DNA from: Romanomermis culicivorax
Taxonomy: Eukaryota > Nematoda > Enoplea > Mermithida > Mermithidae
Direction: 5' to 3'
DNA: 64,000 bases
NCBI GenBank assembly: GCA_963922205.1
Contig: CAWUHX010000065.1
Span: 372,001-436,000, forward strand
The translations under genes and the position numbers were made by a program. Positions 1 through 64,000 of the stretch are shown here, piece after piece. The notes under the pieces were generated by a model that was given only the letters and a program-made list of their open reading frames with translations, did no database searches and was not told where the DNA came from. The first letter of the stretch is position 1. Each line of letters opens with the position of its first letter.

Positions 1-182
1 TTGCTGATTTGGGTAAACTTCAGCATATGTCAAAACAGCTGTTCTCAAATTATTCAAATAGTGTCTAAAAGGTTAGAGCCAGAGCAGATTCAGATTCGAG
101 CTGCAGTCGTTCACTAAGCAAAAGTGACGAAGAGAATGAGGATATAGACGATGTTTTTATTTGTGAAAACGACGATTTTTAA
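1..182 (+). pseudogene. hAT-like element: C-terminal ORF remnant
   Basis: The first 250 bases match, in inverted orientation, the ORF-bearing part of the element at 40941-41769. Read on +, the track runs through KLQHMSKQLFSNY and a serine/acid-rich tail to ICENDDF and a stop at 180-182. Its partner on the minus strand (41090-41359) ends in ICENGDF. One in-frame stop interrupts the copy here. The shared C-terminal end suggests a lost autonomous element. I do not recognise a catalytic domain in it, so calling it a transposase end is inference. Confidence 0.45.
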
Positions 183-250
183 TTTTTCATTACAATTTTG
201 TGATATCTTTTATTTAGTTTTCGTCTCGAACTTTTCTTTAAAATTTCTCC

Positions 251-3200
251 TTTTCAGTCATTAGCACCGTTTTAAAGAAAAACCCTGTCTCAAAGTTTAC
301 GAAAAATCTAAAGTGGTTTTCTGAACCTCATAGCTGCGTGATTATTGATCAAATCTGACATTCGAGCGCATATGTTGATTTGACCACTTTGAAACCTTCC
401 GTTTGATATAGGAAATTTAAGTGTAAAATGAAAATTCGTCGATTTAAAATGATATTGAAATTTCGTCAAAAGTGAGAAACAGTTGACCGAATTCCCTACA
501 TAAAACGTACTGTTCGATACGCCTTGACGAGATGAACAAGTGTGTAACATATGGAGGGAAAAGAAAAACCTATACAAGCCGTTTTTTGTACTCGACCCGA
601 TTGTACTGGTGCCAACGACAGTCTTAAATTTGTTTGTACTTCATTGGTTACAATGTGATAAATATATAAAATTGAATTTTCATACCAGAAAATTGTTTGT
701 ACTGATACAAACAAGGCCCAAATTTTTGTTTGTACTCAAGCCAAAAAATCCGTTAAGTACAAGAAAAACTATGATACAAGCGAAAAAATTCAATTTTTCA
801 GGTTCGGCTACTCTATACACTGTGTTTTATTTCTTTCGCTATATGTGCTCGTCCCAAACTTTTTTCCATCGTATAAAAATCAACAAACCGAATCGATTGG
901 TACCAATTTCATAGTCCGATGGCCAGTGTAAATGGAGTTCAAATCGCTCAACATGAGGTGTAGAATGTCAGAATAAAATTTTTTGTATTTTTTAATATGT
1001 TGTAGAAGCTTCTATTACGATACTCCATAAACCTGTCTCATAAACGTTTTTGGGATTATAAAGTGAAAATTAAATAAACTACACGATTGCTGACGTCAAA
1101 AAATCGAAATCGCTAAATTTGAATGGAATTCGACGGTGTCATATGTCATTCGAATCAAACAAACGAGAAGACGAATCGAATGTCAAAAATAGTCTTTTTA
1201 AGATAACTACGACGCACAATCTCGTAGCGTGGTGTAAAGTAGCTAAATTAGCCATATTTCGACTTTACACGGAGTGTTTGACATTATTTGACTCGGGGGA
1301 AACATGGAGAATACTTATATGACTTCATGTTTCCGAGTGACCAAGGAGGCTACCCCGAACTCAGGGCTCGTGAAGTGAATTCTGCATCTCGAAAAATTCT
1401 TGAGCAATTTACTTACCTACCTTAAACTTAAAATCAAAAAGTGAGTAAAGGATGAACCACCCTGCGAGTGAGATGGAATAAGGCTTCCCAAAGAGAAGAG
1501 TGGTCTCATGTTAAGATAGGCGAGAGAAAGGAAACTTTTCATGCCAGCTGACACTACTAAGCAATATCATTAGCTTGACGAAAAATATTACAAATTGGTG
1601 ACTTCACTGTAAAACTAGAGAAAAGTAGTTTTCTTTGCCAGTTCTAACATCCAGATGATGGCAATAACTTGCAGCACCGGGAACGATTAATAACCATAGA
1701 AGTCTCACTTTTGTCAATGCAGAATCTTACTTGTAGAAAGTATCGAGATGAGCATAGATGTAGTGGTAGATGTAGTGGGATAAAAGTTCTCCCCACAAAC
1801 CGTCGGTCATGACCCAGTTCCCAGATTTTGCAATCATATTACTGAAATGTGCTAGGTATACGAAGCCTTCCTTTTCGTTCATAACAAAACTGAAAAGTGT
1901 CAGTTTTTTCGACGCTTCGCTCCATGGTTTTTTTAGACAAAAATTACTTTTGAACCCGTTTTCAGACTTTCTAGGCAAAAAATGGAGATCATTTTATTCA
2001 ATGATGTTCCACATAGCTAGAACCTGTTGGGAATTCTAATGAAAGCAAAAATAATAAACAAATTATGCCCTGCACAAACTTAACTTCAGTCTCGTCAACT
2101 TAGGCAAATTTACACACCTCCTAGGATGTTATAGTCTCTCCATGTCCTCCTACCTGGTTACCTACTCCTCTCCCTCCGGCGAAGTTCAACTTCCTCAGAG
2201 AAGTTGTCCTCTACTTTCATAAAACCGAACTTCTTCGGCAACTTCTCCGGAGAAGTTTGAACTTTTCTACAGAACTTGAAAAAACTTCTCAGGATAAGCC
2301 TAACTTCTCGGAAGAATAAACTTTTCCAGCTTCTTAAATCGGGCCCTGATGACGTAGACAACAAAGTGATCAGCTAGCTCCGTCGGGTTTTCGATTTTCA
2401 AGTTATGAAAATGAAAAGAAACGCAGGCCAAAGTCCGAGTATTTGAATCGAGTTTAATCTATGAAGAAGACACTAATTCTGTATCTCAATTTAATTGAAT
2501 CTTTCTCTTATTAGCAGAGATATTTTCAAATTATAGTGTTATATTTCATAAAGAAGATGAAATATTCAGTAAAACTAGTGCAACCGTTAATTCTAATACC
2601 AGGGTATTATCACGTGCCATTCATGGATCGATGAATGCTGAACTTGACGCTTGGTTGGCGAATTTTGCAAATATGGCGCCGAGGATCATAAAATTTAGGC
2701 TTCCGGGCTTTGGCCTTCCCTACAGGCCGCTAAAGTTTATGTGGTGCTATGCAGATAGTGAATGCACCAAAAAACTGGTTTTAAAAATGTTGGCTTTCAT
2801 TTCTCCTCTGACCCTTCTCTTGTAATGTCGCTGTGTTTCCCGCCTGCCGTTGGGAGATTTATTTCCACATTTTGCTTCAATATAGGATTTTTCTGCGCTT
2901 TTCTTCTCAACTATTAGACCGACCAAGCAACGTCAAATGAGAATGATGCGTTAGTCTGCCCATTCTAGACAAAAAGTAGTTGACAATTACCGAGCAGATG
3001 TTGCTTCCTACATATATTCGGACAAAGTTTTCTATTTTCTCTTTTTTCCATTTTCCATTCTCTTTGGAAATTTGTCACCCGCAACAGTCAGTAGTACGTT
3101 TTTCGAAAAGTTTTCTATGTTGAAGAATTTCTTATTTTCAATGAATACGTAATTATTGTTCGCGGATTGTGTATATGTGTGAGAGAGAGACACAAGAACA

Positions 3201-3550
3201 CTTTTACCTTTTGGAAAATTCTTTCTTAAGCTCTCTACCTGGTGCTGCTACTTTTGCCTATTGAATAATGCATCAAAAGTTTAGGGGATCGGGTGAAAAT
3301 TGTTGTCCCAAATGGATGGTGCCCCTACTCCTACTTTTGCTGTTGGTTGGTTGGTTTTTTGCCGTTCAAAAACCACAAAGGTGTAGTGGAGTCCCTATAT
3401 ATCTGATGAGATATGTGTATAACGCGTCGCGCATAAAATTGGACAATAAAAACACACCGAGAATAAATAATATCCTGCGTCCAGCGAAGCCGATGTTATT
3501 GTGTGTGCTGCTTCACCTAAACCACTGACTGTTATATAAGAGAGATGGAA
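251..3550. other. Intergenic, no gene recognised
   Basis: No exon-like reading frame with credible splice sites or family resemblance was found. It holds AT-rich unique-looking sequence, a palindromic cluster near 2175-2345 and a short GA run near 3181. The last 400 bases are more complex in base use and lead into the promoter of the basonuclin-type gene. Confidence 0.5.
2175..2345. repeat. Cluster of AACTTCTC/GAGAAGTT palindromes
   Basis: The words GAAGTT and AACTTC occur about ten times in both orientations, including a perfect core AACTTCTCCGGAGAAGTT. The arrangement can fold into several alternative hairpins. It could be the decayed core of a fold-back element; no flanking target duplication was seen. 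Confidence 0.5.
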
Positions 3551-3560
3551 ATTCCCTTGC

Positions 3561-3568
3561 TATAAAAA
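3561..3568 (+). promoter_or_regulatory. TATA box of the basonuclin-type gene
   Basis: TATAAAAA lies about 155 bases before the predicted start codon at 3720. A purine-rich GCAGCAGCAGCGGCAG stretch follows where a transcription start about 30 bases downstream would fall. The 3590-3719 stretch would be the 5' untranslated leader. Position and sequence support this; no expression data are available here. Confidence 0.5.
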
Positions 3569-3719
3569 TCAACTGGGGCGACTAGAGCAGCAGCAGCGGC
3601 AGTCGCCGTAATTTGCATAAAATAAGCACTTTCCCGATGTAGCTGTGCTCCTCGGCTTGAGACGGTTGTGAAAATCGCATCTTTCAGCAGTCGTATCCCG
3701 GTGTTTGGTTTTGTTGGTG

Positions 3720-6700
3720 ATGGAGTCGCACTGTAAGATCGGTTTCTTTCTTACTGTATTTTTCCTTTTTCGCGCTAGTGAGTAAACTTTCGCATTCTAG
3801 ATTCTAGTGGTAACGCTTTCGGCGTAAGTTCGCCGGCCAGCGGCGACGCGGTCGACGTTCGCCTGAACCATCTATTACATATTCTTTTAAAAGGGCGACA
3901 TTTTTTGCCGATTCGAGTAAAAATCTTGTTGGAGCGATTGATAAATAGTTCGATGCCCGGACAAACGGCGTCCTATCATGCGTCGGGTGAGCGACTTGAA
4001 ATTTCCCTCGATTACAATCAGGCATGCACGGCAAGAATTTTTCTGAAGGGGAGTCCTCGGACTTCTCCTCGAGTGGAGGGTTTAGTGGGTGATGCATAAA
4101 AATCATCAAAAAACTGTCTTCGAAAAAGTTTAGGGTGGGGTGTTTGAAGACTTTTTCGGGACAGGGAGGGGCTTCCAGGCTCTCAGGTAGGGGGGTTTAC
4201 CTCCTCCCTAACCCACTATGTGCATGTATAATAATCCTTCTCAATCATTAAAGGTATGCTCAAATTCGTATGTTTTTGTTCTCCTTCCTCCCTCTGATAA
4301 CTCACTTCAATTTATAATTCACATTCTTTAAAGTTTTTGATCTAATTTTATTGTCTCTATTCAAGGTTTCTATTGTCATCTAATCCTCTCTGCTGTTCAA
4401 GCACATGTTCAGCCATGCAGAATTTATTCTGACCTTTTTTCAATAATAGGTATCTTCAGAGTATACGTGTAACGGATCTCCGTGGTTTTTGGGGGGTCAA
4501 GCTTGTAGCCAGGTATTTTTTCGGCGAGACACATTATTTACTGTAAAATTAGGATTTCTGAATTGATTTTTTCTTGAAGAAAAAACCAAAAGTTTTTGCT
4601 TTTTCAACACTTGAAACATTTCGGGGGGCCATGGACCCCCAACCCCCCGGCCTACAAGCCCGGGTGACGTCATCGATTACTCCAAGAGTTTGGAGGAATC
4701 AATGACCGAAAAAAATTTTGATTTTTTCGCCTGAAAGATCCTAAAAAACGTTCCCATGAATATAAAAAAAATTGTCTGGAAAACTATACAAATATGACGT
4801 ATTCATGCTGTTGCTTCCCTATTTCGGTCATATGGTTGGCAAATGTTTGGACCGTCACATGGCTAGCCAAGGCCGACGATCTGTAGGGGTTCCCATAGCA
4901 CCTAACCCCCCCCCCCAATTATATGTATGGTTCAAAGAGATTTCAGAATGTCTCAGTCAGTTGTGAGTAATTCCAGAATGTGTTGCCGGTTGAAGAATCA
5001 ATTTTTGATTCGTTGACTGATTTTCGAACTTTGGTTGTTTGTTGTCAGGCCAAAATTAGCATGATTTTTGCGATTTTGCCTGAGTTCATCAAAAATTGTT
5101 GTTTCCTAGCTTATTTTTTGCGATCCTCTAGCTAGTTGAAAATATCGGTTGATTGCCCAGGTCCGGTCTGATTACAGACGCTGGGAGCTTGCCGCAGTAA
5201 AAACGGGCCTTGACGTCAAAATTCGTCAATAAGCTTCAACTATATGTCTCGAAACCCTAAAACTTCGGGGCCCAGAGAACCTGATTTTTTTTCACTCATT
5301 GTGGGTCTATTTTTTCTAGATTGTCTGATGCAGATGGGTGGTTCGAACTGTGTATGTAATTGGGTGGGGAAGTTCCATAAGAATCCCCCTTCAGAAATTG
5401 TCTCCCATACGGCTAGGTGACCCCGATCAAGATTTGCTCATCATACGGCTGCAGTAAGTTAGTCATATTAACCCTTATCCTTTTGGCCCCAAAAACCTGA
5501 AAAGCGTCGATTTTTTGTATAAAGTACTTTTGAAGAAAAACGGTCAAAAATGTTAAATGTTTCGGTGTTCTGCGTTGTAAATACACATTTTTATGCTTTT
5601 TAGACCAAAATTACTTGCTTTTGAACCGTTTTTTGAATTTTTGCAGAAAAAAATTGCAGTTTTTTCAGTGATCTCCCTAAAACTTTGGGAAATTGATGAT
5701 GACCCTACCCATCAAAGGTCCCCAATGTCAGATTTTTCAGGTAGGGGTAAAACTGAAAATTTTCGGGGACAATGTGGCTAAATGTCCACTAAGCACTTCA
5801 TTTTGCCTCAAAATTAGTCACCCAGTGATCAATTTTTAGAACGTTAGGTAGGGGTAATACCCCCCTCATGCCCCTCCCTGTAGGGTTGTCTGCTGCCCAT
5901 AAAAAGGGGGTTTTGTACAGCTGCCCGGTTGATGTGCACGAATAAATCGAATTTCATAGTCGAGATCTAGAGATCAGTGCGATTTTTCCTGGTGGGCGTT
6001 CATAGCTTGACCGCAACATAGCGTGTCGCTGAAGAATAAAGTACGAAATTTTTGCCTCAGAAATTGGGAAAATAATTCAAAGACAGTTGCATAAATGCAG
6101 CCGTCATTGACACGTATCAAATCTAGTACTTTAAGATATGGTGCTTATCGAACCGGATTAACGGTTGCTGAATTGAACACTGTTTTTAACCCGTATTGAA
6201 GTTGGCGGCTTTAGTTTTGATTCAAAATGTTATGTTGACCATTTTAAAAAATTCTTAAGCAAAGCCAGACATGGCCCTGATTTTAGTTTAAAAATGTCGA
6301 GAAGTAAAAATGGCAATTGCTATTTTTTATTCTAAATGAATACATTTTTGACGGTTTTTTAGACAAATTACTATTTGTCGAACCATTTTTCCGACTTTTT
6401 CAGCGAAAAAATAGAATTTTTATCTTTAGGGAAGCCATATATTTTGGATATGACCCTCCGCCCCAGAAAGATCGCTCGATCCCTCCAGGCTTGGGCGTTG
6501 CATTTATGCTTATATAGTTAACGATTTATAAGTGAATTAATATGACACTTTCCAGACCTCATTTGGGATCCACTCAAAAGACTGAATGCCTTTAACTAAC
6601 GGTGAAACGTTTCCAGGTGTGAATTGTAAAATTTCAGTTTCTATAGGGCATTCGATAGCTTACAGTTGATGGAGTAGTGTTACACTAACAATTTAGTGGG

Positions 6701-9700
6701 CGTTCTTTGCACAACAGTTTTCATAAACGTGCAAAACAATAGAAAGTTGACCTATACTCGATGTAAAGAATCGCCAAATTATAAACATGTTACTAACCGC
6801 ATTTGATAGAACTAGCTAATATCGAAAAAATAGGAGAGCCACTGAGCTTGCACTGCTACAGATTTATAACTCTTCAAACTTCATCGAAATTCATAACTGC
6901 TATTTCAGGGACTATTAGAGGTTGATGATTACAGTTTTCCCGGTCCAGGTCCGTTATATTTTTCTACACACTAATCTGTGTGACATCATTAAGACACGAT
7001 TTCTTATCGATTTGACCTACTGCTCCATTGACCTATGAAAAGTCGGAAATATCTGAAAATAACATATTTTGAGTGGTTTTACATGTTTGAGGTTAGCCAG
7101 ATTATAAATGAAATGATAGTCGATTGTAGTAGTGCCTTTAAAGTCCTGCGTTTTCCTGTAAATAAACGTCAAGGAATGACTCGATTTTTGAAATTTAATG
7201 GAAATTTCTAAAATTTTTAACCCTTCATTTGAAGCATGTCGTTCAGCAATTATCAAAGCTAGATGAATGAAAATTTACTAAGACCACATTTATACTTCTA
7301 ATTTATTCTATAGGTAATGATTTCTCATAACTTTATTGGTTGGTGATTTATTCAGATTCAAAAAGATATTTGAACGACAGTGCAGTGTGTTCCAATCGCT
7401 ACAGCTCCCAAAACGGTTCGGAAATTGGATTGGAATTTTGAAACGATATGTTGGGCATTATTGTCTGCAAAAATGATTTAAAAAATTCTGCGGCATCCTA
7501 TGGGAAGATGTCCGGAAAGAGGTTCAAGTGATTTTTTCGGTTTTTTCCACCTCCTTTTGGACACTTCTAAAAAGTATAAAACGTGTAAAGTACAAAATCG
7601 GAAACAATTTTTCAAACGCAGTATGTAAAACCATGCAATATACACAATTTTGGGGTATGATCAATTTTCAACTTAGCATATTCAAGATCGAACTTCTCAG
7701 AAATTGCGTCTTAAAATGGATGTAAAAGAGGTAACATAATTTCAAGATCGCATGGTTTGGTTGAAAAACACAATGAATGAATTCGAGTCACTGATATATA
7801 TAATCTTTCGTGAAATATTGGTGACTAAGGATCTCTATAATTTCATTTGTGATCCTTAGATTAATATTATTGATAAACATTTAGATTGAAAAGACGACTA
7901 TAAGGAAAACGGTCGAAATACTGTTATTTGTGAAATATAACTTGGTTGCTGTAGATTTTAAAACTAAGTCAGGCTCACAATGATCTGAGCAATAAAGTGT
8001 AGATTTGTTATTTGTCATATTTCAATAGTTGGTTGATGTGTCATCACATTCTTTAACGTGTATATTTGTTTTAAGCTGAATGACTATTCTAAACATCAGA
8101 CCCTTATCAGAATTGTAACAATTTCTTCGGACCCAGGTCTGAAATTTCAAGAATATCGGGTCCAGGTCCAACAAAATGGTCGAGTAATATCGGGCCTCAT
8201 TTCGAGTCCGGGTATCCGATACATCTCTAAACATTACTCCATTTGCCGTGGTCTATCGAATGCAATGTAGCATGTGCGATTTATGAATTTTCACTCGAAA
8301 ATGTTCTCTCGGGAGTTATGGCAATAATGTGTATGACCTCTTTAGATTTTCTCTACTGAGAATGCATGTATTCTTTTCACGTTCTCTGCTACGTCATGCC
8401 TTATATGTCCCATTTTTGAATTGGCTTTTGGCAGAAAGTTTTGATCCAAACGTAAAAGTAATTTAGAATTTTTCAGAATTTGTTACTAGACGTCGGCAGT
8501 TACTAGAAAATTTCGACTGGAGTTTAGAAGATCTGGAGCGTGGCTACAAAAAAGAATTGCTTACTGTAAGTTCCACTTCCGCAGTATAATCATGTTTTTC
8601 TCGTCGTATAGTATTTTATCCGAATATAAATCAAATTCTTTTTCTGCTAAGGATGCGTCTAGAGGAGATTGTTATCTCGACAGTCAGGTTTACTGTGGCA
8701 AGAAAGCAACCACTATTATGCTCGGCGACAAGGGTTTTGTGTCAGTGTTTTCTTGGAAATTTTTTCTATATGTGCTCATTGAAAAGCTGACATCGTGGCA
8801 TCTTGGGAAAAGTTTATCGAACCAAAACAAGTTTCTCTGTAAACGGATAAGAATCGAATAATTTTTTTGGTCGTGGTGCGTCGGGAGAGAGATAAAATCA
8901 GTCGAGCATAAATTTTTTGATTAATTTCGCAGAATTAGCATAGCCTAGTGACATGAATGAAGTCCGTTTTGATGTGTAAATTCTTTCACGCTTTAGCTTT
9001 AAATCATTCAATTTAAATCAAAAAGCAAGTTTTATCACGACAGAATTTATGCAAGAAAATTTTTATTTTTGTTACCTTGGAAATTTTTTAAAATTCGATA
9101 TTTATTTCTAAGTTGGACGATCAAACGCTCGCTCAGACTTTAGTCGTCGATCCTTGGAATCAAGAGGAGAAACTTTTGCGTCAATTTTCGTCGTTCGATC
9201 AAACGAGAAATTTGTGCCAAGTTTTATTACAAGCTTGGCGTATCGATAAAACTTTGAGCGGTTTATTCGCCGGCGGTAATTTTTTGCCGTTGTCGGGTAA
9301 CGATTTCGAGCAACGAAATTTACCGCCGAAGATTGAGCTATCAACTGAAGGAAATAATAACGGCGGCGTTTTGACCGAAGACGATGACGACGACGGTCGA
9401 GAAAGCGAAATTTTCGGCGATGATGAGATTGATCAACAACCGCAAGATTTGTCGTTGAAAAATCAGAATAAATCAACACCAATTTTGCGATTTGTTGATC
9501 GGACGACATTGAAAGTGAAAAAATCGTCTGGTCGACATAGAATTCATCCGCATAATTTATCTCAACTTACTCGAAATCCAATAACGGGTAATTTAACGTA
9601 TTTTAGAATCTAAAATGTCTAAAAATATAAGAAGAAAAAGACGCAAAAAATAGAAAAAAATTGATAGTGTGCGTTGATTCAGCCACCGTTTTGTTACAGT

Positions 9701-11798
9701 TAACTTTATCATTTCAGTTACTGAGTCAATTCGCCAATCAAACATGCATGTAATCTGCAATTAGAACCAGGACTGAACAAGCTGGAGTGATAGAATTGAA
9801 GATATCCTTCAATGAAGCAACTCAAAAATTTATCATTGGAAAGGCTGACTACGTCGTCAAACACTTGGAGGAGGGCATACTGGAAATGTTGAATTTTTTC
9901 CAAACATACATAGCGTTTTGATTACTATTCGGCATGTGATACATTCGAAGCATCCGCTGACTATACCATTACTCATTACCTGTTTTTTTTGACTTCTTTT
10001 GGTACAGAAAAACGCCACATCCTCGAGAGCTTGATTAAGCAACATTCGAGCTTTCATAAATTTTGTCTTAAGATATTTAGACGAACCGAATTGCCTTACT
10101 TTGGTAGTCGAATGTTTTACAAAATAAATTTTGGACAACTTAATATTCAGTTTTATTATATATTTGTCTTAATAGAATACTGATGCAAAGTTGGACATGA
10201 GACGGCCCTTTATGTAATTCGGCCAGTCAAAACTTATAGTACAAACCTGTTTCTAGATTTATCATCCTGAAGGCACCTGGGTTGTACTCTTTGAGATTTT
10301 TCATTCAGCGTGTCTGATTTTGGGTAAATGTTGGGGTCCTGTAGTTAAATAATAATGATTAATTGATCATTCCAAGGAGAAAAAGAAAAGTTGCTCAATT
10401 GAGACAGCGGCTGGCTGAGTCACTGTAGACCCGATATGGAACACATTTTTAGAGTTTTCAATTCCATTTGCAAAAAAATTACGCAGGTAAAAAACGCGTG
10501 CAATGTCAACTTTGCCTCAAAACCTATTGCGACAAAGGTGCCTTAAAAATTCACTACAGCGCCGTACATTTGCGAGAGAAACATAAATGTACTGTAGCCG
10601 GTTGTAACATGGTGTTCCCGTCGAGACGCAGTCGCAATCGGCATTCGCAAAATTCGAATCCAAAATTACATTCTTCGACGAATGGGACGATTCCGACAGC
10701 ATCTGGAATGAACGCTAACGCAGTTTCACCTGTTGGTAGCCATAATTATGCGATAATTCCTTTCGGCGAAAATTTTCAAAATACCGACTTAAAGTTTAAG
10801 TTAGTTTTAATTTTTCTGATATATTGAAAAATTCAGAATTTGACACTTAACTTATCTTCCATTAGCAAATTTTAGGGCCAAAAGTGCTATTTTTGGTTTA
10901 AATTCGCGGAAGAAACACAAAGCTTTTGTTATTTTAGTCATCTTCTTAACCAAATGGAAAAAAGCGATGATTCGCCGGTTTACGCTAAATTAAAACGCGA
11001 TTATCTTCTGGATCAAACGGCCAATAGCGTTTTAGAACGTTTTTGCGGCGATTTAATTGAAAGATCGACGACAAATCCCTTGAAATCGGAAATCGCCGAC
11101 GATACGATAACGGCTAACGACGACGATTTGAATTTTCGAAAATGCCCGCAATGCGGCAAAGAATTCCAAAATCGATTTAGTTTAAAAACGCATTTTACGA
11201 ATGTGCATTTGAAAGTTATGCTCCCTTGCCCGATAGAAGGTTGTTCGGCTCAATTCCCGTGGAAACGAAGCGTCGACCGGCACGCCAGAAATCAAAAGTT
11301 ACACGAAAAACTGATCAAAAATGATCAAACGGTAAGTTATTGCGTTTTTTACATCGTAGGCGAAGCATAATGCCAAGTTATAACGTAAAATGTTCTAAAT
11401 TGTTTAGAAGTCTAAAATCTAAACTCGAAATGGTCTAAAACGAAAAATATGAAGAAACAAACAAATCGTGGTAATAATTAATAACTACAAATCGCAGAAA
11501 AATCAAAAAACAGGCGAGGAAAAAGTCTTTTTTGTGAAGAAATTCAGAAAATCGATCAACTTACAGCGTCAAAAGTCTATTGAATTTCACATTTTGAAAT
11601 TTTCCACTTTTTTAGACTTTCTTTGTCTTCTTGTTTTAGTTGTCCACCGATTGTCCAATGGAAATGTGTTTACGCGAAAACGGTTTCGCCGAAAATCACA
11701 AATCGATCGACGAAAAACCGCCCCTTTTGAGTCCACACCAATCGCCGAAACCGCCCTCGTCGTCAATTTTCCGCGATTCGTCCATCAAATGCGTTTAG
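3720..11798 (+). CDS. Basonuclin/disco-type paired C2H2 zinc-finger transcription factor
   Basis: Nuclear DNA-binding protein of the basonuclin/Disco family, predicted 542 residues. Exons: 3720-3732, 3801-3986, 8477-8565, 9113-9587, 10487-10799, 10938-11331, 11640-11798; all phases join and the total is a multiple of three. Residues about 30-45 hold [12 protein letters not shown], typical of the family's N-terminal region. The short third exon gives [13 protein letters not shown], and exon 4 has [11 protein letters not shown], both in the family order. Fingers 1-2 (about residues 261-307) show the signature [14 protein letters not shown] text [16 protein letters not shown] and a C-x4-C second finger ending SRRSRNRH. 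Fingers 3-4 are in exon 6 (about 428-474; [15 protein letters not shown]). The N-terminal cysteine motif of vertebrate basonuclin and a third finger pair were not found. The tiny first exon and the exon 5 donor (10799 versus 10793, both in phase) are least certain. Intron 2 is 4.5 kb and full of transposons. Confidence 0.88.
4462..4929 (-). mobile_element. hAT-type MITE, family B (reverse), with nested family L copy
   Basis: Ends are TATACGTGTAACGG and AATTATATGTATG, the reverse of the CATACATGTAA / TTACATGTATG ends of the copies at 33550 and 42165. Flanking 8-mers CTTCAGAG and GTTCAAAG are a 6/8 match, as expected of an old target duplication. About 4497-4670 is a second element: GTAGCCAGG at one side and GGCCTACAAGCCCGGG at the other, with the gggggGCCATGGaccccc core also seen at 37054-37268. 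It lies inside intron 2 of the basonuclin-type gene. Confidence 0.7.
5349..5940. repeat. Decayed family B fragment plus family C repeat
   Basis: The left part (about 5349-5500) resembles the family B left end, with TGTATGTAATTGGG then text parallel to the copies at 33550 and 42165. The part from about 5690 to 5900 is the reverse complement of 52635-52830 in a pyruvate kinase intron, with GGGGTAATACCCCC-type ends. Boundaries are approximate and no target duplication was recovered. Confidence 0.5.
6300..6510. repeat. Family B interior fragment
   Basis: The stretch with GAATACATTTTTGACGG, then TTTTTTAGACAAATTAC, then a GACCCTCCGCCCC-type tail parallels the right half of the family B elements at 33770-33930 and 42390-42560. 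Both ends are missing, so it is a truncated copy inside intron 2 of the basonuclin-type gene. Confidence 0.5.
7050..7262 (-). repeat. Family H dispersed repeat
   Basis: The reverse complement matches 23828-24010. Both read through the same text in translation (SNE-x-KI-x-ISI then FQKSS and IYRKT). The shared frame suggests a remnant of a coding transposon or retroelement, but no domain is recognisable. Confidence 0.5.
8566..9112. other. Basonuclin-type gene intron 3
   Basis: Starts GTAAGT directly after the 29-codon exon and ends TTTCTAAG before TTGGACGATC; a phase 0 intron. No repeat family or other gene was recognised inside. Confidence 0.6.
9588..10486. other. Basonuclin-type gene intron 4
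   Basis: Donor GTAATTT follows ...AATCCAATAACGG, and acceptor TTACGCAG precedes GTAAAAAACGCG. The join restores a glycine codon directly before the first zinc finger. No repeat family was recognised inside. Confidence 0.6.
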
Positions 11799-14680
11799 AA
11801 TTTTCGCCAAAGAGATTTATGGTGTAAATATTGAGGTGAATTTTAAAGCAACTATTTTATAATTTTTTCAACAAAAATCGCCATATTGTTATTCGTGCCA
11901 TAAAATGCTACGAAGAAAAAAGTTTTGAAACTTTTGGAAGCGGCTTGGGATCACTTACTCCCTTGATCGGTTGTGATATTATTTTCAAAATCGCGCTCGT
12001 TTAAATCGTAAAAATTATTTTCTATTTCGGTGTAAGATCTTTAATTAATTTGCGCGACGTTTTGAAACCGGCTTCCTTAAGATTGAAACGAAACGAAATG
12101 TTGTTTTCCGTGTAAATTTTTGTGCACTGTGTTACGCAAGTACTTTACATTTATCGTTTGCTCATATTTTCTACTGTTTTTTACGACGAGAGTGAGTTAT
12201 CTGTTCGCAAAACTTTACACTTGAATATCTATAGGTCTTCGGTTTTTTGCATTTTTGAAGCAATATTGTTTTATGCGGGCAATACCTTGCCATTTAAGTG
12301 CAATTATTAGTTGTTTGTTTTACGCATTTTTGATTCCGTATAGTTTAAAGTTGGATTGTTGTGTTGCATCTCATTTGAATATTGAACCTAATTAAAAACA
12401 TAGTGTCTTAGCGGACTTGGCTTCTTTATGGTTGATGAAAACAAAGGTACCTCGCAAAAAAACATGTTAGAAACTTTTATTTCCCACTAAAGTGTTAAAT
12501 TCCTCTCGCTACAACTGAATATCAGAATTTTTAAATTTTTCTTCATTTTTTGAAAACATTATTTTATTATATATCCATTGTAGTGTGTTTGATTTTGGCT
12601 TCGAACAGGTCGCTAAAATTGATCTTTTTAGAGGAAAAAAGTGTGCCGAACAGGCCAATCCTGTGAAACAACTGGAAAGTTTCTACGGTAAATATTCTTG
12701 ACAAAGTGATACATCATGTCAAAAAATCGATACTATACTGCATTCAAAATCTGAAAAAGTCTATATTGATGTTTCCCGTGAAAGAATCAGGCATGACAGT
12801 TTGGTAGTAATCTTAAAAAGCTAGAGAGAGCGACATGATGACAAACGTGAAGCACTGACCAGAGCAGAAAAAAATTAGTGTGTGTGTGTCTTTAAATGAG
12901 AGCAAGCAGAATTTTAGTTAAGCGGTCAAAATCTAGTGTTAACAAGGATGCAAATACAGGCATATTCTTTTCTTGAGCAAGCCTAGTCCAGTTATGAAAA
13001 ATTCATCATACGGAAAAGGAAGTACAGTATTTCGCAATGTTTTATGCAAGACCGGAAAAATGAATGGGTTGAAAATTTTTTTCGATCCAAATTAAACAAT
13101 GAGCTTTAATTTACGCAATGATTTACTGTATAGCTTCGCCAACATAATTGTGGCATTTCGAGGTAAAACTTTTCGAAATTATATGAATTCTGCTGGGGGC
13201 AGCCAGGACGGGGGGTGGAATACAAAATTTTTTTCGTTCTTGATAACGAAAAAAAGGTCTTAGATAGATCTTCTAACATCCAAGCAGCATATTCTTCAAC
13301 TTATATTGATCAGATATGTGAAATTATTAGCTTAGACTGCACTTTTAAAAAGTTTTAATGAGTTACTTTTTAGAATCAAGTATGCTTTGTATAGAAAAAT
13401 TGTTAAACTACAGCATCATCCCTATTTTTATGATGACTTTCTCTTCTCTCTTGCTCATTTTCCTTCGTCATTTTCTCTATCATTGCTGAGGTGGTCAAAT
13501 CTGCTGGGGGTCAAACCCCTCCAAACCCACCCTCACACGTGCATTATGCCTGCAACTAGCACAGACAAGTTTGCCTGATAAGGCCTAAATCGTGGCTTCG
13601 AAAGAAAATTTAAAGCTGATCCTAGGAATTTTGCATTAACCACTCTATCGGTAAATTTTGTTCAATTTTTGAAGATTAAATCAGCTGTAAGACGAACAAT
13701 TCGCCCATGATTGACAGGAAATGGAGTACTAAAATTGGTTTTCGGAATAAAATGACTACCATTCCTTGAATTCTCATGCATTTTTACATTGATTTGGACA
13801 TAAACGCAACAAGCATTTGGGAATCTAAATCATAATTTAAGCATGCTTGACTCATACAGCAATAACTAAATTGATATAAATTGATGGATGTGTCCTTCTG
13901 TGTTCAGGAACAAATGTTCTGGAACAATGGAAAACTCTATGCTCTAAAGAAATGAAGTTCAGTAATCCATGGGAAAATGTTCTCATAGGTCCTCAATGGT
14001 GATTTTCAATGGCTCTCATTCCACATTGAGGAAAAGGTCTTCGATGATGATAACTCATTCCAAATTTATGAAATACGGACTTTGTGAAAATTTTTCCAGA
14101 AACAACGGTTTTTTGGAGATCATCACGCATGACCCGTGGACTCTATAACCCATTTACTTTGGAAGCATAGATGCAATAGTGGTCAAAAAAGGTTCAATTT
14201 GCTATTCAAGTTTCAACGAGTGGAGAACATTATACTGTAGTGACAATCTTAATTTCCCCATGATACCTCGAAGACCAAAGTTATAGAAAGACCACGATGC
14301 TTATCCACCTTTGATTTATGAAGAACAGTGTTTGACTCCTGAAACAAATTTGGACAATTTAACGAGGTTATGAAATAGAATTTTCAACTGTTCTGTTCAC
14401 CGCTCATGAACGAGAAATTTTCTCTATTCATTACAGTAAAAGCTTTACTAGTTTTTCTGCATCGGACTCAATTTCATAGAATCGCTGGTTCGACCATTTT
14501 AAAATGAATAGAGTTAGTCATAGTTGCAACACATCTATTCGATTTTTTTAAGGACTTCAAACATGTCCAATATTATGAGCTTTCCATACGGTAAGACTAC
14601 TACAATGACCAACTTGATCCTGAGATGCGCAGAAACTTACAGGAGTATTAGAAAAAAATGTCAAAACTAAAAAACAGTTT
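11799..14680. other. Intergenic region with two dispersed-repeat fragments
   Basis: The first few hundred bases are presumably the 3' untranslated region of the basonuclin-type gene, but no AATAAA close to the stop was found. 13400-13530 matches the reverse complement of about 24745-24860 (shared HPHFYD/FSHFPSS text in translation). 14398-14530 resembles 22096-22222, both starting CCGCTCATG-ACGAGAAATTTT. No gene was recognised. Confidence 0.45.
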
Positions 14681-14681
14681 T

Positions 14682-14687
14682 TTTATT
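14682..14687 (-). terminator. Poly(A) signal for the glycine-rich gene
   Basis: TTTATT on the + strand is AATAAA on the minus strand, about 120 bases downstream of the stop codon of the glycine-rich gene. Confidence 0.4.
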
Positions 14688-14804
14688 AAAGATTGGACAA
14701 ATCCTATTACGATATTAATTTATATAACTTTCAGTATCAGCATGTGTCTTTCTAGCATAAGAACGAAATAAAACACCCTGTAAAAATGTGAATATTTCAC
14801 TTTT

Positions 14805-15490
14805 TCAGCGTCCTAAACCGAATCCATTTGAAACGCCCAGTCCAGGCATACCGAATCCGCTTCCTACTCCTAGGCCACCCATACCCGGGAGACCACCGCC
14901 GCCCATGCCAGGAATGCCGCCGCCGCCCATGCCGGGTATGCCGCCGCCGCCCATGCCGGGTATGCCGCCGCCACCCATGCCGGGTATGCCGCCGCCGCCC
15001 ATGCCGGGTATGCCGCCGCCTAATGAACTGAGACCGGGCAGGCCGCCGAAGTTGACGCCCGTGCCCGTGCTGATCGGAATGCCAGCGATGTTGTAGTTAC
15101 TGCCCGACTGGACGCCGCGCAACGGGTCTACGTTCACGCCCCGCATGCCTTGGTAATAGGGAGCCGAAACGCCCGACCCGATGCCCAGGCCGCTGGAAGC
15201 CGGAGCTGCGACGCCGCTCATAGGATTGGCCATGGCTGGCACTTGGGGCCCGGACAGAGCCGGCACTTGGCTTTGCTTTGGTGGTGAACCGCCGCCGCCA
15301 CCACCCCCTCCGCCGTTGTTGTTGTTGTTGTTGCTCGGAGGGTTGCCTTGTTTGGACTTTTGGGGTTTACCCTTGCCGCTGGGCTTCTTAGTGTTGCCGG
15401 TGTCTTGTTGGGGCTGCTGCTGTTGAGGTTTGTTCCCGGAACACATGGGGGCATCGGGAAATCTTTCGCATAGCACCGGCATGACTGGCA
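14805..15490 (-). CDS. Glycine-rich repeat protein, probably secreted, last exon
   Basis: I do not recognise the family. The exon opens after the acceptor AATTTTTTCAG and runs about 228 codons to a TGA. Order: a short cysteine-bearing segment (LCERFPDAPMCSG), a glutamine run, a basic KPSGKGKPQKSKQG stretch, an asparagine run, a glycine run, a mixed P/G/S region, then five to six copies of GGIPGMGG, and a GLGVGSGFG-type tail. The two cysteines and low complexity suggest an extracellular structural or adhesive protein. The exon begins with two bases of a split codon, so at least one upstream exon, presumably with the signal peptide, lies above 15490 and was not found. Its base composition is far more GC-rich than anything nearby. 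A poly(A) signal lies downstream on the same strand. Confidence 0.7.
14892..15018. repeat. 24-base tandem repeat encoding GGIPGMGG
   Basis: About five copies of a 24-base unit (GCCGCCGCCCATGCCGGGTA type on the + strand) with only a few substitutions, in frame inside the glycine-rich exon. Copy number is likely to vary between individuals because the units are almost identical. Confidence 0.85.
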
Positions 15491-16084
15491 CTGAAAAAAT
15501 TATAATCACCGAAGATCGGCTCATGTGGAAAGAATACAGTACATTAGCTAGTCAAGTTACTATAGATGGTCCAGGCTGTATTTGTTATAGCATCTACTTT
15601 GGTTTATCACTCATATCTTCCTCTAACAGCTGTGTTATACAATGCTGTACTCAATAGTAAACCAGCTTTTTCGTGTCAATTTGCAATCTTCCACCTACTG
15701 CAACGTAGGTTTGAACATATGCAGCGGTTCATGAGCTGAAATCTTTAATTTCGATAATGAACAGCACTTAAGACACGATTTCTGAGAGGATTCAGCTTTG
15801 TTAAAAAACTAACCCTACCTAAAAATCACATATTTGGTGTAACTTGATGCGCTAGGAACGAAAATAATATTCATTTCGTCTGAAAATTAAAACTTGCATA
15901 GCTACAGTAAGACGATTTTTGACATACACTTATTTAAACTTTTACAAGTTTAGTTACGTCAGACATCGTGTTCTGAAAATTTAACCAATATTAGGCCAGT
16001 AGATGGGCCACAATTTACTGCAGGATTCATTAGTGTAAAGTGCTTATTAGGAATACAGTGGTGCTAGAAACATTAAATTTCGAG

Positions 16085-17631
16085 AGCAAAAATTGTCATT
16101 TTTTACACAAAAATCACCATATATACTGCTAAAGCTCAGAAGGACCAAAAAATTCCCTATACAATAGATAGCTTACGATGTCTTCTACCTGCTGACAAAA
16201 AATTACATAAATTTGTGTACTGCTAGAGGGTCACACAACCTGAAGTTTGAGCACTATCCTATAATTGTATTTTCTGTAGTTACGACCTCTACTGTGAAAC
16301 AACTAGAGCTCGATAAATTTAAAAAATGAGACAGTAAAACAAGTTTCGTATGGTGGATATTAATATAATTCTCAAACTCATTAAAAAATAAAATTCGCCG
16401 GGCTACAGTATCCCAAAGTTTGGAATTTTCACATTTTTTAGCATTTTTCTGTCTATTTACGTGACTTGAGATGTATCGGCCTAGGCATGAAATAACTTTG
16501 ATATTCACCGTGTATTTGATACAGAATAAAATGCTCTATAGTGTGGTATGAAAACTTTTTTGAATTTTGCATTTTACACTTTTTTCAAAGTTTTAAAATG
16601 TCAAAAGCGAGACCATAAAAATGATGAAAAAGCAGGTTTCTCTTCACAAAAATGACTATGTGTACTGCTAAAGCCAAAAGCACCCAAAATTTATCTATAC
16701 GGTGGGTATATTATGATGTCTGCTAGATGCATGCAAAAAATTTCTCCCTACAGTGCATCAAGATATAGTACGGCCTGATTTGACTACTAGATTAGGGGAT
16801 GATTAAATATTCATGCAGCTAGACTCGGCCATGAGAATCCTACCAATCAGTGGTCGTGAAGATCAATCAAACTGGTATGGCAAGAGAGGGATATCTTGAC
16901 ATATTACATACATATCAGTGGTTAGCTTCACTCGAAGACTCACATACATGTATTTGATACACTACCACAAGATAATGAAATGCAGTCATCGCAATCATCA
17001 GCGATACAATACTGCGATAAAATACTGCGAGTCAAACAAGAACTTTCAAACATAGGTCTGGCTTATATCCCCTCAGACAATGCTGGTTGCTATCATGGAT
17101 CCAACACTTTAGGCTCCATGCATGTAATCTCCAAAAAAATTGGCTTGGCAGTTAGACGATGGGATTTTTCTGAACCTCAGTTTGGCAAAGGACCCTGTGC
17201 TCGTATTGCAGCACTGGTGAAGCAGCAAGTTCGACTGTTCGTAAGACAAAATAATAAATGCACCAATCGCAAAATATCCACTGTAAGGGAAATTTTGGGT
17301 GTTTTTGGCTTTAGCAGTACATATAGTCATTGTTGTGGAGAGAAACCTTCTTTCTGATCATTTTTACAGCCCCATTTTTGACATTTTAAAACTTCGTTAA
17401 AAGTGTAAAATGCAAAATTAAAAAAACATTTTCATTCCACACTACATAGCATTGTATCCTGTATCAAATACAAGGTCAATAACATAGTTACTTCGTGCCC
17501 AGGCCGATACATCTCAAGTCACGTAAATAGACAGAAAAATGCTAAAAAATGTGACAATTTCAAACTTGTGGATACTGTAGCCTAGTAAATTTTATTTTTT
17601 AACAAGTTTGGGAATTATATTAATATTCACC
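16085..17631. mobile_element. Fold-back element with long inverted arms
   Basis: About 16352-16706 and 17275-17631 are inverted copies of roughly 355 bases. Landmarks are TTAATATAATTC, TTTCTGTCTATTTACGTGAC, GAGATGTATCGGCCT and TACTGCTAAAGCCAAAA. A third, direct copy of part of the arm lies at 16085-16205 (CTGCTAAAGCTCAGAAGGACC). The arms enclose an ORF of transposase-like character. No clear target duplication was seen at the outer ends. Confidence 0.7.
16980..17357 (+). pseudogene. Transposase-like ORF inside the fold-back element
   Basis: The 125-codon frame carries SDNAGCYHGSNTL and WDFSEPQFGKGPCARI, then a K/R/V-rich segment. The pattern Asp-Asn-Ala-Gly-Cys followed by FSEPQ-x-GKG-x-C is reminiscent of widely dispersed transposon-derived proteins in animals; I cannot name the superfamily. 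The last third runs into the inverted arm, so the true protein is truncated or ends in repeat sequence. It is too short for a full transposase. Confidence 0.45.
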
Positions 17632-18115
17632 GGATAAAGCCGCCCCGAATTTCCGGGTTACTTGAAAGTAAAATTTTTTATGTTTAGAAAAAATTTTACA
17701 TCAAAAACATTTTCTTTCAAAAATAAATACCTGACTAAAGTACCTGACAACTGACAAACGATATTTTTGAGAGTCAGAAGTATGCTGGGATAAGGACTCT
17801 AGATCCGACATCAATTCCTCTTGCTGGACTGTTGCAATGCAAGATCCAAGTAAGGTCTTGAATCCTGCGAATTAGACGCACAATACTGGTAAAATCCTGG
17901 CGTTAGTCGATGGTAGGCTTCGAAATCTGAATATAATCTCTGACCAAAATTACAATGATCTTTTGGCTGGCACTATCCCCATCTTTACACAGGAAAGTAT
18001 TTTTTCGATTCGATTCTAAAATATAGACTAAAATCTTTAATTTTCTCATGAAATGCTGAACAGCCAACGTGGTCTGGCGTCATAGGCTTGCCTAATTTAA
18101 GGTGACGAGTAAGAT

Positions 18116-19516
18116 GTTTGTGTCCCATTACCTCAAGCGTCCCAGTATTTCAAATGTCCTGTTACTCCAAGTGTCCCGTTACTCCAATAATGCCATAAAT
18201 CCCTTTACACCAAGAAATGCAATTTTTTTTGCAAAAAAATGGTGTCCCGTTACTCCAAGATTGCTAAAATTTTTCGTACTTTAACATTACACTTAACCAA
18301 AACACAGAAAACTAAAGAAAATGAATACAAAGAAAAATAATAGTAAAAATGAAGAAAAAGATGAGGAATAAAGAAAATAAAGAAAACTGAAGAAAAAAAA
18401 TAAAACGGAAAGAAAAACAGTTTGGGGCCGAAACAGCCGGCGCTAAAGTGGCCAGCACTAAAATAGCTTTCGCCGAAACGGCCAGCGCCGAAATGACCCG
18501 ATGCCGAACTAGCTGGCGCTAAAACGGCGGAGTCGAAGCTGGTGCATCGAAATGGCGGCACCGAAACGTGCCTTTCCGTGCTTTGTATGACCTTTACATT
18601 ACTGTGTTTTTAGTGAAATCCTTGTGCGTTGACAAAAATTGAGAACCAAAAATATTTGCGGGTCAGTAATTTGATTAATTGCGTTAAAAAATGGAACACC
18701 CTGATTTTTTGGTGCAACTTGGTTGCAGAACCTATAGTTTCCCCTGTAGCGCACTTCACAACATAAATTTTTTACACATGTTAGCTATTTGGATATGCCA
18801 TCGAACAATGCGTATTGTTTTTACACGACTTGCAAGTTATATTTACACCGCAGTGTAACCTGAAAAAAATCATTTTTTGAGTATGGTTTCGAATATTGTG
18901 GTAATCTTTTGAACGGTGTGATCTACAATATTGCGGTTTAGTGCAAAGTAAAGAAAAATGGATGGGCTATAAAGTAGTGCGTAAAAAGATGCAAAAGTGG
19001 TGGAAGTTTTGTGCAATAAAAATTTCCACAAAATTGTTTTAAAAAGTCAAATCATTTGCATTTTGTCAAAATTTTGTAATAAATTTTTTATTGTCAAAAA
19101 ATAATATTTTAAAATAGCTATAGATCTAATGAGAATTGCAATGTTCGTTACAGGTTATTTAAATTACAAAATTAAAATTTCAACTAACTATGAGTAGAAA
19201 AATTTGCATCATCTTATGAAAAACTTTTTTTCGGTAAAAAACTGCATCAACATTTTGAACACCAGTTTTCCCTGTTGTCTGTATAAATGTACCTGTCAGA
19301 GGAAGTTTTAAAATGGCAATGTATAAATTATTCAGACAAGCTATTGCACTATCGAGTCAAATTTACATATTGAAATAGTATTGAAATGATTAGCTGAAAA
19401 ATGATCATTTTAATCTTACAGCAATTTTAAAAATTTATAGCTCTTGGAGTAAGGGGACACTTGATGGAGTAACGGGACACTAAGGGTAATGGTGCATTTG
19501 GAATAAAAGGACACAA
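18116..19516. mobile_element. Mutator-like non-autonomous element with 10-base duplication
   Basis: CGAGTAAGAT flanks the element at 18106-18115 and 19517-19526, a perfect 10-base direct repeat. The ends are GTTTGTGTCCCATTAC and, inverted, TTGTGTCCTTTTATTCC. The words GTGTCCCGTTACTCC / GGAGTAACGGGACAC are repeated several times near both ends. A 9-10 base duplication with subterminal repeats fits Mutator-like elements, but no transposase is present. A tandem array lies inside at 18422-18568. Confidence 0.65.
18422..18568. repeat. Degenerate ~17-base tandem array (GCCGAAACGGCCAGCGC)
   Basis: About eight diverged units of the type GGCCAGCGCCGAAATG / GGCGCTAAAACGGC follow each other. The array is markedly GC-rich within an AT-rich element and contains alternating GCCGAAA and GGCGCTAAA half-units. 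Confidence 0.6.
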
Positions 19517-21041
19517 CGAGTAAGATTCAGATTAAAACATTTATAAACCCGCAGAGATTATGAATTTTGGTCGTTTTATTTGAGCGTTGTGCTTTGACCT
19601 GCGTTGTACACGTGACTGTTACTTTGATTCGACTTGAATTTTAATCGACAGTACGCTTTTTTATCGGCATTTCTGCGCTCGTTAGGTTTCCGTAAACATA
19701 GTATTTGTATTCATATATTGGCAGAGCTATGAAAAAATATACAATACCCAGCTTTAACAGCCCATAACTCCGTCAAAATTCAGAATACATAATTTGTAAT
19801 CGTTTTTAAAAAATATATTTCAACGATATCTATCGATCGATACTAAGTTCGTTGCGTTTTGAACGAAAAATATTCCTGATCGTATCGAAAAGTCACTATT
19901 AGTATGAAGTCATATAACTATGGGATGAGATCAAAATTTCAGGAGTGACATGTCGAACCCCCGCGCCGATACGTGCTTGTATAGCATGGTTCCATCTCAA
20001 GGTCTGCCACGAAACCACAGGACATCTGTCATTGGACTTTACGAGGATAAATGTAAGCATATGTACAACACGTAACTTTTGAGGGGTCTGATCCAATTTT
20101 TTTTCAAAAGTGCTCAGATCTCAGTAAAAATAAAATCGTTTTTAGTTGTTTTTCAGTATTAAAATTAATCTTTCTTTCTGATAATTTTCAACTTTTTTAC
20201 ACGAAATTTCCTAGTGTTAACACGATTGAGTCTTCAAAAAGCACTGAACTATTTCAAGATTATATTTTATTTTATCCTTCATATATTGGTTTGCAATAGT
20301 CATTTGGGAAAAAATTTACTTCTACATGTCGTGGCATGAAATCTCCTAAAACTGAAAATTCTGCGAGGTCAGCCAGGGTTCTGCTCGGATTCAGGACCCC
20401 CGAGCCCCCCCCCCCCCAAGAACACGTACGAACGTAAAATATCGCATCGGGATTTACGTCATTTAGAGCACTTCTTCCTGAATTGTGGGATTCAAAAAAG
20501 CAGGTGGAATTTGTTTTCGCAATAAAAACGCGTTGCATAATGCTACAGAATGTTGAAACCTGGGAAGTAAGTGCTTTTTCATTTTTCTACAAATTTTCCC
20601 ATGGCAAAACCTTTCTGTTTAAGTTCTACTTTAAAGGTTGCAGAAAGAACTTTTTTATCTGTCTTAATTTACAAGTATTTTATTAAAATCAGACTATAAA
20701 TTTTTGTGAAAAGTTGACGCCATACAGAATTGACATAATTTCGGAAATTGGAAAATGACTCACTTGATCGTGATTGAACCTCCGACGGACATTCAATGAG
20801 GACGAAAATACAAATGATTAAACAGTATAACCACATAATGATGATTTTTTGACTTCGTTCGTTGTTTGTTATTGGCTTCATAACATTTTACTAATAACCT
20901 AAACAGTGCTGACTATCACGAGATTTTGATATACGATCACTTTAATTTACATGGACATTTTTCGTCATGAGCAAACATGAAAGATCCGGAGCTGGGTTCA
21001 ACTTTTTTCTCTTCGATAGTGTCAGTTCGTCTTTCTGATAA

Positions 21042-21047
21042 TTTATT
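21042..21047 (-). terminator. Poly(A) signal for the GCHFR gene
   Basis: TTTATT on + reads AATAAA on the minus strand, about 115 bases past the stop codon of the GCHFR-like gene. Confidence 0.45.
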
Positions 21048-21163
21048 TTCTTCTATATAAATTCCATATGAATGCGTACTGTATAATTCTAGGCGGGCAC
21101 GTTTATATACTTAACAACATGTTTACATTTTTGAGGCGGTTGCAAAGTGAAATTCTTCATCAT

Positions 21164-21577
21164 CTATACTTTTTGTTGTAAAGTCCAAATGATGACGTCG
21201 TCCCGCATGGCGCAAGCGACCACGACGTAACCGATCCTTTCGAAACGATCCAAAACTTTACAAGGCAGTGCTTTGAACGTCCATGACATCGTATCCTTGT
21301 CGTGGGTGTATTCGCCGACATCGCTGCAAAAAAGTCACACGTAACCATGTCCTGATATACAGTATACATGTTTGTAAAAAGTTCTTGCTGACCAATCTCG
21401 ATGATGATGATAATGAGCGCGGAAAACCTACCGTAATTCTGGTATTTGACTGTGAATATTGGACGATCCGTAAGTTACCCTCGTCCAAATGTTATTGCTG
21501 GTCGACGATTGATTGACCGGGCTGTTGGTCGGCTCGAATAGGCAATTCGGATCGGCGCTGATCAATATGAACGGCAT
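21164..21577 (-). CDS. GCHFR: GTP cyclohydrolase I feedback regulatory protein (GFRP)
   Basis: Small cytosolic protein that binds GTP cyclohydrolase I and mediates inhibition by tetrahydrobiopterin and stimulation by phenylalanine. Two exons: 21432-21577 (ATG at 21577, donor GTAGGT, phase 2) and 21164-21323 (acceptor TTTTTTGCAG, stop TAG). The joined product is 101 residues against about 84 in vertebrates. The N-terminus MPFILISADP matches the family's MPYLLIS-type strand. The C-terminal half has KVLDRFERIGYVVVACA and VIIWTLQQK, matching the family's VLDKLE...GF and LVWCLHKE positions. The middle is longer and diverged: the acidic/ELMQQLG-type segment is replaced by serine/asparagine-rich text. 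The gene stands alone between transposon-rich regions. An alternative reading with a 29-base intron at 21450-21478 was dropped as too short. Confidence 0.82.
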
Positions 21578-24500
21578 TTCGAAAAAATTTTCCAATCTTT
21601 TTTTGTGATGTACGAAAATCGATTAAAATCCGTATCACATCACCACTAAAAACGATTAGTCTTCAATATGTGTCCCAAGGTGCGTTGACTTTGCGAAAGT
21701 TTGTACATACAAATTATACGCCAGAAATCCAGTTTGACCTTGAACGAATGTGCACACAGTATGCTCGCATTATGTGCACGAACATCAAGCGAATGGTTTT
21801 CTTTAGCATTCAAAATGACATAACTCTTCAGTCAGATCATGACCAGACAAAAATATTACCTGCATGGTCATTTACACTGCATATTATAATATAAAAAATC
21901 ATCTCAATTTTTATGGTGATAAAAATACATATCGATCCATTTAATTTGAAATGATAGACGCGGCGACAACCAGAAAAGTATATTTTCTTTTGGTACGAAA
22001 TTTTGATCAAGTCGAAATAAAAATGCATAATTTTTTCATGACTAAAATCACTCGAAAAATTAAGATGCATATCCAATTTTGATGTGGGCAGAACTGTCCT
22101 CTCAATCTACCGCTCATGGACGAGAAATTTTCGTCATTGATTACAGTAATAAGCTCTACTTCCGCGTTAAACTTACTTTCATTGGATCGCTGCATCGATC
22201 ATCTTAAAATGGAGTTTGTGATTTTAAATCGCCCTGAGGGTCCCGGAACCCCCGCAGCCCCAAAAATGCAATGCACTCAACGGAATTTTTTGGGTTAAAA
22301 ATTTATTTATATTTTCCCCAAAATCTACGTAAAAATAGTCTGTTTGTGTTGAAATGCTTGTAAATATTAAGAGTGGAAAGCAAGTACTATTTCACATTTT
22401 CATAGTTTCCTGCTAAACCATACGAAACTTGGGAGCCTACTTTACAAAACTTTACTATTTTTTTAGAATAAAACTGCTACAATAGCTTTGTGTAAGCGAC
22501 TTTGAGGACGTAACCAAGTTTTTGTTATTTATGAATTTACAAGTATTTTGTAATAAACAAACTATAGTACCAAATCATGAATTTGATGAGAAAACCTGAC
22601 TGTTCATTAAACATGTTTCAGACCCTCGTCCTGGAAATTTTTCGCCCTGCATATCATTCGGAGATTCGCATGCTATCTTATTCAATTGTGTACGCTTAAG
22701 CCATCGGGCCTTTACATGATTGAACGGAATGTGATATAAAAAATTTATACTATACAGCCGACCTGATCAGAATCCAATAAGTTCAAACATTCGTTGACTG
22801 ACGAGATGTCAGCATAAACTCAGCTGCTTTGATTCAAGTTCACATAGTGTGATACAGAGCCGAAGAATTTTAAGTATACCCGAGATCCAAAGAACAATCG
22901 ACAGAGGAACCGATGAAGGTAAAGCTCAATATTCGGAAAAAAATAGTAAGCTTAAATATTACTATAATAAATGAGGAAAACTCTCTCGTCATCAGCGACA
23001 AACGGACCGACTGATAATTTTTTCCAATAACCTGATTTAATACACATAGGCGCCGCAAAAAGTTCTATCCAGATAACAAAATGATTTGCAAGAAGTTATT
23101 TTTTTGATTTTGGCCTCTTTTTGTCATGAAGGAATTCATATTTTCTCCACAGCAAAAGTCGTTTATTTCGCAGGTGTTGTGGGCCAAATCGAACTACTTT
23201 TTATCTACTGCATCTTCCATTTTCCGAACTAAATGGACTATAGTCGAAAAGTGACGAAACATTTATTGGTCCAATAGAAAATATCTCATGGACTATCGTA
23301 TCATATGGTATGAGATGCCCAATCCTTCACTGATAGCCTTGAGTATGAATTGACCATGTGTCACTCTTGATTTTGTCATTTGTTACAATGCGGGTCATGT
23401 GCTATACATCATATCAAATTGCAGTATAATAATATTTTCTTCTCTCTTGTGCCTGTCCTACACTATACATCAACAGACTGCCGTTGATCAGTCTTCCAAT
23501 AAAGTGGTACCATGTAAAATTTTTTTTACTGCAAGACTTACTCTGTATTTTATAATTATATCAGTTAACATGACAATTCAAATCAAAGCATGAGATCTGA
23601 ATACCAGAAACCCTCGACAAGACATTAATTTTCTCAACCAAATTGAGGGTTACTGTGCGAAAAAAATCAATTTTGAGGTTTCATTAGGATTTCTTACTAT
23701 CCCTAAAGGAGGGATCACCTATTCAAAAAACAATTTTATTCTTCCACTTTCCTCGCAAAGAATTGGACTCACATCAAGCTGAAGTCAATTTTTCGAAAGT
23801 CTTGAAGCATGTTACTGCATTCGTCTGAGTTTGATGATTTCCAAACGGAGTCCTTCAAATGAAAAATCGAAAATTTCGAGAATTTCTATTGAATTCCAGA
23901 AATCGAGTGATTGTTTGAAATCCATTTACAGGAAAACGGAAAGAGTTGTTCGGGTGCTCTTTGCTGCATTGAGAAGGCACTTCAATCTACTATCAACTGT
24001 GTTTTCGTTTGGCTAACTTCACGCGGTCTGAAAGAGGGTGCCTCCAATTGTAGAGCACTTTTTCACAGCTTATAACATGGACTGAAATCAGTCAGCCGGC
24101 ATTAATTTTGTAAGATTAAGAGTCACTTTCTGTACGAATCACCGCGAGGTCGGCAACCTAAAAAAGCCCCAAATTTTACCTATGTTGTTCAGTTTTTGAT
24201 GATGATTATCACGATAAAAACCATTTTACACAAAAATCCTCTTTCACCATGCAATGAGCATGTAAATTTGCAAAAATTTGCATAATGGTTGATGCTGCAT
24301 TTTCATGTAGTTCTGTCAATTTGTACTATATTTTGTTCGATTTGTCTTTAAATGATAGAACATATGTTGCGCTACATTCATGTGTCATATTTACGACAAA
24401 AAATTATTTTTTAACTTTTTACGAACGAAGAATGCAAATAATTAAAGATCTACCTGTCAAAGTTTTGTACATTCTGGTCTATAGTAAACCAAATAAGTTC

Positions 24501-25187
24501 GGGCCGAACTGAACTCTGTCGGCATAAAAAGCAATCATATTAACTTCAGTGAGCCAAAACAAGGAAAATGAAAGTACTGTTTGTGGAGCTATAGTGCTAC
24601 AAAGTGCATCATCTCATGATACATAATATTGTAATTTTGGTCAAAATGAACATTGGTACAAACATACATGCACATGATGGTCTGGGCCCCAAGCAGATTT
24701 TGACTGTCCCTCGGTAGATTCTTGCTGACACCTAGCTGATTGGATCAACCTATTGATGAGGAAGATGATGAAGGAAAATGAGAAAAAAATTGAAAGATGT
24801 CATAAAAATGAGGATGATAGCGATTTTTTAAAACAAAACATACTCGATTCCAAGGGAGTATTACTAAAAATTTAAAACTTGATGACCAAGCGAATGCTTC
24901 AGATGGAAGAATATGATGCTTGGATGTCAGAAGACTCATCGTTATGTTATCAAGAAACAAAGAAACTTCCATACTACACCCTGTCCTGGAAGACTCCCAA
25001 AAGAATTTATATGCCGTGCATGTACGGCTAAGTTTATGATTTTTCTACTGCCAAAAACACACCAACGAACCAAGATGCTTCGAGTGACGTTTTATTGGGT
25101 ATGAAACCTCTGTTCCGTAAGTATTTCGCGCTAAAGGTTTTATCGGATACGCGTATCGATATTACTGTGCTGGATGCCGCGGTTTCC
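21578..25187. other. Intergenic, dispersed repeat fragments
   Basis: The first part would hold the GCHFR promoter on the minus strand; no clear TATA box was seen. 22096-22222 pairs with 14398-14530. 23828-24010 is family H, paired with 7050-7262. About 24745-24860 pairs with 13400-13530. No gene was recognised. Confidence 0.4.
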
Positions 25188-25515
25188 CAGAAAGCATTGC
25201 GAAGCGAGATGTGTCATCATTTTGATTGGTCGAAAAAATTTATTGATTTTTACAGTTGTTTCTGGCAAATTGTCTGGCTTGGGCTTAGACTCAGGCTTAG
25301 GCTTAGGCGTAGGCGTAGGTTTACGCTTAGGCTTAGGCTTAAGATTAGGATTAGGTTTAGTCTTAGGTTTAGGCTTAGGCTTGGGCTAGGCCTGGGCTTA
25401 GGCTTGGACTCACGGTTAGGAAGGAGTAGACTACAACAGTTTTCGACGAATCAAATTGAAGGTATGAAATTTTTCCACTAATCAAATTGATGACAGATCT
25501 CGCTCCCTCATGCTT
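25188..25515. mobile_element. Palindromic MITE (family J) with TTAGGC-type core
   Basis: The left arm AGCATTGCGAAGCGAGAT...GTCATCATTTTGATTGGTCG and the right arm CAAATTGATGACAGATCTCGCTCCCTCATGCTT are inverted copies. Between them, 25275-25412 is a degenerate array of GGCTTA (TTAGGC on the same strand by shift) with variants GGCGTA and GGTTTA. A second, shorter copy is at 34691-34911. No target duplication was established. Confidence 0.65.
25275..25412 (+). repeat. Degenerate TTAGGC (nematode telomere-type) array
   Basis: About 22 hexamers, most TTAGGC, TTAGGT, GTAGGC or TTGGGC, in one orientation. TTAGGC is the established telomere repeat of many nematodes. The array sits in the centre of a palindromic MITE and not at a chromosome end, so it is an interstitial relic. 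Confidence 0.7.
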
Positions 25516-25536
25516 TGTCGGTTTCCCACCCACCAC

Positions 25537-26506
25537 CAGTGTTATTTTTTTGTGCCAAAACATGGTTTTTGGCACAAAAAAATTTGGAATGGCACAAAAA
25601 TGTTTGAGCGTTTGTGCCAATTGGCACAAAATTTTTGGCTGCTCAAACATTAAATTTCCTTGACTTTCAGACGTTTTAGGCGCTGAAAAGGCCAAAAATT
25701 TTCGGCGCTCCGCGCCGATTCAATGAATATAATATTTCCTACTCGTATATTAGACCCGAGTCCCGAACGCGAGTGATTTCTCTTCGAAACAGTGTATTAG
25801 AGTATCGTTGCAGGCTGCAGCAAACTTTACAGACTGTTAATGACCGATGAATGAAAAAATTCTGAATATTCTCTGTTCATTCAGTCAGATTCGGATTTAG
25901 AGATGAAATCCTTAATTTTTTTGTTTGATTGATTCTAATAGAAAAATATAAATCGTTAATACAGTGTTTCGACCGAAGATTTACACGATTTTAGACTTTG
26001 TTCTCTGTAGTCTTTACATTATATAAGGTAAAGTGGGGGTGATTTTGATCAGGGGCGACTTGATCAGAGTATGGCATTTGATAACTGAGATCATCAGCAG
26101 GAATGCCATACTCTGATCAAAGTCGCCCCTGATCAAAGTCACCCCACTTTGCCTCAAATATTCGCAGTCGAAAATTGAATCAATTCGAACTTCCTGAACA
26201 ATTCTAGAGTTATTCAAATTTGGTCAGCATTCCATTTCTTTTTAAGTCGCCGTAAGCTATTTTATTGCAGTTTTTTCTTATTTCACTGTCGTGGTTAGCT
26301 GAAAAATAGGTTGGGCATGATTTTTACAAAAAATTAATCCGTTAGTATCTTCAAATTGATATATTTTTATCAAACTTTTGGCCTGAAACTTTCCCACAGT
26401 TTTCAGTATGTTCCTTGTAGAAAAAATTTTTTTTGTGCCATTGGCACAAATTTTTTTGTCCTCTTGTGCCAATTGGCACAAATGTCCGTGCACAAAAAAA
26501 ACGCTG
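25537..26506. mobile_element. hAT-type element E1 (TTGTGCCAATTGGCACAAA word)
   Basis: Ends CAGTGTTATTTTTTTGTGCC and GTGCACAAAAAAAACGCTG, flanked on both sides by CCCACCAC (25529-25536 and 26507-26514), a perfect 8-base duplication. Just inside each end is a palindrome built on GTGCCAATTGGCAC. The interior carries GGCGCTCCGCGCC. No ORF of note. The palindrome at 26025-26154 is nested within it. Confidence 0.8.
26025..26154. mobile_element. Near-perfect ~130-base palindrome MITE
   Basis: The arm AGGTAAAGTGGGGGTGATTT then GATCAGGGGCGACTTGATC and AGAGTATGGCAT is mirrored on the right with very few differences, around a loop of about 25 bases. Outer ends TATATAAGG and CCTCAAATA suggest a TA target (Tc1/mariner-like), but that is uncertain. 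The small divergence between arms suggests recent activity or gene conversion. Confidence 0.7.
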
Positions 26507-26858
26507 CCCACCACCACAGTTATTTTTTTTCCTCAGTCGACCATTTTTGAGGAAGTTTTTTTGAAATTGAGGTAAATTTTTTTGTACTTAGGCTCCAATT
26601 TGAGGAAAATTTTTTTGCTGGTTTCCTGTTCGAAGGTGCATTTTACGCGTTATAAAATTGAAAATTGTTGAAATTTTCCGGCGCGAAGCGCCGGATTTTA
26701 ATTATTTAATAACTTTTTTCTATCATATTCCAATGCGCATTTAGAAAATATCATTCTAGCTAATGCTTATAGTTTTTAATTATCAAGATATTATGAATAA
26801 ATGTTTGATCCTGTGTCGTTTTTTTGAAAATTTGACGAAAAGCAAGATTTATCTCGGT

Positions 26859-27066
26859 CATACCTGTAAGACCTCCGACCAGTTGGGGGGGGGGGGGGGT
26901 AGGAAAAAGTCGAAATTTTTCCCAAAAAAGGCCAAAAAACATACACTTTTTGAAAAAATTTTTTTTCCAAACTGGGGGGGGGTTGGGGGGGAAATGATTT
27001 TGGGTACAGGGTTGGCCAAGTTGGGGGGGGGTCCTCCCCCCAACCCGCCCCCCAAGTACAGGTATG
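26859..27066. mobile_element. hAT-type MITE, family A
   Basis: Terminal inverted repeat CATACCTGTA / TACAGGTATG, flanked by a perfect 8-base duplication ATCTCGGT (26851-26858 and 27067-27074). The body holds GACCAGTTGG followed by long G runs, and GACCAAGTTGG. It sits within E2, so it is younger. Related copies lie at 31463 and 38804. Confidence 0.85.
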
Positions 27067-27387
27067 ATCTCGGTTATTTTCCCAAAGTCTTTTTGCGGTC
27101 TCTAAAAAGATTTTGACATTTGTGTGATTAAACCATTTTGGGTCCAAGTGGAAATTCTCGCTGGTTGAAGAATCAAAATCCTTGGTTGCTTTCCTATTTT
27201 TTGAATTGTAGTCTGTTCGACTGAAAATTCATTGGATTCACTAAAAAATTAAATCTTCTGTCTAGAAGAAGAAAAAAATTTATTAAATGCGAATAAATAC
27301 AAGAACAAGAGTAAATACGACTAATACAGAAAAGCTCATGGACGTGACAAAAGCACGTGCGAATTTAACTTTAAAAAACGACTCAAT

Positions 27388-27785
27388 TTAGACCGAAAAC
27401 GGCATATTGTTCGAATGAATGATATCATTGGATAGGGAATTCCAAACATCAATATTTCGCGAGCAAAAATCATGTTTTAAAGCATTAGAGTTATATTTCG
27501 ATTCATACAATTTAAATAAGTTAGAAGCGCGATAATTGAACGGACTCAAAGTGAAAAATAAGTCGGGTGGAATAACTTTAAATTTCGAAATTTAGAACAT
27601 GTAAGGTAAGTCGGTACACGTACGTCTAAATGCAAGGTCAAATCTTTATATCCAAAAAGTCTTTTTGTAAACCTTCGTTGAACTTTTTCTACCAATTTAG
27701 TATCCCCAACCAGACAAGGATTCCAGAGTGGTGAACCATATCCCAGAATAATAGAAACTAGAAAATAAAAGTTGAAAAGGTTCAT
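27388..27785 (-). pseudogene. LINE ORF2 C-terminal fragment (5'-truncated retrotransposon)
   Basis: On the minus strand two frames give the end of a non-LTR reverse transcriptase: GYGSPLWNPC, then LVEKVQRRFTKRLFG, and after a frameshift SPFNYRASNLFKLY, DVWNSLSNDIIHS and a stop at 27388-27390. This order (plexus before the EKVQRRFT motif, then a ...WNSLP...V end) is typical of CR1/Jockey-group LINEs. The insertion spans about 27270-27758 within E2, whose sequence resumes with AACTAGAAAATAAAAG. Truncated and frameshifted, so dead. Confidence 0.7.
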
Positions 27786-28517
27786 ATTCCAGCGTTACAT
27801 AATATCAAAATCCCAGAAAAATATTCGGCGCTAGGCGTCGAACAAGTCACTCATACCAATCTTTTCATTTTCTTCCCAAAGCTCAGAAAATCTGGATTTA
27901 GAAGCCTAAAACCGACGCGAATCGCATGAAATAGGAGAAGTTTGGTGGTTTTTCCGATAAACATAAGCTAATTTAATGATTTTAAAGTGAACAACCAAAA
28001 ATTTATCTGTGTAACCAAAATTTATCCCCCGGTTGCACATTGGAACCTGGGCTTTGCAGAGAAAAGTGCTGTGGTCATGTTTATACCTGTATGTCAGATT
28101 GTCAGCTGTGTTCAGAACCAGTTTTAAAATTTTATTCTTCATTGTTATCTTTTTTATCAAAGTTTACTATTTGATTTACTTGTTATGTCAAAATTAGGTT
28201 GTTTCATGTCGTCGAAGAAATATAAGAAATAAAGATTATGCCGTGGAATTATTCACTTGTTTGGCTCATGTAAACTCACTTGAATATTTATTTACAAGCA
28301 GGTCATAGCTCGAGACTTTTTGCAAAAAAATGTCGGTTTTTCGGTGGAATATGATGCAAGTTGATGAGAAACGTTAAAAAACACATCAGAAATAATATTG
28401 AGCGATTTTTAAGCAAGGAAACTGAAAAAATTGATTTTTCCTCGTGAGAAAAATATTTTTGGGGTTTTTCCTGAAATGGGGCAAAAAGTTTTCAGCAATA
28501 AAAACACTGCCCACCAC

Positions 28518-30016
28518 CAGGGTTTTTTTGCACACAGCAACCAAATTTCGGGCTGTGCTACCAAATTTTTCTGCCAGGTTGCACAGTGCAACTTGAGGCC
28601 TGACTGCTCTTTTGATTACATTATAGAGTTTTCTGTCTGGAGATGCATTTTTATGCGTTCTAAAATGGAAAAAAGTGAAAATTTTCAGGCGCTTCGCGCC
28701 GGGTTTCAATTTATTTATAATTTTTTATTATTATTCTAGTGTGCGGTTAGAAAATGTCATTCAAGTTAGTGCTTATAGATTCTAATTATCAAATTATTAT
28801 TGATAAATGTTTGATCCTGCACTGCTTTTTGACGAATTTTATTGAAAACTAACACTTTTTGGTCATTTTCCCAGAATTTTTTTGCGATCGTGATACAAAT
28901 TTTGATTTTCATGTGAATAAAACATTTTGAGAGTAAGACAATGCTAGAAATTCTTGCCGGTTGAAAGATCCAAATTCTTACTCGCTTGCATAGTTTTTGA
29001 ATTTTAGTTTGTCTGACTGAAAATTCATTAAATTCACTGAAAAATCAAACTTTCTGTCTGGGAAATAAAAGGTCGAAAGATTCATTTTCTAGCGTCCTAG
29101 AATATTGGAATTCGCAAAAATTTTCGGTGCTACGCGCCATACATGGCCACAGGGTATACATAGGGTATACATTATCCCTACCCTAAACTTTAGAGTAACC
29201 ATTTGCTATCTGGCGATTTTTGGACAAAATTACAAAAATTACAAAGAAAAATACATTGACAAAAAATAACTGATGCAAGCAATGCACAGTATATGGTTGA
29301 CAATAAGTATGAGAACATCAAAATAAGTTACTGGTTGGCAAATACACATCATCTTCCATTTCAGTATCATCCAATTTCATTTCCTTTCTTGTTTTCTTTT
29401 TTCGATTATGAGGGTCATCAGTGCGCATGTGGTTTTCTGCAACCCATGCCTTTGCATATTTTGATGCTTTGAACTGTTCCAAATCATTTGGGCCATTTAT
29501 TCTTAAGCGCATCAAAGCATCCAGGCTTATTCCTTCGAGTCTTGATCGCCTTGATGTGCGTATATGGTCAATCAACATGCTCATTTATTTATTTCAGAAA
29601 AACAATGCTTCCAGTTTTTATCACCAACATAATCCAAAAAATACGAAAAGCAAAGCAAACACATCTAAAATTGACTTTTATCATTGTCACAAAAATGATT
29701 TGCTATATGTCAATTTTAGGATTTTTCCCTACCCTAAAATTTTGACCGTGGCCATGTATGCTACGCGCCAAACAAACTACTCTAATGTAGTCATATTAAT
29801 CTTTTCATTTTCTCTCCATAACTCAGAAAATTGGGTTTTAAATGCCCAAAACCGACGCGGGTCGAATGAAATACAGGAAAACTGATTTGCGATGGTTTTT
29901 CCGATTATTTTACGCAAATTTATCGATTTTAGAGTGAGTAACTAAAAATTTATCTGCAACCAAAATTTTTCCCCAAGTTGCACACTGCAACCTGGCCTGT
30001 GCAATAAAAAACCCTG
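28518..30016. mobile_element. hAT-type element E3 (TTGCACAGTGCAA word)
   Basis: Ends CAGGGTTTTTTTGCACA and TGTGCAATAAAAAACCCTG, flanked by CCCACCAC at 28510-28517 and 30017-30024. Subterminal palindromes are TTGCACAGTGCAA and TTGCACACTGCAA. Interior landmarks GGCGCTTCGCGCC and ATAAATGTTTGATCCTG are shared with E2, F and M. Another element (29138-29760) is inserted into its second GGTGCTACGCGCC site. Confidence 0.85.
29138..29760 (-). mobile_element. Nested hAT element with transposase C-terminus
   Basis: Ends CATACATGGCCAC and GTGGCCATGTATG, flanked by a perfect 8-base duplication CTACGCGC (29130-29137 and 29761-29768). On the minus strand 29318-29584 encodes 88 residues with ISLDALMRLRINGP, then FKASKYAKAWV and a basic/acidic tail. 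The LDALMR-x-R-x-NGP block followed by A-x-x-W is typical of the C-terminal end of hAT dimerisation-type transposases. Only the C-terminal end remains, so the element is non-autonomous. Confidence 0.75.
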
Positions 30017-30382
30017 CCCACCACCGTTTTCCCGGTTGTTCAATCAACTCACTGTTTTTTTTCCACGAACATTTCCTACAAATGTGGAAAGAGGCCAAAT
30101 TTTTTTTCCACGTGTGGAAAAGTTCTTGGTTAAAAGTTTTCGTCTTAAAATCCTATGAGTTACTAAAGAAACATGTAAATATATGACTAGAAATTACAAC
30201 GAAACGCCTCATCTCACTGTTTTTTCCGGCCGGCCTTCTCCCTAAATAGGGAATAGGGTTGAAAATTTCTTTTCCATTTTCCGGGACTTAGACACTTGAT
30301 TTAACCGTTTTTGAGCTTTTTAAAGCACTCTGATAATCATAATTAATTTTTTCGATCGAACTAATTATGTCTTAAAAATTAG

Positions 30383-30721
30383 GGTATTACTGCAGCTGGT
30401 GCACACTAGCTTATAGTGTTATAAATGCTAAGTATATATATATATATATATATACAGTATATTTGTTAAAATTATTGATTAAGCACTGTAATAATCTAAG
30501 CCTAAGTCTAAGCCAAAGCATAGGCATAAGCTTAACCTTAGGCTTAGGCCTGGGCTTAGGCTTAGACTCAGAGTTAAACTTAGGCTTAGACTTAGCCTTA
30601 GACTTAGGTCTGGGCTTAGGCTTAGGCTTAGATTATTGCAGTAATCAATGATTAGGCCTAGCCTATACAATACTTATGATTATAACGCTATAAGGTGGTG
30701 TGCACCAGCTGCAGTAATACC
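30383..30721. mobile_element. Palindromic MITE (family K) with TTAGGC-type core
   Basis: Terminal inverted repeats of about 40 bases (GGTATTACTGCAGCTGGTGC and its complement), flanked by AAAATTAG / AAAATTAA, a 7/8 target duplication. The centre (about 30495-30645) is a degenerate array of CTTAGG/CCTAAG hexamers running in both directions. A (TA)n run at 30430-30455 lies in the left arm. The ends share nothing with family J, which also holds such an array. Confidence 0.75.
30495..30645. repeat. Degenerate TTAGGC-type array, bidirectional
   Basis: Starts as CTAAGCCTAAGTCTAAGCC on the + strand, then switches to CTTAGGCTTAGGC units. The head-to-head switch gives the array itself a fold-back character. 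Unit variants (TTAGAC, TTAGCC, TTGGGC) show age. Confidence 0.65.
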
Positions 30722-31462
30722 AAAATTAAATTTGAATTTTGTGTTCATAAATCGTAATTCCTAGAAATTTATCATTTTAAAAATTTTAAAACCACCAGTA
30801 ATTTGTTCGTCACCTTTCTTAAATTTGGCCGAAAAGCAATAAGTCAGATGCGTAAAAATTTTCCAAAAATACTTCCATATGAAGCTTCTGAATTCAATTC
30901 ACGTTAATGGAAGGAACAAACGCTTCAAAAAGTTTAGAAAGTTGACGTGCTAATCTTTCACAAAAAATAAATGAAGGAAAAAGTGCGTATCTTCATTAAA
31001 TATAAAGCTATAATATTGAAGATTGATCATTCAACATGAAATAAAATGTTTGAGATGATGAAAACTATTAAAGATTAAATGGTAAATGAAGGTAGACGTG
31101 CTAAGAGCCGCTCCTCAGCTTGATAATAAATAATTATGATTATTAAAGTTATAACCGGCGCTTTGCTGAGATTTATACATTCTAAAATGCACCAAAATGC
31201 ATCTTTTCTGTGTGAAAACCCCAAATTTTTTTCCCACAGTTGTGGGAAGAGCTCAAAATTTTTTTCCACATTATAGTGAAATGTGGAAATAAAACAGTGC
31301 TTCAGTTGCCTCTGGCGGTTTTTCTGCGGTTTCTTTCACTATTTTGCATTTTTTTGCCAAGATTTTTTGTCTTTTTTTTGTTGGTTGTCGCGTTTTTCAC
31401 TTACCTCTCAGCTATCACGCCATCGCTTTTTCCTGGAAGATTTTCCCCCATGAGGACCGAAC

Positions 31463-32480
31463 CATACCTGTAAGAGGTCCGACCAGTTGGGGGCCTGGGT
31501 TTTTTTGCACAAGCCAGGTTGCAATGTGCAACTTATAAAAAATTTTTAGTTACGCAGATAAATCTTTGGTGGCTCACTCTAAAATCAAAAAATTTGGTCA
31601 ATTTTATCGGAAAAACCATCGCAAGCTAGTTTTCTTGTATTTCACTCGACGCGCGTCGGTTTTAGGCTTTTAAAACCCAATTTTCTAAGTTTTGGAGAGA
31701 AAATGAACAGATTAGTACGACTAGACTGGAGTAATTTTTTCGGTACGTAGCACCAAAAATAATTCCTGAATTTAAATATTCTAGAACGTATTTAAACCTT
31801 AATTAATTTTAATTTAATAAAATTAATTGATTCGTCTTAAAATTTCTTTCCAGCTATTATTTCCCAGAGAGGAGGTTTGATTCTCAGTGAATTTAACTAA
31901 AATTCACAAACTAGGCAAACGAGTAAGAATTTAAATCTTTCCACAGGCAAGAATTTCTAGCATTGTCTTACACTCAGAATGTTTCAATCACATGAAAGTC
32001 AAAATTTTTATAAAGATGGCTAAAAGATTTTGGGAAAATGACCGAGAAAAATGTTAGTTTTCATCAAATTCGTCAAAAAACAATACAGGATCAAACATTT
32101 ATCCATAATATGTTGATAATTAGAACTATTCTAACCGCGCCCTAGAATAATTCAAAAAATTATAAACGAATTGAAACTTGGCGCAGAGCGCCGGAAAATT
32201 TTCACGTTTTTTATTTTAGGACGCATAAAAATGTTTCTCCGGACAGAAAACTCTTTAACCTGGTCAGAAGGGCAGTCAGGCTTGTAGTTGCACTATGCAA
32301 CTTGGCAGAAAAAAATTGGTTGCACAGTTCAAAACTTGGTTGCTGTCTGCAAAAAAACCTGTTTGGGGGGTGCGAAAAATGTCGAAAATTCCAAAAAAGC
32401 AATTTTTTCCTAATTTTTCCGAGTTGGGGGGGGGGGGGTGGATAGAGGATTGACCAAGTTGGGGGGGGGGGTTCATTTGT
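31463..32480. mobile_element. Family A MITE split by an inserted E3-like element (F)
   Basis: The left fragment begins CATACCTGTAAGAGG at 31463 and runs to GACCAGTTGGGGG. The right fragment resumes at 32362 and continues with family A text (GACCAAGTTGG then a G run). Element F, 31494-32361, is an inverted E3 relative: ends CCTGGGTTTTTTTGCAC and GCAAAAAAACCTG, word TTGCACTATGCAA, core TTGGCGCAGAGCGCC. Its flanks GTTGGGGG / TTTGGGGG are a 7/8 duplication of family A sequence. The right end of family A itself is lost. Confidence 0.7.
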
Positions 32481-33549
32481 GAAATAGTAAAAATTTTCGC
32501 TCTAAATTGGCTAAGTTCAATTTTGGTCAACTGTAAGAGCTGTATGCCTTTTTGACCAAGCACACCATATTTGTTATTGTACTGCATATTTATTCCGTAT
32601 TTAATCAACTTATTTGTTTATTTTATTATATTCTCCTAACATTGCTTAGTGCTGTTGCGAATAAAATCATCATCATCATTTGTGTAGCTTAGGGGGTACG
32701 GATTTTTTCCCAAATTTTTTTCCAAATTTGCATATTGCCGACTAAAATGATGATGCTGATTACGAATATGTCAATAGTTTTCCATAAAATCAAATATTTT
32801 GACTGGTAACAGGGTTTCATATGACAATTTTTTTTCTCAAAATTTTCATATTTGTGATCATGTTACGGATAAATCGATGACGCTGATCATGAGCGTGCCA
32901 GTAGGTTTCCATTCTATCAATTATATTGACCGTGTGATTTGCATTTTTATCAGCCTGTAGTTTATTCTGTAGGTGTAGCATATCTTTCAAAATTTACATT
33001 TTTTACGAATTAAGACAAAATCGTTTTTTTCCGTTGAAATTTGATAAGTCGATGAAACCCGAATGATGTCACGCAATAGAACAACAAAAGCGACCAAATA
33101 ATACTCACTGCACTCACTCGGGGTGAATTAATGACTATTGTAATTGTATTAAATGTAAACTGATGTTTTTTGCACAATAAACTATAAGTTGACAAAAATG
33201 CAAACCTCACAGCAAATGTTTTCTGGTAAATATATTTGATAGCACGGTAAACTACTGGCATATTCATGATCAGCATCATCAGTTTACCCTCAACATGATC
33301 ACAAATTGCTTCGCCTCGCCCCTAAGCCTAAGAATTAAGTACTAGTTGAATGACGCGCAATACACCGTAGTTTACGTAGCTTTGGGACAAATGATCATCT
33401 TTACACTAACATCAGTTTACACTATACTGTACTTCGCGCGGGTTGCCCATACACTCACGCTACCTTTTACGTTAAAAACTTCGAAAAATATTCAGGTTTC
33501 GCTTAAGTACATAAGTGCCAAATCTCCTTAATTTTTAGGCATTTCAGGG
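32481..33549. other. Intergenic, nothing recognised
   Basis: AT-rich with scattered GATGATGCTGAT / ATCAGCATCATC words near 32740 and 33270 that form a loose inverted pair about 540 bases apart. No gene or defined element was found. Confidence 0.4.
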
Positions 33550-33953
33550 CATACATGTATTTGGAGGGAAGTGCTATAGGAACCCCCCCAGAAATCGTCG
33601 CCCATATGGCCAACCATTGGGCGACCCCCCAAAGATTTTCCAATCCTATTGCTAGCTCTATGGTAGTCATAGGGACCGCCATATTTTTAGTTGTAAACTG
33701 AAAAATGTCAATCTTTTAATGAAAAATGTCAATTTTTGAACCGATTTCTTGGCGCTCCGCGCCATGAATACATTTTTCAGTTTTTAAAGACGAAATTAAT
33801 ATTTTTTGAACCGTTTTCAGACTTTATTGGTAAAAAAACCAAAATTTTTTTTCTTCAGAGACCCCTCCCGCTAAAATTTTGGAAATTAGTGACCCCCGGC
33901 CCCAAAAAAATCGCCCGATCCCTCTACACACCCCGGGCCCAGTTACATCTATG
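33550..33953. mobile_element. hAT-type MITE, family B
   Basis: Ends CATACATGTATTTGG and AGTTACATCTATG, flanked by TTTCAGGG and TTTCTGGG (7/8). The body matches 42165-42585 throughout, including ACCATTGGGCGACC, GGCGCTCCGCGCC and the CCCCGGCCCCAAAAAA tail. Confidence 0.8.
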
Positions 33954-34690
33954 TTTCTGGGGCTGAAAAGTTGGAAGCGCAAGATTTTGAGGTTTGTTTT
34001 GGCTGTATAAAATATACACCATTCCCGCCTCGTACCATCAAAACTTTTACTTTGACGAAAGAACCGATTTTTTCGATGATAACAATGATTTGCCGAAAAA
34101 ACAGCGCGCATAGAAACAGCGACTGTGAGTATTTTTGGGTGAAAAATATTTTCTACATGTGTAGAAAATTTAGTTATCAACAAAAAAGGTTCGTCGAAGA
34201 GATAATGTTATACTGTATTTCTGGACAGTCTTTCTCGCCAGTTGACGACGAAAGAGGTGAAAATTTTCTTTGCCAGAATAAAATCTCAATGTGTTCCTTT
34301 AAGCGGAATTTTTACGGCCTAAAAAATTTTGCACCTAAGTTTGATTTTCTCTTATTGTATGATAATACAGCATAGATTTGACAGAAAACCCTAGCGCTGC
34401 GTGCGTTCGCGCCTGGGTTTGATACTTCGTAAACATTTCCGTTCGTTTTCGCTTTTGAAAAATCCTGAAGCAATGAAGAATCGAACCTGGATTTATCAGC
34501 ATTTTGATCTAGTCAGGCTAGCAAAAAGCTTTTCGAAGTTTTGAACTTTCGATTTTTGCTTGACTTTTTGGACTTTTGCCTTGATTTTTCTGGGTTTTTA
34601 TTGCGTTTCTCTATCAGATAAAATAGAATTTGTATCGACAACATTCCCGAACTTTGTAAAATCATTTAAAATATGCTAGTTCCATCTACA

Positions 34691-34911
34691 AGCATTGCGG
34701 AGCGGGTACAATCATCCATTTGATTGGTCGAAAAAATTTATCGGTTTTTCGAACTTCGTTTTGTAAGCTTTTCTAGCTTAGGTTTAGAGTTAGGCTTTGG
34801 CATAGGAGACAGTAAACTCGAAAATTCGATATATTTTTGCGGTCAATCAAATTGATGACATAAATTTTTTTGCACCAAATTGATGATTGTTCTCGTTCTG
34901 CAAAGCTTAGT
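34691..34911. mobile_element. Family J palindromic MITE, short copy
   Basis: AAGCATTGCGGAGCGGGTAC and CATTTGATTGGTCGAAAAAA on the left pair with CAAATTGATGATTG...CTCGTTCTGCAAAGCTT on the right. The centre has only a few TTAGG-type words (AGCTTAGGTTTAGAGTTAGG), compared with about 22 units in the copy at 25188. Confidence 0.6.
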
Positions 34912-35026
34912 GTTCTGTCCTAGAACTATGCTGAATCAAACATATTGAAATTTGAAAATCAGTGTTGAGAAAATTTTCGATTATAATCGTTGGAAAACTT
35001 TTTCACGAATGTCTCTTATAGGCAGA

Positions 35027-38000
35027 ATGGATTCGATAGCTCAGCAGCAAGGAGTGACTTCCAACAATAACGTCGAAAATCCTTACACCAACGTACAACC
35101 GAAGAAACCGAAGAAAAATAAGAAAGCGGATCGGAAACGTGAAAGCAGGATCGTCACCAACGCCAAATTCGACAATAAATCTCAAAAGAATGCAAACGCG
35201 GACGGAAAGAAACGAAAAATCCAGAAAGATAGGCTGAAAAAGAAAACAGAGAACAACGCCAATAATTTTACAGCCATATTGAAACGAGAAATCCCGAAAA
35301 AAGACATTATTACTGAGAAGGAAGTCTCGTCGTTAGAAAATGCAAACGCGAATGCGAAAAATGATGAACAACATGGTGCTATAGAACGAAACAATTTTCC
35401 TTCTACGTCGCTAAACGCTTCCGACGAAAAAGAATCTTTAACGCCCTCGGAAATGCCTCATTTGAAAAAACTGACCGAAGAGTATTTGGAGATTTTAACA
35501 TCGCATTTTATCGTGCCGTTGACTAAAGTAAACTGAAAAATTTAAATTTCAACGTGAAATCTAAAATTTTTTCAGCAAAGTCCGCGATTCGAAAGGGCGA
35601 TATTTTACTGTCGCGCATGCGATAATCACATCAATTCTTTGCACCATACGGTTCGACATATTCGAGAAACTGGTCATATAAAATTAGTCAGAGTGAGATT
35701 TCCATGGAATTATTGTAACTTTTGCTATTTCGAATATAAAATGCGTAAATTTAGGGCCGTTCTTAGGGTTTTAGCGGCCCTGGGCGAAATCAGGTTTAGC
35801 TGCCCTCATTTTTTCCCAATAGTTATTATACACCGCGCCATTTTCAGATAGTAGGGGATTTACTACTTTACATATTTTAGAATACCTAAAAACGACGCAT
35901 AATTCGATTATTACAAGATTCACTAAAAATAGCACATTTATGAACCGGTCGAACGGTCTTCCGACTCTGTGTATGCTCATGCATCACAAAGGACATTACA
36001 CAGCATATAACTAGCATGTTATGCAACGTCTGCACACACCTCAATAAAACGCGGGGGACAGAGTGCACAGCGGTTTTTACAAATGAAATTTCCAGGTTTT
36101 TCAGGTCTTTTTTCCACAATATACCAGGTTTTTTCAGAGCAAAATTCAGTTATTGCTACATAGAATGATAGGGATGTGTATACCACACATAGACCTGAGC
36201 AATGTACTGATATTTCGAATCTCCGCCGACAAACATACCAAAAACATCAACTAGAAATCAATCATTTTTGATAAATTTGGTTAAAACAACAGAACTCAAA
36301 TCGATTTTGGACTGGAAATTTCAAGTAAAATTTATAAATCAGGCAACCACCAAAAAGTAGAGATTTTTGACCAGCAAGAACTTTTGTCGTTTCCCAGTAC
36401 TAATCAGAAGCTGTAAACATGTATAACATTATAAAACAGACATGATACTAAAAAATTCTATGAAATTGATTTTAAAATATTTCAACAACATTTTTCTAGA
36501 TTCTGTGATGCCTGAGCTCAACATTTTTTCCGAAAATAAATTTTCATCACTATTCGACAATTTAATTTTGTTGCCACATTTTTTCGTTTCAGTAGCCGTC
36601 TATTTTTCTTTATGTAATTATGTTTCAACTGTTTGATGGTTTTTTGTGTCGAGAGTGGCTGTTTTTGCCACTCTTAGCACAAAGATGCGCAGAGTGAAAA
36701 AACAGGTGATTTACACAATTGTGAAATTTGTGTGTTCTGATGCACATTGTGTGGACTGTAAAGCTCCATAATTTTTTCTCAAATAGGAAAATTTTTTTAA
36801 AAACCCGTTTCTACTCAAAAAAGCTCATTAATTGTAGCTGCTGTTTGTGTACAAGTTAGAATGATTAATACTTATTGTATTAGCATTTTGAGTAGTGTAC
36901 TAACTGCACCACAAGGTGGGTTTTAGCACCTGTTTTATTCCTAATCTACAAAAGCTTGTTTCAAAGCGTATCATAAACTTCCCGGATTATTGTTATCCAA
37001 GGAGAATCACTATTCTGAAACTCGATACCTTTGAAAAAAAGGAGAGTCCTAGCCAGGCCTGTAGGCAAAGGGCCTGTAGGCAGGGGGGTTGAGGGGCCAT
37101 GGCCACCCCGAAATAATTGAAGTGTTGAAAAAAGGAAAGGGTAGGAGGGACCTTTGGTTTCAAGTCAGAAAAAAGAGAGTCAAGTCAGAAATGCCAATTT
37201 TATGGTAAATTGAGTGAGAACAAGTGTGCGCCCCCCCCCCCCGAAAAAAATTCCTGGCTACAGGCTTGGTCCTAACTATGTTATATAAAATATCTTTTTA
37301 AAAAACAGATTTGAAGTTGAAAGACTTCAGCGCTATGATGCAGTCGACCACCAGATCAGGAAACAAAGAGACTTAAAATTAAAAGTGGTACCGAAAAATT
37401 GAAAAGAGTGGTCAACGAAGTGCATGTATCATGAAGGACAAATTTTTCGAATAGAGTAAATGAGCCTTCGATAATTTTGAATAAAAGTTTGGCTGCGACC
37501 TCGCTGCATCAATCATTTCGAAATGAACGGAATATAACATGGAAAATTTCCAAAACCAAGAAAAATAGAATTTCCTGAAATTCGTTTCAATTTAATCATG
37601 TGCAAAATAATAAATGTCATACAAAGCATCTCAAGGGGTACAATGATAGCTGCTCTTCGATCAGAACAGCAAATCTCATTGCATTACTAGCTCTCAGTAT
37701 CTGGACATTGTAACTAAAAGTTAGCTTCTAAAGTTATAGCAATCATCGATTTGGCAAACATAATATCAGCAGAAAAGTTGAAATCCTGATTACTCTTCAA
37801 AAAGCGTTAAATATTAATGAAAGACGAAATAGATCTACAAATGCACTAAAATGTTAATTGAGTAATGATGATAGACTTCCTATGTGCACTTGAGCTAAAG
37901 CCATATAAGTAATGATACTAATGCTTAAAACTGACGCGAAGCGCAGGGCAAATTTTGAGGTTTTAAATTTTTTAAATGAAAATTTGGCTTATGCGATAAT

Positions 38001-41000
38001 TCAGGCTTATCTTGCGAAAGAACAACTACATCATAACAATCTTAATCGAAATTCCCTGACTTTTCCAGGTTTTTCAGGAACAACTTTTTTCCCTGACTTT
38101 TCCAGGTTTTCGAGGTTGCTGGAAGCCCTGCTAATAGCAAAAGAATTTGATAAACTGGCACAAAAATTATGCTTGTGGTGTACTGTTTGCATGCAAAAAT
38201 AGAAAATTTTATTGAGGGCGGCTAAAAAAGGCATTCTTCAAGCATATACTAAAAGACTTTTAGTGGCCCTAAATTTTTAGCGGCCCTGGGCGGCCGCCCA
38301 GCTCGCCCCTTCCTAAGAACGGCCGTGCGTAAATTTATATTTGCTTTTTCAAGAAAAAGTCCTCCGTTGAATTGCTTAAAATTATTCCCGAGCCGACTCA
38401 ATTTCATTACAAAATTTTGCACGACAACTTGTGCGATCTAGCGTTAAACAACTGTCGCCCATTGAGCGATTATGAAAAATTTGACGCCATAGCAGCGATT
38501 TTAACGACCATCGTACGTTCAAGAATACTAAATGATAATGGTAAGCAGGAGACATGCATGGCACGAATTTTCTAGGGGTACTTTGATTTTTCATTGCAAG
38601 TGGGAGTCAGTGGGCAAAAAACAAAAAGACCTGAATTATTATCAAATATAATGTCCAGAAAGTAACGAAAAAATATTTCTTCAAAAAAGGTCGTTGTTGT
38701 GGGTATCTGACAATTTTTTTCAAGGCAGGGTTATCCGGGGTCAGAGGTATCAGGGTTTTATTCACCCTACTCGCCTATGTGCATCTATTGTGTCGAAACA
38801 AGCATACCTGCAAGAGATCCGACCAGTTGGGGGAGGGTAAACCCAAAATTTTGAGGTGGGGGTCCTAACATTTCCAAAATTTTGGGGAGGGGTCACCCCC
38901 AAAAAAAGTTGAAAAAAATTCGAAAATTTTCTCAAAAAGGCCAAAAAACATTTTTTCCTATTTTTCCTAGTTTGGGGGGGGGGGGGGTTGAGTATAGGGT
39001 TGACCAAGTTGGGGGGTTCCGACATTTGGGTGTAGGGTTCGACCAAGTTTGGGGTGGGGGTCCGAAGGATGGGTCGGATCCATTTTTTGGCTACGTCGAG
39101 TACGTATCCTAAAAGACTGCTCATTGGATTCAGATATAGGCAACTGACATCCTCGGATACGTATCTAGAACAGCAGATCGTGTATATATGTCTAATTAAT
39201 TCGAAATCAAGTTGTATAAATTCGCATTTCTTTACAGTTCAGTGGGCACTGTTTTTTTTAGCCCGGCGCTAATGAAACATCGACCGCGCTAATGAAAATT
39301 TTTTTAAATTTTTACTTCAGAATTTACTGTGATAAATATAGGTAGGTACGTTTGACTCAAATTTTTGATGAAATGCTTTCTATCAGACAAAATTCAATTT
39401 CAATGAAATATATCGACATCAAAAAATCGACCGACTTTGATTATTTGACAGATTGACATGACTCGCCATCAGGGTTTTTTTAGGCCAATTAGGAGCCATG
39501 GCTCTTAAAAATTCTGATTGGCTACTAAAAATTTAGGGGCACAAGCCAAATTGGCTTGTAAAAATTAGAGCCGAACGACCCTTTTGATTAGGTGAGTTTC
39601 CTGTCCGGCGATGCATTCTTGTGCGTTTTAATGAAAAAATACGAAAAATTTTCCGGCGCTTCGCGCCAGATTCTAAATCATTTATGATTCTTGGTATCAT
39701 TTCTGTTGTGCGGTTGGAAAATAACAGCCTAGCTTATGCTTAACGCGTTTAAACATCAGCATGTTATGGATGAATGTTTGACCTTGTATTGTTTCTTCAC
39801 ATATTTGACAAAAACCTAAATTTTTCTGTATTTTTGTGGCCTCTAGAATTTTCGACTTTCGTGAACATAACTTTTTGCCTTTGGAATAGAATTAAGACAT
39901 CATCAGCATGAGAAAATGGCAGAGGTTCATCTTTCTGAAGAAGCCATCCAAATCCTTTGTTGCTTGCTAAATTTTCGAATTTTAGTTTGCCCGACTGAAA
40001 ACATGTTGAATTCACTGAAAAATTAGATCTTTCATGCAGGAAGTATACAAATATTCATTTTTAAAATTTTGACCCTAGAAGCCAATTGGCCTGTTGAGAA
40101 AAAATGACAGAAAACCTGCTCGCCATAGATTAAAATGATAATATGTAACTTATAATATCCTGAAAGAAGAAGTGTTGTCTTGGTTTAAAATATGTTTACA
40201 ATAACACATTTCCCAATAATGCGCAATACAATAACTAATAACTTGACCATTAATGTAAAAAAAAGAAACTACTGCGCGCTAATAAAACTTTTTTGCGCTA
40301 AAAGAATCAAACCGCCATTAACGGCACTGTGATCTTTGCAGGCTTTTCAATACTCAAATGATGTGATTTTGTAAGTTCAAATGGTTCTTCGATGGATCTG
40401 GGTTTGAAAAACCCACAAAGATATAATTTTTGACAAAACTATAATATTGAGCGAAACTTTTTGGCTCGAATCCGATGTGCTGAATAATTTGCGTTGAGGT
40501 AGACACACTTTCTAAGAACTGCTTGAAGTTGCTGAAAATGCAAAAAGTGAACGAAAAATCAACTTTTTACATCAATTCAATCAAACTATAGTCTGCCATT
40601 GCCCTGTGAATCTATTCCACGACCTTGTTTCAAAACCTGGTTATTATTTTAATAGCAGCCTTGCGAAAAAAATTTCTTGAGACATATATTGGTATTTTCG
40701 GAAGATTATTTTCCTTCAAAATTTGCCGTTTTTCAAAATTTTTGAAGCTAAACCTGTAACAATTTTTCCTATAGCCGAAAAGACAGGCTTTACAATACCA
40801 TGTTCATGCCCACCTTATATGAGAGGTGCTCTTTGGGTGCTTTTTCCGCCTTGTGGAGGCCGCATTCCGCATGTTTGAAACAGCCTGACAAAGCTGGACT
40901 TTTTTTGGCAACTTACCTCATAGATGGAATAGGCCCAGCTAGGATTTTTTTAGCACGGTGCTGATGAAACCAGAGTCGTGCTAATGGAAATGTATGGACG

Positions 41001-44000
41001 TTAGCACGCTTGCTAATGATCGAAAGGGAGAAATTTTTGAAAAAAGTTCGAGAAGAAAGTGAAGGATAAGACAAAATTGTGATGAAAAATTAAAAATCGC
41101 CGTTTTCACAAATAACGTCAATATCTTTGTTCTTTTCGTCACTTTTGCGTAGTGAATGACTGTGGCTCGAATCTGTATTCGCTTCGGTTCTAACCTCTTG
41201 GACACTACTTAGGTAATTTGAAAATAGCTGTTTGAACATATGCTGAAGTTTACGCAGATCAGTAATAGTGAGTAGCAAATATATTTGTACGTTTTCTGAA
41301 AAAATCAATCGATAAACTGTATTGAAGTTGATGTGCAGTTCCAGATACAATGAAAACATGTAAACTTTTATCCAACACGAATTTAGCTATTCATAAAAGT
41401 ATAAATGTCAACTTATTTACTTGTTGTTATTTACTCATTTACTTTGTTGTTGAAACAAGTAAATAAATTGACAGTAAAAGTATTACTGTCAACTGATTTA
41501 CTTGTTTTACTCAATTAATCAAGTGCATATGTAAGACTGAGCTGATTTAATGAGAATCAGATGAGAGTTATTCCTTATCAAAGTACCAATATCAAGCATG
41601 ATTTCATGAGTTAATACAATAAAATCATGCTATCAGAATTGACAAACTCACACAAACTTTACATTAGTTTGACACCAACAAAGTAACGTTTGTCAATCGT
41701 ACCAACTGTGCTAATGAAATATTTCTCCATTAGCGCGAATGCTAATGGGATCATGTTAAAAAACTCCGGGCCCAGCTCCTCATTCGCCGCTCCTTATCGC
41801 CTAGCCAGGCTGAGTTGATCGCGACAAGAAGCGTTTGAAGCTTATCTACACGATTCATCGACCCCTTAAGGACGGGAGGGTGTGTTTGCCTAGGCCAGCT
41901 GCGGTAAAAATCCATGCTATCCCGAGATCGATTTGATTCTCGAGAGTAGCAGTTGGAGGCCATAACTACTAGACCGAGACGGCCAGAACTATTTATTGTT
42001 TCCCATACTGTAAAATCGAAACCGCGGTTTTGGAAACAGTTAATGTGAAACTCTGAGCTCAAAGACTGGAAAACTGAAAAATAATGTATCCATATGTTGT
42101 GCAGGTCATTCGTTGAGGAAACAGAAAGAGCTACAGTTAGGGCAACTAGTTACTACTTGTGAACCATACATGTAATTGGGGGGGGGGGAAGTGCTATGGG
42201 AACCCCCCCCCCAGAAATCGTCGACCATATGGCTAGCCATTGGGCGACCGCCCCCCCCAGGATTTTCCAATCCTATGGCTAGCCATATGGTAGCCCTAGG
42301 GACCCCCATAGTTTTAGTCGGAAAAATACTGAAAAATGTCAATTTTTGAACAAAAAATGGTCAAAAACGTCAATTTTCTCGGCGCTTCGCGCCATAAGTA
42401 CATATTTTATCATTTTTTAGACAAAAATTACTACTTTTTACACCGTTTTCGGACATTTTTCATGGAAAAAATCGAATTTTTTTTCCTTCAGGGACCCCTC
42501 CCCCCAAAATTTTGGGAATTACTGACCCCCGGCCCCAAAAAAGTGCTCCAACCCCCCCAGACCTCGGAGCTCCGTTACATGTATGTTGTGAACTACTCCT
42601 TGGCTAGGCCTCGTATGTGCAACAGTTCTTGTACAGATCTGACAACAACAAACAACACAAATATATTGGTTCCTCACAGAGCGGACCTCGTAAACTCCCA
42701 GAGAAAAATGTATACCCACTGGAATGAACTGGGTAGAGGAGACCCTCAACGGTATGTCTCCTACTGGACGTCTGCAAGTGAGCGTTGCGTGGGCCTATAG
42801 CCCTATGTATGCCTACTGTTGTACCGTCGATGACTATGTAAATGCGCAAAACCATATTAATATTAAAAGAAAGTGTATGCAACACTAATAATTTTATGCA
42901 AATATACATCGGACACGGAGAAAGCTTTAATCGTATGGGCGATGGCATTAAAACTTTAAAAAAAAATATAAAAACGAAAGCTGATTTCACCATCACATTT
43001 TCTTCTTCCTTTGGCGCTCCGTTTCTATGCACACTGTCTGCGCTTCCCGATCGCCCATCGATGATTTGCATGTCGACTTCCAGATCGCCAAATGGGCAGC
43101 AACAGAATGCTCAACATATAATAGTTTATTGTTTTTTTTCAAGCTCTTACGCGTTTTTTAAATTCCAGATGCTTACGTGCGAATTTACGGATCGGGCTTG
43201 AGCTTGTTAGCTTTGAAAAATACTTCAAATTTGAATTTAGAATTAGTTTGCCCGGAAAATAAGTTGAATAGCGCTTACGTCTTGATAACGATGCACGAAA
43301 TATTGAAAGAATTAAGTAAATCATTATCCTATGAAAAATTTGAAGGATATCTGTTTTGACTCCAAAATTAAGAATTTTTCTTTCAAGTTGAGCTTTAAAT
43401 TCTATTCTTGGTAAAAGCGTCCATTTTTCTTACAGAATTACTATTCCACAATGTTAAGGCCGATTTTGGCTGCAAATGGCCATACATTTCTTTCGAAATG
43501 GTTAAATCGGATGCTTATACGGACATAAAATGTGTTCTATCCGTTCGTAATAAACAAGCTTTTCAAGTCAATCAATTTATCCGAGTTTACAGCGTGGTTT
43601 TCCCCGCTTTTCGAATAATAGCCGTTTGTTGGCGATTATGGGCGAAAGTAATATTTGAAAAAATTTTCTTTCCGAACTTTCGAATTCATTTTTTTCTAGG
43701 CCTGTCGTTTGGACAATTTTCGATGCGGTTCGATACCGGCGTACGTTTTCGACCTTATGCTTATTCATTTTTTACAAAATTGCCAGCCTCCTTTACTGCC
43801 AATTTTACACAGGGTCAGCTTTGAAAATTTGCGAATTTTTTTGTAAAATAGTTGATTTTCTCTTTTTTTACCATTTGTAAATTTTCTTTTTCCTTTTCAT
43901 ACATTATATGCATGCTTACAGAATCCCGACGCTTTTGATAACATCGACGTCGCAGAATCGGAATCGGAAAATTACGAAACCGATATACAAAAGATTACCG

Positions 44001-47000
44001 CCGCTTGTACGGAGTTCGGAATAACTACTTCGCCTCACGAATGGAATTTGGGTCGAATTTTTGTGCAAATTCTGAAGTACTACGCTATCGAAGACCGTTT
44101 TAATACCGTCGCTACCGTCCGTACGATAAAAAAAGTGACTAAAGATTCTAGGGCTTGGAATAATCGCGGTATTGCTGTTGAAGGTCAGTTTGTAAAAGTG
44201 ACCATTGAAGTATCGATTTTTCTACGTTTTGCCTAAATACATCGAAAATACTGAATCGTTTTGCGGAATTTCTTGAATTATCTTCATTTAATTTTATTTT
44301 CCGTCGTCACTTGTGGACGTCTTTTCTTGTTTTTCTTAGATCCGTTCATGCCTTTGAAAAATGTCGCCCAAATGACGACCGAAATTTATCAATATTTCCA
44401 AAAATGTCTGCACAATTCGTACAAATATTTTACGATACCTCAAACGGCTAAATTTGGTCCGTTATTCAAATTCGAAAATGATCGTCTAATAATTCGTGAA
44501 TCTTTAACCGTTCCACTTTACAAAGAAAAAATGAAGCCACAATCGCAAGAAAAGGCGTCCGAAAAGACGAAAAAATCTCCGAATACGCCCCTTAAACCAG
44601 TGGATATCGTAGAAAAAGTAAAAAAATCGGTCACGGAAATAACGAACGGCGCTACGCACGTAGATAAAGCGATTTTGACTGTTGAATTTAGCGCATTAAA
44701 ACTCAATCCAGCTGAAATATCGGTTGATAGACGGTATTCGAGGGATAAACTTTTCGAAATATACGGCAACGTTGACGCAGGCTACGATTTTCTAAATTCC
44801 CGTATAGATTGCATTTCACGGTATGATAAGCATCGAAGAGGTCAGAATCGCATAAAATTATTGATAGAAAAAATGAAAACGAGAGTTATCCAGTCATCTA
44901 ATGATGGCGAAGGTATGAAATTTGAATTTTTTCTGTTGAATTTTCAAACAATGTCAAAATTTTTGATTCTTCTGTCAAAAAATTTCGTCTGACTGCTTAG
45001 ATACTATCGTTTCCCCAAAATATCGGTACTTTTTTTTATTTCATGGCACCAGATGATGTCGAGTTGACACCTGCTGAACTGGATTTCGCCGAAAATATTA
45101 AAATAAACGACGAACAGTCAGTTTTAGCAAAAGATTGCCGATCTATCGTCGTAAATCAGAAAGAAACGTCGCCGAATCAAGAAGAAAACGATTTTATCGC
45201 TGTAAATCAGGAAGAAACGTCGCCGAACGACGAAGAAAATGATTTTACCGTTGTTAATCAAGAAGAAACGTCGCTGAATCAAGAAGAAAATGATTTTATC
45301 GTCGAAAAATCTGACGAAGACGACGGAAACGACGCCGAACGAATAAACGAAAATAGGGTGAAGGATGATGAAGAAGATTACGGTTTTTATTTTTCCAAAT
45401 TAATTAAACCTATGGAACGTCACGAAATTTCCGACAATTGTCGAGAAATTTTGTCAAAAATTTACGTAGATTTAGATGTTCAAGATCTTCGAGGTTTCCC
45501 GTTTTCGGCCGATAAATTTTTGTGCGGAGAAAAGGCAAGTCTCTGTGTTATTCCCATAGTTTTTTTTAGCATTTTACAAGCCATGGCTTGTTGGGCTGAC
45601 AAAATGGCTTATAGAATTTTAGTCCAACAGGCCAAAATGGCTTGTCAGAATTTTTTGAGTCATGTGTTTGATCATATCGGACACAGAAAAGATGCATTTT
45701 GGTGCATTTTAGAAGGTAATCTCGAAATTTTCCGGCGCTACGCGCCGGTTATAACTTAAATATGCATTATTATTTCCTAGTTCAGGCGCTGCTTCTAACA
45801 TGTCTACCTTCATTTATCATTTAATCTTTAATAGTTTTAATCATCTTAAACGTATTATCTCATGTTTTAATTGGTAATCTTCAATATTTCATCTTGATAT
45901 TTAATGAAGATTCACATTTTTCCCTTGACATATTTTTTGAGAAAGATCAATACGTCAAGTCTGTAAACTTTTTGAAGCGATTATTCCTTTCTTAACGTAA
46001 AATTAATCCAAAAGCTTCATGGAAGTAGTTTTCGGAAATTTCTACTCTTTACTCATATCTTTTCAGCCAAGTTCATGAGAGTGTGTGAATAAATTAATGG
46101 TTTTAAAATTTTTCAAACATAAAATTCCAGAAATTGCGACTTTTGAACAGAAAATTCGAAACTAATTCTTCGAATAAGTGGTTGGAAAATTGATTTTCCA
46201 GCATCGCAGAATGTCAATACTCAAAAAATTTTTCCGGAAGTCAATATGTCTTGGATAGTTTGCTGGAGAATTTTTTCCACGATGCTTGTAGATTAGACTT
46301 CGATCAAACTCAAAAATTTCAAATGTTGCCTGAATTTTAACGAATTAACGGCTCTAAAATTTTATTGAATAAATGATGAATGACATGTCTTTTTTGATCA
46401 ATTGCCGTGATGCTCAATATATACATTTCTTTAAAAAATAACATAGCATTGGAATTTATTCACGTATAAAATTGGCTTGTAAAAATTTAAAATGACTTGT
46501 AAAATTTTAGGTCAGCCTCTTGGCTTGTGACTTGTAGGTCAAAAAAACCCTGGTAAACGTTTTTGGAATTTTGAAGAAAAATTTTTCTACAGATGCCGAA
46601 AATCGTGTGTGAAAATTGCAAGGGAGTAGGTCATCTATCGAATCATTGCGAGACATTAGATGCTTGCCTCGGTCCGTTGGAAAATTTGCCCCGAATGACC
46701 AATAACTACGTCAACATGATGGATTTTTTGATCAAAAATATATCATTTAATTATCGTATTTCGGATAACAGGATGCATTATCAAGAAATGTTTCGGCAAA
46801 GTTTAGAATTGAAATTGAAATTACACGTCGCCAGCGACGTTCAACTCTTTTTGTTCGGTTCGTCGTGCAACGGATTTGGATTTAGCGTTTCGGATCTAGA
46901 TCTTTGTTTGACTTTCGAAAAATTTAATTCTGCTCCCGAAGTTTGTAAAAATTCTATTTTTCTGAATGAATTTTATCCATATTTTTTTGTTTTTCTCCAG

Positions 47001-50000
47001 CATTTGGACTCTAGAAAAATTATAACAACTATCGCCAATGTTCTGAGGAAAGATAGAGAATTCAAGAACGTTTTACCGGTAGTTTTTGCCAAAGTGCCGA
47101 TTGTTCGTTTTTACAACACTGCGATTAAATTAGAAGGCGATATTAGCTTGTATAATATTCTGGTAAGTATCACCATTTTTCACTCGCTGTCAAAATTATT
47201 TTGAAATTGGGTGTACATGTAGCCTTTGGTGGTTTTCTCATTGAGTTTTCTATCATTACTTTTTTATTTCTATTTTGTATTAGTTTTCCATCCATGTCAT
47301 TGGTTTTTTATTCTTTTCCGCTGTCCAAATCATATACTAAGTTTTTAAGCTAATATTCTAGGCGCTACGAAATACACAACTGCTGTACTGTTACGCGATG
47401 ATCGACGAACGAGCCAGAGCATTGGGTCACATGGTCAAAGTTTTCGCAAAAGTATGGATCGATTTTGTTTTTGTCTGATTGATGACATTGAGTCTAAAAG
47501 TTTGCAGTACATGGGAATTGGAGACGCTAGTCGCGGCAGCCTATCTTCTTACGCCTATATAATTATGATGACTCATTATCTGCAACAGTGTACGCCTCCA
47601 GTTCTGCCGGTGCTGCAGCAAGTATGAATCTAATAATCAAAAATTTGAAATTTGTTTCAAAACGTTCACTGATTTGTTTTTCTTCAGATTGGTCCAATTA
47701 CGAGTTGCGTCGTAGACAAGTGGGAAACGTATTTCTATTCGAATGTAACGAATCTGGTGAGTTTTTTGTAATTTTTCAAATACAAAAAAATGATTTATTG
47801 ACGTTTTTCATTTTAGTAAGTTTGTTTAGAGCGAATATTTTCAATTAGCAAGAACTGGCCCAATAATTTATTGAGTAGTAGAATACATAAATGACACAAT
47901 TTAATAAGGACAAGCCTATTGGGAAGAGAATTGCGCTAAATCGAGCTCTAAAAATTTTATCAGTCTAATTTTAAAGGACTGGTAATAAAAGATTCTCTTA
48001 GGCTATTCTATACCTAATAGAAACATTCCATTTCACAAAATTGTATCGACTTGTATAGTTTTGAAAAATTCTTTGCGCGAAAAAAAAACACAAATTGAAT
48101 TAAGTCTTGTCCAAATTTTTTAATGTTATCTTCCCTATTGAGCAGGAATTCTAAACAGTGGAGATGAGTCTAACATACGTTTTGAATACCCTAATTTTAG
48201 AATCATTCAGGTTGGAATAAATCTATTTTAATATTAGATTGGCCCCTTTTGATGTTTTTTAATAAATGTAATCAACTGTTTGATGACAATGACAATTTCT
48301 CACTAATGTTGAAATCCAATTGCTTAATTTTAGGAACATTGGAAATCAAAAGTTCATTTAGGAAATACATATGTAATTATTAGGTTGTTTTTTACATGGA
48401 TGGAACTAAGCATTTCGAAAAAGATATGTCAAGTTGCCAGCTAAGTGACCATTTATTTAAAAGACTCTTATCCCATTATAAGATTTTAGAGTTATTCGAA
48501 CTACTAAGTATTTGGAAAGCATCGGTACCTATATAATTACTATAGTGAGTTATTGAAAAACATCATTTACAAAAATTAGAAACGAAGCCCAGGAACATTA
48601 CGTTGTGGGAACTTATGACAGGAAGCGGTTCGAATATTACATATTTCATCTATTATAACACATTATGATCTCGAACAAATAAAGTTTTTTCAACAACTCC
48701 AAAAGAAATTCTTTGCACCATAATGTCTTAGTTTTGTGATCAATTTTAAATGAGGAACAGAGCAGGCTTTTTTGGTTTGAAAATCACGAGCCAAATGGCT
48801 CTTAACTTTTAGGAGCCAAATTTAAATTTTAAGAGCCAAAAATCAGTGATTGAAGAATATAGAAGTATGGGCTCGTAACGCATTGTTGAATGCAATTAAA
48901 TTTTGTGGATATTCAATTAGTTGATATGTGTTCAGAAAATGACTGCTCAAAACTATTTCTAACCTGTTTTTTTTGCACAAGTCTCTTTCTACATATACAA
49001 GATGGGCCAAAGAGTCTTGGTACGACGAAAATCTTTTGCACACAAAAACACGCCTCTGTGCATTCTTGAATGAACCTCCTTCCAGATACATAGCACTGGA
49101 GTTCATGTTATTATTATTATTATAGTATTGAAAAATGCAGTGCTGAAAAAAAATTTAGATTTTCACGTCCTAAAATGTTGGAAGATCAATTTGAGGATAA
49201 CTTTTTCAATAAACATGAGGTTCAAATTTCTGAAAATCACTTCCATGATGCCTATGACTTCAAAATAAGAAAGAACAGTGGCCAGACCGACCCGAAGAAT
49301 TATAAAAGGAAATTTGGTCCGAGTTGCCAGGTAATTTTGTGATGTTCTCTGACCTTAGAGCCTGCCACTTACTTTGAATCTAAAATTGAGTGAAAATAAC
49401 GTAAGAGCCATTACAATATTTTTAGGGGCCAGGCCCCTAAAATGACTAAAAAGGGCTGGCCCGAAGTATCAAGTGGAAGCATTAGTCTTTCCTTTCTCCT
49501 CAGTACCCATTATCATCGGAGACGGCAGGAATTTTAATCAATCCTCAATTCTACTGTAGCATAATTATTGAAATTTTTTATGGATTAGAATTTTAACAAA
49601 TTTCCTTCTTTTCGGGAATAAAACTGTCTCAAAGGTTCTTAAAGGTCTAGAAATACATATCTCTGAATTTATTTTTACTTACTAGGCTTCAGTTTTCAAC
49701 GTTGTTCCGCCAAGATTTCTTTTTTTAAATTTCAATCCACTCAGATAGCCAGAAAAATTACGTTCTCAGTTTCATATTGTCCTTATTGAGATATATTCCA
49801 AAATAAGTTTATTGAGAATTGGCATGAAAGAACGATAAAAATCATTCATATTTACGCATTTACCAAATGCGTATATCTAATTCACCAGGGCCGTGCACAA
49901 GGGGAGCGGGGGGGGGGGGGCGGCCGCCCCCTCATTGAGCAGCATGCACACAGTGTATTGTGTAAAATCAACATTTTCTGGGGCTATTCAGTTTAAAAAA

Positions 50001-50885
50001 TTAGTCCGCCCCCCCCCCCCATGAAAAAATCCTGCGCACGGCCCTGTAATTGACTTTTGCCAAATTGATTTCAGTCAACTCATAATTAGCTTCCAGGGAA
50101 TCAGGCCTGTATTTGACTTATTCTTTTTCCTCTTTTTAGAAACAATACTGGCCCTGCAATAACAAACAAAGTTTGGCGGAACTTTGGCTTGGATTTTTAC
50201 GTTACTATACGGAAAATTTTGATTTTCGAAGCCACGTCGTTCAAATCAGGCGCCATGCGCCGCCCCATATGACCAAATTCGAAAAAGAATGGACGAATAA
50301 AGCTATGGCGATAGAAGATCCTTTCGAACTGACGCATAATTTATCGTCTGGTATTAGTCGGAAAAGTGAGCCTTTTACATGCTGTAGAATCATTTATTTA
50401 TTGTACATATTTGTTGTTTTCTCTATTTAAGTGTTCGTTTACATTTTGAAAATTTTCCGCAAAGCTCGGCTTATTTTTGGCAAGTCGAGCTACGGCGATC
50501 AAATAAATACGTTTTTGGGTCGCAATTACAGGTTTAGGGATTTCGAGGTGTGTTTTGCTACAGATTTTTGTTAGACGCGAAAAATTCGATTTGAACACTT
50601 CATTTATTTCTCTCAAACCTATTTTTTCAGGAATTTATCTTCACTCATTTGTTGCCGGTTGAAGAAGAACCACCGCGCGACCGTTTGTGCAGACGTTGTT
50701 CGCACGTCGGTCATTTTGTCGAACAGTGTCCGATGAGGTCCGTTGCGTCGACAAAAAAACCTTTGGTTGACAAAAATAACAAAAGTAAACCGAAATTGGA
50801 TCCATCGAATAGTAAGCCTGCCGGTGCCGTCGTTAGTCCAAAAAAATCAACGGTCCGGACGGAATTTAAATCAGAAATTCGATGA
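35027..50885 (+). CDS. Terminal uridylyltransferase, TUT4/TUT7 type
   Basis: Adds uridines to RNA 3' ends (mRNA and pre-let-7 in vertebrate homologues), probably cytoplasmic. Predicted 1324 residues from 17 exons: 35027-35527, 35576-35692, 38354-38540, 43169-43315, 43436-43647, 43700-43813, 43922-44183, 44340-44912, 45053-45534, 46593-46940, 47001-47162, 47362-47451, 47508-47621, 47688-47756, 50140-50365, 50432-50547, 50631-50885; all phases fit. Domains in order: lysine/asparagine-rich N-terminus; C2H2 finger (about 179-200); inactive first nucleotidyltransferase (YGSGLSLLALKN near 276, lacking the Asp pair) with its PAP-associated part (IAVEDPF); acidic linker with repeats; CCHC knuckle (871-884); active nucleotidyltransferase with GSS and Asp966/Asp968 (DLDLC) and Asp1028; GDASRGSLSSYAY; PAP-associated part (AIEDPFELTHNL); final CCHC knuckle (CRRCSHVGHFVEQC). 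ATG 35009 is an alternative start; ..CTCTTATAG just before 35022 could be a splice acceptor. Intron 9 uses a GC donor. Confidence 0.93.
35752..38327. mobile_element. 2.6-kb hAT-type element in uridylyltransferase intron 2
   Basis: Ends TAGGGCCGTTCTTAGG and CCTAAGAACGGCCGTG are inverted repeats; both are followed inward by GCGGCCCTGGGCG text. CGTAAATT flanks both sides (35744-35751 and 38328-38335), a perfect 8-base duplication. Removing element and one duplicate leaves an intron of about 85 bases, normal for this gene. Inside are a nested family L element (37054-37268) and frames without recognisable transposase, so it is non-autonomous or decayed. Confidence 0.8.
37054..37268. mobile_element. 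MITE, family L, nested
   Basis: Ends CAGGCCTGTAGGC and GGCTACAGGCTTG, flanked by GTCCTAGC / GTCCTAAC (7/8). The body has GGGGCCATGGCCACCCC and a C run. A reverse copy is nested in the family B element at about 4497-4670. Confidence 0.7.
39247..40329. mobile_element. Element with GCTAATGAAA word, interrupted by element M
   Basis: The left end CACTGTTTTTTTTAGCCCGG then GCGCTAATGAAA twice; the right end has GCGCGCTAATAAAAC, GCGCTAAAAG and CATTAACGGCACTG. The shared GCTAATG words mirror the element at 40941-41769. Element M (39470-40118) is inserted in it. Its own target duplication could not be identified. Confidence 0.45.
39470..40118. mobile_element. hAT-type element M (AAGCCAAATTGGCTT word)
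   Basis: Ends CAGGGTTTTTTTAGGCC and AAATGACAGAAAACCTG, flanked by a perfect 8-base duplication CTCGCCAT (39462-39469 and 40119-40126). Subterminal words are GAGCCATGGCTC and AAGCCAAATTGGCTT. The interior matches E2, E3 and F: CCGGCGCTTCGCGCC, GTGCGGTTGGAAAA and GGATGAATGTTTGACC. Confidence 0.85.
40941..41769 (-). mobile_element. hAT-type element G with ORF remnant
   Basis: Flanked by a perfect 8-base duplication GCCCAGCT (40933-40940 and 41770-41777). Ends AGGATTTTTTTAGCACGG and GTTAAAAAACTCCGG; words GTGCTAATGG, GCTAATGATCG and GCGAATGCTAATGGG near the ends. The minus-strand frame 41090-41359 (KLQHMFKQLFSNYL ... ICENGDF) is the same C-terminal ORF seen at 1-182. It is too short to be a functional transposase. 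Confidence 0.75.
41850..42005 (-). repeat. Possible tRNA-derived SINE fragment
   Basis: On the minus strand GGTCTAGTAGTTATGGC resembles a tRNA A box, and about 30 bases later GAGAATCAAATCG resembles a weak B box. Unrelated-looking text then runs to about 41760. A tRNA-like cloverleaf is not convincing by eye and no second copy was seen in the window. Confidence 0.3.
42165..42585. mobile_element. hAT-type MITE, family B, best copy
   Basis: Ends CATACATGTAATTGGGGG and CCGTTACATGTATG give an 11-base terminal inverted repeat. TTGTGAAC flanks both sides (42157-42164 and 42586-42593), perfect over 8 bases. Body landmarks: ATATGGCTAGCCATTGGG, GGCGCTTCGCGCC, CCCCCGGCCCCAAAAAA. No ORF of its own. Confidence 0.88.
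45147..45310 (+). repeat. Threefold coding repeat in the uridylyltransferase linker
   Basis: Three units of about 60 bases, in frame, encode VNQKETSPNQEENDFI, VNQEETSPNDEENDFT and VNQEETSLNQEENDFI. They lie in the acidic linker between the two nucleotidyltransferase halves. Units differ at a few bases, so the expansion is fairly recent. Confidence 0.85.
45543..46553. mobile_element. Element N (ACAAGCCATGGCTTGT word) in intron 9
   Basis: Begins about CTGTGTTATTCCCATAGTTT, eight bases after the exon end, and ends GGTCAAAAAAACCCTG. Subterminal words are ACAAGCCATGGCTTGT and TTGGCTTGT/ACTTGTAGG. The core has CCGGCGCTACGCGCCGG. The interior from CAGAAAAGATGCATTTTGG onward matches E4 (30050-31299, reversed) for over 500 bases. 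Flanking 8-mers GCAAGTCT / GTAAACGT share only four positions, so the target duplication is unproven. Confidence 0.65.
47757..50139. other. Uridylyltransferase intron 14
   Basis: A phase 0 intron with donor GTGAGT and acceptor CCTCTTTTTAG. 47850-48750 is AT-rich with no recognised repeat. About 48765-49470 is an element with GAGCCAAATGGCTCTTAA at one end and GAGCCATTAC / GGGGCCAGGCCCCT at the other, related by end words to element M. 49886-50046 is a family D MITE. Confidence 0.6.
49886..50046. mobile_element. Palindromic hAT-type MITE, family D
   Basis: Terminal inverted repeat CAGGGCCGTGCACAAGG / CCTGCGCACGGCCCTG, flanked by TAATTCAC and TAATTGAC (7/8). Long G and C runs lie just inside each end, and CACACAGTGTATTGTG in the middle. 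A second, more decayed copy is at about 55976-56125. Confidence 0.8.
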
Positions 50886-52133
50886 TTACTTATCGATTTT
50901 TCTCGTTTTTTTTATTCATAAAATTTTAGTATCAGAATAAGTGTACAGATTGTGTATAATGATAAACGATTTTTATATGGTATAAATGATGTAGACTAAA
51001 AAACTTTTTTTCATCAGTAAATCTAAACATTGTGCTTCTGTCAAAAGTACTGCGAATTATCCCGGTCAATAAGGTGCTGCGGTTTGGGGTATTAGTGAAC
51101 AAAAATGATCAGCAAGCTGCTACGTTTATTTAATACATCGATAATAAATTGATATACTGTGGATTCTAGTTATCATGAGTTCAACGTTCAATTGTCGCCA
51201 AAGTGCGTCATTTTCGTTTCTAAAAATAGCGGCAGGTAGCACCTACACCCAACGATTTTCAACCGATTTGACGCGCTGAAGTCAGTTTTTTTTGGGAATA
51301 GACTACTGTCTGCTCTGCTCATTGCATCACGTGTTTTATTAAAAATATTCGTCATTATTCATTCATTCAGGGCAAATGTGTATTCCATTATTTTGCTATT
51401 TTCTGCGCAACTGTGAACGTGACTTTATCGAAGATATTGATTTTAATACTATTTCAAAATTTTCGAAAAAAGTCACTCGAAAAAACCAGTCGTTCTTTCT
51501 CGAACTTTTGCGGAGCAAAGATACTCTGGTAAATGATGACGTCACTGGACCTGCTTGCTTGCTAATGCTTCGAACGCCAGTATTTTCAGTTGGGTGCAGC
51601 CTATTGAGTATGCGAATCGTCGAGTATCGAATAATGCGGCTCGGCTAGGATTGCTGTTGAATATCTGAACAGCTTACTTGAAACTCATAATTTAGAGTTT
51701 TAGCTGCCTATTAATTGTTTTATGAGTTGTATTTGCAATTTGTTTATTATTCTTCTCTTGTCTAAGCTAATTCAATGACTACTGATATCGCCCTTGAAGT
51801 CGTTTTAATTTTTTGAAATTTGAATATGCGTTCTTTTCTTTCAATTCAGTTACTATAGCAACCGTAAACAATATATATTCTTATTATACACGAAGTGAAA
51901 TCAATATTTACTTTACGCTCTGTTAATCATTCATTATGAACGGAACAACTCATGAAGCTGTAGAGGTAAAGTTCTTGTGATACACCTACGAAGGCTCACG
52001 TATTTTTATTCATATTGCTAAATTTGCACTTATTGATATAACTCATCTGGATGTTCAGGTTCTTCAAAGTAAACTACTTTCGAGAAAGCTGTCGATGCTT
52101 TGATGTACCGAGCAACGTTTTATTTATTTTTTA
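50886..52133. other. Intergenic, uridylyltransferase to pyruvate kinase
   Basis: An AATAAA at 51143-51148 may end the uridylyltransferase transcript. A short frame ATGAACGGAACAACTCATG followed by GAGGTAAAG at 51936-51970 looks like a possible non-coding first exon or donor for pyruvate kinase, but no in-frame continuation exists. No other gene was recognised. Confidence 0.4.
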
Positions 52134-55100
52134 ATGTTTGAGGATTGCCCCATGTCGCCATCCAGCGACCACTTACCACCTTTACCCATGTTGAAAGGCG
52201 GCGGTCAGCAACAGCAGCGCCGACTGCAACGCAAATTCACTATCGAACAAGAACACGCGGGCGCCTACTTTTTCCAGGAACAAAAGCTCAAAAGTCAGCC
52301 GGACGCCACTCAACTGGAACATCTATGCAATTTGCGTATCGACGAGCCTTTACATTTCGTACGAAAAACTGGCCTGATTTGTACATTGGGTAACTTACTC
52401 TGCGCTGTGAAATCATAACTGCGAAAATGGTTGAAATAATGCTCTTTTGTTATGCCAATTTCTCAATTATAATATATTTTTCCTTACAGGTCCTGCTTCC
52501 AGAAGCGTCGAAATGGTTGAACAACTAATTTTGAACGGCATGAATATAGCACGACTTAATTTTTCGCATGGTTCTCACGAAGTAAGAATACTTATAAGTT
52601 TTGTAATAACATAAACGGAAGAGTTCCGATGAGTTGGGGGCAGACTGCCCCATATGGAGTAGTACGAGAGGGTATTACCCCTACATAAAGTCATGAAAAT
52701 TCGTCACTGAATCCTCATTTGGAGACAAAATGGAGTGTTTAGTGAACATTGCGCTACATTATCCCGCAAATTTTCAACTTCACCCTACCTAAAAAATCTG
52801 ACCTTGGGGACTTCTGTTTGGAAAGTACCAAAATTTCCAAATTTGTGGTATGCTCCCAAAAGTCCCTAAAAAGGCGAAAATTTTCCCAAAATAAACAGAA
52901 AAGTGTTGCTTTTTTCCTAAATTTTTCGAGTTGGGGAGTCTCTACATTTAGATATACGATTCGACCAAATTGGGGATCCCATCCCAGCCCCCGCCCCCAA
53001 TTGCAAGTACTTATGTAATAAGCTTAACGTTTTTGCTCAAAAATTCTTAATCTAAGCATTTATTTGTCTTGCATATCTTTATTCAGTATCATGGCGAAAC
53101 TATCGCAAATATCAGAGCCGCTGTAAGCAGCTTTACCTCGCCGCCTCGGGTGGTCGCCATAGCTTTAGACACTAAGGGTCCCGAAATTCGTACCGGCGTT
53201 TGGGCTGCGGTAATGGAAAAATAAGTTTTAGGTTCTTTTTTAGTTTATTAAAATCGATCACTTAAAAACAATTCAGGGTGTCAACGCCGAACATGAACTA
53301 AAAAAGGGCGAAAAAATTAGTCTTACGACGGACGATAATTTCAAAACTTCTTGTACATCCGTTCATATATACGTCGATTATAAGAATATTACGAAAGTGG
53401 TGAAAACTGGCTCTAAAATTTATATCGACGACGGTTTGATCTCATTAGAAGTTTTGTCTATTGGTGAGTTAAGAGTTAGTTCTCTTTTGTTCGACTATCC
53501 TCCTACAAATTCAAAACTCCCAAATTTTGCGGCTTTGACATATAAAAATCTTGACTTGACGTTGTTCATCGATATCCGTTTCAAAGTCAAAGCTTGTTCT
53601 CATGCGTGACTTTTTTCTTAATTCTAGAAAACGATCGTTTGGTATGCGAAGTCGAAAATGGTGGCCTTTTGGGTAGCAAAAAAGGTGTCAACTTACCGGG
53701 CACTTCAGTCGATTTACCGGCCGTTTCTTCCAAAGATATCGAAGATTTGAAATTTGGCGTTGAACAACAAGTGCGTTTTACATATAAGAACAAATTTGAT
53801 GAATTTTTTCCAACTTTCCTCTTTTACTAGGTCGATATTATTTTCGCTTCGTTTATTCGTAACGCTGATGGTGTTCGAACTATCCGTCAAGTTTTGGGAG
53901 AACAAGGAAAACATATTAAGATTATTTCGAAGATTGAAAATCATGAGGGCATTGAAAAGTGAGAAATTTGTATAGAATCAATTTTTTTGGGTTTCAATTT
54001 AATTTTTTGATACCAAATTTAAATTTTCATTATTCAATTTTTGTTTTAGTATCGATGAAATAATCAAAGAATCGGACGGTATAATGGTCGCTCGCGGTGA
54101 TTTGGGAATAGAAATTCCGGCTGAAAAAGTATTTTTAGCCCAAAAAATGATGATTGCCAAATGTAATCAAGCCGGTAAACCCGTCATCTGCGCCACTCAA
54201 ATGTTAGAATCGATGATCAAAAAGCCGCGCCCGACTCGGGCGGAAGGTTCGGACGTGGCCAACGCTGTTTTGGACGGGGCCGATTGCGTAATGTTGTCCG
54301 GCGAAACGGCCAAAGGAGATTATCCGCTAGAAACCGTGCAAATGATGCACAACGTGAGAAAATGTTCATTTTTAAAATTCATTCCACGTTATTATTCATT
54401 TTTGTATGCATAGATTTGCCGCGAAGCCGAATCGGCTATTTATCACGTGAAATACTTCGAGGAAATTCAACGTTTGACGATGAAACCGATGTCAGCGGCG
54501 CAAACTATCGCCGTGGCGGCTACTTCGGCGGCCGTTTCGTGCCACGCCTCGGCAATCGTGTTGACCACAACGACGGGAAAGTAAGCTGTTTTTTCGCTCT
54601 TAATGTTGAGGTTTTATCATCAATTTAAATTAACAGAACAGCAGGCTTGATATCGAAATTTCGACCTCCGTGCCCAATTTTGTGCGTGACGCGCGATCCG
54701 CAAGTCGCTCGTCAATTGCACTTGTTCCGCGGAGTTTTCCCAATTTTGTATCCGTGTAAGTTTTTTGTTGTGGAGAAATGTTTAAAAACTGAATTTACCA
54801 TAAAAGACTTGAAATTTTCGTCAAGAGTGATGAACTTGATTTATTTTCTGTAGTTCCTTTCGAAGACGAAGAGGAAAACTGCGGTAATGATGGTGTTTTT
54901 CCAATACACTTGTCCTCGAGGCTGATTCTCACGCTTTTATACGTGATTTTTGTTGCGTGGAGTCATTTGAAGTGTGTCTCGCAACCTCATGCTTTTAAAT
55001 TCTGAAAAAATCTTCACTAAATGCATTTTAACATACATGTTCCGGCTATCCCCAACTAGAAAAATTTCTGAATTGAACGATTCATAACTAGTAAGTTCGT

Positions 55101-56770
55101 TGCTATGCTTCTTTTTTGTTCATCGGGAAAAAATTTTTTGTCCAAATCTATTTTCACGTGTTATTTTCTTATGATATATATATATATATTTACGTCTTTT
55201 ATATGAAAAAATTATACAGTATTTACAAATGCAGCTTCTCATTTTCTCACAGAATAAGGCTTGAAAAATTTGTATTCTCGCTGTTTCACGGTTGAACAAA
55301 TAGTTCCTTTTTCAAATCGAGATCATACCTGTAAATTTTTGCAAAAGGTAAAACAACAGCCAAATACTGATACTTATTCAATATTGCTAGGAGACGTTTT
55401 TTAAAACTTTGCTTGGAGCATTGAAAAGCGTTTTCTGACCCGGAAATTTTAGAAACTCTTTTCGAACTTTGCATGAAAATCTCTAGAAAATCTTTTTATA
55501 TTGACAAAAGTGTTCATTTTCTGTCATTTTGAAAATATTGTCTTCAATTTTCCGATATATTTCGATACGCACAACAATGAACCTTTTGTCAAAATTCTTC
55601 TGCAGAATTTAATAGTAAAACTGATCTAATTAGAAAGGACAATGTGTGAAATTTTTCTCTAGTATTTTCATACTCTATTATTTTTCTTGAAATGCTTTCA
55701 AATGTCAACAGGAAAACTAGTACTTCTACGATTTCCTGCAGAACTACATATTGTCATATTAGGACTTGGTACCTGAAATTTGTCTGCGTACTCAACTTAT
55801 CCTCATCATTTTTTTGGTATTTTTTTGTAAAAACTTCGCGTCAATGATTCTGACACCAATTATGATTTTTTTCATTTTCCGATTTACAAGCATTTTATAA
55901 AAAACAAACTATAGAAAAATTTGGAATGCTGTTCCAGATTTTTCAAGACTGAAAATAGATACATAAATATCATCAGGGCCGTGCGCAGGATTTTTTCATG
56001 AGGGGGCGGACTACATTTTTTACTGAATAGCCCCAGAAAATTTTGATTTTACGCGATACACTGTGTGCAGTCTGCCTCAATGGGGGGGGGGGGGGGCGTT
56101 TCCCGCCTCCCCCCTTGTGCACGGCGCACTTGTGCCATGTATAGCATCAATTTTTCAGAAGCTGAAAAAGGAGATAATGATTTTCTAAAGGCCTTCATTA
56201 GAGCTTTGCTTGCTGAGACGTCATTATCCGCTCTCATACATTTTAATGGCAGGGCTATAAGTGCCCACTAGAAATCGTTGGCTATGTGGCGACTCTTCAA
56301 GATTTACCAATTGTATGTCTGAAATGAAAAATTTCAGTTCTTAGCAGAAGATGTCATTTCTGAATAGAACGTGGTCACTAATTTATTTTTTTCGACGCTT
56401 TGTGCTATAAATACGTCTTTTATGCTTTTTATGCAGACCGTTTTTGGATTTATAAGAAAGAAAATCGCATTTCCCATTCATAAAAAGTCTCTTCACACCA
56501 CTCCCAGACCCCCGAGCTCCGTTACGTGTATGTCCACTCCTTATGCATGATATGCATATTCCGTTATATCCGCCGTAAAAAATGTTTGCGGAATTTTTAG
56601 CTGATCGCGACGCCGATTGGTCGACGGACGTGGACAATCGTATACAGTATACGGTCGATTTGGCCAAAAGTCGCGGTTTCGTACGTTCGGCCGATACGTT
56701 GATCGTCGTTACGGGCTGGCGCAAAGGCGCCGGTTCGACTAACACGTTGCGCATCATGATCGCCGACTAA
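52134..56770 (+). CDS. Pyruvate kinase
   Basis: Cytosolic glycolytic enzyme converting phosphoenolpyruvate and ADP to pyruvate and ATP. Eleven exons: 52134-52389, 52490-52581, 53087-53209, 53277-53463, 53628-53770, 53831-53958, 54050-54353, 54414-54580, 54637-54755, 54854-54883, 56601-56770; phases all fit, giving 572 residues. N-terminal domain: [13 protein letters not shown] (phosphate loop) and [14 protein letters not shown] domain inserted after [11 protein letters not shown]. Catalytic lysine 301 in [10 protein letters not shown]; metal and substrate loop [21 protein letters not shown] and [32 protein letters not shown]-domain ends [16 protein letters not shown] 70-residue extension with a glutamine run precedes the core; ATG 52152 is an alternative start. 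Intron 10 (1.7 kb) and intron 2 carry transposons. No frameshifts. Confidence 0.94.
52600..53015. repeat. Family C / family A-like repeat in pyruvate kinase intron 2
   Basis: About 52635-52830 is the reverse complement of 5690-5900 (GGGTATTACCCCTAC, CAAAATGGAGTGTTTAGTG, CACCCTACCTAAAAA). It is followed by family A-like text (TTTTTCGAGTTGGGG, TTCGACCAAATTGGGG, TGCAAGTACTTATG). Boundaries are approximate. Confidence 0.55.
54884..56600. other. Pyruvate kinase intron 10 with family D and B remnants
   Basis: Donor GTAATG follows the 30-base micro-exon; the acceptor GGAATTTTTAG precedes the last exon. 55976-56125 is a decayed family D MITE (CAGGGCCGTGCGCAGG ... TTGTGCACGGCGC). About 56255-56541 is a family B relic ending GAGCTCCGTTACGTGTATG. 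An (AT) run lies at 55166-55188. About 55000-55900 holds nothing recognised. Confidence 0.6.
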
Positions 56771-57127
56771 TTCGAGAGTTGCAAGATTTTTTCTCCTCAA
56801 TCAAGCAAAACTTTTTTGTATAATCTAGAAGCGTCTACCTTACTACATGTCAAACTCCGACTTATTGTTTTTTCACTTTACCTTACTCTGTTTTCTTCCT
56901 TTTTGTGTCCTATATTAGGTCGTTGATATATATTTTTTGTTGCGCGATATTTTCGATGCAAGTATTTGTCTACTTCTAGAATTTTATAAATTTTTTGAAT
57001 ATCTGTACCTGAGGGGCTTAATTTTGCGGAAAGCCGGTGTTTTATTCGTTTATAGTTTTTTTGCCAGATTCGAGTGTCCTTGTGATTTGGTGCACATAGC
57101 GAAATTATATTGATTTTATAGCTATCT

Positions 57128-57133
57128 AATAAA
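57128..57133 (+). terminator. Poly(A) signal of pyruvate kinase
   Basis: AATAAA lies 358 bases after the pyruvate kinase stop codon, in ATCTAATAAAGTC; the 3' untranslated region would be 56771 to about 57150. Confidence 0.5.
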
Positions 57134-57150
57134 GTCAACTTTTGAACAAA

Positions 57151-58134
57151 ACTTTGGCAAAAAACTTGCTATGCTCGGTCTTATAAATGTAATGATGATG
57201 ATGCTTATTGAAGTCAGAAAGCGGTAGGCATCTGAGTGTTTTGAAAATTTTAAATTTCCTTCATAGGTGTCCGGTTCTATAAGTAGTTTATATAAAATGT
57301 TTATGAATAAAAAATGACAAAACAGTATTGCCCTCGATGTAGTTTACACAAAGTTTCTACTAAATAACTTTATTTACAAATGATGAAAGTTACTTGGAGC
57401 AATGTTAAAAATGTAAAGCTACATCGGTTCTCTATATCGTTCGGTCTGATAAAGCTTCAAGGAGCTCAAAGAACTGTGCGCAAAAAAGGTGTGAATAGAA
57501 ATACTGGTAAAATTCCATAATGTTTAGGTCCAGTTTATGCCGACAGGGTGCCCTGAATGAAACGCTAATAATTTTTTCTCCAAGCAAAAACTTGAGCTGC
57601 CGCTTTGTGCAGTTTTTTGTTTTACATCATTTTGGTCGAAGAAAATTTACTATGAGAAATTGAGTGTAGTGATAGAACTAAAAAGAAAAAGGAAAAATTA
57701 ATTAGAAACGAAACAACGAAAGCAGTATAAGTAGAAAAGGTAAGCAAAAAAAATAATGAGAAAATTTTTCATTTTAGAAAAAAAATCTTCATTGCTGTCC
57801 TGAACAATTGAAATTTTTTTGTCCCAAACTCTGTACACTCCGAGGATTTACTCTTTTGGATACTCGCCCGTTTGAGAGTCGCTCTCGGGGGACACATCCT
57901 TGCATCTCCCAAACGGCAAATCTGATTGAAAATATATATATGTAATGTTTTAAACTAAACAGCTGAACCATCTTGATTGACTTTTGATAGATGTTTTTTT
58001 CTTCTCGCTTTTGATGTATCAGTTTCATCAAATGAACAAATACTTCATTATGAAAAGTTTTAGCCATTGAAGAGTTGTCTTTCATGGTACATATGTATTG
58101 GGATGAACATCGACCATATGCTGTGTTTGCCATC
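57151..58134. other. Intergenic, nothing recognised
   Basis: AT-rich, with no coding or repeat signal identified between the pyruvate kinase 3' end and the LTR element. Confidence 0.4.
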
Positions 58135-59041
58135 TGTAACGTACCTGCTAAAGCAGTACTGTAAATATATAGCATACTGTATGTGATAGACATTTATTAA
58201 ATATTATTTCATTTTCGTATTTTATCATCTCAAGGGTGTTTGGGATTCACACCCAAACATTCCTACAAAATTACTTGAAGTACTTTATTTTGATCCGTTC
58301 ACACCCCGGTAGCCCAATTAAGATGCCCCAATTAATTTGCACAAACAGCAGCTGGTCCCCTAGAACCTACACTATACTACACATTCCACGGCTACCATAA
58401 TCCCCCATAAAAATCGTAAACAACACCTGCACACAGTAAAATAAGTAAAAGCCCCGCCAGGCAGTAGTCTCAAGTGCAACGGTAGCGACAGCCCCACAAA
58501 ACATGTGTATTCAGAGAAACAGATACAGGAAGCATGCACAGAAGCACAGAGGTGTGGCTAAGCCCACCATAGGAAGCAAGCAATACACGAAAAGCATACC
58601 ATACTAGAAAAGTGTTAAAAGGCATGACTAAGTAAGCATAAAAAGCAAAGCAGGAAGCAAGGATTGGCCGAAGAAGATGGACAGAAGCACGACCCCTCGC
58701 GACGCCCAGGGAGTGGCCAAAAACATAGTATAAAAAGAGAAGCAAAGTGTGATCTTATTATTATTGGTGATTATTGAATTCTTCGTTTTTGAAACCGCGC
58801 TCATCTCGTTTTATATTTGCAAGCAGCCATTTTTACGACAGCAGTTAAACCGAAGCCCGTTCGTTATTTGCAAGCCGAGACCGCGTTCTTTTGTTGTTTG
58901 TTGTCGACGTCTCAAAGCAGCTGTCGATTAGTATCCATATTGCCCCTGTATTGTCAAATCGCCCCTCTCCCCCCGCCCCGTTTCGTTGCTGTAACGTCCA
59001 TTAGGTTAAAGTAAAGTCCTTCACAAAATCTGGTTGTTACA
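58135..59041 (+). repeat. 5' long terminal repeat
   Basis: Bounded by TGTAAC and GTTACA, a 6-base terminal inverted repeat with the usual TG...CA ends. A TATA box (TATAAAAAG, 58729-58737) places the R start near 58760. The right boundary is supported by a primer-binding site five bases downstream. The left boundary is less sure: TGTTTGGGATT at 58237 is an alternative. The 3' LTR lies outside the window, so neither could be checked. Confidence 0.6.
58729..58737 (+). promoter_or_regulatory. TATA box of the LTR promoter
   Basis: TATAAAAAG lies within the LTR about 310 bases before its right end, consistent with a U3/R/U5 layout. Confidence 0.5.
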
Positions 59042-59046
59042 TATTT

Positions 59047-59060
59047 TGGTGACTGTACCA
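59047..59060 (+). other. Primer-binding site
   Basis: TGGTGACTGTACC begins five bases after the LTR end. The TGG start complements the CCA end of a tRNA, and TGGTGAC matches the opening of known tryptophan-tRNA-type primer sites; the match fades after seven bases. Confidence 0.55.
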
Positions 59061-59283
59061 TACCATTAACCACTGGAACTCCCTGCCCCAATTAGGTGTA
59101 TTCTTATCAGGGCATCTCGAAGCATTAGATAATACAGTAGTAATCATTTCCTACAGTAAGACAGTATTCATAGAAAGCAAACTGGAAATCCCCTCCAACG
59201 AAACATTAAGCAATACATTTTCACGAATACAGCATGAAGCAAAAATTGAAGCAATTAAGCACAAATCCCAGTGTAAACCAAGA

Positions 59284-60824
59284 ATGACCCACCAAATGCA
59301 TGATCATTTAGGAGAAATTGTTAGAGAACAGATAAACGATTTATTTTCTGAACATTTTCGTACTCTACGCACACAATTGAACCAGAATACAGTAAACCCT
59401 ACCCTGATAGATGATCTAAGAACAGCAAACATTCGTAATAACATGGCAAATAATTTTTACACGACACCTACAGTATTCACTGGCGGCATGACCCAACATT
59501 TTGGTGAATGGAACAAATGTTTAGAACAATTCATGGCACTCCAAGGCATGAAAGATACAGACGTACAGTTAAAGTTGGCATGTTTAGAGATTCATTTAGG
59601 AGGAGCCACGTTAGCAAAATTCAAAAGTTTAGCCAATTCCGAAAACCCTCCCCACACATACGAGCAGTATAAAGTCGCATTACAGGCCTTTTTCCCAAAC
59701 AATCGAGATAATGAGCTACATCAACAATTTTTACGCAAGAGAAAACAGAAACAGTCACTGAATTCTTGTTTGATCTAGAACACCTCGCAACCCTCGCTTA
59801 CCCTAACTTTAGCACAGATGCACGAGAAATGATCATAAAACCCCTCTTTATAGAAGGCATGCAAAATGAAATCAGGGAAGCAATTAAGTATAGACGGTTC
59901 GCAACTCTAAAAGAAATGTCAGACGAAGCAGCTTACATTGAACAACAAATCCTTAGAAATGAGTTGAAGTCTAACGCCCTTCCCTTTATATCCCCAAAAC
60001 CAGAATCCATCTTTTCCCTAACCAAAAATACAGACCAACAGGACCTTTTGCATCAATTAGAACAACAAGTAAAAGATTTACAGTTGCAGATCAAACAAAA
60101 GCCCCAACCCCCACAACAGAGTAGCTACAACAATTTCAGTAACAACACTTACAGTAGGAATAATGCTTATGGGAACAATACTACCCCTATGCAACCCACA
60201 TGCTTTCAGTGTGGACAACTTGGACATGTAGCTCTTAATTGTAAATCAATAGGCACCTGAAAATCATGTGAAATCTGTTTTCATAATAATCACATTACAC
60301 GTGATTGTAAAAGCCAGTGCATTCACTGCTCCCAAACAAGACATAGATGTGATAACTGCCTTTTGAGCAAGCAGAGAGGTCATACAAGCAGGTACTGTCC
60401 AAATCAACAAAGTCGTAATATTCAAAATTGCATTGAGTACAGGCAGCCCCAACCCCTCATGGACATTGATGACCCCACATTTTACTCAACATTACCCGCC
60501 ATAACTATTGGCCCTCAGACTACTTTAGGAACTATCATGCCCAACACCCACCGCCGTAGTCAGGAGGAGTATGTCCTCGACCTGGACGTACCCGATTGGT
60601 GGGCCATGTCATCACCTCCCACGCCCAAATCAGCCAAAGTCGAAAAATCGCCACCCACCATCCCGGCAGGCTACAAGATTCCCCGAAAACAAGACACCAA
60701 GTCACCCACCACCCCCGTAACTCCATTGAAAACAGGTCGCAACTTGTTGTCCCTTCTCCAGGGCCTGACCCCCGAACCCTACCAATCCGCCCCGCCAAAC
60801 ACTGCTACCGACCCCCACAAGTAA
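59284..60824 (+). pseudogene. gag: gag (capsid and zinc knuckles), broken
   Basis: The structural protein of the retroelement particle. The first frame (59284-59778) carries a capsid-type region: FTGGMTQHFGEWNKCLEQF, then LACLEIHLGGATLAKFKS and YKVALQAFFP. Between about 59731 and 59765 the homology passes to the next frame, with TEFLFDLEHLATLAYPN, so one base is lost or gained. Zinc knuckles follow: CFQCGQLGHVALNC, CEICFHNNHITRDC, CIHCSQTRHRCDNC and a looser fourth. A TGA at 60258-60260 lies between the first and second. A proline/serine/threonine-rich tail runs to TAA at 60822-60824. The frame is open upstream of the ATG back to 59053, so the start is uncertain. Confidence 0.8.
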
Positions 60825-60826
60825 GC
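60821..60826 (+). promoter_or_regulatory. Splice-donor-like site overlapping the gag stop
   Basis: The bases CAA|GTAAGC overlap the gag stop codon (AAG TAA). Acceptor-like tracts AAGTTTTACAG and ACTGTTCAG lie at 60860-60878, before the envelope start at 60987. Splicing here could help make an envelope message or drop the gag stop. This is pattern only. Confidence 0.3.
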
Positions 60827-60986
60827 AAATCCAAACCCCATCCCATGACTCAACTTCTAAAGTTTTACAGACTGTTCAGATTACAAACCTGCCACCCCCC
60901 CCCAGCTCAAAACCACAAAACACCAACGGCCACGCCAAACCGGCCGGAACGAAAATATACAATGCCCCGCTGCCTCCAATAACACA

Positions 60987-62840
60987 TTGTATTGGCTGAT
61001 CTTTTGTATATCTTTATGTATAATAATCCCCACATCCTGTAGTGCCCAATTTCAGATCTGTGGAACTTCATTGAGTGGTCACTCAGTCAGCATACCAAAA
61101 CTCGTATCATGCATGCCCCCTTCCACAGTAGACAAACCCGTACAGACATTCGGAAAAATCTATATCCCCTCCACTAAACCTCACATAACGGATGCATACA
61201 AATGCAGTGTTCACAAATGCAAAATTTGTACTAATACAGGATTTTTTTGGCTCAAAAGGTATTGTCTTCGACCAAACCGAAATGCAAAATCTAACCCCAC
61301 ATGTTTGTAAGGCAATCGTTATAGACGAAGAACACAAGGGTCAAAAATTATATGAAACTCAACCAGGATTTTGGTCGACAAACAACTCCCTAAGTGTAGA
61401 ATACACATGGTGTTGTACAGATCATTGTACGTCGGTCACTAACGTCATCATAGAAATAGGACAAATAGCATCTTGGAATGGAAAATCTATGACAGGTACA
61501 TTAGGTGACCTGGGGTCATGCAAACTGACATCCGGTCATTGTGTAACAGCCGACGGATCCATTATCTGGAATGAAACAGCATTCGAAAACTTATGCTCTT
61601 TCGAATACAAAAATACACATCCCATCAAACTCATGCAAACCCACATGATAATAGAAGAGCTACAAGGTGCATTTTCTGTTAAAAATACACTCTTTTCGAA
61701 CCCCAACTGCCCAGAAACTCAAGACAGCGTCCTAACTGAACAGGGCATTGTTGTCCAGCTAGATAAAAGCACCCCACATCAAAACACATTTTTAACCCCG
61801 AAAACCAACGAAACTCATACTACACTCTACGATTTTGACGATTTTGAACCGATTAACGCGAAACTAAATTATCTAGCAGACAAAATCCAGGAATTCGAAA
61901 TTCAAAATTTCAAAAACGTATGGAGTGAATTATGCAGACAGGCACAGCGTCACCTTGATCTCGTATGGCAAATTTTGCGCCTTGATGCAACCCTTGGAGC
62001 CCGTGCATTCCTACAGCGAACTGACATAATAGCAGAATTCACAGGAGAAGCCCTCACCGTCTGGCCCTGTAAACAAGTAAACGCATCTAAAGTCTTCTAC
62101 AACCATAAAATCAACCAAACATGCTACAAACTTTTACCCATTCTCATAGGAACCGAACTCATGTTTTCGAACCCAGGAGGCAACGATTTGACCCCTTTTT
62201 CACAAATTGTTGACTGCCATCACATGCATGTAGCCCTCTACAAACAGAATAATACATGGGTCAGTGAAACAGGATCTCCGCATGTCACAAATTTACCTTT
62301 AGAAATCGTCTGGAACCAAAATTTCTCCCTTTTCCATTTTAACACACCTGCAATTTTTCATGATCAACTTGCAACTATTTCAACCAACTTACTCTTTTTG
62401 AAACAATACATTTACAAAACTCACACACTCGAAAACGTTGTTAAAAAACTCGTCAATTACACCGCCCAAATGTCCCTTAACTCAGATACAGTTTACAATA
62501 TGATCTCAGGCACTGGCCGAGCAATCGGAAATACCCTCTCTGGCGCCGGTCAAGGCATAGAACATGTAATAACCAGTACCACCCAAAGTCTCACAGACGA
62601 ATTAAACAATTTACTCAAAGGACCCCTGCAAATCTAGCCGTTATTACTGTAGTTATTACAGGGGTCTTTTATTCTTTTCTCATTCTTCGAAAATATATCC
62701 CTTCTCCCAAGCATCATGCCACAAATGAACATGCATACAAAATACCATCACACAACAGACATTTACATGAGACCATTCCACCATCATTGGGCCATGCTCT
62801 CTTAGAATTAGCTAATCGTCGCAGGGCACAAACACAGTAG
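60987..62840 (+). pseudogene. env: Envelope-like glycoprotein, located between gag and pro-pol, broken
   Basis: Likely a membrane fusion glycoprotein. The first segment (60987 to about 61245, frame 0) opens with a hydrophobic signal peptide followed by several cysteines. At a run of seven T near 61242-61248 the homology moves to frame 1, which continues to 62637. That part is rich in cysteines and N-glycosylation sites, with WCCTDHC and GSCKLTSGHC-type clusters. Its end is glycine/serine/threonine-rich and helical-looking. Near 62610-62637 a second shift returns to frame 0, which supplies a strongly hydrophobic membrane segment (about 62635-62690), a basic stop-transfer and a tail of about 50 residues ending at TAG 62838-62840. 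Cysteine spacing faintly recalls class III glycoproteins of chu-/rhabdo-like viruses; that assignment is weak. Confidence 0.65.
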
Positions 62841-63509
62841 AAAAACGTCCTTGTCAATATTGATACCCCCCAAACTCCTGCAATCGAACTCATTAATCAA
62901 ATTCACCAATCTGGATCAAACAAGCCACCCCAAAATGTACCTGAGAAACATACCCCTCATATTTTAATCACACTTAACGGCAAATTAATTACAAAAAGCA
63001 TGATTGACACTGGTGCCCTATACTCACTCATTGATTCACGGATCGCTCAAATTTTACAGTTAGACATGAAACCCCCGCTAGTCCAAGCCAAAGCAGCAAA
63101 TAATCTCCCGATTCACTTTGTAGGAACCACTTTTGTCACAGTAACAGCCCAAACAATCCAGGAAACAATAATGGTCCATGTCCAAAAAGATTGCACGGCA
63201 GATGTCCTTCTAGGCAAAAGCTTTCTCTGTCAATTTTCGGAATACACTATCAACAGCCAGAAGTCACAAGTCAAATTTGGCAATGTCATACTACCTTGTG
63301 ATGGCCTGGAATATAGCCCCCTTTTGACCTGTGGTGGAACCTACTTGGATGAGAAACTAGAATTACCACCCCCTACAGTCACCGAATTTACTGTCCCCTT
63401 GCCCAAATCGTACCTACAAGTTAAACAGCTTGAATTTACTCCGAAACCCAAACAGAATGCCAAAGTTCATTTTGCAGCTTGTGTTTCTGAAAACCAAATA
63501 GTCGCATAG
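62841..63509 (+). pseudogene. pro: Aspartic protease (retropepsin) of the pol region
   Basis: Processes the element's polyproteins. In frame 0, directly after the envelope tail's TAG, comes a linker and then MIDTGALYSLID with the DTGA active site (63003-63014). The flap region and ADVLLGKSFL, the conserved hydrophobic-hydrophobic-GKxFL motif, follow. The frame stops at 63507-63509. Protease and envelope tail share one frame separated only by one TAG. No ATG lies at the linker start. Confidence 0.8.
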
Positions 63510-64000
63510 GCATCTCGGCCTTAAACACACAAGACACGGCCCAAACTCTTTACCCTGGAACATGCATTGGTACAGTCTCATGTTACATCCCAAAACAAGA
63601 CTCTCCCGCTAAACTAACCCCCTCGATGCAAAACCAGCCAAACCGTTTTGATACATTCACATGGTTAAAAGAAAATGTTAACTTAACCTCCAGTGACCTG
63701 ACAGAAGCAGAAAAAACGCAACTCCTGCGCGCCCTATCGAAGTACCCTACATTATATGCTAAATCCAAAATGGACGTAGGTAGAACCACCCTTGTTTCTT
63801 ATACAATTGACACCAATGGCTCCCAACCCGTACGCAGGCACCTTTATCGGCCTTCCCGAAAAGAAAAGCAAATCATACAAGCAGAAGTTGAGCAACTCGC
63901 AGCAGCTGGTGTCATAAGCCAGAGCAATTCTCCATGGTGTACCAACACAGTTTTAGTCCCCAAAAAAGGAAGAGGCCATTGTTTATGCATTGATTTTAGA
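63509..64000 (+). pseudogene. pol: Reverse transcriptase N-terminus (Ty3/gypsy type), runs off the window
   Basis: Frame 2 stays open from about 63509 to the last base. It gives a linker, then HLYRPSRKEKQIIQ, VEQLAAAGVISQSNSPWCTN and VLVPKKGRGHCLCIDFR. The order 'basic-Y-R-x-P...GVI-x-x-S-x-SPW...VLV-x-KK...IDFR' is the classic opening of Ty3/gypsy reverse transcriptases. A frame change near 63500 separates it from protease. The catalytic YxDD motif, RNase H and integrase lie beyond the window. Confidence 0.85.

What the first reader, a model, noticed from the sequence alone, without database searches (positions are those of the whole stretch)
58135..64000. LTR retroelement with gag-env-pol gene order
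Seen: an envelope-like frame with signal peptide, glycosylated cysteine-rich body, membrane anchor and tail (60987-62840) lies after gag (ends 60824) and before the DTGA protease (63003) and Ty3/gypsy reverse transcriptase (63509 on). Known: in retroviruses, errantiviruses and env-bearing BEL or gypsy elements, env follows pol. Inference: this lineage acquired its glycoprotein separately, by insertion between gag and pol, and must have its own way of expressing pol. It may be an undescribed element architecture.
Basis: partly seen in the sequence, partly recalled or inferred. Interest (0 to 1): 0.9.

Follow-up and report, generated by a model that had tools for sequence, protein, structure and literature searches.

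The report
Retroelement with envelope inside its polyprotein
A virus-like jumping element in a worm-like genome carries its membrane-fusion protein in the middle of one long protein, between its shell protein and its copying enzymes, where retroviruses carry it at the end; one earlier case is published, in flatworms.

Summary
The order is real. The window holds the first two thirds of one Ty3/gypsy insertion of 9,271 bp, LTR-gag-env-PR-RT-RH-IN-LTR, with LTRs 96.0% identical (870 of 906 sites), a 4-bp target duplication and nothing env-like found after integrase. Env is of the class III fusogen kind (Monjiviricetes_fusion, 1.2e-18). The window copy is decayed. In the same genome 49 of 89 scored env matches lie in one open frame of at least 2,440 codons; for one copy both ends of a 2,486-codon frame were read, with gag, env and integrase in one phase. 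A second family has all parts in one frame of 2,194 codons and near-identical LTRs; a third, picked by its RH-IN tree, has the same order. So pol is the C-terminal part of a Gag-Env-Pol polyprotein. Elsewhere, a Gag-Env protein and a C. remanei Env-protease model agree. Not wholly new: planarian Burro elements were reported in 2019 with env in frame between gag and pol. I rate it a new variant: compact, in nematodes, with a chuvirus/bornavirus-like fusogen.

The parts
58131..58134 (.). left copy of 4-bp target-site duplication CATC (right copy at L001:3406-3409)
   Evidence: flanks read
58135..59041 (+). 5' LTR, TGTAAC...GTTACA; 3' LTR is L001:2499-3405 (= 66499-67405 if window numbering is continued)
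   Evidence: 870 of 906 aligned sites identical, K2P 0.041
59047..59059 (+). putative primer binding site TGGTGACTGTACC (tRNA not identified)
   Evidence: sequence; position 5 nt after the LTR
59284..60824 (+). gag: capsid region and CCHC knuckle; broken by a frame change near 59770 and an in-frame stop at 60258
   Evidence: Retrotrans_gag E 0.0024 (below cut-off) and zf-CCHC 1.9e-4; stops; dN/dS 0.10-0.30 against three copies
60861..61247 (+). linker and env N-terminal part; hydrophobic signal-like segment about 60984-61040, then cysteine-rich start; no in-frame ATG
   Evidence: 34% over 88 aa to the Gag-Env protein P0005
61222..62634 (+). env ectodomain (in the 481-aa ORF from 61192), class III fusogen kind
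   Evidence: Monjiviricetes_fusion 1.2e-18; 38% over 469 aa to P0005; 89 scored matches in own genome; dN/dS 0.14, 0.06, 0.31
62637..62840 (+). env transmembrane anchor and cytoplasmic tail, ended by a TAG that is not a stop at that place in the C82, C38 and C105 copies
62841..63509 (+). retroviral-type aspartic protease in the same frame as the env tail
   Evidence: gag-asp_proteas 2.3e-6
63626..64000 (+). start of reverse transcriptase; RT, RNase H and integrase continue in L001:1-2275 (64001-66275 if numbering is continued)
   Evidence: PDB matches are retroviral and Ty3 Pol, best E 2.7e-4; no Pfam match for this piece alone; for the rest

Best explanation
It is a decayed copy of a multi-copy, env-bearing Ty3/gypsy LTR retroelement, probably of a mermithid nematode, whose genomic RNA encodes one Gag-Env-PR-RT-RH-IN polyprotein. 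Shown: the order within paired LTRs; one open frame through these parts in other copies; a hydrophobic signal-like segment before Env and a membrane anchor between Env and protease; purifying selection on env. Inferred: Gag is made in the cytosol, the internal signal sends Env into the ER lumen, signal peptidase frees Gag from Env, the anchor stops transfer, and PR-RT-RH-IN emerge back in the cytosol on Env's tail, where the protease cuts them free. That is the topological logic of a flavivirus polyprotein (capsid, internal signal, envelope, anchor, enzymes; recalled). Env then would let particles leave and enter cells, for example soma to germ line. The env gene was probably inserted once, in the ancestor of the three families seen here.
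For: Complete insertion with TSD and no env found after IN. Env family match. No stop at the gag-env junction in C82 and C56 or at the env-PR junction in C82 and C38. Of 89 scored env matches, 49 sit in an open frame of at least 2,440 codons, 17 of them exactly 2,486. In the C95 copy the bounding stops give 2,486 codons, the first ATG is the start of the gag match, and gag, env and integrase pieces are in one phase. Family B (C72): one frame of 2,194 codons from ATG; domains confirmed piece by piece; 371-bp LTR alignment with no mismatch and two gaps, GTAG on both flanks. Family C (C102), picked from the RH-IN tree, then found to have gag-env-PR-RT. Hydrophobic segments: C72 has one before env and one before PR; 0 of 6 other gypsy loci of this genome (of about three families) have any upstream of PR. 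P0005 (Gag-Env, one protein) and P0010 (C. remanei Env-TM-protease). dN/dS of the env ectodomain in the range of gag and PR.
Against: No RNA or protein data: translation, membrane topology and cleavage are inferred. Spliced mRNAs for Gag-Pol or Env alone cannot be excluded. The window copy itself could not make the polyprotein. Among decayed copies the frames do not all agree: in C38 gag is in another phase than env-PR-RT-RH, and in C56 the env-PR junction is broken. Both frame ends were read in one window-family copy (C95) and one family-B copy (C72); the other long frames rest on the tool's frame lengths, and 40 of 89 env matches lie in shorter frames. In the RH-IN tree L019 is a long branch, joins family B at only 83/80, and the tool warned of long branches meeting.
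Confidence: 0.85

Rival explanations
1. The window is a rearranged junction of two elements, for example a gypsy gag fused to a BEL-type env and another pol.
For: An env relative seems to follow BEL/Pao integrase: P0002 starts with a DUF5641-like stretch (E 0.015, below cut-off) and is 35% identical to the window env. The window copy is broken by frameshifts.
Against: Matching LTRs and TSD around one insertion; same order in other window-family insertions and two further families; long common frame; shared strand composition across gag, env and pol.
Confidence: 0.01
2. Env lies in frame between gag and pol but is mainly expressed from a spliced RNA, and Gag-Pol from another RNA with env removed as an intron.
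For: Nematode Cer1 makes a spliced mRNA from its retroelement RNA (passages of PMC10309623). P0010 is a gene model that may include introns.
Against: Splicing is not needed: the frame is open from gag through integrase in whole copies; an intron would not have to keep an open coding frame.
Confidence: 0.12
3. Env no longer serves entry; it is kept as a membrane anchor that tethers Gag and Pol for assembly inside the cell.
For: Env is fused to both neighbours, so it could act as an assembly anchor; no infectivity data exist.
Against: The ectodomain with its cysteines and glycosylation sites is kept and evolves under purifying selection.
Confidence: 0.15

Closest known systems
Burro giant gypsy-like elements of planarians (Arkhipova and Yushenova 2019, PMC6431247, section 7 read)
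   Same: Gag with CCHC, env in frame between gag and protease, one long polyprotein, gypsy-type pol, LTRs
   Different: Burro exceeds 30 kb with a 4,873-aa ORF1, further domains such as BCL2, BIR and ankyrin, and a dUTPase-like motif between PR and RT; here about 7.7-9.3 kb with about 2,200-2,400 residues and none of these domains found by Pfam in the seven C72 pieces (E up to 0.01). Burro's env is described as matching gypsy Env and mononegavirus fusion glycoproteins; whether it is homologous to this env was not tested.
Errantivirus and other env-bearing Metaviridae
   Same: LTRs, gag, PR-RT-RH-IN, acquired env; a 2026 paper mentions type III fusion glycoproteins in mosquito gypsy elements (PMC13172572, passages)
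   Different: env lies downstream of integrase (ICTV profile, whole text); here upstream of PR
Anakin and similar BEL/Pao elements with chuvirus-type glycoprotein (PMC7642597 and PMC10084718, passages)
   Same: same broad kind of glycoprotein (Jingchuvirales/Monjiviricetes), by Pfam family only
   Different: BEL/Pao pol, env after pol (for P0002 by sequence); the 2023 paper reports no clear capture of this glycoprotein by Gypsy elements
Atlas virus of hookworm (PMC9094657, passages)
   Same: nematode, single polyprotein including Env
   Different: order Gag-Pol-Env, BEL/Pao pol, phlebovirus-like class II Env

Membership tests
Metaviridae (Ty3/gypsy) | LTRs with short TSD, PBS and polypurine tract | tested here: met
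   (LTRs, CATC, GGAAGGAGGGAAA before 3' LTR); PBS by position only, tRNA not identified
Metaviridae (Ty3/gypsy) | pol order PR-RT-RH-IN with gypsy/retrovirus-type RT and RNase H | tested here: met
Metaviridae (Ty3/gypsy) | env, where present, downstream of integrase (ICTV profile) | tested here: not met
Errantivirus | env as third gene after pol | tested here: not met
Burro-type gag-env-pol polyprotein elements | env in frame between gag and protease | tested here: met
Burro-type gag-env-pol polyprotein elements | giant size and BCL2, BIR, ankyrin, MATH and dUTPase-like domains | tested here: not met
   element 9,271 bp; no such Pfam match in 7 pieces of the C72 frame
Burro-type gag-env-pol polyprotein elements | common descent with Burro pol and env | not tested
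   no Burro sequence was compared
BEL/Pao with chuvirus-type env (Anakin kind) | BEL/Pao pol with env after it | tested here: not met
   RT/RH/IN match gypsy-type families RT_RNaseH and Integrase_H2C2; env before PR
Class III fusion glycoprotein, Monjiviricetes type | sequence match to the curated family above cut-off | tested here: met
   PF24664 66.9 bits against cut-off 27; C72 env 46.6 bits; a short C102 piece only 14.4 bits, below cut-off
Class III fusion glycoprotein, Monjiviricetes type | class III fold | not testable with these tools

The most novel reading that the evidence does not exclude
A recently active, high-copy retrovirus-like lineage that makes Gag, Env and Pol as one membrane-threading polyprotein with Env in the middle, a flavivirus-like layout in a reverse-transcribing element, present in distant nematodes (this genome, C. 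remanei) and reached independently of, or shared anciently with, planarian Burro elements.
Probability: 0.6. Interest if true: 0.75.

Novelty: new variant of a known kind. Interest (0 to 1): 0.62.

Why it matters
Env position is treated as fixed in Metaviridae (ICTV: downstream of integrase). Here the fusogen is in the middle of the polyprotein in three families of one genome, with many open copies of one. It suggests that a retroelement can pass its polyprotein through a membrane and back, ties Gag, Env and Pol in a 1:1:1 product unless processed or spliced, and gives a compact system in which to ask how such elements assemble and spread. It also shows a chuvirus/bornavirus-type glycoprotein in a gypsy lineage of a nematode; the 2023 survey saw no clear capture by Gypsy, though a 2026 paper mentions type III glycoproteins in mosquito gypsy elements.

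Tried and rejected
Rejected: junction artefact (LTR/TSD and other copies); UAG readthrough as the way to pol (the TAG at 62838 is not a stop at that place in the C82, C38 and C105 copies, so it is decay, not a signal); a splice donor at the gag end (considered by eye only; not needed). Led nowhere: viral-contig scans with window env, PR and P0005 (no relatives); PDB by sequence with env (no hits); paper searches for 'gag-env-pol' (0 papers) and for 'inserted between gag' and the like (0 papers with four of six terms). The key prior paper stood's listing and was read. Chary and Hayashi 2025 (eLife 108449), which may describe similar elements, is not held and was not read.

Errors of mine: the envM query was out of phase (it held X at stops); its identities there are void and replaced; the other pieces of those calls stand. 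In one search INb and INc of C38 hit another element (45% and 26%) and are dropped, and RHIN of C38 there is a 76-codon fragment. In one search the RT row was out of phase and gave nothing.
Full report
What is in the window. The finding covers 58135-64000. There is an LTR at 58135-59041, then gag, then an env-like stretch, then an aspartic protease and the start of a reverse transcriptase. The window copy is decayed: gag changes frame near 59770 and has a stop at 60258; env lies in two frames; a TAG separates the env tail from the protease, which is otherwise in the same frame; RT is in a third frame. The window is G000:C65:372001-436000 of an unnamed 359-Mb genome in 595 contigs. The next bases, L001, hold the rest: RT, RNase H, integrase and a 3' LTR at L001:2499-3405. 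The two LTRs agree at 870 of 906 aligned sites (K2P 0.041), and CATC stands on both outer flanks. The element is 9,271 bp. Between the last integrase piece and the 3' LTR there are about 220 nt, whose open piece has no Pfam match. So this is one insertion with env between gag and pol and none found after pol.

What env is. The 481-aa open piece matches Pfam Monjiviricetes_fusion at 1.2e-18 (66.9 bits, cut-off 27) and Glycoprotein_B weakly (0.0039, below its cut-off): the class III fusogen kind known from chuviruses and relatives. It found two database proteins at first: P0001 of Romanomermis culicivorax (53% over 286 aa) and P0002 (35% over 487 columns). P0002 begins with a stretch like DUF5641 (E 0.015, below cut-off), which I know as the end of BEL/Pao integrase (recalled), so there env seems to follow pol. 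A protease piece also matched R. culicivorax (77% over 31 aa). Host: probably a mermithid nematode, inferred from these hits; the moderate identities speak for a relative rather than that species. Not proven.

Relatives outside this genome. A profile search gave 8 proteins, one of them the query row P0002. P0005 (1,056 aa, from an ENA contig, organism not shown) has Retrotrans_gag (1.5e-5), a weak CCHC match (0.0063), a hydrophobic segment and the fusogen (7.6e-19) in one protein; P0010 (C. remanei CRE_13773, 707 aa, a gene model) has the fusogen (1.7e-9), a membrane segment and a protease (4.1e-6, 0.5 bits under its cut-off) in one protein. Together they repeat gag-env and env-PR.

Other copies in this genome. 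From the 150 RT places scored (of 8,699 candidates) I fetched 20 stretches. Eight of the 20 matched no piece (L011-L015, L017, L018, L020); eight were other gypsy families with no env match in the fetched stretch (L002-L005, L007-L010); L006, L016, L019 and L021, and a fragment at the edge of L004, led to copies of the kind described here. Wherever their gag-PR stretch was fetched, env stood in it, except in two truncated tandem units (below). With corrected queries the window family (A) has the order gag-env-PR in the window, C82, C38 near 114 kb and C56 (where about 5 kb of other sequence interrupts gag); one search added C38 near 746 kb. In C82 gag, env and PR share one phase from 3106 to 7500 of L023 with one stop; in C38 env, PR, RT and RNase H share one phase with two stops, both in RT, while gag is in another phase; in C56 the gag-env junction is open but the env-PR junction is broken. 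When the env search was at last answered, it scored 89 matches of 4,389 candidates (a lower bound). The window copy is one; the 88 others are 93-96% identical, one with an internal stop. 49 of 89 lie in an open frame of at least 2,440 codons, 31 in 1,200-2,439 and 9 in fewer than 1,200; 17 have exactly 2,486. I read both ends for C95: the bounding stops give exactly 2,486 codons, the first ATG is the start of the gag match, and the gag and integrase matches are in the phase of env. In C105 gag, env tail, PR and integrase pieces share the env phase too; its upstream stop lay outside the piece.

Second and third families. Family B at C72 (L006, minus strand) has gag, env, PR, RT, RNase H and integrase in one open frame of 2,199 codons, 2,194 from the first ATG, with the domains found in separate pieces. 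Its LTR alignment of 371 columns has no mismatch and two gaps and GTAG stands on both flanks. Its env is 37% and its RT pieces 32% and 40% identical to family A. C405 and C198 copies show the same order over 3.6 kb. At C293 three units stand in tandem, one with the full order and two lacking gag and the start of env. A tree of the RNase H-integrase piece (13 rows) put families A and B and L019 (C102) in one clade (100/100) apart from 8 rows of other gypsy families; the program warned of long branches. I therefore fetched the stretch before L019: it has gag, env, PR and RT in this order, a third family, itself decayed. Its place beside family B is weak (83/80).

Selection and ancestry of env. 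Nei-Gojobori dN/dS of the env ectodomain against C82, C38 and C56 is 0.14, 0.06 and 0.31 (the last over 317 codons of a broken piece); gagA 0.16, 0.13, 0.16; PR 0.17, 0.12, 0.18; the env N-terminal part is higher, 0.42, 0.37, 0.47 (which lists all pieces; two rows dropped as told). So env was kept as a protein while the family spread. In an 11-row env tree the rows of gag-env-pol order and the four rows taken as BEL type separate (97/100); only P0002 of those four shows BEL sequence, and P0010 is a very long branch. The tree has no root, so the direction of capture is open. Gag, env and pol share an A- and C-rich plus strand unlike the flank, which fits long common residence.

How it most likely works. 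Shown: one frame, an internal hydrophobic segment before Env, an anchor before PR. In the C72 element these are the only segments over my hydropathy cut-off in the gag, env and PR pieces, and 0 of 6 other gypsy loci of this genome have any upstream of PR. Inferred: Gag stays in the cytosol, Env is threaded into the ER, the anchor stops it, and PR-RT-RH-IN fold in the cytosol on Env's tail, freed by the protease; signal peptidase parts Gag from Env. This resembles the capsid-envelope-enzyme order of flaviviruses (recalled). How Gag is made in excess, if it is, is unknown; partial processing or splicing could do it.

What is known. The ICTV profile places env downstream of integrase (whole text). 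Anakin BEL/Pao elements carry a chuvirus-type glycoprotein, and a 2023 survey saw no clear capture by Gypsy (passages); a 2026 paper mentions type III glycoproteins in mosquito gypsy elements (passages). Atlas virus is one Gag-Pol-Env polyprotein (passages). [quoted passage not shown] So the layout has a precedent. New here, as far as my ten paper searches show, are a compact form without Burro's extra domains, nematode hosts, and a Monjiviricetes-type fusogen inside a gypsy polyprotein. Chary and Hayashi 2025 could change this; it is not held.

Limits. No expression data; no structure prediction; the env-based census cannot find copies without env, and the gag- and RNase H-integrase-based searches did not complete.

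Noticed in passing
L027-L029 (C293:386500-413000): Three family-B units stand in tandem about 7.45 kb apart (places); two lack gag and the first part of env, one has the full order. Perhaps LTR-LTR recombination or a tandem array.
   Followed up: partly
L016:1843-7012: The C56 copy of the window family has about 5 kb of other sequence, with an RT match, inside gag: a nested insertion.
   Followed up: partly
L002, L003, L004, L005, L007, L008: Other gypsy-type loci of this genome have single open frames of 2,011-2,340 codons with 759-1,016 residues upstream of the protease and no membrane segment; the pieces of L002, L004 and L008 scanned matched no Pfam gag family.
   Followed up: partly
L003:8140-10000, L007:1-1954, L008:8347-10000: Open frames of 551-651 codons at the edge of the stretch downstream of pol; L003 and L007 scanned, no Pfam match below 0.03. 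They could be the next element's gag or an extra gene.
   Followed up: no
window:50011-50046 and 55974-56009: 36-nt inverted repeat, 94% complementary, 5.9 kb apart, around an ORF at 54084-54413 that looks like pyruvate kinase (recalled, not searched).
   Followed up: no
P0002, P0004, P0006, P0007: A sister group of env proteins; P0002 starts with a BEL/Pao integrase-like end, so BEL and gypsy lineages seem to share this glycoprotein kind with different gene orders.
   Followed up: partly
window:58135-64000 and L001:1-2500: Plus-strand A and C bias (GC skew mostly about -0.2 to -0.3 in the coding part), absent from the left flank.
   Followed up: partly
window:60264-60824: Gag has further cysteine and histidine motifs after the CCHC knuckle, seen by eye; also the fastest-changing gag part (dN/dS 0.25-0.30).
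   Followed up: no
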